From Candidatus Woesearchaeota archaeon (GTDB lineage Archaea; Nanobdellota; Nanobdellia; SCGC-AAA011-G17; JACPIM01): DNA of 33,530 bases. Location: assembly GCA_016188045.1 (NCBI GenBank), contig JACPIM010000004.1, forward strand, positions 72,493-106,022, read 5' to 3'. A model generated the notes under the pieces. The model had not been told where the DNA came from, made no database searches, and was given only the letters and a program-made list of their open reading frames with translations. Every line of letters begins with the position of its first letter. Positions within the stretch are counted from its first letter, which is position 1. A program made the position numbers and the translations under genes. This document shows, piece by piece, positions 1 to 33,530 of this stretch.

Positions 1-1
1 A

Positions 2-451
2 GAAGCATTAGAAAAAAAAGAGAAGATCACTATCCATCTCTTATTAAAATGGCACAAAGAGATTTTTAGTGAAACAAAACAAGATATTGCTGGAAAATTT
101 AGAGATTATCTAGTAAGGGTTGGTAATTATATAGCTCCAGATTGGCAAGAGATTGAGAAACTTATGAAACAATTAATCAATTTCATGAATAAAACAAAAA
201 TAAATCCTGTAGAATTAGCAGCTAAGGCACATTATAGATTTGAAAAAATACATCCTTTTGGAGATGGAAATGGCAGAATCGGTAGATTATTAATGAATTA
301 TATTCTTTGGCATTCAAAATATCCTATGTTAATTATAGAGTATAAAAAAAGAAATTTATACTACAAGGCATTGCAAAAAAATGAAGAACAGTTTGTTAAC
401 TATTTTATAAGAAAATACTTAAAAATTCATAAGAAAAGAATGGTTTCTTAA
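2..451 (+). CDS. Fic-domain protein, C-terminal part (5' end outside window)
   Basis: The reading frame is open from the left edge, so the N-terminus is missing. The visible part is the catalytic half of a Fic domain. The motif HPFGDGNGRIGR fits the Fic consensus HPFxxGNGRxxR, whose His is the catalytic base and whose GNGR part binds the nucleotide triphosphate. Upstream, helices with WHKEIF and GKFRDYLVRVGNY match the segment preceding the active site in Fic/DOC proteins. The family transfers AMP or another phosphate-containing group to hydroxyl side chains of target proteins. No inhibitory helix is visible in this part, so autoinhibition cannot be judged. The C-terminus overlaps the convergent cysteine-rich gene by 4 bp. 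The first ATG in the visible part, at 164, lies inside the domain and is not the real start. Confidence 0.9.
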   Translation, partial: EALEKKEKITIHLLLKWHKEIFSETKQDIAGKFRDYLVRVGNYIAPDWQEIEKLMKQLINFMNKTKINPVELAAKAHYRFEKIHPFGDGNGRIGRLLMNYILWHSKYPMLIIEYKKRNLYYKALQKNEEQFVNYFIRKYLKIHKKRMVS

Positions 452-783
452 TCCTTCACGCAAGCATCATCTTGTCCTATAACATCTCTTTCACAATGAT
501 ATCCAAGACCACATTGAATAAAATTAGATTTAACTCTATCTTTACCTCTAATATCTTCTTCACAATAATATTCTCTAACAGATTTCAAGCCAGTATTGCA
601 TCTATCTCTAAAATTTCCTAAATCAGAAACAACGTGCCCAGGCATATAAACTTTCATCCCTTCATCAGAATCTTCACAAAATCTATTACTTATAGCTTGA
701 GCATTAATCCCTAGATAATCTCCCAAGAAATAAAGAAGAAAAATAGCGAGTATTATTATAAATATCACGGTCCTATCTTTCAT
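448..783 (-). CDS. Small membrane-anchored cysteine-rich protein
   Basis: This 111-residue protein has one N-terminal hydrophobic segment (about residues 6-22) and an extracytoplasmic tail with Cys at about 36, 62, 74, 91, 97 and 108. The tail reads C-x-DSD, then VYxxGxV, D-x-C, E-x-x-C and a last Cys followed by Val near the C-terminus. The protein at 17361-17732 has the same order of motifs, so both carry one copy of the same domain. I infer that the domain is disulfide-stabilised and displayed on the cell surface; no catalytic residues are apparent. An RBS (AGAGGT) lies 8 bases before the ATG. The start is only 12 bp after the end of the upstream TrmB-type gene, so the two probably form one transcript. 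The specific function is not recognised. Confidence 0.75.
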   Translation of the reverse strand: MKDRTVIFIIILAIFLLYFLGDYLGINAQAISNRFCEDSDEGMKVYMPGHVVSDLGNFRDRCNTGLKSVREYYCEEDIRGKDRVKSNFIQCGLGYHCERDVIGQDDACVKD

Positions 784-795
784 GAAATTACCTCT

Positions 796-1617
796 TTATT
801 TAACAGCAACTTTATCAGCCGGACTTAGATTTTCCCAACAAGCATTAAACATATTATCCAAGGCGGTTGCAAAAAAAGGAGTACTCACCCAAACACCGAC
901 ATCATAAGTTGGATGCACTTCCTCATCATCTAAAATCATAAACAATAATTCTTTACTATCAATAACACAAAATCTAGCATTTATGTTTTTATTGTCCCTG
1001 ACTTCTGCAATTCTTGAAATATCTTTCACGTCCTCAGAATTTTCTTTTGTAATGGGAACAGCAATTTTAATCTTAACTCCTTTTTTAGCAAGTTTTTCTA
1101 ATTCTGGTTTCAACGCCTCAACTTTTCTCATAACACCTTTGCTAGTTGTCATTAAAGTAACGCTTTTCTTGGCATTTCTAACCATTAGTTCTAAGTGGGT
1201 GTACAAATTATGTCTTCCTCTTATTGCACTAGCTAAATCCGCAGGTTCAATAAATTCAATCCCTTGTTTGTGCAATAAATTCAATTCTTGTAAAATATCA
1301 GTACCTTTTAAGCTATCCAATCTCTTAGCTCTTTCATCAGCATCTACTCTAACAAGTTTTTTAACTCTTTCAACTACCTCAACAGGCTCAACAGCAATAT
1401 ATTTTATAGGCTTGCCTAACTTCATTACAACAAAGCCTTTTTTCTCTAAACTTTCGAGAACATCATATGCTCTTGATCTAGGAACATTACCTATGTCACT
1501 TAATTCACCCGCAGTTGAAACCCCTCTTGAAAGCAGAGCAGTCCAAATCCTAACTTCATATAGGTTTAACCCGAAATATTGACGTAGTTTTGCTAAAAAC
1601 TCATCCTTTACAATCAT
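796..1617 (-). CDS. TrmB-family transcriptional regulator
   Basis: This 273-residue protein has an N-terminal winged helix (about residues 8-75). The segments GLNLYEVRIWTALL and GNVPRSRAYDVLESLEKKG are typical of TrmB proteins, including the recognition helix. The Pro-Ile-Lys-Tyr wing is followed by a linker helix and a C-terminal alpha/beta domain (about residues 110-265) of the kind that binds small effectors, often sugars. The family represses or activates by binding palindromes near the promoter. The ATG has a strong RBS (AGGAGGT) upstream, and that RBS lies inside a 5-bp inverted repeat at 1624-1636 that could occlude it. A TAGTTAT...ATAACTA palindrome lies further upstream. The effector is unknown. 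The downstream cysteine-rich membrane gene is probably co-transcribed. Confidence 0.85.
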   Translation of the reverse strand: MIVKDEFLAKLRQYFGLNLYEVRIWTALLSRGVSTAGELSDIGNVPRSRAYDVLESLEKKGFVVMKLGKPIKYIAVEPVEVVERVKKLVRVDADERAKRLDSLKGTDILQELNLLHKQGIEFIEPADLASAIRGRHNLYTHLELMVRNAKKSVTLMTTSKGVMRKVEALKPELEKLAKKGVKIKIAVPITKENSEDVKDISRIAEVRDNKNINARFCVIDSKELLFMILDDEEVHPTYDVGVWVSTPFFATALDNMFNACWENLSPADKVAVK

Positions 1618-1662
1618 TATAAAGACCTCCTAGGTCAAATTCACCCTCTTTTTTAATTTTAA

Positions 1663-1681
1663 TAGTTATAACATATAACTA
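1663..1681. promoter_or_regulatory. Candidate TrmB operator palindrome
   Basis: TAGTTAT and ATAACTA are perfect 7-bp inverted arms around a 5-bp spacer. They lie about 46 bp upstream of the TrmB-type gene that ends at 796. The outer half-site TAGTT/AACTA is the same as in the tandem operators before the second TrmB gene at 18937-18970. This suggests autoregulation, but no binding data are available. Confidence 0.45.
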
Positions 1682-1783
1682 CTAATTCATTTATCCCTTG
1701 TTTTTCTACTTATGAAAGATTATATTTACTATGTTGTAACAATATACTCCTATTTAAAGATTATTATTCTGTAATGGTTATTT

Positions 1784-3451
1784 TCACTGTCCCTTGTATA
1801 ATTTCTCAATTTGTTTTAAATCAGCAATTTCACCTATAGGCTTATCATTTCTTAATCTAATCACTCTTGGAAATCTTAAAGCATAACCAGAATTATAAGT
1901 TGGGCTCTTTTGTATTTCTTCATAACGAACTTCAATTATTATTTTTGGTTTTATTTTAACTTTTCTACCTTCTTCTTTGTTAATTAATGGTTTCAATAAT
2001 TTAGTTAACTGCTTAAAAGAAACACCTTCTTTACTTTTTTCTTTTATCCCGGTTCCAATCATTCCACATTCCAAAAATTCATTTCCTTTTTTACAGCCCA
2101 AAACAAAACTGCTCAAAAAACCAGCTCTTTTTCCAGTTCCCCACTCAGCACCAATTATTGCTAAATCCAAATTCTCCATTACACTTTTTAACTTGACCCA
2201 ACCTTCAACTCTTCTTCCTGGCTGATAAATAGCATCTATTTTTTTAGCAATTAAACCTTCATTTCCGGCTTTCAAAGACTCTTCAAAAAATTCTTTTGCC
2301 TTACTAACATCATCAGTTATTAATTTCTTAGTCAAAACAATCTTTTTATCTTTCTCTTTTATTGTCTTTTCTAATAATTTTCTTCTTTCAAGTTGTTTTT
2401 CATTTTTTAGATATTTTCCTTCATAATTCAAAATATCAAAAACATTAATCTCAACAGGAAATTTCTTTGCAATACTTTCAATATCATATTTTCTTTTTAT
2501 TCTCTGTGAGATATTTTGAAAGGGCAAATACTTCCCGATTTTTTTATCGTAGCCAACAAATTCAGAATCCAAGATACCTTTTTTTGCTTTAACATTTTCT
2601 TTTATTAAATCAATAACTTCAGGAAATTGTTTAGTCACGTCCTCCATTTTCCTGGTAAATAGCTTTATTTCATCATTGTTTTTATGGATAGTAACGCGAA
2701 ACCCGTCCATTTTAAATTCCCATAAAGCAGGTTTGCCAACTTCATCAAAAGCTTCTTCTATGTTATTTACCTTTATGGCCAACATCACTTTAAATGGTCT
2801 TCCTATCACTAATTCCAATTCACCCAGTTTTTTTTCTTTTGCTCTTCCCGCAACTTCCCCATAATCAACCAAAACATTAAATGCTTTTTCAACCGCCTTA
2901 ACATCGACATTGTAAGCTAAAGCAATAGCATCTCTCAAAACGCCTTCAGCAACACCAATTCTCAAGTCTTCTAAAACCGTTCTAACAATAAATTTTGCCT
3001 CAACAGGACTAGCGTTGGCAATTAACTCAGAAACCAAATCTATTTTTTTATTTACCGTTCCTTCTCCTTCAAGTTCAGATATTTTCAATAGATTATCAAA
3101 CACTTTATGAATCGTTAGTTTACTGCTTGATCTTAAAGTAGATTGTTTTTTCTTTTGAACTAAAAAAGAAGTAACTTCACCTAAATCACCAATTTTTTTC
3201 CATTGTCTTTCTACCCCATTTACTGTTTCCCCTGAAACTTTTGAAATAACTTTTAGAATTAACCTGGAACTCATCCCAATTTTTCTCTCATCAAACTGAG
3301 GAAAAACTCTCCCTTGTAATAAGTAGATAATTTTATCTAATTCATCTTCTTTGCATTCTCCCAGAATTCCAGCAATTATATCTCTTTTTTCCAGTCTTTT
3401 AGTTGTTTTCTCTAATTTTTCATAAACCTCAACTAATTTCTTGTATTCCAT
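1784..3451 (-). CDS. lig: ATP-dependent DNA ligase (archaeal Lig1 type)
   Basis: The protein joins nicks during replication and repair by forming an enzyme-AMP intermediate. Its 555 residues match the usual archaeal length. The N-terminal DNA-binding domain (about 1-220) includes the family block EAKFIVRTVLEDLRIGVAEG. The adenylation domain follows, with motif I as FKMDGFR and the AMP-accepting Lys at about 247. Motif III lies near ILDSEFVGYD, motif IV is EGLIAKK and motif V is WVKLK. The C-terminal OB fold (about 430-555) ends with the conserved block SGYALRFPRVIRLRND. The start is supported by a TATA element about 27 bp upstream, which predicts a leaderless transcript. It is divergent from a nitroreductase-family gene with only 40 bp between the start codons. 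There is no sign of damage. Confidence 0.97.
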   Translation of the reverse strand: MEYKKLVEVYEKLEKTTKRLEKRDIIAGILGECKEDELDKIIYLLQGRVFPQFDERKIGMSSRLILKVISKVSGETVNGVERQWKKIGDLGEVTSFLVQKKKQSTLRSSSKLTIHKVFDNLLKISELEGEGTVNKKIDLVSELIANASPVEAKFIVRTVLEDLRIGVAEGVLRDAIALAYNVDVKAVEKAFNVLVDYGEVAGRAKEKKLGELELVIGRPFKVMLAIKVNNIEEAFDEVGKPALWEFKMDGFRVTIHKNNDEIKLFTRKMEDVTKQFPEVIDLIKENVKAKKGILDSEFVGYDKKIGKYLPFQNISQRIKRKYDIESIAKKFPVEINVFDILNYEGKYLKNEKQLERRKLLEKTIKEKDKKIVLTKKLITDDVSKAKEFFEESLKAGNEGLIAKKIDAIYQPGRRVEGWVKLKSVMENLDLAIIGAEWGTGKRAGFLSSFVLGCKKGNEFLECGMIGTGIKEKSKEGVSFKQLTKLLKPLINKEEGRKVKIKPKIIIEVRYEEIQKSPTYNSGYALRFPRVIRLRNDKPIGEIADLKQIEKLYKGQ

Positions 3452-3491
3452 ATAACAAAATTTATATATCTCACAACATATAAATTTTTGT
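3452..3491. promoter_or_regulatory. Interlocked divergent promoters, ligase / nitroreductase
   Basis: Only 40 bp separate the two start codons. A plus-strand TATA element (TTTATATATC, centre about 3466) sits 26 bp before the nitroreductase ATG. A minus-strand element (AAATTTATATG, centre about 3479) sits about 27 bp before the ligase ATG. Each TATA box is therefore closer to the opposite gene, and both transcripts should be leaderless. Confidence 0.6.
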
Positions 3492-4103
3492 ATGAACCTA
3501 GACCAGATTTTCGATTCTAGACACAGTATTAGAGATTACCAAGATAAAGATGTGAGTTATGATTTAATTGGAGAATTAATTGATTCTGCTCGTAAAGCCC
3601 CTTCTTGTGGCAATGTCCAAAATTGGAGATTTATAATCGTAAAAGACAAGAAAAAAAGAAATGAAATAGCAGCAGCTTCATTAAAACAATACTGGATGAA
3701 TCAATCTCCTGTTCATATAGTGGTTTGCTATGATGACTCTAATATAAAAGAACTATATCCTAAACTCCATGAAGAATTTTCATTATTAAACAGTGCGATA
3801 ACAGCCTCTTATATAACATTAAAAGCAATAGAATTAAAACTTGGAACATGCCTTGTTGCGGTATTTGATAAAAATGCAGTTTCAAAAACATTAAAACTGC
3901 CATCAAATATACACCCTATAATACTAATTACAGTAGGTTATCCAAAAGGAAGACACAAAGTAACAAAAAGGCATCCAATAGAGTATCTGATATATTTCGA
4001 TGAATATGGTTTTGCTAGAAAAAAAAGAGATGCTTCTATCTTTCCATTACAAAAACAAGTTCAAAAACTAACTGACAAAATTAAAAAAGGATTAAAGAAA
4101 TAA
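3492..4103 (+). CDS. Nitroreductase-family FMN flavoprotein
   Basis: This 203-residue protein starts with SRHSIRDYQ, the FMN-phosphate-binding Arg/Ser cluster of the nitroreductase fold. ARKAPSCGNVQNWRFIIV follows and corresponds to the conserved block APSxxNxQPW. A central helix (about residues 95-125, with SAITASYITLKAIELKLGTCLVA) is the family's dimer and cofactor helix. PIILITVGYPKG near residue 150 is the last conserved strand. Members reduce nitro groups, quinones or specialised cofactors with NAD(P)H; the substrate here cannot be told. A basic tail after about residue 170 extends beyond the core. The gene is predicted to be leaderless and abuts the convergent membrane protein gene. Confidence 0.88.
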   Translation: MNLDQIFDSRHSIRDYQDKDVSYDLIGELIDSARKAPSCGNVQNWRFIIVKDKKKRNEIAAASLKQYWMNQSPVHIVVCYDDSNIKELYPKLHEEFSLLNSAITASYITLKAIELKLGTCLVAVFDKNAVSKTLKLPSNIHPIILITVGYPKGRHKVTKRHPIEYLIYFDEYGFARKKRDASIFPLQKQVQKLTDKIKKGLKK

Positions 4104-4490
4104 CTAGACATCTTTCTCAGTTAATTTAAAAACTATAAAGGAAACAACTAATAAGATCACAAAGTGTATTCCTAAAAAAAGAAAAACAAAATCTCTCGGG
4201 TATCCTTCTAAGAAGTATTTAATTTGTAATAAAACACTAATCACTAATGAAAATATTAATGCTTTTGTGAATAGTTTCCATTTTCTAGCAAATAAAGAAG
4301 TAATAAACCCTATAATAGTACCATAAATTATTTTATTTGGGAAATATCTTGGTGGAACAGAATATTTTACACTAATCTGATGAGAAAAGTAATCCATTAA
4401 AGCAAAGATCAGAATTATTACTAAAACAACAAATAAAGTAAATACTGCCTTTCTAAAATCTAAGTCTTTAGAACCGCCATTTTTAAGCAT
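4104..4490 (-). CDS. Hypothetical four-TM membrane protein
   Basis: The 128-residue protein has four hydrophobic segments, at about residues 14-34, 50-64, 72-88 and 98-120. A short lysine/aspartate-rich N-terminus precedes them. The first loop has SVPPRYFPNKIIYG, and the second has an aromatic YFLEGYPRDF stretch. I do not recognise the family. The gene converges on the nitroreductase gene with no gap. It lies downstream of ftsZ on the same strand but is separated from it by strong hairpins, so it is probably transcribed on its own. The topology suggests a small integral membrane protein without catalytic motifs. Confidence 0.6.
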   Translation of the reverse strand: MLKNGGSKDLDFRKAVFTLFVVLVIILIFALMDYFSHQISVKYSVPPRYFPNKIIYGTIIGFITSLFARKWKLFTKALIFSLVISVLLQIKYFLEGYPRDFVFLFLGIHFVILLVVSFIVFKLTEKDV

Positions 4491-4528
4491 AAACTCTTGG
4501 TAATTCTATATTATTTAAACTTATTGGG

Positions 4529-4571
4529 AAAATAAAAAGAAAAAGTGCTAGTACCCAATTAGGGCACCAGC
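4529..4571 (-). terminator. Hairpin plus U-rich tract after ftsZ
   Basis: Read on the minus strand, positions 4571-4547 form a 10-bp stem (GCTGGTGCCC / GGGTACTAGC, two G-U pairs, loop TAATT). It is followed by a T-rich run (ACTTTTTCTTTTTATTTT). The plus-strand RNA would have A-C mismatches instead of the G-U pairs, so the structure favours minus-strand transcripts, that is ftsZ. A second hairpin (AAAGGGCA...TGCCCTTT, 4585-4615) lies between it and the ftsZ stop. Confidence 0.55.
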
Positions 4572-4632
4572 AAGATAAAGTTCTAAAGGGCAAATCTCAG
4601 GGGGGTATGCCCTTTTTTAAACATGAAAGGTT

Positions 4633-5718
4633 TTATTTCTTGGGTAAAACCATATCAATTCCAAGCTCGTCACTAAATCCCTTCATCGCTTGTGCTCTAT
4701 TTCTTGAGCTTACCGCACTTCTACCAAGTACATATGGTGAATTTACACCAGTTATAATTGTCATGACTCTTATTTTACCATTCAAACTTGGATCAATTCT
4801 GGCACCCCAAATAACATTTGCATCAGCATCTAAGGCTTCAGTTACTAGCTCACCAGCTTTGTTAACTTCATCTAGAGTTAAGTCATCTCCACCACTAATG
4901 TGTATTAATGCTCCGACAGCCCCATCATAATTTACATCTAGTAATGGATTTGTTAAAGCTCTCTTAACAGCTTCTTCTACTCTTGCCTCACTATCAGCTT
5001 CGCCAATACCTATAACTGATACATCTCCATTAGACATTATAGCTTTTACATCAGCATAATCCAAGTTAACTAATGATGGTACGGCAATTATCTCAACAAT
5101 ACCTTTAATCATAGTGCTAACCAATTCATTAGCAACAGCAAAAGCTTGTTGTATAGGTAAATTGCCAGCAATGTTTACTAGCCTATTATTATCAATTACA
5201 ATTACAGTATCGCAAACTTCTCTTAATTGCTGCAATCCAAATTCAGCTTTATCAACTCTTGCTCTTTCAATATCAAAGGGCATTGTTACAGTTCCAATAA
5301 CAATAGAACCGACTTCTTTTGCTAATTGGGCTACAACAGGCGCAGCACCAGTTCCAGTTCCACCGCCCATTCCAGCAGCTACAAAAACCATATCGGCATC
5401 TTTTATATGTGCTCTTAAATCATGCATATTTTCTCTTGCAGCTTCTCTTCCTTTCTCAGGAAATCCACCGCAACCTAATCCCCTAGTCAATTCCTTGCCA
5501 ATTAACACCTTATGATCAGAAGAAATTATATCTAAGTGTTGTTTATCTGTATTACAAGCAATAACCTCTGCTCCTTCAACACCTTTTCTGTGTAGCCAGT
5601 TAACCATATTAGATCCACCACCACCTACACCTATAACTTTAATATTGGCCTTGCCTATTTTGAATTCAGGCATCATCTCTTTTTGTTGCGCAATTGCGTT
5701 TTGCATCCAACCTTCCAT
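4633..5718 (-). CDS. ftsZ: Cell division protein FtsZ
   Basis: FtsZ is a tubulin-like GTPase that polymerises into the division ring. The 361 residues carry the N-terminal nucleotide-binding loop [11 protein letters not shown] (about 29-39), the tubulin signature [12 protein letters not shown] (about 118-129) and the T7-loop region [16 protein letters not shown] that completes the GTPase site of the next subunit. The C-terminus ends soon after the globular domain ([12 protein letters not shown]), so the flexible linker and hydrophobic tail that tether many FtsZ proteins to the membrane are very short or absent. The start is fixed by a purine-rich RBS (GAGGGGG) before ATG. A TATA element inside a palindrome lies about 50 bp upstream. 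Paired hairpins follow the stop. Nothing in the neighbourhood is an obvious division partner. Confidence 0.97.
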
Positions 5719-5745
5719 GTTTTTTTCCCCCTCTTATTTTTTTAA

Positions 5746-5781
5746 TTTATATACTACAGTACAATAATATTTATATTGTAG
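5746..5781 (-). promoter_or_regulatory. ftsZ promoter with palindrome over TATA
   Basis: On the minus strand an AT-rich TATA element (centre about 5771) is embedded in the inverted repeat ACAATA-N7-TATTGT (5761-5779), flanked by CTACA/TGTAG arms. It would give a leader of roughly 27 nt that holds the GAGGGGG RBS. The rest of the 5719-6057 gene-free stretch contains the CGCCAA-loop palindromes described separately and the gatD promoter region. Confidence 0.4.
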
Positions 5782-5855
5782 TTCTATCATTTTAATTTTA
5801 GAAATAGTTTTTGAATAAAAAAGTTTAATGATTCATGATTTAAGCTTTCACAACA

Positions 5856-5933
5856 GTTCAAACTAATTCGCCAAAAGAACTTCGCCAAAAGTTCGAATAA
5901 TATTCATTGATTTTAATCGCCAAATTAAAATCA
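5856..5933. repeat. Cluster of palindromes sharing a CGCCAA loop
   Basis: CGCCAA occurs three times, at 5869-5874, 5883-5888 and 5918-5923. Two copies are exact hairpin loops: GAACTT-CGCCAA-AAGTTC (5877-5894) and TGATTTTAAT-CGCCAA-ATTAAAATCA (5908-5933, perfect 10-bp stem). Around the first copy, GTTC (5856-5859) can pair with GAAC (5877-5880), which would compete with the second hairpin. GAATAATATTC (5894-5904) is another palindrome. The cluster lies between ftsZ and gatD, apparently upstream of the gatD promoter. Confidence 0.5.
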
Positions 5934-6057
5934 GATTAATTCTCTTAATTTATAATTTTATTATATGTTACAGGTTATATTTAAACATTATCCCATTATA
6001 AAATATATTTTTAAGAATACAAATACATATTTATTTTGGTGCCAAAGCCTTATAACG

Positions 6058-7359
6058 ATGAAAAAAGACAGTTTTGAGCCTGGTGATCTAATTCAAGTAA
6101 CTACCTTAAGTGAAGAAATTAAAGGAACATTTTTACCTTCTAATAATAAAGAAATGCTATCATTAAAATTGCCTTCTGGTTATAATCTTTCTATAAAAAA
6201 ATCAGAGATAAAAGCAATAAAAATACTGGAAAAGCACATTCCTAAAATAGAAAAAACAACAGAAACAAAAATCAGAAAAGAATTGCCAACGATTATTATA
6301 CTTCATACTGGCGGGACAATTAGTAGCAAAGTTTCCTACAAAACAGGAGCAGTTTCAGCACAATTTTTACCTCAAGACATAATAAATAAGTTTCCAAAAT
6401 TAAAAGAAATTGCAAACATAGAATCAAGATTAATCTCAAATATGTTCTCAGAAAACATTCGTTTCCATCACTATAATCTAATGGCAAAAGAAATAGAAAA
6501 AGAAATCAATTCTAAAGTTGATGGAATAATTTTAACTCATGGAACAGATACCTTACATTATACGGCAGCAGCATTATCTTTCATCTTAGAAGATCTACCA
6601 ATTCCAGTTATTTTAGTTGGCTCACAAAGATCTTCAGACAGGCCATCTTCAGATGCTTCTTTAAATTTAATTTCTTCTGCTCGTTTTATAAAAGAAACAG
6701 ATTTCGCAGGTGTTGCAATTTGTATGCATCAATCCATTGAAGATAAAAATGCAGTTATTTTACCAGCATGTAAAACTAGAAAAGTACATACATCAAGGAG
6801 AGATGCATTCAAGCCAATAAACTCTTCCCCGATAGCTATAATTTCAGAAAAAATAGAATTTTTAACAAAAGATTATTCAAAAAAAGAAAATAAAAAATTA
6901 AAGTTAAAGACAATAAAAGAAAAGCTAAAAATTGGAATTCTAAAAGCCCATCCAAATATGTTATCTAGAGAAATTGAAAATTACAACTCTTTTGATGCAT
7001 TAATAATTGAAGGCACAGGTCTAGGGCATATCGCAGTAGAAAAAATAGATTCAGAATCCTCTGAAAATGAAAAAATACTAAATTCAATAAAAAAACTATC
7101 CAAAAAAATGCCGATAATAATGACATCTCAATGTATTTTTGGCAGAATTAATATGGACGTTTATTCTCCAGGAAGGAAATTACAAGAAGCAGGAGTTATT
7201 AACAACAATTCAGACATTACAACAGAAACAGCTTTCATAAAAGCCGCATGGTTATTAAGCAACCATAAAAAAGAGTTTTATGAACTCTGGAATAAGGATC
7301 TAAGAGGAGAAATTAATAATAGACTTCTGCCAGAACATTACCTAGATGATACCAATTAA
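6058..7359 (+). CDS. gatD: Glu-tRNA(Gln) amidotransferase subunit D
   Basis: GatD is the asparaginase-like subunit of the archaeal GatDE complex. It hydrolyses an amide donor and passes ammonia to GatE, which converts Glu-tRNA(Gln) to Gln-tRNA(Gln). The N-terminal beta-rich domain (about residues 5-55, FEPGDLIQVTTLSEEIKG) is the GatD-specific module. The asparaginase domain has ILHTGGTISSK with the nucleophilic Thr, LTHGTDTLHYTAAALSF with the second Thr-Asp pair, and VGSQRSSDRPSSDASLNL. I chose the ATG at 6058 because the protein then starts MKKDSFEPGD as in relatives; a longer frame from 5965 adds an unmatched hydrophobic stretch. The length is then 433 residues, usual for GatD. The partner gatE lies 0.7 kb downstream on the same strand. 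A damaged DUF504 gene overlaps its 3' end. Confidence 0.95.
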   Translation: MKKDSFEPGDLIQVTTLSEEIKGTFLPSNNKEMLSLKLPSGYNLSIKKSEIKAIKILEKHIPKIEKTTETKIRKELPTIIILHTGGTISSKVSYKTGAVSAQFLPQDIINKFPKLKEIANIESRLISNMFSENIRFHHYNLMAKEIEKEINSKVDGIILTHGTDTLHYTAAALSFILEDLPIPVILVGSQRSSDRPSSDASLNLISSARFIKETDFAGVAICMHQSIEDKNAVILPACKTRKVHTSRRDAFKPINSSPIAIISEKIEFLTKDYSKKENKKLKLKTIKEKLKIGILKAHPNMLSREIENYNSFDALIIEGTGLGHIAVEKIDSESSENEKILNSIKKLSKKMPIIMTSQCIFGRINMDVYSPGRKLQEAGVINNNSDITTETAFIKAAWLLSNHKKEFYELWNKDLRGEINNRLLPEHYLDDTN

Positions 7360-7571
7360 ACAAAATTAAATATTCTGGCAAGTTTTATCCAAAAGGCATA
7401 ACATTGTATTACTATGATAGAATTCTTAAAAAGTTAATTAAAATTCCTTATGAAAAGATAAGATTAGAAGACAATTTTATAATTATAGATGACTCACAGA
7501 TACCCATACATAGAATTTATGAAATACGAAATAAAAACATAATAATTTGGAAAAGAGAATTAAAAAAATAA
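7346..7571 (+). pseudogene. UPF0248/DUF504-family protein, frame broken near the start
   Basis: The frame ending in TAA at 7569 encodes a clear DUF504 protein: KIKYSGKFYPKGITLYYYDR, then a strand block, then IPIHRIYEIRNKNIIIWKRE, matching the family's IPLHR..EIR..G..IW ending. This frame has no in-frame ATG after the stop at 7347. An ATG at 7346 in another frame encodes MIPIKQ, the usual N-terminus of the family, but stops at 7367. Joining the two frames by a shift in the A-rich stretch 7361-7370 would give a nearly normal protein missing a few residues. It is therefore a small deletion or frameshift mutation, an assembly error, or a gene that uses a non-AUG start such as ATT at 7365. The ATG overlaps the end of gatD, as in a tight operon. 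The family's function is not known to me. Confidence 0.65.
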
Positions 7572-7572
7572 A

Positions 7573-7995
7573 TTATCTTTTCATTTTCATAATCTCAACA
7601 TAAGCAGCATATGTATTCTCAGGATATTTATCCGGATTATCTCTATTAAAGGGGGTGTTTCTAAATTCAAAAAAAACAACATCATCCAAAGCAGTAATTT
7701 TATGTAAAATGCCCAGGTTAATGCTCACTTCAATTTTTCCATCTAAAACTTCACTATAGGTCTCACTCGAAAAACCATCACGCGCCTCTAAAAAACATCT
7801 TCCAGTAACCAAAAAAAGCCTTTCAGGATTTTTAGAAGGATCATCTCCCATATGATAATGGAAATCAGAACCGCTACCTTTTTTATACACACCTAAAGTA
7901 ACATACCCCCTTTCCCCTTGAAATGGTTGAAAAAATCTTCTAGCTCCATCTCCAGGATTTACTTGTTCTATTCTTCTAAGTTTAATGCCTTCCAT
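7573..7995 (-). CDS. Cupin-fold protein
   Basis: A single-domain cupin of about 140 residues. Motif 1 is seen as GSGSDFHYHMG...ERLFLVTG, with the HxH and Glu metal ligands. Motif 2 lies in NLGILHKITALDDVVFFEF, with the final His ligand. These would form a metal-centred beta barrel. Related single-domain cupins include sugar epimerases and isomerases, and the insertion DDPSKNPER between the ligands recalls sugar-nucleotide enzymes. The substrate cannot be assigned. I placed the start at the ATG at 7995, not the upstream TTG, because a TATA element is then about 24 bp upstream and shared with the divergent gatE promoter. The role is unlikely to be related to gatE despite the shared promoter. 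Confidence 0.75.
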   Translation of the reverse strand: MEGIKLRRIEQVNPGDGARRFFQPFQGERGYVTLGVYKKGSGSDFHYHMGDDPSKNPERLFLVTGRCFLEARDGFSSETYSEVLDGKIEVSINLGILHKITALDDVVFFEFRNTPFNRDNPDKYPENTYAAYVEIMKMKR

Positions 7996-8043
7996 AGCCA
8001 ATTTCAGAAAACATTAAATATATAAGATTAACTATTTAACAAT
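7996..8043. promoter_or_regulatory. Single shared TATA region, cupin / gatE
   Basis: The 48 bp between the two start codons hold one symmetrical AT element (AAATATATAAG, about 8014-8024). Its centre is about 25 bp from each ATG. It could position TBP in either orientation and give leaderless transcripts of both the cupin and gatE. Confidence 0.55.
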
Positions 8044-9456
8044 ATGTTAGATTACAAAAAACTTGGTTTTATGTGTGGTTTGGAAGTTCACTACCAGCTA
8101 TCTACTAGAAAATTATTCTGCCACTGCCCCAATCTAGTTCATGATTCTAACTCAATTTCATACAAAATTCAGAGAAACTTAATGGCTTTTGAGGGAGAAT
8201 CAGGAAAAAAAGACATAGCGGCCGAATATGAAGAATCTAAAAATAAAACTTTTATTTATGAAGGTTCTAATTCAAGTTCTTGTCTAGTTGAACTAGACGA
8301 ATCGCCACCTTTCCCAATAGACCAAGGAGCATTAAAAACATCAATACAAGTAGCCATGCTTCTTAATATGAAAATAGTAAATGAAGTTATTGTTATGAGA
8401 AAAATAGTAATAGATGGTTCCAATGTTTCAGGTTATCAAAGAACAACCCTAATAGGCAGAGACGGTTTTTTAGAAACTTCAAAAGGAAAAGTAAAAATCC
8501 CAACTTTATATCTAGAAGAAGATGCAGCCCAAAAAACAAGTAAAACGAAAGACACAGTAACTTACAACTTATCGAGATTAGGAATTCCTTTACTAGAAAT
8601 AGCTACTTCTCCGGATTTACAAGATCCAGAACACGCAAAAGAAACAGCCTATTTGATAGGAATGGTTGTAAAGAGCACAGGAAAAGCTCATCGAGGAATA
8701 GGTTCTATAAGGCAAGATGTTAATATTTCAATTAAAAATCATTCAAGAATAGAATTAAAAGGCTTCCAAGACTTAAGGTCTATCCCGAAAGTAATAGACT
8801 ATGAAATCCTAAGGCAATTAAAAGAAAAAAATGAATCATCACATGTAAGAAAAGTTGAACCTAATTTAACAACTTCATATTTAAGGCCAATGCCCGGCTC
8901 ATCTAGGTTATACCCAGAAACAGATTTAAAAACAATACAGATTTCTAAAGAATTTTTAAAAACAATTGAAATCCCGGAATTATTAACTGAAAGAGCCTTA
9001 AATTTTGAAAAAAAATATAATCTCCCTTCTGATCATGCTCGTGAAATAGTTTCAGAAAACATTCCTTTTGATTATTATGCAGAAAAATATAAAATAGAAC
9101 CAAAGATAATAGCTAACTTGTTAATTGAGGCACCAAAAGAAATATCTTCACGTTTTATAATAAAAAAACAACTAAAGCAAAAAGATTTTGAATTTGTTTT
9201 TGATAATTTAGAAAATAAAAAAATAAGCAGAGAGGCAGCATTTGAAGTTTTAAAAGACATTTCTCTAGACATAAAACCAAATTTATTAAAGTATCAAACA
9301 ATCTCTTTGGGAGAATTAGAAGCATTTATAAAAGATTTAGTAGAAAAAAACAAAGGAGTTTCTATTTCTGGTTTAATGGGAGACGTAATGAAAAGATATC
9401 GTGGCTCTGTTGATGGAAAATCGGCTATGGAATTACTAAAAAAATACGTTAGGTAA
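8044..9456 (+). CDS. gatE: Glu-tRNA(Gln) amidotransferase subunit E, lacking GAD domain
   Basis: GatE is the tRNA-binding, transamidating partner of GatD. The first domain is a GatB/GatE cradle: GFMCGLEVHYQLSTRKLFCHCP, then DESPPFPID, YLEEDAAQ and GIPLLEIATSPD, where GatE replaces several GatB residues. IGSIRQDVNISI and PGSSRLYPETDL are diagnostic GatE blocks. The C-terminal helical YqeY-like tail (about 340-470) ends with SISGLMGDVMKRYRGSVDGK. Typical GatE proteins have about 600-630 residues because an AspRS-like GAD domain of roughly 130-150 residues is inserted between the cradle and the RxYPETD block. Here ILRQLKEKNESSHVRKVEPN bridges directly to the YPETD block, so the insertion is missing and the protein has only 470 residues. 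The frame is intact. The start is supported by the TATA 25 bp upstream. Confidence 0.94.
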   Translation: MLDYKKLGFMCGLEVHYQLSTRKLFCHCPNLVHDSNSISYKIQRNLMAFEGESGKKDIAAEYEESKNKTFIYEGSNSSSCLVELDESPPFPIDQGALKTSIQVAMLLNMKIVNEVIVMRKIVIDGSNVSGYQRTTLIGRDGFLETSKGKVKIPTLYLEEDAAQKTSKTKDTVTYNLSRLGIPLLEIATSPDLQDPEHAKETAYLIGMVVKSTGKAHRGIGSIRQDVNISIKNHSRIELKGFQDLRSIPKVIDYEILRQLKEKNESSHVRKVEPNLTTSYLRPMPGSSRLYPETDLKTIQISKEFLKTIEIPELLTERALNFEKKYNLPSDHAREIVSENIPFDYYAEKYKIEPKIIANLLIEAPKEISSRFIIKKQLKQKDFEFVFDNLENKKISREAAFEVLKDISLDIKPNLLKYQTISLGELEAFIKDLVEKNKGVSISGLMGDVMKRYRGSVDGKSAMELLKKYVR

Positions 9457-10608
9457 TTATTTATTAAACAATCTTTTAGTTATAATAGTAGCATAACTTC
9501 CCTTTGTTAAATCAAATTCAATTCTAATTTCAAATATATTTTGCTTTCCTTTATCATTTAATTCATCTATTAATGGTTCAGAGATTTTAAAATCACCCGG
9601 CCTTACAATAACTTTTCTTTCGTGTGTTTTAAAAAAATCACCCGTTTCTCTTTTGATTTTAAATTCATCAATTTTTATTCCTTCTCTTTCTAGCACTTTA
9701 TTTATTATTTCTTTTTCAAATTCACTAGGTTTAATTTCGTCACTTATAGTTTTAAATGTTTCTGGTATTTCATTATCTAAATTTTTATAAAACAATAAAG
9801 AACCAAGAGCATACTCAACAGAATACAAATATTTCTTATTTATCTTTCTTCTTAATACTTCTTTAATACACTCATTCCATAAATAGCTTTGATAAGCACT
9901 AACATACATTTCTCTTAAATTTTCTGGAATTTTTTTATATGTTTTTAACCAATCTTTACTTCTTAAACATTCATTAATAATCAAAGAAAAAACTTTATTT
10001 TTTATCTTTAATTTGCTTAAATCATCCCAATTTTTCTCTATTTCTCTTTTTTCATCCTTTATTTTTTTATTTTCAAATTTAGTATATTTAGTTAAAAATA
10101 TTTTAATCGCATTTTCATAATCTTTTTTAATAATCTCTTTAGCAATAAATTCTTTATCGAATACGCTGCCAAATCTTTGAGAATCAAAATAATTCGGAAC
10201 ACCAATTTCACTTAGAGTTTTAGCTTTCTGATAAACTCCATCAAGTTCTCCCTTTTTAATATCCCTAACTATAATATCAAATTTATTCCCCTCTAAATCG
10301 CCCAGTTTAATCTCTTTATCAACAAAACCAACAAACTTAATCTTAAACCCTTTTTCATTTAATGTTTTTATCTCATATTTAGTTGGTATAGTAAAATATT
10401 GCTTTGTTATGGCATGTTTATCCTTTAAACCTGCAATTCCAAAACAATTTACAGGAATATTATTTTTTTTAGCCAAATAACTCAATATGAAAAACCCCTC
10501 TAAACCGGTTTTTTCTAATAAATAAAGCTTATAATTGCCTCTATTTACAACATTAAATTTACCAATTTCCTCAACCTTGAAATCATTAGGCACTTGTTTT
10601 AGTTTCAT
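9457..10608 (-). CDS. truD: tRNA pseudouridine(13) synthase TruD
   Basis: TruD isomerises uridine 13 of tRNA to pseudouridine without a guide RNA. The N-terminus MKLKQVPNDFKVEEI is the family start. GIAGLKDKHAITKQYFT contains the catalytic Asp at about residue 63. GVPNYFDSQRFGS (about 135-147) is the second conserved block that shapes the active site. The TRUD insertion occupies the middle, and YQSYLWNECIKEVL is another family segment. The length of 383 residues is near the usual archaeal size. It ends directly against the gatE stop in convergent orientation. The gene fits the window's theme of tRNA maturation, next to an H/ACA guide RNA that directs the same kind of modification by a different route. 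Confidence 0.95.
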   Translation of the reverse strand: MKLKQVPNDFKVEEIGKFNVVNRGNYKLYLLEKTGLEGFFILSYLAKKNNIPVNCFGIAGLKDKHAITKQYFTIPTKYEIKTLNEKGFKIKFVGFVDKEIKLGDLEGNKFDIIVRDIKKGELDGVYQKAKTLSEIGVPNYFDSQRFGSVFDKEFIAKEIIKKDYENAIKIFLTKYTKFENKKIKDEKREIEKNWDDLSKLKIKNKVFSLIINECLRSKDWLKTYKKIPENLREMYVSAYQSYLWNECIKEVLRRKINKKYLYSVEYALGSLLFYKNLDNEIPETFKTISDEIKPSEFEKEIINKVLEREGIKIDEFKIKRETGDFFKTHERKVIVRPGDFKISEPLIDELNDKGKQNIFEIRIEFDLTKGSYATIITKRLFNK

Positions 10609-10697
10609 TTTATTACTTAAAATATCAAAATATTTAAAAATAACTAAATATTACTATTTATAAAGGAAGGTAATAAGAAACGTAGTTTTTTATTGAG

Positions 10698-10910
10698 ATG
10701 ATAATAATCAAACAATCATTTTCAACAATTCTAAGAAGAGCTATTATTTTCTCTACTTTGTTTAGTGGAATTTACTTTATTATTATTTCATTATCAGAGC
10801 CATCAATCACTGGCTCAGTTATAGGTTATGAAAGTTCAAAATTACACATATTATTAGGTTTAATACTATTTTTGATTTCAGTTTCTTTATCTTATTTCTT
10901 TGAAAAATAG
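10698..10910 (+). CDS. Small two-TM membrane protein
   Basis: The 70-residue protein has hydrophobic segments at about residues 13-31 and 48-66, joined by an outward loop SEPSITGSVIGYESSK. It ends FFEK. No family is recognised. The pattern of two membrane helices joined by a Ser/Gly-rich loop is common among small DPANN envelope proteins, but that is only a resemblance. It lies between truD (divergent) and aspS (downstream, with its own TATA element), so it is probably a single-gene unit. An upstream AT-rich region with TTATAAAGG (about 10658-10666) could be its promoter. Confidence 0.5.
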   Translation: MIIIKQSFSTILRRAIIFSTLFSGIYFIIISLSEPSITGSVIGYESSKLHILLGLILFLISVSLSYFFEK

Positions 10911-10986
10911 TTTTAGGGTCTTAGCCCGTTTTAAATGGTTAAAATAAAGAAAAGCTTATAAATTTACTTTAAACCCTTTTTCTATT

Positions 10987-12384
10987 ATGTCCCTAAAAAC
11001 ATCATATAGAACTAATGTATGTGGCGAATTAAATAAAGATTTTATAAAAAAAGAAGTAACACTTTGTGGTTGGGTTCATTCAATAAGATCTCATGGTAAA
11101 ATAACTTTCTTAGACTTAAGAGACCGTTATGGCCTGGTCCAAATCATTCTAAATCCAAAAAACCTTAAAGATATACCAGAAATAAAACTAGAATACATAT
11201 TAAAAATCAAAGGATTGGTTAAAGAAAGATTAAAAGGAACAGAAAACAAAGAGCTTCCAACAGGAGAAATAGAAATAGAAGCAAGAGAAATAGAAACAAT
11301 TTCAAAACCACAAGAGCAAATTCCAATAGAGATAGATGACAGAAAAGAAGCCTCTGAAAATTTGAGATTAAAATACAGATTCCTTGATCTAAGGAGACCA
11401 AAAATGCAGTATCATTTAAGTTTTAGGCAAAAAGTAATTAATTCCGCAAGAGAATATTTCACAAATAATAATTTCTTAGAAGTCGAAACACCGCTACTAG
11501 TCAAGCCAACACCAGAGGGCGCTCGTGACTATGTAGTTCCATCAAGAATAAATCCTGGAAAATTCTTTGCTTTGCCACAATCACCACAGCTATACAAACA
11601 GATCTTAATGATTTCTGGTTGTGATAAATATTTTCAAGTAGCTCGTTGTTTAAGAGATGAAGATTTAAGAGCAGATAGGCAACCAGAACATACTCAGTTT
11701 GATTTAGAAATGAGTTTCGTAACAAAAGAGGATATTATGGACTTTGTTGAAGGTTTGTACAAACACATTTTTAAAAAAGTTTTGAATATAGACCTTAAAC
11801 CGTTTCCAAGATTGACTTATGAAGAATCTATGAAAAAATATAAAACAGATAAGCCAGATTTAAGAAAGAATAAAGAAGATCCAAATGAATTTGCATTTTG
11901 TTGGGTAACTGATTTTCCGTTGTTTTCTTACAATAAAGACGAAAAAAAATGGGAGCCAGAACATCACATGTTCACTTCACCAAAAAAAGAACACATTAAA
12001 TATCTTGAATCAGATCCAGGAAAGGTATTAGGTGACTTATTTGATGTTGTCCTAAATGGAACAGAACTGGGCTCTGGCTCAATACGTATTAACAATCCAG
12101 AACTACAAGAAAAAGTCATGAAAGTTATAGGCATGAAAAAAGAAGAAGCATATAAAAAATTCGGTTTCTTATTGAACGCATATAAATACGGAAGTCCTTT
12201 TCATGGAGGTATGGGTTTGGGTGTAGATAGATTAGTGGCTTTAATGCTTGGCTTCAATGATATTCGAGAAGTAATTGCTTTCCCAAGAAACAAGTCAGCG
12301 GAAAATCCAATGGATGATTCACCATCTGAAATAGACCAAAAACAATTAAAAGAATTAAAAATTAAATTGGATTTAAATAAATAA
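10987..12384 (+). CDS. aspS: Aspartyl-tRNA synthetase, bacterial type, lacking GAD domain
   Basis: AspRS charges tRNA(Asp), and in GatCAB organisms usually also tRNA(Asn), with aspartate. The N-terminal OB fold reads YRTNVCGELNKDFIKKEVTL and DLRDRYGLVQIIL. Motif 2 is ARCLRDEDLRADRQPEHTQF and motif 3 is GGMGLGVDRLVALMLG. WVTDFPLF, the downstream HHMFTSP and the ending IREVIAFPRNKSAENPMDDSPS are bacterial-type features, not those of the archaeal/eukaryotic AspRS. Bacterial AspRS has about 590 residues because a GAD domain is inserted between motifs 2 and 3. Here DKPDLRKNKEDPNEFAFCWVT joins the flanks after only a few residues, giving 465 residues. The reading frame is intact, so this is a compact enzyme, not a broken one. 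TATA at about 10958 predicts a leaderless mRNA. The 3' end overlaps the convergent small gene by 23 bp. Confidence 0.95.
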   Translation: MSLKTSYRTNVCGELNKDFIKKEVTLCGWVHSIRSHGKITFLDLRDRYGLVQIILNPKNLKDIPEIKLEYILKIKGLVKERLKGTENKELPTGEIEIEAREIETISKPQEQIPIEIDDRKEASENLRLKYRFLDLRRPKMQYHLSFRQKVINSAREYFTNNNFLEVETPLLVKPTPEGARDYVVPSRINPGKFFALPQSPQLYKQILMISGCDKYFQVARCLRDEDLRADRQPEHTQFDLEMSFVTKEDIMDFVEGLYKHIFKKVLNIDLKPFPRLTYEESMKKYKTDKPDLRKNKEDPNEFAFCWVTDFPLFSYNKDEKKWEPEHHMFTSPKKEHIKYLESDPGKVLGDLFDVVLNGTELGSGSIRINNPELQEKVMKVIGMKKEEAYKKFGFLLNAYKYGSPFHGGMGLGVDRLVALMLGFNDIREVIAFPRNKSAENPMDDSPSEIDQKQLKELKIKLDLNK

Positions 12385-12661
12385 ACTTGTTTTCTCTTAT
12401 TATTCTATCAATTTCTCCGCTTAATTTCTTATTCAATTGTATGGCTTTCCTCCCTTTATCATACCATAGTACATAACCAAATTTTAACAATCTTTCAATT
12501 GCTTCTTTTACTAAACCTAATTGATCAGAACCAACTGAACAGCTTCTCATTACTATTTCAAATTGTTTGTGATTAGAACCATAAATCCTCCTAGAGTGCA
12601 TAGCTTTTAATACTCTAATCATTAAAGACTCAATTAATTGTGTGTTCTCTTGCTTTTCCAC
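12362..12661 (-). CDS. Small putative winged-helix protein
   Basis: The 99-residue protein is mostly helical with a helix-turn-helix-like layout: LIESLMIRVLKAMHSRRIYG, then VGSDQLGLVKEAIERLLKFG, then a beta wing VLWYDKGRKAIQLN. It could be a winged-helix DNA-binding protein, but I do not recognise the family. The frame opens with GTG at 12661; no upstream in-frame ATG exists. A TATA-like element (ATATTTATAAG, about 12685-12695) lies upstream on this strand. The gene overlaps the end of aspS by 23 bp in convergent orientation. A second, divergent wHTH gene starts 132 bp away at 12793. Confidence 0.55.
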   Translation of the reverse strand: MEKQENTQLIESLMIRVLKAMHSRRIYGSNHKQFEIVMRSCSVGSDQLGLVKEAIERLLKFGYVLWYDKGRKAIQLNKKLSGEIDRIIRENKFIYLNPI

Positions 12662-12757
12662 TTAATTAAACAAATTCAACTAACTTATAAATATTTCTAT
12701 CTTTAGCCAATATATTTAGATTTATATTAAATAATGGTTAGAAAAGTTTATATATGA

Positions 12758-12792
12758 GTTAATATTAATAAGTTAGTAAATAAAATATTAAC
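12758..12792. promoter_or_regulatory. Palindromic operator before the wHTH gene
   Basis: GTTAATATT (12758-12766) and AATATTAAC (12784-12792) are perfect inverted 9-bp arms that run right up to the ATG at 12793. A TATA element (AAGTTTATATATG) lies just before the first arm. A protein bound here would cover the transcription start, so the site suits autorepression by the adjacent regulator. Confidence 0.5.
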
Positions 12793-13128
12793 ATGACAAA
12801 CACCGAAGATATGGGAAATTCTGTATTTATAGCCACTTTTGGAGATAGCCCTATAAATAGATTATTGGATTTTTTTATAGTATTTAGCGATTTTGATTAT
12901 AGCTTGACAGATATAGCAAGCAAAGCAAATATTGGCTATTCAACTTTAAAAATTTTAATTAAAAAGCTAGAAAAAATTGGTTTTGTTATCCAAAGCAGAA
13001 GTGTTGGAAAATCTAAAATGTATAAATTAAATACAGAAAATAAAGTTGTAAATAAGTTTATTAATTTTTATTGGGATATTACTAAAGAAAATATTCATAA
13101 AGAAAAATTAGAAGAACTCACAATTTAA
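12793..13128 (+). CDS. Winged-helix DNA-binding protein
   Basis: The 111-residue protein opens with FGDSPINRLLDFFIVFSDFDYS, followed by a helix-turn-helix LTDIASKANIGYSTLKILIKKLEKIGFV and a wing QSRSVGKSKMYKLN. This order is typical of small archaeal one-domain wHTH regulators of the MarR/ArsR superfamily. A C-terminal helix (VVNKFINFYWDI) probably dimerises. There is no metal-binding or effector-binding motif. The gene stands alone between two convergent or divergent neighbours and is preceded by a strong palindrome, so it probably controls itself. Its other targets are unknown. Confidence 0.7.
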   Translation: MTNTEDMGNSVFIATFGDSPINRLLDFFIVFSDFDYSLTDIASKANIGYSTLKILIKKLEKIGFVIQSRSVGKSKMYKLNTENKVVNKFINFYWDITKENIHKEKLEELTI

Positions 13129-13136
13129 ATAAATAA

Positions 13137-13832
13137 TTATTTGCCCATATAAACTCTCTTTTTCTCATCAGGAAATCTTTCAATTGCATATCTCAACATG
13201 GTTCTTGGCATTTCTTTATGATATTTATTCAAAAACTCTTCTTCAATATCTTGATTTCTTTTTCCAACTTCCCTCAACATCCATCCAACAGCCTTATGAA
13301 TTAAATCATGTTTATCTTTCAATAAAATCTCAGAAACCTTCAAAGTATCCTTAAAATCATTTTTTCTTATAAACGCATAAGTTGATATTATTGAAATTCT
13401 TTTTTCCCATAAATTATTAGATTTGGCTAATTCATAAATTATTCTTCTGTCTTTGTCTTGTAATAACTCACCGATTATGTCTCTAGCGCTTAAATCAACC
13501 AAGTCCCAGTTATTTATATTTCTCGTATTCTTTAAATAAAAATCAAATATCTCCTTTATTTCTTTTTCATTAGCCTTCTTTAATTTATCAATTAAGATAA
13601 ACAAAGCAACCATTCTATGATCATGTATCTTTGAGTCTAATAAACTCTGCAATTCAGCCAAGGACAGATCTGAATATTGTTTAGCAACCTTTCTTTGGAC
13701 AGGAACGTTTATGCCTAAAAAAATATCCCCTTCTCCATACTCTCCTTTCCCAGTTTTAAAAAATCTCCGCAGTATATTGGCTTTTTCTTTATTACTAAGC
13801 TTTTCTAAATCTCTTTTTAATTGCCCTAACAT
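13137..13832 (-). CDS. AlkD-like DNA alkylation repair protein (HEAT-repeat DNA glycosylase)
   Basis: AlkD-type proteins excise alkylated bases such as 3- and 7-methylpurines without flipping them out. The 231 residues form HEAT-like helical repeats. Family landmarks are FFKTGKGEYGEGDIFLGINV, NNWDLVDLSARDIIG with the Trp-Asp pair of the active cleft, WEKRISIISTYAFI, HKAVGWMLREVGKR and MPRTMLRYAIERF. The length equals that of bacterial AlkD. The gene lies divergent from gatC with 54 bp between starts. It is probably a stand-alone repair gene. There is no sign of damage. Confidence 0.92.
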   Translation of the reverse strand: MLGQLKRDLEKLSNKEKANILRRFFKTGKGEYGEGDIFLGINVPVQRKVAKQYSDLSLAELQSLLDSKIHDHRMVALFILIDKLKKANEKEIKEIFDFYLKNTRNINNWDLVDLSARDIIGELLQDKDRRIIYELAKSNNLWEKRISIISTYAFIRKNDFKDTLKVSEILLKDKHDLIHKAVGWMLREVGKRNQDIEEEFLNKYHKEMPRTMLRYAIERFPDEKKRVYMGK

Positions 13833-13886
13833 AATAAATTATACAATAAAAAACTTAATAAACTTAATCTTAATAGTATTCAATTA

Positions 13887-14171
13887 ATGGAAATAAATAA
13901 GGAACTCATACAAAAAGTAGTGAAAAATGCACGTTTAGAACTAACAGAACAAGAAATCAAAGAGTTTATACCGCAAATAAAGGAAGTCTTAAATGCTTTC
14001 TCAAAATTAAAAGAAGCATCATCTAATAACTTAGAACCAAGTTTTCAACCAATAGAAGTAAAAAACATAACAAGAGACGATAAGATTTCTTCTTGTTTAA
14101 CTCAAGACCAGGCATTACAAAATGCAGAGCATAAAAAAGAAGGTTTTTTTAAGGGACCAAAAACAATTTAG
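13887..14171 (+). CDS. gatC: Asp/Glu-tRNA amidotransferase subunit C
   Basis: GatC is the small belt-like subunit that wraps GatA and stabilises the GatA-GatB contact in GatCAB. The 94 residues start IQKVVKNARLELTEQEIKEF, the family's first helix. A linker LEPSFQPIEVKNITRDD follows, and the ending GFFKGPKTI corresponds to the usual 'FxVPxV' tail. It heads the cluster gatC - Rossmann protein - gatA, with 3 bp to the next gene and then a stop/start overlap, so all three are likely co-transcribed. In archaea that also have GatDE, GatCAB normally makes Asn-tRNA(Asn) from Asp-tRNA(Asn). Confidence 0.93.
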   Translation: MEINKELIQKVVKNARLELTEQEIKEFIPQIKEVLNAFSKLKEASSNNLEPSFQPIEVKNITRDDKISSCLTQDQALQNAEHKKEGFFKGPKTI

Positions 14172-14174
14172 AAA

Positions 14175-14675
14175 ATGAAAAAAATCTTAATAGCTGTTGT
14201 TGGTCATGGAGATAATGCTAAAAAAATTCATCTTAAAATGGCTTACAAATTAGGAAAAGAAATTGCTAAAAAAGACCATATACTCTTGTGTGGTGGAAGA
14301 ATAGAAGGTATAATGGGCGCGGCAATTAAGGGATGTAGTGATGCCGGGGGAATCAGTGTAGGCATATTACCAGATTCAGATTTAAGCAAAACAAGTAAAC
14401 ATCTAAAGATTCCTATTTTAACTGGTATGGGCTTTGCAAGAAACCAAATTATATCTCTCAGTTGTGATGGAATGATCGTTGTTGGAGGCGGTGTAGGCAC
14501 CTTAACAGAAGTAGCCTATGCCTATGCTTACGGAAAACCAATTGTTTTTATGAAAGATTCTGGTGGTCTAGTAGAACAATTTTCTAATAAATATATGGAT
14601 GAAAAAGAAAGAGTAAAAATCTTAGAGGCTTCAACGCCAGAAGAAGCAATTAATTTAATAAAAAACAGTAAATAA
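14175..14675 (+). CDS. TIGR00725/LOG-like Rossmann-fold nucleotide-binding protein
   Basis: The 166-residue protein resembles the lysine-decarboxylase-like/LOG group. VGHGDNAKK begins the fold. HILLCGGRIEGIMGAAIKGC corresponds to the family's glycine-rich phosphate loop, MGFARNQIISL to its Arg-containing helix, and VVGGGVGTLTEVAYAYAYGKP to the GGxGTxxE motif with the catalytic-type Glu. Better known relatives release cytokinin-like bases from nucleotide monophosphates; the role in archaea is not established. It sits between gatC and gatA. Its stop overlaps the gatA start (TAATG), so translation is probably coupled. Whether it has anything to do with amidotransferase function is unknown. Confidence 0.85.
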   Translation: MKKILIAVVGHGDNAKKIHLKMAYKLGKEIAKKDHILLCGGRIEGIMGAAIKGCSDAGGISVGILPDSDLSKTSKHLKIPILTGMGFARNQIISLSCDGMIVVGGGVGTLTEVAYAYAYGKPIVFMKDSGGLVEQFSNKYMDEKERVKILEASTPEEAINLIKNSK

Positions 14676-16024
14676 TGGAAACAATCCAAAATTTTATAAA
14701 ACAAGTGCAAAAAAAAGAAATCAATATAGTAGAACACACACACAAGGTTTTGAAAGAAATTAAAAAAATAAATAAAGAATACAATTATTTCATAAATATA
14801 ACAGAAGATTTAGCCTTAAATTCAGCAGAAAAAGTTAAAAAAAACCAAAATGGAAAATTATCAGGTTTATTTATTTCTGTAAAAGATGATATCTGTGTAA
14901 AAGACATAGAATGTACTTGTGGTTCTGAAATTCTTAAGACCTATAAACCGCCATTTAATGCTACAGTAATTGAAAAAATAATAAAAGAAGGGGCGATTAT
15001 TATTGGAAAAACATCTCAAGATGAATTTGGTTTCGGCTCTTTCTCAACAAATACAAAAACAATGCCTAAAAACCCATTTGATAAGTCAAGATCCTGCGGT
15101 GGTTCTTCAGGAGGCTCAGCAGGGATAACTCAAAAAATATCCTTTCCCCATTTATCATTAGCAGAATCGACAGGTGGTTCTATTGCAAATCCAGCTTCTT
15201 TCTGTGGTGTTACAGGATTAACACCGACTTATGGTTTAGTTTCAAGATATGGCTTGATAGATTATGCTTCATCTTTAGATAAAATAGGAGCAATGTCAAA
15301 AAATCCAGAAGATGCTTTTTATTTATTAGATATAATAAAGGGATTTGATCCTAGAGACCAAACATCTTTAAATAAAGAATTAAATAAACCTAAGAATAAA
15401 CTAAAAATAGCAATAATAAAAGAATCTTTAAACATAAATAAAGAAATAAAAGATTTAATCTTATCTAAAGTAAAAAACTATGATTTAATCTCCTTACCAA
15501 ATGTAGAAAAATATTCAATTCCAACTTATTATATCATAGCATTATCAGAAGCATCAACAAATTTAGCAAAATACACTGGCTTGAGATATGGCCAAACAGA
15601 ACCATTAAACAAAGAATATAATGAATTTTTCACAGAAGTAAGATCAAAATATTTCTCAAAAGAGTCTAAAAGAAGAATTATTTTAGGAACTTTTGCAAGA
15701 ATGGCGGGTTATAGGGAAGCATTTTACTTAAAAGCCATGAAAACTAGAACCCTGATAATAAATGAATATAAAAAAGCTTTTCAAAAATACGATATTCTAA
15801 TTTCTCCAACAATGCCTATCCTGCCGCCAAAATTCACAGAAATAAATAAATTAACTCCTTTGGAAAATTATATGATGGATATTCTAACAGTTGGCCCAAA
15901 TTTAGCAGGGCTTCCTCATATCTCTTTAAATTCTGGATTTATCAATAAATTGCCTATTGGTTTAATGGCAATTTCAGATCATTTAAATGAAAATAATTTA
16001 TTAGAATTTACTAAAACAATATAA
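14675..16024 (+). CDS. gatA: Asp/Glu-tRNA amidotransferase subunit A
   Basis: GatA is the amidase-signature subunit of GatCAB and releases ammonia from glutamine. The catalytic Ser-cisSer-Lys triad can be read: Lys at about 70 in FISVKDDICV, the cis-Ser in SRSCGGSSGGSAG (about 145) and the nucleophile Ser at about 169 in AESTGGSIANPASFCG. The GLTPTYGLVSRYGLIDYASSLD block is the amidase core. The C-terminal DILISPTMPILPPKF and the short GLPHISLNSG segment are typical. The 449 residues are slightly shorter than bacterial GatA (about 480), mostly through trimmed loops. The start codon overlaps the preceding stop. GatB, the third subunit, is encoded 4.5 kb downstream at 20556. Confidence 0.95.
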   Translation: METIQNFIKQVQKKEINIVEHTHKVLKEIKKINKEYNYFINITEDLALNSAEKVKKNQNGKLSGLFISVKDDICVKDIECTCGSEILKTYKPPFNATVIEKIIKEGAIIIGKTSQDEFGFGSFSTNTKTMPKNPFDKSRSCGGSSGGSAGITQKISFPHLSLAESTGGSIANPASFCGVTGLTPTYGLVSRYGLIDYASSLDKIGAMSKNPEDAFYLLDIIKGFDPRDQTSLNKELNKPKNKLKIAIIKESLNINKEIKDLILSKVKNYDLISLPNVEKYSIPTYYIIALSEASTNLAKYTGLRYGQTEPLNKEYNEFFTEVRSKYFSKESKRRIILGTFARMAGYREAFYLKAMKTRTLIINEYKKAFQKYDILISPTMPILPPKFTEINKLTPLENYMMDILTVGPNLAGLPHISLNSGFINKLPIGLMAISDHLNENNLLEFTKTI

Positions 16025-16029
16025 ATCAA

Positions 16030-16305
16030 CTATCTCCTTCTCTTCCTGGAATTCTTAGCTCTTAACTTCACAACTAAATAATATATCACAGCACCTATAA
16101 CGTGTGTGAATATGATTACTAAAACCCAAACAATTTTTTCTAGATCAGATTTAAATTTTCTAGTAATGGCATCAACCAACATCCATATCCAAAAAATAGC
16201 AAACAATAAAAATATTAAAACTCCACCTAAACCAAAACCCATCATTCCAACAAATGGCCCCCACATAGAGTTACCAACTCCACACCCTAAAAAATTATAT
16301 ACCAT
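16030..16305 (-). CDS. PLDc_N-like small membrane protein
   Basis: The 91-residue protein has two membrane segments, at about residues 22-45 and 57-79. FLLFAIFWIWMLVDAITRKF followed by KIVWVLVIIFTHVIGAVIYYLVV is the pattern of the PLDc_N domain: WxxxxVDxxxR, an intervening W, then GAxxYY. This domain is found at the N-terminus of cardiolipin synthases and also alone in many prokaryotes. Here it stands alone with a glycine-rich N-terminus (GPFVGMMGFGLGG) and a basic tail. The role of stand-alone copies is unclear. It converges on gatA. Confidence 0.72.
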   Translation of the reverse strand: MVYNFLGCGVGNSMWGPFVGMMGFGLGGVLIFLLFAIFWIWMLVDAITRKFKSDLEKIVWVLVIIFTHVIGAVIYYLVVKLRAKNSRKRRR

Positions 16306-16416
16306 TAAGTAAAACTGCTATTTTCAGTAGTTTAAAAGATTGCTATAAACTTTAAAGTGATAAAAATTTCAAGTTTAAATAAAAAATATTATAAACATTA
16401 ATATTTTAATGATTTT

Positions 16417-16602
16417 ATGAAAAAAAGATTATACAAATCAAGTAGCAATAAAGTACTTTTTGGAGTTTGTGGCGGCATAGGAGAATATTTAGACATAGAT
16501 CCAACCGTAGTAAGATTATTATGGGTTATTTTCACCGCCCTGTCAATGGGTGCTGGAATTTTAGTCTATATAATCGCAGCATTGATTATACCAAAAAAGT
16601 AA
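16417..16602 (+). CDS. PspC-domain membrane protein
   Basis: The 61-residue protein is a bare PspC domain: MKKRLYKSSSNKVLFGVCGGIGEYLDIDPTVVRLLW followed by one hydrophobic helix and the ending AALIIPKK. The hallmark GVCGGIGEYLDIDPTxVRLLW is complete. PspC proteins sit in the membrane and are linked to envelope stress responses in bacteria; the archaeal role is not known. A TATA-like element lies about 30 bp upstream. The H/ACA guide RNA follows about 40 bp after the stop and has its own promoter-like element. Confidence 0.9.
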   Translation: MKKRLYKSSSNKVLFGVCGGIGEYLDIDPTVVRLLWVIFTALSMGAGILVYIIAALIIPKK

Positions 16603-16644
16603 AAACAAAATCTTTTTAAAACAATCATTAATATTATATCTCAA

Positions 16645-16717
16645 ACCCAGCCCAGTGTGCCATTTATGAATACAGGTTTTACTTGTTATGAATAAGTGGA
16701 TTTAAGAGCTGGGTACA
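16645..16717 (+). ncRNA. H/ACA-box guide sRNA (pseudouridylation guide)
   Basis: The RNA folds into the full archaeal H/ACA plan. Stem P1 is ACCCAGC (16645-16651) with GCTGGGT (16708-16714). The pseudouridylation pocket has an 8-nt left strand (16652-16659) and an 8-nt right strand (16700-16707). Stem P2 is CCATTTAT (16660-16667) with ATAAGTGG (16692-16699). Next come tandem sheared pairs G16668-A16691 and A16669-G16690 of a UGA/GA kink-turn for L7Ae. The apical hairpin is ACAGG-TTTTA-CTTGT. An ACA box (16715-16717) directly follows P1. Pocket to ACA is 15 nt, within the 14-16 nt rule. A TATA-like element at about 16611-16620 would start transcription near 16643. The target is predicted to have UCUUAAAU, then U-N, then CACACUGG. 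It could instead be a leader of the next gene, but the ACA spacing argues for a guide. Confidence 0.78.
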
Positions 16718-16769
16718 TTTTAATAAATAAACACAAATTTTATAAAAGGAGTAACTAAAATTAAATAAA

Positions 16770-17339
16770 ATGCAACAAAAAACAGTCCAACAATACGTTA
16801 CAAAGGATATGACTATGGGGGATATAGTACAAAAATACCCGGCAGCAATAGAAGTAATGCTCTCAAACGGCCTACATTGTATCGGCTGCCATGTTTCTTA
16901 TTGGGAAACTTTAGAACAAGGAACACTAGGCCATGGAATGACAGAGGAGCAGATGAATAAGATGGTAGATGAGATTAATATTGCAATCTCAGAATCAATA
17001 TCTAATACTGAACAAGGAAAACAATTAATTTTAACTAAAAAAGCAACTGACAAATTAAAAAATCTTATCTCAACTCAAAAAAACATAGGGGGACTTAAGA
17101 TAACAGTTTCACCTGGTGGTTGTGCAGGTTATCATTATGATTTTGAATTAACTGATTCTAAAAAGGACAATGATATGATTATAGAAACAGAAGGTGTTAA
17201 AGTTTTCATAGATCAAGAAAGCCTAGATATGATTAAAGGATCAACCATAGATTACGTAGAAGCGTTACAAGGGGCAGGATTTAAAGTTTCTAATCCGCAA
17301 GCAACATCTACTTGTGGTTGCGGACAAAGTTTTTCTTAA
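16770..17339 (+). CDS. DUF1858 - IscA/HesB fusion, putative Fe-S carrier
   Basis: Two domains are joined. Residues about 8-70 are a DUF1858 domain: MTMGDIVQKYPAAIEVM then the CxxC of LHCIGCHVSYWETLEQ (Cys 37 and 40), typical of disulfide or hybrid-cluster-associated small proteins. Residues about 85-189 are an A-type Fe-S carrier. GGLKITVSPGGCAGYHYDFEL holds the first ligand Cys (about 118), and CGCGQSF at the C-terminus holds the two others (about 182 and 184). A-type carriers accept Fe-S clusters and deliver them to apoproteins. The CxxC module may supply electrons or handle sulfur for the cluster; that is inference. The TATA element at about 16735-16745 predicts a short or no leader. A radical SAM protein that needs a 4Fe-4S cluster is encoded 1.7 kb downstream. 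Confidence 0.88.
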   Translation: MQQKTVQQYVTKDMTMGDIVQKYPAAIEVMLSNGLHCIGCHVSYWETLEQGTLGHGMTEEQMNKMVDEINIAISESISNTEQGKQLILTKKATDKLKNLISTQKNIGGLKITVSPGGCAGYHYDFELTDSKKDNDMIIETEGVKVFIDQESLDMIKGSTIDYVEALQGAGFKVSNPQATSTCGCGQSFS

Positions 17340-17360
17340 AATATTAAAATAAAACTAAGT

Positions 17361-17732
17361 TTACCTAACGCATTTTCCGCTATCGCATCCTCGTGCACAT
17401 GTTCCATAGAAAGTAGAAGCAGTCGTGGCTGATCCTGACAAACAGTATTTCTCAGCTATAAAACAGCTAGTCCCTATACAACGTTGAACTTGCATTCGAC
17501 TTGTACCCAAAACACAAGAATCATAGTAGCTAAGATTAGCACCTCTGGGGTTGACATATCCCTTTACATAAATATCCCCTTCTCTAGATCCTCCAGAAAC
17601 ATAATCAGAATCATAACAAGAAAGCGAAGTATTGCCTGTTAAAACACCACTATTATTCAACAATAAAACTCCAACAACACCAATAATAAGAACAACTAAA
17701 ACAGTATTCCAATTAACTTTATTTTCAGCCAT
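17361..17732 (-). CDS. Small membrane-anchored cysteine-rich protein
   Basis: The 123-residue protein has one N-terminal membrane helix (about residues 9-27), a short linker LTGNTSLS and a tail with eight Cys residues (about 39, 73, 85, 90, 97, 112, 116, 121). The order C-YDSD, DIYVKGYV, YDSC, AEKYC, GTCARGCDSGKCV matches the domain in the protein at 448-783, with one extra Cys pair here. I infer a surface-displayed, disulfide-bonded domain. Ligands and partners are unknown. A clear RBS (AAGGAGGT) lies 9 bases before the ATG, so this gene is leadered, unlike many neighbours. It converges on the DUF1858-IscA gene with 21 bp between the stops. Confidence 0.72.
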   Translation of the reverse strand: MAENKVNWNTVLVVLIIGVVGVLLLNNSGVLTGNTSLSCYDSDYVSGGSREGDIYVKGYVNPRGANLSYYDSCVLGTSRMQVQRCIGTSCFIAEKYCLSGSATTASTFYGTCARGCDSGKCVR

Positions 17733-17826
17733 TAAATCTACCTCCTTTTAATTATGTAAATGAAGAGAATTATGAACTATTAATATCTATCTTACAACTG
17801 GGGGGTGACTTTGGTATTTAGTTAAA

Positions 17827-18132
17827 TTAATTAAACAAAACAAGTATAAAACTAGTATTCTTACTAACCTTTATTGAATGAACAACGTTTTTCTTTAAAA
17901 AGATCATAACACCAGACTTCATCTTAATTTCTTCTCCTCCTAAATTAAATATCCCATCTCCTTCCAAAACAAAAACAAAACCTTGTCTAGTAGAGGTATG
18001 TTCTGTTATTTCTGTACCTTCACCAAGACAAAACAAGGTAATATCGTTTTTTTCATCCTTAAAAATCACTTTACTTAATATTCCGCTTTTAGAATACTCT
18101 ATTAATTCTTTAATGTTTTTATAATTCTCCAT
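17827..18132 (-). CDS. Small cupin-domain protein
   Basis: A 101-residue, single-domain cupin. TEHTSTRQGFVFVLEGDGIFNLGGEE covers motif 1, where the second His of HxH is replaced (EHTS), and KSGVMIFLKKNVVHSIKVSKNTSFILVLF covers motif 2 with its His. The metal site is therefore incomplete or differently built. Such small cupins often act as sensors or stabilise an enzyme complex; a substrate cannot be given. The gene lies 78 bp downstream of the TrmB-type regulator gene on the same strand and may be co-transcribed with it. An effector-sensing role beside TrmB is possible but speculative. Confidence 0.75.
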   Translation of the reverse strand: MENYKNIKELIEYSKSGILSKVIFKDEKNDITLFCLGEGTEITEHTSTRQGFVFVLEGDGIFNLGGEEIKMKSGVMIFLKKNVVHSIKVSKNTSFILVLFN

Positions 18133-18210
18133 AAATTAGTGAAATATCCCTCTCTTTTATATTTTACTACCACAGATTTTATAATACAGTAAAAAAATGT
18201 AACAATTAGT

Positions 18211-18930
18211 TTATTTATCGGATAAATTCCATAGATTATCAAAGATACTTTTTTGAGAATCGATCAATATTGGATTGTTCGCTACTTTGATAGCTGTCAA
18301 TTCCGTTCCTAAATTGACAATTAGCAGATTATTTCCGTAAATAAAATAAACACTTTTATGTTCCTCAAATAATAAATTTCTTCTTATTTCGGTAAGATTT
18401 TTCACGTCTTTCTCGAGCATATGCTCTGGTATCTTTTCTCCAATTATGGCCTTCATTTTTATCTTATTAGACGCTCTTTTCTTAGCAAAGTTTGCTGTAA
18501 ATGTTCCAAACAATTCATCTCCCAAGGTACTGCCTCCATAAACGAAAATCTCTTTATAATTCAGGAGGTCAAGAACGGCTTCTTTTATAGCTAACGAACC
18601 CTCAAAAAGCTCTATTTTTGGTTTTCCTACTATCGATTCTGTTATTTTATTCAATTGAGGTAAAATATCCTTAATTATTCTTTCCTTGTCTTTCAGAAGG
18701 TCAATTAAAGAGGAAGGTTTTACAGCTCTAAAATGATATTTTTTATTTTTTACTAATGAAGAAATTATGCCTTTTTTCTTTAAATTTTCTAAAACTTCAT
18801 ATATTGTACTTCTTCTTATATTTGTTAATTCTGATAATCTATTTGCTGTTGTTTCGCCTGCTTTAAGACAAGCTAGGTAGATATCTGCTTCTTTCTCGGA
18901 TAATCCATAGTTTATTAGCTCATTTTTCAT
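18211..18930 (-). CDS. TrmB-family transcriptional regulator
   Basis: The 239-residue protein has the TrmB winged helix at its N-terminus: YGLSEKEADIYLACLKAGETTANRLSEL, the recognition helix NIRRSTIYEVLENLKKKG, and a wing followed by HFRAVKPSSLIDLL. A coiled helix (about 80-110) leads to a C-terminal domain (about 115-235) with IELFEGSLAIKEAVLDLL and VYFIYGNNLLIVNLG, typical of the TrmB C-terminal alpha/beta domain. Two exact 17-bp tandem operators lie immediately upstream of its ATG, between its own TATA element and the start codon, so autorepression is likely. The same intergenic region holds the radical SAM promoter, so it probably controls that gene too. Effector unknown. Confidence 0.87.
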   Translation of the reverse strand: MKNELINYGLSEKEADIYLACLKAGETTANRLSELTNIRRSTIYEVLENLKKKGIISSLVKNKKYHFRAVKPSSLIDLLKDKERIIKDILPQLNKITESIVGKPKIELFEGSLAIKEAVLDLLNYKEIFVYGGSTLGDELFGTFTANFAKKRASNKIKMKAIIGEKIPEHMLEKDVKNLTEIRRNLLFEEHKSVYFIYGNNLLIVNLGTELTAIKVANNPILIDSQKSIFDNLWNLSDK

Positions 18931-18936
18931 TTTGTA

Positions 18937-18970
18937 TTTAGTTTACTAACTATTTTAGTTTACTAACTAT
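18937..18970. promoter_or_regulatory. Tandem 17-bp operators for the TrmB gene
   Basis: TTTAGTTTACTAACTAT occurs twice head to tail without spacer (18937-18953 and 18954-18970). Each unit contains the palindrome TAGTT-TACT-AACTA. The array starts 6 bp upstream of the regulator's ATG and ends at its minus-strand TATA-like element (centre about 18972). Confidence 0.65.
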
Positions 18971-18980
18971 TTAATACTTT

Positions 18981-18995
18981 CGTCAGAAAATGACG
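18981..18995. promoter_or_regulatory. Inverted repeat upstream of the radical SAM promoter
   Basis: CGTCA-GAAAA-TGACG is a perfect 5-bp inverted repeat. It lies just upstream of the TATA element (AAATATAAAAG, about 19000-19010), which is itself about 27 bp before the radical SAM start codon. It is a candidate activator or repressor site distinct from the tandem operators. Confidence 0.35.
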
Positions 18996-19031
18996 ACAAA
19001 AATATAAAAGCCTGTATAGAACGACTGGCGT

Positions 19032-20492
19032 ATGACTAAAATAACATTAGTAAACCCAAATTTGGTAAAGGTTCCAGCTGTAGCTCCAGTTGCTTTAGAT
19101 GTCTTAAATACAGCCTTAAGGTCAGAAGGGCATGAAATTGATTTGTTAGATTTGACTCCTGTAGCCGATAGATATGAACAAGAGATAAACAAGTATTTCT
19201 CTAAGAATAAACCTAATTATGTTGGCATAACTTTTAGAAATGCTTGGGATATGGTATTCACTTCATTTGGATCTGTAAAGGATGACGGTTCCTTTATTCC
19301 TTCCCATGTAGCAGTTGCAAGAATATTACTTCAAAATTTTCCCAGAGATAGAATAATCGCAGGCGGTGTGGGTTTCTCAAGCATTCCTGAATATATGTTG
19401 CAACAAACCGGATTAAAATATGGCGTTGTTGGAGCAGGAGATAAAGTTTTTAGTAGAATCATAGATGCATTCGAAGGAGGAAAATCTCCAAGAGGATTAG
19501 AAGGTTTTGTGGAGGCAGGATATCCTTATATAAGGTCACCAAGAGAAGAGACACTTCCTTTGGTGATTGATAGAACTAATTTTGTTGATAACAAATGGTA
19601 CTTTAGAAATGGCGGACTAGCAGGGTTAAGAACAAGTAACGGATGTAATATGAAATGTACATATTGTATGGAACCTGAGGTTAAAGGAGGAATGTTTTTA
19701 CGAGATGTTAATCATGTTATTGCTGAATTGAATCAATTAATAGAGCAAGGGATCACAGATGTGCATATAATAGATAGTGAAGCAAATATCCCGTTTAGAC
19801 ACTCAAAGGAGATTAAGAGAGCCATAGCTTCAAGAAATTATCCTTCAAGTTTAAGATTATGGGAATATGCTCAAGTATTGCCTTTCGATGAAGAGTATGC
19901 AAAGTTAGCGAGGAAAGCCGGAGTTGCAGGAATATTATTTAGTGCAGATCATATAGAACCCCAGATACTGAAAGCTTTTGGAAAGTGGTATACGGCAGAA
20001 GACATTGCAAGAACTACCAAAATTTGTCAAGATAATGGAATAAAAGTAATGAACGAGTTCCTTTTTGGCATGCCCGGAGAAACTGAAGACAGCATAAAGA
20101 AATCAATAGATTTTATGAGAGAATTAGATCCTTATTTAACCGGAATTACTTTAGGTATAGGAATAACTCCAAGTTCTCCACTTTCTAGAAGCCCTGCAAT
20201 GTTAAGATTCAAAATGATGAATCCAGAAGCAAGAAAGAGAGAAGGACTTTATTGTAATGGGACTCTATTTGCAGATCCCACTTATTTTGTTTCCACAAGT
20301 CTAAAAATTCCTGAGATTTACGATACAATAAGAAATTATGTTGGAAGTGACATTTATCGATTTATGGTTCCAACAGTTCAGAACACATCAAAAACAGATA
20401 ATCAACTTATTAATTCTTCTCGTGTTGAGAAGCTAATCAGAGAAGGAAAAACAGGGGCTTATTGGGCATATTATAGGGATCAATGGAATTAG
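19032..20492 (+). CDS. B12-binding radical SAM protein
   Basis: The protein has 486 residues. The N-terminal part (about 1-165) is a cobalamin-binding-like Rossmann domain: ITLVNPNLVK, DVLNTALRSEGHEIDLLDL, YVGITFRN and DRIIAGGVGFSSIPEYML. The radical SAM core follows with CNMKCTYC (CxxxCxxC, Cys at about 205, 209, 212), preceded by RTSNG. ADHIEPQILKAFGKWYTAEDI and NEFLFGMPGETEDSIKKSIDF are typical later strands of class B enzymes such as B12-dependent methyltransferases and cyclases. The substrate cannot be told. The gene is predicted to be leaderless. It stands divergent from a TrmB regulator across two sets of operators, so its expression is probably condition dependent. Confidence 0.9.
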   Translation: MTKITLVNPNLVKVPAVAPVALDVLNTALRSEGHEIDLLDLTPVADRYEQEINKYFSKNKPNYVGITFRNAWDMVFTSFGSVKDDGSFIPSHVAVARILLQNFPRDRIIAGGVGFSSIPEYMLQQTGLKYGVVGAGDKVFSRIIDAFEGGKSPRGLEGFVEAGYPYIRSPREETLPLVIDRTNFVDNKWYFRNGGLAGLRTSNGCNMKCTYCMEPEVKGGMFLRDVNHVIAELNQLIEQGITDVHIIDSEANIPFRHSKEIKRAIASRNYPSSLRLWEYAQVLPFDEEYAKLARKAGVAGILFSADHIEPQILKAFGKWYTAEDIARTTKICQDNGIKVMNEFLFGMPGETEDSIKKSIDFMRELDPYLTGITLGIGITPSSPLSRSPAMLRFKMMNPEARKREGLYCNGTLFADPTYFVSTSLKIPEIYDTIRNYVGSDIYRFMVPTVQNTSKTDNQLINSSRVEKLIREGKTGAYWAYYRDQWN

Positions 20493-20555
20493 TTTTATTA
20501 ACTGCAACACTTTATTGACATATCTTTATAAATTATAAGTATTATATTTTAATCC

Positions 20556-21926
20556 ATGAAAATAATGATAGGGCTAGAATCACATGTACAACTAGAAAAC
20601 TGTAAAACCAAACTATTTTGTTCTTGCCCAACCTCTGGTTCAGAAATACCAAACACAAGAACTTGCCCTACTTGTTTAGGATTACCTGGTTCTAAACCCT
20701 CATTAAATAAAGAAGCATTAACAGAAGCATTAAAAGTAGCTTTATCATTAAATTGTAAAATAAATTCTTCATTCTTTTTCTCAAGAAAAACATATTTTTA
20801 TAATGATTTGCCAAATAGCTACCAAATAACACAATACGAATTACCGTTATCAGTAAATGGCAAATTAAACAATATAAGAATAAGAAGAATTCATTTAGAA
20901 GAAGACCCTGGAAAATTAATCCATGAAAATAATTACACTTTAATAGATTACAACAGGTCAGGAACACCCCTAATAGAAATAGTAACAGAACCAGACTTTA
21001 CTTCCTTAGAGCAAGTAAGATCTTTCTTGCAAAAATTAACAATTATTTTAGAATATTTAGGAGTTTATACTAGAAAATCAGAGGCATCCTTAAGAACTGA
21101 CGCAAATATTAGTATAGATAATAATCCCAGAGTTGAAATAAAAAACATCACAGGAATAATCGAATTAATCAAAGCACTAGAATATGAAATACAAAGACAA
21201 GTAAAAATAATAAACTCAAAAGAGAAATTAGAGCAACATACAAGAATGTGGGATCCAACAACAAAAACAACAACTTCAGTAAGAACAAAAGAAACTGAAG
21301 AAGATTACGGTTACATCATAGAACCAAATTTAACAAAAATAGAGCTAACAGAAAAACAAATAGAAGAAATAAAGTCTTCTTTGCCAGAACTAGCAGAAGA
21401 AAAAACAAAACGCTTCATTAAACAATATAAAATGAAAGAAGATGACGCAAAGATAATAACCTCAGATTTAACTCTGGCAAACCTCTTTGAAAAGGTAGCA
21501 AAAAAAATAGACCATAAATTAACTACCAGGTGGTTTGTCCGCGAAATACCGAGAATTTTAAATTATAATAAAATAACTTTAGAAGAATGGAAAATAACAG
21601 AGAAGGAATTAACAGAATTATTAGATTTATTAGAAAACAATAAAATAACAGAAACAACCGCCCAAAAAATATTAGAAGAACTATCAAAAAAAATATTCTC
21701 ACCTGAAGAATATGTTAAAAAACAAAATTTAGAATTGTTATCAAGTTCATCAGATATAAAAAAATTGTGTGATGAGGCAATAAGAGAAAATCCTAAAGCA
21801 GTTCAGGATTATAAATCTGGAAATAAAATAGCACTAAACTTTATTTTCGGCCAGGTTATGAAAAAAACAAAAGGAACCGCAGATCCATATAAAGTAAAAG
21901 AAATTTTAAGCAGGAAATTGAGCTAA
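20556..21926 (+). CDS. gatB: Asp/Glu-tRNA amidotransferase subunit B
   Basis: GatB binds the mischarged tRNA and transfers ammonia to it. The cradle domain starts IMIGLESHVQLENCKTKLFC. The zinc site is complete: CSCPTSG and CPTCLGLPGSKPSLN. KTYFYNDLPNSYQITQYELPL, RIHLEEDPGKL and YNRSGTPLIEIVTEPDF are conserved GatB blocks, with the last three forming the active site. The C-terminal helical YqeY domain (about 310-456) reads KIALNFIFGQVMKKTKGTADP. The absence of the GatE-specific YPETD block separates it from the gatE product at 8044. The 456 residues are near the normal GatB size. It stands 4.5 kb from gatCA with its own TATA (about 20524-20535), so the subunits are made from separate transcripts. 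Confidence 0.95.
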   Translation: MKIMIGLESHVQLENCKTKLFCSCPTSGSEIPNTRTCPTCLGLPGSKPSLNKEALTEALKVALSLNCKINSSFFFSRKTYFYNDLPNSYQITQYELPLSVNGKLNNIRIRRIHLEEDPGKLIHENNYTLIDYNRSGTPLIEIVTEPDFTSLEQVRSFLQKLTIILEYLGVYTRKSEASLRTDANISIDNNPRVEIKNITGIIELIKALEYEIQRQVKIINSKEKLEQHTRMWDPTTKTTTSVRTKETEEDYGYIIEPNLTKIELTEKQIEEIKSSLPELAEEKTKRFIKQYKMKEDDAKIITSDLTLANLFEKVAKKIDHKLTTRWFVREIPRILNYNKITLEEWKITEKELTELLDLLENNKITETTAQKILEELSKKIFSPEEYVKKQNLELLSSSSDIKKLCDEAIRENPKAVQDYKSGNKIALNFIFGQVMKKTKGTADPYKVKEILSRKLS

Positions 21927-22295
21927 GAATTTTCTAACAGTATAACCAGAAGCATTTAACTGTTTGGCTTTTTCCCTGGCTTGCGTATATGCTACTAGTG
22001 CCAAATTTTCTATTCCTTGCTTATATCTATCAGGATACTTTTTCTTCATCTTTCTTAAGTTATTTAACTCATCAACTCGTTCAAATAAAGATAAAGCCGC
22101 TTGAAAATTTAAAAAACCAACAGTTTCTTGAGGATGATATGTCATTCTCTCTAATCGACCAGAAGGTTCGCTTTGTAATCTATAAAGTTCCATAATAAAA
22201 TCAGTAACTTCTTCTCTTCTAGTCATACTTGAAAAAACAGGCCCAAGGCCAACGGTTTGTACAATACCTTGAAAAAAATTATAAGCAAAACTCAT
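21906..22295 (-). CDS. Hypothetical protein, third gene of an arginine-rich operon
   Basis: The 129-residue protein is mainly helical. It has a glycine-containing hydrophobic start (NFFQGIVQTVGLGPVFSSM), then charged helices such as REEVTDFIMELYRL and LNFQAALSLFERVDELNNL, and ends QLNASGYTVRKFLAQFPA. No family, signal peptide or catalytic motif is recognised. A very strong RBS (GGGGGAGGG) sits 8-9 bases before the ATG. The start is 1 bp after the stop of the preceding gene, so this is a tight operon. Its 3' end overlaps gatB by 21 bp in convergent orientation. Together with its two partners it is richer in Arg than the lysine-rich neighbours. Confidence 0.65.
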   Translation of the reverse strand: MSFAYNFFQGIVQTVGLGPVFSSMTRREEVTDFIMELYRLQSEPSGRLERMTYHPQETVGFLNFQAALSLFERVDELNNLRKMKKKYPDRYKQGIENLALVAYTQAREKAKQLNASGYTVRKFLAQFPA

Positions 22296-22296
22296 T

Positions 22297-22674
22297 TTAA
22301 GCCCTCCCCCTAGATTTCAAATCTCTTAAAACTAATCTAGCTCTTGCATCGGTATAAACTCTGCCCGCATAAACAGAAAATACTTTTTCAGAGGTCATCT
22401 TATATTTTCTCATCATTCTTTCTAATTTACTTCTCAAATTTTCAGGATTTGCATCGTGCTGATCAAAATATCTCCAAGCCAATTCATGCGCTAAAAAAGG
22501 CCAAACTTTATCCTCACTTAATTGAATTCTCTCTATCTCACTTACTTTTCCATGATAGTCCCTCACAGCCACAGTTACAATCCTTCCCAAGGAAAACTCA
22601 TTAAGAGACCTTAATACATTTCTTACTCCGGCTGTTCTAAAAAGAGCATATCTCATAACAGTATTTTGATTCAT
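22297..22674 (-). CDS. Hypothetical protein, second gene of an arginine-rich operon
   Basis: The 125-residue protein has about 17 Arg against 7 Lys, the reverse of the surrounding genes. It starts RYALFRTAGVRNVLRSLNEF, has a beta-like stretch GRIVTVAVRDYHGKVSEI, and ends with basic helices LRSKLERMMRKYKM and RARLVLRDLKSRGRA. The basic ends would suit nucleic acid binding, but no known fold is recognised. An RBS (TGGAGT) lies 6 bases before the ATG. It is spaced 18 bp from the gene before it and 1 bp from the gene after it, so the three products are probably made together. Confidence 0.65.
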   Translation of the reverse strand: MNQNTVMRYALFRTAGVRNVLRSLNEFSLGRIVTVAVRDYHGKVSEIERIQLSEDKVWPFLAHELAWRYFDQHDANPENLRSKLERMMRKYKMTSEKVFSVYAGRVYTDARARLVLRDLKSRGRA

Positions 22675-22692
22675 TTTAACTCCATAGAAAAA

Positions 22693-22986
22693 TTATCTTC
22701 TCTGTAAAGCTACTTTATACCTCTCAGCAATATACATACAAAATTCTTCTCGACCACCAAGACTTTCTATTCCACCAACATTGCCATCCATAAGCTGATC
22801 AGCTCTACACATACCACACCCATCCATATGTAAAGCAATTTCCTCAAGTACTGTATCAGTTGAAACAGGTAAATCAATTTGATCACCAAGAATACAACTT
22901 ATTTGTACTACATAAGCAATAGTACGCGCATCCAAGGCCAACTCGCACATGAGAGCATTTACTCTTCTTTTTTTATAAACATCCAT
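22693..22986 (-). CDS. Hypothetical protein with CxxC, first gene of an arginine-rich operon
   Basis: The 97-residue, mostly helical protein starts MDVYKKRRVNALMCELALDARTI-like: a basic N-terminus then an alternating helix. It has DGCGMCRADQL (CxxC, about residues 57-60) plus three other Cys residues (near 14, 31 and 83), suggesting a metal site or disulfide. No family is recognised. The RBS (AAGGAG) is 6 bases before the ATG. A TATA element (GGTTTATAAATGG, about 23061-23073) would give a leader of about 55 nt containing the small hairpin CCTAG-AAAA-CTAGG (23007-23020). The operon therefore seems to have its own promoter after the M16 gene. Confidence 0.65.
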   Translation of the reverse strand: MDVYKKRRVNALMCELALDARTIAYVVQISCILGDQIDLPVSTDTVLEEIALHMDGCGMCRADQLMDGNVGGIESLGGREEFCMYIAERYKVALQRR

Positions 22987-23084
22987 TTTTTCTCCTTTTT
23001 AACCAACCTAGAAAACTAGGGGTAATCTAAATAAACCTCAAGTAAAATAAAATCTAAAATAACCATTTATAAACCTATCGTTTT

Positions 23085-24290
23085 TTAATTTTTCTGTTCT
23101 ATTAAAATTTCAGTATAATTTCCATCAAAATATTTTTTTACAACCCATTTTACATCAGAAATAGTAACTTTCTTTATCTTATCAAAATAATTTTCAGCCT
23201 CTTTAGCATCTTTAATCAATTCCCAAAACCCAAGAAAATCCGCCCTCTCTTTATTATCTTCGTGTTTTATTTTAACATTTCCTTCAATATACTCCTTAGC
23301 TTCTTTTAATTCTCCCTCATTTAAGCCAGGCAGTCTAAATTGTTCTAATAGAATTTTTCTAGCTTCAGTTAAATTCTTCTTGTCAGTACTTAAAAAACAA
23401 GCAAAATAACCCGTAGTATTCATACCTTCATTTACAGCACCAACATTATAAGCTAACCCCCTCTTATTTCTGATCTCATCAAATAATCTAGAACTAAAAC
23501 CCCTGCTTAATAAACTTTGAACAACATCCAGTACATAACTATCCTTATTGCTCCTAGGAACAGTTTTATAGCCTACAACCAGATAAGAATGATCAATATT
23601 TTTCTTTATTTTATAATTCTTAAATTTAAAATCCTTAGGTTCAGTTACCTTCTTAAATAAGTTTTTGCCACCAGGTTCAATATTATTAAAATATTTCTCA
23701 ACTCTATTAAATACATTTTCAGATTTTCCACTAATAACTAAAACCATATTTTTAGGAACATAATACTTTTTAAAATAGCTAATCATATCTTCTCTTTTCA
23801 TTTTTTTTATAGAATCCCTAGTGCCAATAACAGAATATTTGGTAGGATGTTTTTTAAATAATTTATTTAAGAAAAAGTCAAATTGAAACATCTTAGGGTC
23901 ATCTTGAATCATACTTATTTCTTCCAAAATAATTTTTCTTTCTTTCTCAAAGTTTTTTTCATCAAAAACAGAATTCTTAATTATATCAGACAGTATTTCC
24001 AAGGTTTTTTCTAGATATTTATTTAAAATATGAATATAAAAAAAAGTTCTTTCATTTGTGGTTGCTGCATTCATTTCTCCACCCACGCTTTCAATTTCTC
24101 TGGCAATTTCCTTGTTTGTTCTTTTTTTAGTCCCCTCAAATAACATGTGCTCCAAAAAATGGCTTAATCCTCTTGTTTTATCATTTTCATTATTACTTCC
24201 AACCCTAACTAAAATCTCTACAGCTACAGAATCAGTATCTCTTTCATCATAAATAACAGTTAGTCCATTTTTTAATACTCTTTTTTGCAT
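23085..24290 (-). CDS. M16-family zinc metallopeptidase
   Basis: The 401-residue protein has the inverted zinc motif HFLEH (His 44, Glu 47, His 48) in TRGLSHFLEHMLFEGTKKRT, and the third ligand Glu at about 124 in KIILEEISMIQDDP, 76 residues later as the family requires. FYVPKNMVLVISG-like residues mark the end of the first M16 half, and the second half has RGFSSRLFDEIRNKRGLAYNVGA, the usual C-terminal landmark. M16B peptidases act as dimers and degrade peptides or process proteins. The size fits a one-chain M16B subunit. No inactive partner gene is visible next to it. It is divergent from an M24 peptidase gene with 40 bp between the starts. No signal peptide is seen, so it acts in the cytoplasm. 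Confidence 0.94.
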   Translation of the reverse strand: MQKRVLKNGLTVIYDERDTDSVAVEILVRVGSNNENDKTRGLSHFLEHMLFEGTKKRTNKEIAREIESVGGEMNAATTNERTFFYIHILNKYLEKTLEILSDIIKNSVFDEKNFEKERKIILEEISMIQDDPKMFQFDFFLNKLFKKHPTKYSVIGTRDSIKKMKREDMISYFKKYYVPKNMVLVISGKSENVFNRVEKYFNNIEPGGKNLFKKVTEPKDFKFKNYKIKKNIDHSYLVVGYKTVPRSNKDSYVLDVVQSLLSRGFSSRLFDEIRNKRGLAYNVGAVNEGMNTTGYFACFLSTDKKNLTEARKILLEQFRLPGLNEGELKEAKEYIEGNVKIKHEDNKERADFLGFWELIKDAKEAENYFDKIKKVTISDVKWVVKKYFDGNYTEILIEQKN

Positions 24291-24330
24291 AAAGAAAAAC
24301 TATATAAATTTCAATTTATAAATCTTTATA
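24291..24330. promoter_or_regulatory. Interlocked divergent promoters, M16 / M24 peptidases
   Basis: Forty bp separate the start codons. ACTATATAAATTTC (centre about 24304) is 27 bp before the M24 ATG. On the other strand GATTTATAAATTG (centre about 24318) is 28 bp before the M16 ATG. Each TATA element is nearer to the opposite gene, the same arrangement as at 3452-3491. Confidence 0.6.
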
Positions 24331-24978
24331 ATGCTTAAATATACTAAAAAAGCTTGTCAAATAACAGACAAAATGTTTTCTAGTTTAATTGAAAATTTTA
24401 ATTTCAGAACAGAGAAAGATATAGAGAAATTCTTAAAACACCAAAGTAAAAAATACAAAGTAAAACCATCTTTTTCACCATTTATTGTTGTTTCTGGGAA
24501 AAGATCAAATCAGATTCATGGAAAGCCAACAAAAAACAAGCTAAATGGATTTACTGTTATTGATTTTGGTGTTTCTTATAATGGATTTAAATCTGATATG
24601 ACAAGAACAATTTACATAGGCAAGCCCAGTAAAAAAGAATTGCAAGACTATAATAAATTGCTAAAAATTCAAAAAAAATTAATTTCTTTAATAAAGCCAG
24701 AAAATTATTATTGTGACTTAGACATAAAAGCAAGATTGTTATTGGGAAAAGATAAGATTTATTTTAATCATTCTCTGGGTCATGGAGTAGGTAAAAAAAT
24801 TCACGAGCCACCTTGGTTGAGATCATCTTCTTCAGATAAAATAAAATCAAATGACATTATAACAATAGAGCCAGGAATTTATAAGAAAAATTATGGTATT
24901 AGGATAGAAGATACTATTTTGGTTAAAAATAAACCTGTTGTATTAACAAAATCAAATAAAAAATTGATTTGTTTTTAA
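24331..24978 (+). CDS. Compact M24-family metallopeptidase (Xaa-Pro dipeptidase-like)
   Basis: A pita-bread peptidase domain without N-terminal extension. The five metal ligands can be placed: Asp in VIDFGVSYNG, Asp in KSDMTRT, His in HSLGHGVGKKIHEPP, Glu in TIEPGIY and Glu in GIRIEDTIL. The blocks NQIHGKPT, SDMTRT and GHGVGKKIHEPP are closer to Xaa-Pro dipeptidases than to methionine aminopeptidases. At 215 residues it is much shorter than full-length Xaa-Pro dipeptidases (about 350) because the N-terminal creatinase domain is absent, and loops in the catalytic domain are short too. A methionine aminopeptidase role cannot be excluded. It overlaps the end of the convergent PKD gene by 4 bp. 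Confidence 0.88.
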   Translation: MLKYTKKACQITDKMFSSLIENFNFRTEKDIEKFLKHQSKKYKVKPSFSPFIVVSGKRSNQIHGKPTKNKLNGFTVIDFGVSYNGFKSDMTRTIYIGKPSKKELQDYNKLLKIQKKLISLIKPENYYCDLDIKARLLLGKDKIYFNHSLGHGVGKKIHEPPWLRSSSSDKIKSNDIITIEPGIYKKNYGIRIEDTILVKNKPVVLTKSNKKLICF

Positions 24979-26231
24979 GCTTTTAAACTAAATATTTTAC
25001 TTAACCATTCACTTATCTTTATCCAAAAACCAGGCTCTGTGCATTGGCTATCTAAACAAGAATTGCTACTACACTCAAAGTTATTATTGCAATATTCTCC
25101 GCCATTTAGTTGTTCTTCCCAGGCGTTATTTATGTTACAGTACCTTCCTTTTTCTCTATATCCTAATTGAGGACATTCTTTTTGTTCCTTACAATCCTCG
25201 GGGCAATTCATTTCATTTTCACCAAATTGAGTCTCACATTCTCCATTAACAACACAGAATGATTCAGATGGCTCAGTTTGTGGTTCATATGTGACCATAC
25301 GTATATCTCCATTTATGCTATTTAATCTTATAATGATCTTATCATTTCTACTGTACAAATCTTGATACCTATTCTTTAGGGGCGTTAAATCAAAGTTGAA
25401 GGTCTGTGTAATATAAGCTTCACATGAATCGCCATTACTATTATGGTATAAAAACAGATTAGATTGAGGAGGAACAGATTTCATAAAACCACCATCCCAT
25501 GTCAATGTAAATTTATGTCCCTTACATCCACCACCATAAGAAGCTATAACACTCAAAATATCTCCATTAATAGATACTTCCTTAAGATCGAAAACGTCAT
25601 TCCCAAACTTTTCATCTGTAATTAATAGTTTTGAAATCTCATCATTAACTATAGGAGGACACTCAAAGATCATACATCCATCCTGGTCATATTCACCAGT
25701 AGGCTTACCATTCATACAAGCACTACAGGCAATTGGCTGGTTTTCAAATTTTATCCCGAATACTGCAACGTACTGTACTGGAATTGTTTTGATAGTTTGA
25801 ATATCAATTAGTTTTAATCTTCCATTATTAAAAATCTCTACTTCATCTCCAATCCTTAATGTTTTAATTTCATATAGAACAACTTTAGAGGCGGAATCAA
25901 TAATTTCAACTTCAACACTATATTCATTTTTACCAAGTTTATTAGCATAATCGACAGCCATAATCAAAATATCTTTTAATCTTACTTTAATTCCTTCTTC
26001 CCTAAAAACCTTAGTTTCCCCTTCTTCTAATGAAAACTCTTGCCCGTTATCAGAACCACTTCCAACATTAACACTTATTGAACTTTGAGCACTAGCTCCT
26101 TTATCGTCAGTAACTGTAAAAACAACTTTATAATTTCCAGATTGAGAATATTTATGTGTAAAAGTAGCCTCCTGACTTATTTCTCTATTACTATTTGGGC
26201 TCCCAGCAAGGTTGATGGCATATCTCCCCAA
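24975..26231 (-). CDS. PKD-domain surface protein, C-terminal piece of a frameshifted gene
   Basis: This frame begins inside a PKD domain: EATFTHKYSQSGNYKVVFTVTDDKG is the usual PKD ending (about residues 21-45). The first half of that domain is read in another frame upstream (about 26235-26400, ending YSVDWGDMPSTLLGAQ). After it come a beta-rich domain starting FSLEEGETKVFREEGIKVRL, a Cys pair block CSACMNGKPTGEYDQDG, and a Cys-rich end with NCPEDCKE and CNNNFECSSNSC. The C-terminus closes with an amphipathic helix WIKISEWLSKIF. The TTG at the start of this open frame is not a real start. I read this as the lower part of a secreted protein that starts at 27105. See the finding on the two single-base shifts. 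Confidence 0.6.
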   Translation of the reverse strand: MGRYAINLAGSPNSNREISQEATFTHKYSQSGNYKVVFTVTDDKGASAQSSISVNVGSGSDNGQEFSLEEGETKVFREEGIKVRLKDILIMAVDYANKLGKNEYSVEVEIIDSASKVVLYEIKTLRIGDEVEIFNNGRLKLIDIQTIKTIPVQYVAVFGIKFENQPIACSACMNGKPTGEYDQDGCMIFECPPIVNDEISKLLITDEKFGNDVFDLKEVSINGDILSVIASYGGGCKGHKFTLTWDGGFMKSVPPQSNLFLYHNSNGDSCEAYITQTFNFDLTPLKNRYQDLYSRNDKIIIRLNSINGDIRMVTYEPQTEPSESFCVVNGECETQFGENEMNCPEDCKEQKECPQLGYREKGRYCNINNAWEEQLNGGEYCNNNFECSSNSCLDSQCTEPGFWIKISEWLSKIFSLKA

Positions 26232-26304
26232 TCAACACTATACTTTAAATATTTTCCATCGGGATCATAAGCTTCTATACTCCATTTTCCAATTTCATTA
26301 ACTT

Positions 26305-27105
26305 TCAAATCCGTAGGACCACCAACAGAAGTAATAACTGACGGTTTATTATTACTATTATCGCCACCAAAAGCGATTTTAAACTCAGCTTTATCTTTTT
26401 CTCTACATTATTTAAACCTAAAATTATCCCCAAAATATCAACTTTTTTACCTTCATAAAGAGTATATTCTTTTTCGAAATCCGGGCTACAAACAGATGTT
26501 GACGTAGGTCCACAAACCATAGGAGTTGTAACCTTAACATTCACTGAATCAGCCACTAAACATAAAGCATTAGGAGGACAAACATCAGTATTAATTAATT
26601 CAATCTTCATATCTTGATAATTTGTAATTTTTGCAGTTTCTCCTTTACTTAATGAAAACTCAGAAGGTATTTTGATTAATTGTTCATTTTCTTCACCATT
26701 TAATTCTTTTATATCCTCATCTGCTTGAGATAATAATTTAGTTCTACTACATATATTTGCACTTAACATATTACCACTATCAGAATATTTATATGCATAT
26801 ACTAAATATTCTTCTCCTTTTTGAAAACCATAACCACAAGCAGCGCTATCTCTTGCTGTTCTTACTTTTACTGTATCATAAAGCTTAAAGGATGACTTCC
26901 AGGAAGTATATAGCTCAAAAACAACATCTCTACTTTTAACTTCATTATAACCACCGGTATCTTCAATACTCAAAACCTTGCCAGAGAAAACAGCATCAGA
27001 CCTATCTAACTCCTCTAAAGGTGTTCCAGGCGCAATACAACTACAAGCCAAAACAAAAGGAACAATCAACAAACTTAGTAAAACCAAGATAATTAATTTT
27101 TTCAT
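26305..27105 (-). CDS. Secreted TIMP/NTR-like protein, N-terminal piece of a frameshifted gene
   Basis: A signal peptide (KKLIILVLLSLLIVPFVLA) precedes CSCIAPGTP, the mature N-terminus of a TIMP/netrin-like domain; VLA-C is also lipobox-like. DAVFSGKVLSIE, VRTARDSAACGYGFQKGEEYLVYAY and ICSRTKLLSQADEDI complete this domain (about residues 20-140). A second domain, with KGETAKITNYQDMKIELIN and CPPNALCLVADSVNV, follows. The last 25 residues (from KLSLKSLLVAII) are out-of-frame translation: one missing A in a run near 26400 shifts the frame away from a PKD domain that continues in the next frame. I chose the ATG at 27105 because an RBS (TTGGAG) lies 8-9 bases upstream and the signal peptide begins there. 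The product is probably surface exposed if the frame is restored. Confidence 0.7.
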   Translation of the reverse strand: MKKLIILVLLSLLIVPFVLACSCIAPGTPLEELDRSDAVFSGKVLSIEDTGGYNEVKSRDVVFELYTSWKSSFKLYDTVKVRTARDSAACGYGFQKGEEYLVYAYKYSDSGNMLSANICSRTKLLSQADEDIKELNGEENEQLIKIPSEFSLSKGETAKITNYQDMKIELINTDVCPPNALCLVADSVNVKVTTPMVCGPTSTSVCSPDFEKEYTLYEGKKVDILGIILGLNNVEKKIKLSLKSLLVAIIVIINRQLLLLLVVLRI

Positions 27106-27188
27106 ATTTTTATCTCCAAAAATAAGAAACTCCATTTCTTATCAACAGCATTTAGAAAAAAATATGATTAAAAACTATATAAATCTAC

Positions 27189-27218
27189 TTATAACTTCAA
27201 ACCACTTTAAAGTTATAA
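27189..27218. promoter_or_regulatory. Inverted repeat between VapC end and the TIMP-like gene
   Basis: TTATAACTT (27189-27197) and AAGTTATAA (27210-27218) are perfect 9-bp inverted arms. On the minus strand the site lies just after the VapC stop and upstream of the TIMP-like gene's TATA element (about 27177). It could be an operator for that gene or a termination hairpin; there is no U-run directly after it. Confidence 0.35.
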
Positions 27219-27231
27219 AAATATTTTTAAA

Positions 27232-27624
27232 TCAATAGGAAATAACTTCTAGTCCTTTAATATTTTCAAAATGTTTCTTATTTCTTGTAATTATCTTATT
27301 AATGCCATTAGATAAATAAATTCCAGCTATAGCACAATCAAATAACTCTATAATTTTCCCCTTTTTCTTTAGATACCAGAATATTTCAGAAGATTTTTTA
27401 CATCCTTGTTTATCTAAATCAAAAATTATTAATGAATCAAAAAGCCCATCACAAAAATCTTCTTCTATTTTATGAGAAGGGTTAGAAAAATCCAAACCAA
27501 ACATTATCTCCAAATAACTAATTCTATTAATAACCAAGGGTTCATCAATGGTTTCTAATACTTTTTTCAAACTTTCATTTTTTCTAAAAAAATCAATAAT
27601 AGTAGAACTATCCATTCCTATCAT
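27232..27624 (-). CDS. vapC: PIN-domain toxin (VapC family)
   Basis: VapC toxins are RNases that cut tRNA or rRNA. The 130-residue PIN domain starts with MDSSTIIDFF, which holds the first acidic residue (Asp 5). Glu at about 39 in ISYLEIMFGL and Asp at about 96 in ELFDCAIAGIYLSNG are the other metal ligands. ITRNKKHFENI is the usual final strand. The start ATG overlaps the stop of the antitoxin gene (ATGA), so translation is coupled. The pair lies between secreted-protein genes and an M29 peptidase relic. VapBC pairs are common stabilising modules; no flanking mobile element is visible. Confidence 0.92.
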   Translation of the reverse strand: MIGMDSSTIIDFFRKNESLKKVLETIDEPLVINRISYLEIMFGLDFSNPSHKIEEDFCDGLFDSLIIFDLDKQGCKKSSEIFWYLKKKGKIIELFDCAIAGIYLSNGINKIITRNKKHFENIKGLEVISY

Positions 27625-27890
27625 TTTCTTGATGTTTCCATTTCTTTAGTAGTTTTTTCCATTCTTCTATTAAAAGAATCTCTAAATTCTTTCATTGCTT
27701 TTTCTTTAGCAACCCAATCTATGTCTGCTTTATTTAAAACACCAAAAAAGCTCATTAAATGTTCTTTATTTCCCTTAGCTTCTTTAAATTCCAAAATGAC
27801 ATCTGAAAAACTTTTATTTTTAGCTTTTAAACTATTTAAAAAGTTATATGCTTCTTCTTTTATTGAGATATTAATGTTTCCCATACTCAT
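27621..27890 (-). CDS. vapB: VapB-like antitoxin (DUF217 type)
   Basis: The 89-residue protein starts with NINISIKEEAYNFLNSLKAKNKSFSDVILEF, the ribbon-helix-helix-like DNA-binding part of DUF217/VapB antitoxins (beta strand, helix, SFSDVI helix). A flexible charged tail (about 40-89) would wrap the toxin. It is encoded directly before the PIN toxin and overlaps it by 4 bp. The family normally represses its own operon with the toxin as co-repressor. Start choice between Met 1 and Met 3 is uncertain. A TATA-like element lies at about 27905-27915. Confidence 0.88.
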   Translation of the reverse strand: MSMGNINISIKEEAYNFLNSLKAKNKSFSDVILEFKEAKGNKEHLMSFFGVLNKADIDWVAKEKAMKEFRDSFNRRMEKTTKEMETSRK

Positions 27891-27943
27891 ACATATACTA
27901 TGTACTCATATATAAATCTTTCGTTTAGATTTTAGAATACTAA

Positions 27944-28021
27944 CTAAATCAACCACTTAGCATTTCTCTGCACAACTTTTTTATCAGCAATTATCTTCCC
28001 GTTTTTTCTTAAATCTTTCTT
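27944..28021 (-). pseudogene. Relic of a second M29 aminopeptidase (C-terminal end)
   Basis: Read on the minus strand this stretch encodes KDLRKNGKIIADKKVVQRN followed by AKWLI and a stop. This is the usual C-terminus of M29 aminopeptidases (DLRKxGxIxxDGxxxxxNGxW). It parallels the end of the intact M29 protein next door (KDMSKGIIYADNRKVFVNGWKI). The frame is closed by a stop just upstream at 28022, and nothing else of the protein is visible in the 30 bp before the intact gene. Confidence 0.55.
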
Positions 28022-28051
28022 TTAAACAATATATTAAACCATACAGTACAT

Positions 28052-29119
28052 CTAGATTTTCCATCCATTAACAAAAACTTTTCTATTGTCAGCATAAATT
28101 ATTCCCTTGCTCATATCTTTTACAATATCCCAATGCAAAGCAGATTTATTAGTTCCTTTACATTCGGTATAGGCCATACCAAAGGCGAGGTGAATAGATT
28201 TATACTTTTTCTCATCAAATAATAAATCCTTAGTAAATCTAGTAACTTTAGGATTAAACCCAATTCCTAATTCTCCCAAATATCTGCTTCCTTTATCAGT
28301 ATCAAGCATGACATTCAAAAATTTCTCATTCTTCCTCGCAGTAGCTTTCACAACTTTTCCTTTCTTAAATTCAACAACAATGTCTTCAACTTCCCTTCCT
28401 GCCCTTATAGCAGGATAAGTAAAATGAATTCTCCCTTCAGTTTCATATTCTAAAGGAGCATTAAATATCTCTCCACCAGGAAAATTCTCTTCTCCAGCAT
28501 CAACAATAAAAGGTCTGTTCTTAACTCCAATCTCAAGATCAGTATCTTCTCCAACAATTCTTATTTTCTCAGCCTTATCTAAAACTTTCTTAACTCTATC
28601 CATGTGCACTTTCAATTTTTTCCAATCTTGCAACATAGCGCCAAAAACAAAATCCTCATATTCATCTAAACTCATATCAGCTTCCTGAGCAAAAGCTTCA
28701 GTCGGAAATAGAGTGCTGCATCTTCTAATCTTCTTTCTTGTATTTACAATATAGTGTGTTATAGGATCAGTAACTCTTTGTCTTAAGGCAATTTTTTTAG
28801 GATCAGTATTTGTTAATTCCCTAGTATTTTTAGTTGAATGTATCCCGATATATCCTTGCGCTTTCTTGATTTCATAAAAAGCAATTTCAGGAAATTTTTT
28901 TAATTGTTCATTAGACGCATTTTTATAATAAATATAACTTTGCCCAGGAAAACCAAGATTTACTTTTGGGAAAGCCCCTCTTTTTATTATTAATCTATAA
29001 ATTTCTTTTATCAATGGAATAGCCTCAATTCCTCCTTCGACAATTATATACTCGTTTTTTTTAACACCTATGGAATAATCAACTAAAGTTTTAGCAACAT
29101 CTTGAATTCTTTGATCCAT
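28052..29119 (-). CDS. M29-family aminopeptidase
   Basis: M29 enzymes (AmpS/AmpT group) are cytoplasmic metallo-aminopeptidases with broad specificity. The 355 residues carry the family's metal site: Glu residues in VDAGEENFPGGEIFNAP, the Glu of YLGELGIGFNP, and the His cluster region FGMAYTECKGTNKSALHWDIVKDM. DQRIQDVAKTLVDYSIGVKKNE is the usual N-terminal start. The length is somewhat shorter than in bacterial members (about 410). The start is preceded by an RBS-like AGGGGTGAT and a TATA element at about 29168. A C-terminal relic of a second copy lies just downstream. With the M16 and M24 enzymes it gives this region three peptidases in 6 kb. Confidence 0.94.
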   Translation of the reverse strand: MDQRIQDVAKTLVDYSIGVKKNEYIIVEGGIEAIPLIKEIYRLIIKRGAFPKVNLGFPGQSYIYYKNASNEQLKKFPEIAFYEIKKAQGYIGIHSTKNTRELTNTDPKKIALRQRVTDPITHYIVNTRKKIRRCSTLFPTEAFAQEADMSLDEYEDFVFGAMLQDWKKLKVHMDRVKKVLDKAEKIRIVGEDTDLEIGVKNRPFIVDAGEENFPGGEIFNAPLEYETEGRIHFTYPAIRAGREVEDIVVEFKKGKVVKATARKNEKFLNVMLDTDKGSRYLGELGIGFNPKVTRFTKDLLFDEKKYKSIHLAFGMAYTECKGTNKSALHWDIVKDMSKGIIYADNRKVFVNGWKI

Positions 29120-29194
29120 TAAATCACCCCTAATACTTATAAGTAAGTAATAATAAAATTATTATTTATAAAGTTTTGTTTTAAATATCTTGTA

Positions 29195-29215
29195 TGGTTA
29201 CCTATTGGGTAACCA
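29195..29215. promoter_or_regulatory. 21-bp palindrome between M29 and AbiE-like genes
   Basis: TGGTTACC-TATTG-GGTAACCA is a perfect 8-bp inverted repeat with a 5-bp spacer. It sits about 40 bp upstream of the TATA element of the AbiE-like operon (CCTTTAAATATTA, about 29252-29264) and upstream of the M29 TATA. It is the strongest operator candidate here, possibly for the AbiEi-like protein. Type IV AbiEi antitoxins are known to repress their own operon through inverted repeats. Confidence 0.55.
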
Positions 29216-29283
29216 ACTTTTAAGTCTTTAAGCTGATTCAATAAACCGAAACCTTTAAATATTACTATCACTATAATGATACT

Positions 29284-29925
29284 ATGAAAATTGAATTATT
29301 AAACCCATACGTAATAAAGATATTAATTTCAGCTAGAAAGATAGACAGCGTTAGCTCTATCTCTAAGAGGATAAATTTATCATATGGCTGGACTCATAGA
29401 TGGATAAAAGAATTAGTTACAGAAGGTATTTTTAAAGAGAAATGGAGAGGTATAGTTTTAGAGGAGAATAATAAAACCTATAAAAAAATTTTAAAGTTTA
29501 TTAAAGAAAATTTCTTAAATGAGATTAGCTTTCATTATTCTATCTTGGGTTTATTTGGTATTAAGTATTGTTATACAAAAACAGATGCAGTTTATGTTTA
29601 CGTAGAAGGAAGATATAATATAGCAAGATACAAAGAGTATTATCCTATTTTCATTAAGATTAAAGAAGCAGATTATGATATCTTTTTGTATTACTGTAAA
29701 AAATTAAATTTAAAGATAAAATCTAAAAAAGGAGTTTTTTATGTCCCAGAAGTTTTAAATGATTTTAAGATGATTAAAATAAAAAACATACCAATTGAAC
29801 CATTAGATGAAACTATAGAGTTTATGAAGAAAAATATCTATAACTTTGAACCAGCATTAGAAATGATACGAGAAACCTACAACAAAAGATTAAAGACCAA
29901 ATATAGCGAGGTTAATTTTTTATAA
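29284..29925 (+). CDS. AbiEi-like antitoxin with winged helix
   Basis: The 213-residue protein begins with a winged-helix domain: VIKILISARKIDSVSSISKRINLSYGWTHRWIKELVTEGIF. The C-terminal part is alpha/beta, with repeated strands such as AVYVYVEGRYNIARYKEYYP and a helical end TIEFMKKNIYNF. Its gene is followed after 2 bp by a nucleotidyltransferase gene. This two-gene order and the domain pattern resemble AbiEi-AbiEii type IV toxin-antitoxin systems, in which the first protein represses the operon and counters the transferase. The assignment rests on layout and fold, not on a clear sequence signature. Start is leaderless by TATA position. Confidence 0.6.
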   Translation: MKIELLNPYVIKILISARKIDSVSSISKRINLSYGWTHRWIKELVTEGIFKEKWRGIVLEENNKTYKKILKFIKENFLNEISFHYSILGLFGIKYCYTKTDAVYVYVEGRYNIARYKEYYPIFIKIKEADYDIFLYYCKKLNLKIKSKKGVFYVPEVLNDFKMIKIKNIPIEPLDETIEFMKKNIYNFEPALEMIRETYNKRLKTKYSEVNFL

Positions 29926-29927
29926 AC

Positions 29928-30596
29928 ATGGAAGAACTAATAAAACGAGAAAATAAAATTTTTGAAATTTTACAGAAATTCATAGATGAAAATTTAGATT
30001 TCATACTTGTTGGTGGCTATGCTGTATCTGCTTATAAGCATAGATTTTCTGTTGATGCGGATATTGTCATTAATTCAGTAGATTTAAGCAAATTTGAAAT
30101 AATTTTAGAAAAAGAAGGTTTCAAGGAAGTTATATCTAAAGATCTAGAAGATATTTATGGTTCTAAATTCATCAGATATGAAAAAGACAAGGTAAGTGTT
30201 GATATATTGATAGATGCCCTAGTTTCAAGAACCACCAACGCTTCTTTTAGCTTTAGATTATTATACGAGAATTCGGAAAAACATAAAATAACAGGTATTG
30301 AAAAAGAAATCCTTGCTAGAATTCCAATAAAAGAATTATTAATAGTGGTAAAACTACATTCAGGAAGTTTAACTGATTTTAGGGATATTGCGACTTTAGC
30401 CAAAAATACAGATTTAAGTTTAATTCAAAAATATCTTTTCATAGGGGATACAAAAAAAGTTAATGAAAATTTAAAAAATTTAAATAGAACAGTTAATGAT
30501 AAAAATTTTATCGACGCTTTTAAGGGAATTTTTATTGAAAAGAAATTCGACATAGATATGAAGCAAGTCGAAAGAATAAGTAACTTAAAAAAATAA
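29928..30596 (+). CDS. AbiEii-like nucleotidyltransferase toxin
   Basis: The 222-residue protein has a minimal nucleotidyltransferase active site: FILVGGYAVSAYKHRFSVDADIVI, with hGG and DxD (D-A-D) motifs that bind the metal. A third acidic residue lies in KVSVDILID. The C-terminal KELLIVVKLHSGSLTDFRDIATL matches the 'KLxAxxxRDxxDL' helix of AbiEii/DUF1814 enzymes. AbiEii toxins bind or transfer GTP or pyrimidine nucleotides and can block growth; some act on tRNA acceptor ends. The 2-bp spacing to the upstream gene implies a coupled pair. A phage defence or plasmid-stabilising role is possible; no phage genes are seen in the window. Confidence 0.78.
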   Translation: MEELIKRENKIFEILQKFIDENLDFILVGGYAVSAYKHRFSVDADIVINSVDLSKFEIILEKEGFKEVISKDLEDIYGSKFIRYEKDKVSVDILIDALVSRTTNASFSFRLLYENSEKHKITGIEKEILARIPIKELLIVVKLHSGSLTDFRDIATLAKNTDLSLIQKYLFIGDTKKVNENLKNLNRTVNDKNFIDAFKGIFIEKKFDIDMKQVERISNLKK

Positions 30597-30599
30597 ATT

Positions 30600-31724
30600 T
30601 TAAAAAAACAATTTAAAAATACTATAAACCGCACCAAAAAAATAAACTGAAATTAAAATCCAGCTTAAAGTCCTATGATACTTTAATTCATATTCAGGTT
30701 TTCTCTCACTTTTCTTTTTAGCAGCATGAAACGTCAAAATCAACAATATACCCTCTACACCACCAGAAACAGCACCAGCAAACCACATTGCTTTGATAAA
30801 TCCCATAACACCAGTTAAAAAAACCAAAAGGGGAGTAATGCAAGTTATCCCCCAAGAAACAAAACTGCTGATTCCATAATCTAATTGTAAAACCCATCTT
30901 AAAGCTAATCCCAAAGCCAAAAAACTAGTGCTCATAGAAAAAACAGCAAACAAATTCCCAAGTAAAACCATATGTTCACCAATAGCCTTTCCTAAGCCAA
31001 TTGTCGCAACCTCTGTAGTATTAAATCCTGTAACTCCCAGTATTATAACCGCAAATAGTCCATACAATAGGATAGGTATTAAACTACCAATAAAAATAGA
31101 TTTTTTTAATTCCTTTCTGTTTTTATCCAAAACAGCCCTCATCTCAGGAATACTACTGGTTCCAATCAAGGCAAACAAGATTACACCATATGGAACAAAT
31201 ATTTTCCACAAATCAAAACCATATAAATTTTCAACTTTTACATAATTAAAAGAAAAAAATAAAATCAATATCATTAAAGTTAGCATTATTCCGCCCAAGA
31301 TTAATTCAGAATTTGAAACAGATTTAATTCCATAAAATATCAAAGCACTCATTATTATAAAATAAATCAAGCTGTAAAAAAAGGGATTACCATTAAAAAT
31401 AGCGCCCAAAGCTTGTCCTACCCCTATAAGATAAGCAACTAAAGCACCGATTATAGAAACCCCCATTGCCAAAGTCATTATCTTTTTAGCTTTTTTTCCT
31501 AAATATTTTTCACAATATCCAGTTAATTCATGAACATCTTTAGTTCTTAAAGTAATTTCACCAACATATAGATTAACAGTTAAAGTGGCCATTCCAAGTA
31601 AAATTAGAGCTAATAACCCTGTCCATACTCCGCTTTGATAAAAAACAAAAGGCAACCCTAGAACACCAGCACCTATAATGCTTCCAATTAAAATAGCAAT
31701 AGCTTGCAAAACCTCTTTTTTCAT
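30600..31724 (-). CDS. Amino-acid permease (tryptophan/tyrosine permease-like, APC superfamily)
   Basis: The 374-residue protein has ten to eleven membrane segments. The first carries ILIGSIIGAGVLGLPFVF, the helix-breaking GxGxxxLP motif of the aromatic amino-acid permease and AAAP families. NLYVGEITLRTKDVHELTGYCEKYLGKKA in the first cytoplasmic loop, and YGVILFALIGTSSIPEMRAVL in the middle, are family landmarks. Transport is expected to be driven by a proton or sodium gradient. The substrate (aromatic or other amino acid) cannot be fixed. The start is supported by a TATA element at about 31752. It converges on the AbiEii-like gene with 3 bp between the ends. Confidence 0.88.
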   Translation of the reverse strand: MKKEVLQAIAILIGSIIGAGVLGLPFVFYQSGVWTGLLALILLGMATLTVNLYVGEITLRTKDVHELTGYCEKYLGKKAKKIMTLAMGVSIIGALVAYLIGVGQALGAIFNGNPFFYSLIYFIIMSALIFYGIKSVSNSELILGGIMLTLMILILFFSFNYVKVENLYGFDLWKIFVPYGVILFALIGTSSIPEMRAVLDKNRKELKKSIFIGSLIPILLYGLFAVIILGVTGFNTTEVATIGLGKAIGEHMVLLGNLFAVFSMSTSFLALGLALRWVLQLDYGISSFVSWGITCITPLLVFLTGVMGFIKAMWFAGAVSGGVEGILLILTFHAAKKKSERKPEYELKYHRTLSWILISVYFFGAVYSIFKLFF

Positions 31725-31777
31725 AATTTTAATTAAAACAAATACCTATTTAAATATATTTTCTATTGATAAATCAA

Positions 31778-31801
31778 GGGCCTATAGCTCAACCTGGACA
31801 G
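31778..31801 (+). pseudogene. 5' fragment of a tRNA gene
   Basis: GGGCCTA acceptor strand, T-A at 8-9, GCTC D-stem strand and the D-loop AACCTGGACAG are exactly those of an archaeal tRNA. The match stops where GAGC should close the D-stem. No anticodon or T arm follows. The acceptor strand is identical to that of the intact tRNA-Arg at 32767, but the D arm differs, so it is either a diverged duplicate or the start of another tRNA. Confidence 0.7.
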
Positions 31802-31806
31802 GATAT

Positions 31807-31938
31807 TCATCTTTCTAATCTTTTCAAATATTCTCTTACTTTTTTAGTCCCTATTTTTTTCAGCTTTTCCTTTAATTTTTTGTCTAGTCTAATTAAGTAT
31901 ACTTCAGGGTAATTGTTCTTTTTGTCTTTTCCAGTCAT
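31807..31938 (-). CDS. Tiny ribbon-helix-helix-like protein
   Basis: A 43-codon ORF (ATG at 31938, stop at 31807). The product has NYPEVYLIRLDKKLKEKLKK followed by IGTKKVREYLKRLER: a strand, a helix, a turn and a helix, the plan of ribbon-helix-helix DNA-binding proteins of the CopG/Arc type. It lies 85 bp from, and divergent to, the LAGLIDADG endonuclease gene. An AT-rich element with TTATAAAC (about 31958-31965) lies between them. A repressor or partner of the endonuclease is possible. The small size and lysine richness make the identification uncertain, but the frame fits between the tRNA fragment and the endonuclease with no spare space. Confidence 0.5.
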   Translation of the reverse strand: MTGKDKKNNYPEVYLIRLDKKLKEKLKKIGTKKVREYLKRLER

Positions 31939-32023
31939 AGCATAATATATTTTCGATAGTTTATAAACATTTTTGTATTACCGATATAACCGAAAGATAT
32001 ATAAACATATTAGTATTACAAAT

Positions 32024-32758
32024 ATGATGATAAATATTACTCCCGAATTAGCAGAAATTTGCGGAATTCACGTTGGTGATGGTTATTTAAGAGGTCCAAA
32101 TAAACGAGTTGAGTTAGACATAAGCGGGAATGTTGAAGAAAGAGGGTATTATGATGAAAATGTAAAGAATATCTTTAAAAAAACATTCGGAATAGATATT
32201 AAATGCCGCTTTTTTAATTCGAGGAATACCTATGGATTCGTTATTAGGGATAGAAGTATAAATAAATTCATGCATGAATTAGGATTTCCTTACGGTAAAA
32301 AATCGACAACGATTCAAGTTCCAGAAGTAATAAAGACTTCTTCAGATAAAACGATAATCTCGGGTTTTTTGAGGGGATATTTTGACACGGATGGTTGCTT
32401 ATTCTTATTAAAGAGAAAAGGGAAATATAGAGAATTCAAGAGAACGCATCATCATTATCCCATAATTAGATTTTCAACAGTCTCTTTAAATCTACATAAA
32501 GATATCATAGAATTATTGAGCAAGATTGGGTTTAGCAAAATAGCTAGATACCTCTATCATCCAAAGAGTATTAGAGAGAACATAAAATATTATATTACCT
32601 TATATGGTTACAATAATACGGAAAGGTTTTTTCAGGAAGTTGGCTCTAAGAATCCTGTAAAATTATCAAGATTGTTAGTTTGGAAAAAACTAGGGTATTG
32701 TCCTGCACATACTACTCTTAAAGAGAGAGAGGAAATGTTAAAAAGCACAGAAAACTAG
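32024..32758 (+). CDS. LAGLIDADG homing endonuclease
   Basis: A two-motif LAGLIDADG protein of about 244 residues. The first motif is ELAEICGIHVGDGYL (near residues 7-21), the second IISGFLRGYFDTDGCL (near residues 110-125). Each ends in the acidic residue that binds the catalytic metal (Asp in GDG and TDG). The spacing and the strand after each motif (RFFNSRNTYGFVIRD, PIIRFSTVSLNLHKDIIELL) fit a monomeric two-domain enzyme that cuts a long, asymmetric DNA site. I start it at the ATG at 32024, not at the ATG at 31973, because relatives begin MINITPELAEICG and because a TATA element (GATATATAAAC, about 31995-32005) lies about 25 bp upstream. It is free-standing, with a tRNA fragment before and an intact tRNA after it. 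Confidence 0.93.
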   Translation: MMINITPELAEICGIHVGDGYLRGPNKRVELDISGNVEERGYYDENVKNIFKKTFGIDIKCRFFNSRNTYGFVIRDRSINKFMHELGFPYGKKSTTIQVPEVIKTSSDKTIISGFLRGYFDTDGCLFLLKRKGKYREFKRTHHHYPIIRFSTVSLNLHKDIIELLSKIGFSKIARYLYHPKSIRENIKYYITLYGYNNTERFFQEVGSKNPVKLSRLLVWKKLGYCPAHTTLKEREEMLKSTEN

Positions 32759-32766
32759 GATTTTAA

Positions 32767-32854
32767 GGGCCTATGGTGCAATCTGGAAAACACAAAGGGC
32801 TTCGGTTTATTAAGATGAAACCCTTAGATCTAGGTTCAAATCCTAGTAGGCTCA
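32767..32854 (+). tRNA. tRNA-Arg(UCG) with a 14-nt intron at 37/38
   Basis: The cloverleaf is complete. Acceptor GGGCCTA pairs with TAGGCTC (32847-32853, one G-T); discriminator A. D arm GTGC...ACAC has one mismatch and the loop contains GG. Anticodon stem AAGGG (32795-32799) pairs with CCCTT (32821-32825). The variable loop is 4 nt. T arm CTAGG-TTCAAAT-CCTAG. The anticodon loop is 21 nt long, so an intron of 14 nt (32806-32819) leaves C-U-UCG-G-A. The intron can form a bulge-helix-bulge: CUUC pairs with GAUG except for one U-U, then UU with AA. A20 and C35, the arginine identity bases, are present. No CCA is encoded. Confidence 0.9.
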
Positions 32855-32896
32855 ACTTTCATAAGTTTTAAAAATATAACAAAAGCAGTTTTCTGA

Positions 32897-33214
32897 ATGG
32901 AACAAGATACATTCACTTTCCCAACAAGATTAACAAGGTCTTTTAACCTAAAAGAACAACTTATAGACACATCAAGAACACTATATGAACAATTTGGATC
33001 AAAAACACCAAATATAGAAGAGATAGTAAGGCAATTAACAAATTTAAGAAACAAGCTTATTTCAATAGTCGATAATGGAACATATTCATTACAGATAGAG
33101 GCGATAAATTACATTACTAGAAGATTTCAAGAAAATCCAACTCCGGCAGTTTATTTAATGGCTTCAAAATTTATTAGCCAAGAACTTCCAAAGGTAGTTT
33201 TTAATAATCATTAA
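32897..33214 (+). CDS. Hypothetical helical protein
   Basis: A 105-residue protein with long predicted helices: LTRSFNLKEQLIDTSRTLYEQF, NIEEIVRQLTNLRNKLISIV and AVYLMASKFISQEL. It has no Cys, no signal peptide and no membrane segment. No family is recognised. The start ATG is about 40 bp after the tRNA-Arg. The AT stretch AAAAATATAACAAAAG (about 32870-32885) offers a weak TATA at the right distance. A second ORF with its own TATA-like element follows. It may be part of the accessory patch that begins at the tRNA fragment. Confidence 0.6.
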   Translation: MEQDTFTFPTRLTRSFNLKEQLIDTSRTLYEQFGSKTPNIEEIVRQLTNLRNKLISIVDNGTYSLQIEAINYITRRFQENPTPAVYLMASKFISQELPKVVFNNH

Positions 33215-33274
33215 AACTAAAATTTATAAATAGCTTAATATAAAGGAGGTTTATAAGAACCACGGGTGCTTATT

Positions 33275-33418
33275 ATGAGAGAGAGAAATTTCAAGATAAT
33301 ACTATCTATTGTGATTATAGTATTTGCAGGAATAATATCATACGAAGCTTATACAATATATTTAATTCAGGAAACAATAGCCGATATTAACGTGAACTAC
33401 TCAGGGCTAAAGCCCTGA
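33275..33418 (+). CDS. Short membrane ORF apparently cut by an IS end
   Basis: The ORF encodes 47 residues: a charged start MRERNFK, a membrane helix IILSIVIIVFAGIISYEAY, then TIYLIQETIADINV. The last five codons come from the hairpin at 33400-33419, so the natural C-terminus is probably missing. An AAAGGAGGT RBS lies at 33242-33250, too far from the ATG (25 bp) but 16 bp before an in-frame GTG at 33266. A TATA-like element (AAATTTATAAATAG) is at about 33222-33235. Its layout suggests a membrane-anchored envelope protein. Function is not recognised. Confidence 0.45.
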   Translation: MRERNFKIILSIVIIVFAGIISYEAYTIYLIQETIADINVNYSGLKP

Positions 33419-33419
33419 G
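33400..33419 (-). repeat. Hairpin typical of an IS200/IS605 element end
   Basis: CTCAGGGC-TAAA-GCCCTGAG is a perfect 8-bp stem with a 4-nt loop. It lies 3 bp after the stop of the partial minus-strand ORF. Such short GC-rich hairpins with a CTAAAG/CTTTAG loop, followed by TAGTTCA on the minus strand, mark the ends of IS200/IS605-family elements. It is the likely right end of one. Confidence 0.5.
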
Positions 33420-33422
33420 CGT

Positions 33423-33530
33423 CTAACGAGAGAAGCTGGTTAGTTGCATTTGTTCTTTATCTTGTTTGTAATATTCGTAATCTAATGCTTCCCAATGTTT
33501 TTTCTGGCTTCTTTCAACATAGAATTTTAC
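33423..33530 (-). CDS. C-terminal end of a probable IS200/IS605 transposase (partial)
   Basis: Thirty-five residues of an ORF that runs in from the right edge: VKFYVERSQKKHWEALDYEY, then YKQDKEQMQLTSFSR and a stop. The pattern (I/V)K-x-Y-(I/V)E-x-Q near the C-terminus recalls Y1-type TnpA of IS200/IS605 elements. The hairpin placed just after the stop supports this. The catalytic Tyr and HUH motifs are outside the window. It could instead be the end of a TnpB or of an unrelated protein. Confidence 0.45.
   Translation of the reverse strand, partial: VKFYVERSQKKHWEALDYEYYKQDKEQMQLTSFSR

Follow-up and report, generated by a model that had tools for sequence, protein, structure and literature searches.

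The GatE encoded in this 33,530-nucleotide stretch of a Candidatus Woesearchaeota genome (hereafter the window) lacks the GAD domain, and this loss is real, clean and shared by most of a large clade of GatEs; it is not a coupled event with the absence of the same domain from the AspRS of the window. We consider it likely that the protein functions as an archaeal GatE, that GAD, an accessory domain here, was cleanly removed from it at the insertion seam, that the window inherited this state, which a large clade shares, and that the AspRS loss was separate and probably later. One region of the window holds gatD, gatE, aspS, gatC, gatA and gatB (Table 1).

Table 1. Position of the amidotransferase and aspS features within the window
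Feature	Position	Strand	Basis
gatD, partner subunit of GatE	5965..7359	+	NF003217 444.2 bits, cut-off 310
gatE residues 1-257, the catalytic (cradle) part at the N-terminus	8044..8814	+	TIGR00134 1-260, 2D6F_C 1-258, high-confidence model
gatE seam, residues 258-267: short linker replacing about 130 GAD residues of GAD-containing relatives	8815..8844	+	alignments, DNA
gatE cradle end (YPETD block), helical and YqeY-like tail domains, stop	8845..9456	+	2D6F_C 396-614, PF02637 26.1 bits, structural matches to GatE/GatB
aspS, bacterial-type, without GAD	10987..12384	+	TIGR00459 613.4 bits; nested among GAD-containing AspRSs
aspS seam, residues 294-300: site of GAD (110-135 residues) in GAD-containing relatives	11866..11886	+	alignments
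gatC	13887..14171	+	TIGR00135 78 bits, cut-off 47.1
gatA	14675..16024	+	TIGR00132 442.8 bits, under cut-off 481.1
gatB, distinct from gatE	20556..21926	+	TIGR00133 507.3 bits, cut-off 314.8

The initial annotation had described a GatE of 470 residues without GAD, its flanks joined directly, and the family models, the Pfam search and the alignment to a solved structure all confirm this. The 470-aa product of the ORF at 8044-9456 exceeds the cut-offs of the GatE models NF003107 (493.2 bits, cut-off 456) and TIGR00134 gatE_arch (455.4 bits, cut-off 319.55) and remains below those of both GatB models (153.2 vs 338 and 139.7 vs 314.8 bits). A Pfam search of the protein returned GatB_N, GatB_Yqey at 26.1 bits, just below its cut-off of 27, and no GAD. 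Residues 1-258 and 396-614 of the solved GatE 2D6F_C are aligned and about 137 residues (259-395) are skipped, and in the genome-wide search TIGR00134 is covered from 1 to 260 and from 401 to 619, with 261-400 absent. The seam reads ...EILRQLK-EKNESS-HVRKVE..., a short linker ahead of the YPETD block, and the catalytic part keeps many invariant residues in common with GAD-containing GatEs. Nor is the domain encoded separately, which the initial annotation had named as speaking against its reading, since PF02938 (GAD) gave no match at E<=10 across the whole of the source assembly (24 contigs, rated 92.55% complete).

The structure prediction suggested in the initial annotation yielded an intact GatE/GatB fold without GAD (pLDDT 91.2, pTM 0.82), most of the length of which is matched by solved proteins, the best being 1ZQ1_C (Z 34.1, 361 aligned residues, rmsd 2.8), followed by 2D6F_D (Z 33.4) and then by GatB chains (Z 27-30). 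The window protein thus has the cradle, helical and tail domains of the archaeal GatE of GatDE (2D6F, 1ZQ1), with gatD in the same cluster, but measures about 470 aa without GAD instead of about 620 aa with it. Its GAD-less outline and overall fold resemble those of the GatB of GatCAB; however, it fails the GatB cut-offs and the window carries a separate true gatB. GatD_N starts at residue 37 of the gatD ORF, and the true start of the gene probably lies inside the frame. Together, GatD and the GAD-less GatE would convert Glu-tRNA(Gln) to Gln-tRNA(Gln), with the retained cradle carrying out catalysis and acceptor-end reading and the helical and tail domains probably reading the D-arm and outer corner of the tRNA. 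The initial annotation had assigned a contact with the D-loop or elbow of tRNA(Gln) to GAD. According to a review, GatDE reads the D-loop and A1:U72 (PMC9499178). In a docking model of the homologous GatB, U1-A72 is bound by the cradle, and the D-loop falls to the helical and YqeY domains (PMC4027206), both of which the window GatE retains; by homology, a GAD-less GatE may keep both contacts. GAD would be an accessory module here, since the domains that would serve catalysis and tRNA reading are retained.

Among 279 genomes of the phylum, GatE contains GAD in 118 and lacks it in 140, while 17 had no GatE found and in four the gene is split or cut. The absence of the domain from 140 of the 258 genomes with a clear GatE means that GAD is not a dependable defining feature of the family, although both solved GatE structures contain it, and the window protein counts as a variant within the family. 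Bacterial-type AspRS has GAD in 136 of the same 279 genomes, lacks it in 35 and is unclear in one. The E-value was the basis for calling the domain absent in about 86 of those 140 GatEs and in about 20 of the 35 AspRSs, and independent GAD counts agree. The insertion site is two-state in both proteins, with 0-4 residues in 93 and 124-148 residues in 74 of 167 aligned GatEs, and 0-2 or 110-135 residues in bacterial-type AspRS. Of 81 families, 79 show a single GatE state and two (f13 and f56) are mixed. The named database matches closest to the window GatE are titled Woesearchaeota; GAD-less GatEs also occur in records titled Pacearchaeota, and GAD-containing ones in records titled Methanothermococcus, Altiarchaeales, Methanosarcinales, Alkanophaga, Diapherotrites and Nanohaloarchaea. 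We found no description of a GAD-less GatE in the portions of the literature that were searched. This natural deletion series, lying beside close GAD-containing relatives, offers a direct way of testing what GAD does in GatDE.

In all but three of the 279 genomes, GAD matches sit where GatE and AspRS predict them, the exceptions being a GatE truncated at the edge of a contig and two genomes in which GatE is split just before GAD. The latter belong to one family of small genomes (G121 and G270) where GatE is made of two genes; in one locus (L284, 1435-2586) GAD and the C-terminal domains form a single ORF of 383 aa, and in the other (L285) a 393-aa frame holds the GAD match. With PF02938 at 1e-4, seven genomes with a GAD-containing GatE gave no match, from which it follows that the domain model misses some GADs.

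The history of GatE was examined on an alignment and tree of 167 rows (excluding five repeat loci, rows shorter than 440 aa, identical rows and L013) and on a more careful tree of 90 rows hand-chosen from these. The root was placed on four GAD-containing methanogen/Alkanophaga rows, and the distinction between loss and gain depends on this choice. Rooted so, the GAD-less GatEs are surrounded by GAD-containing ones. The window GatE falls in a clade of 48 rows, 43 GAD-less and five with GAD, whose support of 89/99 is not starred and whose bootstrap is unsettled, and a second GAD-less clade of five rows stands apart (100/99). The state requires at least four changes on the 90-row tree, and four on the 167-row tree as well, counts which do not show direction; the grouping of every GAD-less GatE in one clade is rejected (AU p=6.7e-5). 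Given the five GAD-containing rows inside the mainly GAD-less clade, the history of GatE has not been one simple loss. One could argue that a GAD-less GatE is the primitive state, predating the GAD insertion, as the homologous GatB of the window also has no GAD by Pfam; however, the GAD-containing GatEs of the archaeal records named above fall outside the GAD-less clades, and we regard this as extremely improbable.

At 465 aa, the AspRS of the window scores above the cut-offs of the bacterial models TIGR00459 (373.85) and NF001750 and below that of the archaeal-type model TIGR00458 (238.1 bits, cut-off 368.4), so that, as first annotated, it is a GAD-less member of a kind that normally bears the domain. 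It skips positions 293-420 of TIGR00459, and a Pfam search of the protein found no GAD. Thus it differs from other bacterial-type AspRSs in lacking GAD, and from the archaeal type, which it resembles in this respect, in failing the archaeal model. One survey used GAD to recognise bacterial-type AspRS (PMC4206432), a marker that the GAD-less enzymes show to be unsafe. A genome elsewhere in the sample (G239) has two bacterial-type AspRS genes, with GAD in each. No AsnRS was found above the TIGR00457 cut-off in the source assembly, itself incomplete, and a second match to this model (contig C17) looks like a LysRS. Since no AsnRS exceeds the cut-off, Asn-tRNA is probably made by AspRS together with GatCAB, with the reservation that the assembly is incomplete; the AspRS would probably be non-discriminating and feed GatCAB. 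The archaeal Asn-transamidosome has been reported to be without GAD and to release Asn-tRNA more slowly (PMC9499178, citing Suzuki 2015).

On a quick AspRS tree, from which L050 and L182 were excluded as fragments, the window AspRS belongs to a starred set of 17 rows together with 16 GAD-containing rows, and is 66% identical to a GAD-containing AspRS, whereas the majority of the remaining GAD-less AspRSs cluster together elsewhere. Because GatE sits in a mostly GAD-less clade and AspRS among GAD-containing AspRSs, the GatE loss looks older and inherited, and the AspRS loss looks separate and its own. In this scenario the window would have inherited a GatE state common to a large clade, and its AspRS would have lost GAD separately, probably later, giving a bacterial-type enzyme with a GAD-less, archaeal-like outline. 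A single AspRS loss was also considered: on the quick tree, placing the 24 GAD-less bacterial-type rows together in one clade is rejected by a narrow margin only (p=0.047).

The initial annotation had read the two absences as parallel losses, and one cause stripping GAD from GatE and AspRS together would account for the lack of the domain in both proteins of this genome. It would also agree with the order to which the genome belongs, where all three genomes with a GAD-containing GatE have a GAD-containing AspRS and all 10 with a GAD-less bacterial-type AspRS have a GAD-less GatE. This order comprises 41 genomes. In 38 of them a GatE passes the cut-off (35 without GAD and three with it), while AspRS is bacterial-type with GAD in 15 and without it in 10 (G015 as a fragment only), the remainder being nine archaeal-like below the bacterial cut-off, one fragment and six with no hit at 1e-50. 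Phylum-wide, however, the coupling does not hold. The cross-table, which sets apart the 17 genomes without GatE, the four with a split or cut gene (G146 by family analogy) and one AspRS fragment, leaves 159 genomes in which GatE is clear and AspRS is bacterial-type; the latter has GAD in 69 and lacks it in 14 of the 83 with a GAD-containing GatE, and has it in 56 and lacks it in 20 of the 76 with a GAD-less GatE (Fisher p=0.18, odds ratio 1.76, before any correction for relatedness). The combination named beforehand as speaking against parallel loss, a GAD-containing GatE with a GAD-less AspRS, therefore occurs in 14 of the 279 genomes, and its reverse in 56. The AspRS state needs 10 changes on the GatE tree, and across nine independent pairs differing in it, GatE differs in 0.5 on average and is the same in 8.5. 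With the two losses moreover lying at different depths, a common cause is highly improbable, and the co-absence in the window looks like a coincidence of lineage and not one event.

Hopping of GAD from AspRS to GatE was also considered. The GatE-type and AspRS-type GADs form two separate groups (support 99, starred; 115 columns, which is few), and thus there was no recent exchange between the families. One locus (L001, genome G030) is a lone GAD-containing GatE that in its flanks most resembles GAD-less GatEs (66% and 62%), while its GAD, of the GatE type, shares no more than about 46% identity with any other. It is conceivable, if rather unlikely, that in tRNA-dependent amidation GAD acts as a plug-in timing module which DPANN archaea remove and restore at the same seam, doing so independently in the Gln (GatE) and Asn (AspRS) pathways, and that L001 would be a re-insertion by recombination.

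Two causes had been offered for the losses. In favour of general genome reduction, counting each genome singly gives a smaller median size with a GAD-less than with a GAD-containing GatE (0.9 vs 1.1 Mb, p=2e-5); however, significance is lost when families are counted (1.0 vs 1.1 Mb, p=0.13), a large family of small genomes (f60) that is uniformly GAD-less weighing heavily, and the size ranges cross, with GAD-less GatEs in genomes of up to 2.1 Mb and a GAD-containing one at 0.5 Mb. Any effect is at most weak, and we think it unlikely that reduction drove the loss of GAD.

The other proposal, a tRNA change that made GAD dispensable, found no support in the D-arm of tRNA-Gln. The source genome has a tRNA-Gln(UUG) gene (G000:C24:50286-50409) with, as read by eye, A1-U72, A73 and introns in the anticodon loop and the T-loop. 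This extra T-loop intron could be seen as such a change, though introns are removed before use. In a comparison of the 5' half only, with one match per genome and a search pattern that itself fixed part of the sequence, 99 genomes were matched and four with an unclear GatE dropped; in the remaining 95, the stretch between A1 and base 37 measures 38 nt in 42 of 43 with a GAD-containing and 51 of 52 with a GAD-less GatE, and the near-identical D-loop reads AGTGGYCAA in 29 of 43 and 48 of 52, respectively. With D-arms so alike, partly fixed as they are by the pattern, this explanation is very doubtful. Only 14 tRNAs were recovered from the source genome at E<=0.001 with a standard model, and several of its tRNA genes (L103, L308, L310, L098 and L096; identities by eye) are interrupted by introns at sites other than the anticodon loop, namely the T-arm or T-loop for Gln, Lys, Ala and Gly and the D-loop for Thr.

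Follow-up and report, generated by a model that had tools for sequence, protein, structure and literature searches.

Single-hairpin box H/ACA guide RNAs have been described in several Euryarchaea, including the Pab and Pf RNAs of Pyrococcus, Afu46 of Archaeoglobus and Hvo1 of Haloferax, and follow a hairpin-pocket-hairpin plan (PMC4652768). Productive Pyrococcus guides have a GA stem of 10 layers and an ACA box at a distance of 14-15 nt, and activity is lost if the stem does not have 10 layers (PMC4652768). Little has been written about guide RNAs in DPANN archaea. The sole DPANN case met in the literature searched is the H/ACA sRNA of N. equitans, a 159-nt RNA of two hairpins with its own box A, a poly-T terminator and a GA-GA kink-turn (PMC3491384). 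In that organism, the box A of sRNA and tRNA genes is TTTAAA and lies 26 nt ahead of the start (PMC3491384). Within the open-access literature that was searched, no paper joins DPANN, pseudouridine and guide RNA.

Here, we describe an H/ACA motif in the form of a single hairpin of 73 bases, read from the sequence on the forward strand at positions 16645-16717 of the window, the whole 33,530-nucleotide stretch of woesearchaeal DNA that was analysed. Based on its fold, ACA box and spacing, its conservation in a second genome, promoter and terminator signals, and the presence of Cbf5 in the genome, we conclude that it is very probably (about 0.9) a genuine gene in its own right, encoding a box H/ACA guide sRNA of the single-hairpin type, with a putative promoter and terminator of its own. 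The gene was unannotated until now; the kind of RNA it encodes is already known. As far as sequence can tell, every testable structural feature of an archaeal H/ACA guide is present.

Folding without prior constraint returns a lower stem (P1) of 7 bp, an open pocket, an upper stem (P2) of 8 bp including one U.G pair, and an apical hairpin (Table 1). The minimum free energy is -26.3 kcal/mol (z = -4.7 against dinucleotide shuffles), and none of 200 shuffles was equally stable. P2 and the tandem G.A pairs together form a GA stem of 10 layers above the pocket, and the pocket-closing pair lies 15 nt from the ACA. The initial annotation had laid out P1, an 8+8 pocket, P2, tandem G-A pairs, an apical hairpin and an ACA at 15 nt, and all of its coordinates are right and agree with the fold. 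Its identification of an archaeal H/ACA guide gains support from the second genome, from the box A and U-run, and from Cbf5.

Table 1. Features of the guide RNA gene and its flanks, in window positions (G033 is the second genome that carries the element)
Feature	Positions	Strand	Basis or remarks
Box A, TATA-like, TTTTTAAAA	16613-16621	+	ends ~24 nt ahead of P1
P1, 5' strand, ACCCAGC	16645-16651	+	sequence, fold; pairs with 16708-16714
Pocket, 5' guide half, CCAGUGUG (8 nt)	16652-16659	+	inner AGUGUG invariant in G033
P2, 5' strand, CCAUUUAU	16660-16667	+	fold; pairs with 16692-16699
Kink-turn GA, non-bulged strand	16668-16669	+	sequence; invariant in G033
Apical hairpin	16670-16689	+	sequence, fold; 3' strand invariant in G033
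Putative 3-nt kink-turn bulge, UAU	16687-16689	+	by-eye reading
Kink-turn GA, bulged strand	16690-16691	+	sequence; invariant in G033
P2, 3' strand, AUAAGUGG	16692-16699	+	fold; U.G here, U-A in G033
Pocket, 3' guide half, AUUUAAGA (8 nt)	16700-16707	+	inner AUUUAA invariant in G033
P1, 3' strand, GCUGGGU	16708-16714	+	fold
ACA box	16715-16717	+	abuts P1; 15 nt to pocket-closing pair; kept in G033
U-run, likely transcription terminator	16718-16721	+	ACAUUUU here, ACAUUUUUU in G033
Separate box A of the DUF1858-IscA gene, TTTTATAAAA	16738-16747	+	sequence

The window RNA shares with the Euryarchaeal single-hairpin guides their overall plan, the 10-layer GA stem, the ACA at 14-15 nt, the kink-turn and the Cbf5 machinery. 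It differs in having a P1 of 7 bp with a 3' guide of 8 nt, whereas the Euryarchaeal guides usually have 9 bp with 5-6 nt. The resulting 10/8/7 layout corresponds to an alternative fold of one Pyrococcus guide, in which the lower stem is opened by two pairs (PMC4652768). It resembles the N. equitans sRNA in its own box A, its terminal U-run and its GA-GA kink-turn, but consists of one hairpin rather than two (PMC3491384).

The RNA lies between pspC (PF04024), which is upstream and on the same strand, and a gene at 16770-17339 in which a DUF1858 domain (PF08984) is fused to an IscA-like Fe-S biogenesis domain (PF01521), as had been stated from the sequence initially. A TATA element had also been proposed that fits a transcript start at P1, and the box A that suits this start is TTTTTAAAA, which is preceded by a BRE-like CAAAATC and is invariant in G033. 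The stretch ACAAAATCTTTTTAAA upstream of the RNA is likewise invariant between the window and G033, and in both TTTTTAAA ends about 22-24 nt ahead of P1. A second motif, ATTATAT at ~16633-16639, is nearer to the RNA, but was rejected as its box A in favour of TTTTTAAAA, which fits the P1 start.

The element was found at 80% identity in one genome among 60 related genomes, the Candidatus Woesearchaeota MAG G033 (contig JACQNH010000063.1), where it reads GCCCAGC / AAGUGUG / CCAUUUAC-GA...GA-AUAAAUGG / AUUUAAAC / GCUGGGC-ACA-UUUUUU. G033 retains the fold (z = -3.9), the upstream box A, the GA/GA motif, the ACA with its 15-nt spacing and the U-run. P1 and P2 are kept in this relative with a few changes: the first P1 pair is A-U in the window and G-C in G033, with both sides changed, and the U.G of P2 is U-A. 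The sole misfit in the P2 of G033 is a C.A pair beside the tandem G.A; in kink-turns, a non-standard pair is often found next to the G.A pairs. The six pocket bases nearest to P2, predicted to touch the target beside the modified uridine, are identical on each side (AGUGUG and AUUUAA), whereas the outer ones next to P1 differ in G033, where one is deleted. Pocket bases adjoining P1 matter least. With only two sequences, and one pair changed on both sides, covariation is weak by itself and its statistic is not significant (269 of 500 shuffles reach it). The weight rests on which parts are conserved.

The two loci also share their surroundings, namely pspC, a minus-strand gene at 16030-16305 and a minus-strand cupin gene at 17827-18132. 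The G033 locus has neither the DUF1858-IscA gene nor the small gene after it, and the convergent cupin gene directly adjoins the end of the RNA. The two loci differ by the insertion or loss of the DUF1858-IscA gene in the interval from the RNA to the cupin gene. The G033 cupin (contig G033:C30) is 78% identical to that of the window, against 53-61% for the remaining close matches within the order. Window and G033 are therefore closer in synteny and sequence than their different families suggest. Because of this unexpected closeness, the 6% contamination of the G033 bin (which contains no rRNA) and the lack of any match to the element in its genus-mate G018, the G033 contig may derive, through bin contamination, from an organism more closely related to that of the window, or may have been transferred recently.

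A lenient descriptor (P1 of at least 6 bp, P2 of 8 with at most one mismatch, GA/GA, ACA at 13-15 nt) gave exactly one match in the window when both strands were scanned. Markov-shuffled windows gave 12 matches in 812 single strands, hence ~0.03 matches are expected per window, and another 371.7 kb of the same genome gave none. Matches of a relaxed descriptor elsewhere in the genome lay mostly within long open frames and folded weakly, and were rejected. A covariance or H/ACA search had been suggested initially as a check: the descriptor part bears the guide out, while Rfam covariance models offered no fitting family, with weak and irrelevant matches only at E up to 10.

In distribution, a model built from the two sequences found the window and G033 only, that is, two of the 103 genomes of the order, and the same two alone among 378 genomes of the class. 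Neither the two genomes of the same family nor most genomes of the order yielded a relative. Because sequence dominates the model, it could overlook guides that share the pocket but have other stems. Across 84,980 species, pattern scanning gave the G033 contig as the sole archaeal match, and the eight other matches were bacterial. Several weak matches of the two-sequence model were treated as chance: that in G032 because it lies in a tandem-repeated stretch with P1 unpaired, and those in G019, G044, G071 and G288 because pocket and kink-turn are not retained together. Also set aside were BLAST matches in G016 and G001, which are short and share only part of the hairpin, without pocket, P1 or ACA.

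Other roles for this hairpin have to be weighed against that of a guide. The RNA lies ~50 nt upstream of the DUF1858-IscA gene on the same strand and might be a cis-acting leader or riboswitch-like element of its mRNA. This is highly improbable, as G033 has the RNA with the cupin gene directly after it and no IscA gene, so the RNA is not part of an IscA mRNA or its leader. A U-run follows the ACA, and the predicted box A TTTTATAAAA of the IscA gene would set its start at the ATG (16770), giving a leaderless transcript. With its own box A and U-run conserved, the leader alternative raised in the initial annotation is disposed of. Very unlikely, too, is a kink-turn or terminator hairpin in the 3' untranslated region of the pspC mRNA, which would be bound by L7Ae or terminate transcription without guiding anything. 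In either genome the RNA does lie downstream of pspC and shares its strand, and L7Ae binds RNA kink-turns and has been suggested to regulate translation (PMC5539422). Yet neither role calls for an 8+8 pocket with invariant inner bases, an ACA abutting P1 at 15 nt or, between pspC and the RNA, a box A that is invariant. Hairpins do arise in AT-rich intergenic DNA, and the reverse strand of this one folds too, but the prospect of a chance hairpin or a mobile inverted-repeat element is close to negligible given a single genomic copy, the low chance expectation and the selective conservation in G033 of precisely the H/ACA parts.

We return to the H/ACA guide and the machinery with which it would work. 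Cbf5, which had been named as a partner, is encoded in the genome, where a search returned it at 435 bits, well above the cut-off, with TruB, DKCLD and PUA domains. For L7Ae and Nop10, a crude motif scan of a third of the genome gave none and is uninformative. Nep1, the methyltransferase that acts on the pseudouridine at 966, was not found in the genome search. In the proposed mechanism, the box A would drive transcription of the RNA gene and the transcript would end in the U-run just past the ACA. Cbf5-Nop10-Gar1 would bind at P1, P2 and the ACA, and L7Ae at the kink-turn. AUUUAA(GA) would then pair with the bases before the target uridine and (CC)AGUGUG with bases starting two after it, so that one rRNA uridine would be converted to pseudouridine.

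The exact bipartite target that had been derived from the pocket, UCUUAAAU-UN-CACACUGG, is absent from the rRNA, of which the 16S was scanned without its first ~83 bases as the gene runs off the contig end. Ranking of rRNA sites, with junction pairs required, gave two near-matches. The best duplex is with 23S UAACGAGU-U-C-CACGCUGU, at the equivalent of E. coli 1984, with -16.5 kcal/mol, an energy reached by 1.7% of Markov-shuffled rRNAs and 3% of shuffled guides. The other is 16S UUUAAU-U-C-CACACAG, which aligns with E. coli 966 and has -11.6 kcal/mol, no better than chance (42-57% of controls reach it). In the organism's own 16S this duplex has 3 + 5 contiguous pairs and 2 more beyond a U.U mismatch. 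Neither candidate satisfies the strict Pyrococcus rules, which set a cut-off of -6 kcal/mol for the 5' duplex and allow no mismatch: the 5' duplexes are weak, with -3.1 kcal/mol and two G.U wobbles for the 23S site, and -1.5 kcal/mol and three pairs before the early U.U for the 16S site.

Further observations bear on the 966 site. The guide core TTAAATTNCACAC has 13 sites with at most one mismatch in the 1.02-Mb genome, and one of them is the 16S-966 site; by simple arithmetic, the chance that one of 13 lands in the rRNA sense strand is ~3%. With the 16S of G044 (UUGGAU-U-C-UACAC), the guide core forms 6 + 5 pairs including wobbles. When six 16S sequences were scanned with column averages, 966 did not stand out: for 38 of 60 shuffled guides the best site attained the mean of the 966 column, although none of the 60 fitted the 966 site as well. 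The position is known to be modified elsewhere: the Saccharolobus equivalent, 930, carries m1acp3-pseudouridine (PMC11698992), the eukaryotic equivalent is pseudouridine-derived, with snR35 as its guide, and that of Haloferax is acp3U (PMC7694415, PMC2584109). If the 966 target is right, the window RNA and snR35 (which guides pseudouridine 1191 of 18S) would share rRNA position and chemistry (PMC7694415). Unlike the window RNA, snR35 is a two-hairpin snoRNA without a kink-turn (PMC7991803); homology is not claimed.

On this evidence the 16S uridine equivalent to E. coli 966 is a tentative candidate target, well short of even odds, and the 23S uridine equivalent to 1984 is an unlikely one. At a little below even odds, the target is some other rRNA site or no rRNA site at all. 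A related reading, that of an H/ACA guide whose substrate is a tRNA or mRNA, or of an orphan, is on balance doubtful. The strict Pyrococcus rules single out no rRNA site, and a further 12 places in the genome fit the guide core with a single mismatch, which would suit such a substrate; against this, the remaining one of the 13 is in rRNA and coincides with a position known for its modification, and the 14 tRNAs recovered contain no convincing two-sided site. Matches of the guide halves to rRNA or tRNA, as initially anticipated, amount to two near-matches in rRNA and none that convinces in these tRNAs.

The rRNA and tRNA genes show several peculiarities of their own. The helix-31 loop of 16S, around E. 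coli 966 (G000:C14:93427-93439, L024-L028), varies strongly within the order, and the 16S of G019 has A, not U, at the aligned modified position. The 23S genes are long, with 3474 nt here (G000:C14:88978-92451, minus strand) against 2987 in the archaeal model and 4031 nt in a same-family relative (G001:C6:16438-20468). That of this genome has an apparent insertion just ahead of a conserved AGCGAAAUACC stretch. The extra length probably reflects rRNA introns or expansion segments. Many tRNA genes here appear to have introns of differing lengths (L040-L042, L046-L051), and only 14 tRNAs pass the Rfam search in a genome that is 92.6% complete; the remaining ones may be split or heavily interrupted.

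The guide sequence of this RNA yields a clear prediction as to the rRNA uridine that it would modify. That the RNA guides pseudouridine formation at the P-site uridine U966 of 16S, in a woesearchaeal lineage apparently without Nep1, is an unlikely yet specific proposal. If true, it would represent an snR35-like step of the archaeal and eukaryotic hypermodification pathway, carried out by a fast-evolving guide that was lost or replaced in relatives. The 73-nt RNA can also serve as a seed for finding further DPANN guides. Being clearly delimited and encoded in a woesearchaeal genome of 1 Mb, it suggests that reduced genomes retain RNA-guided pseudouridylation.
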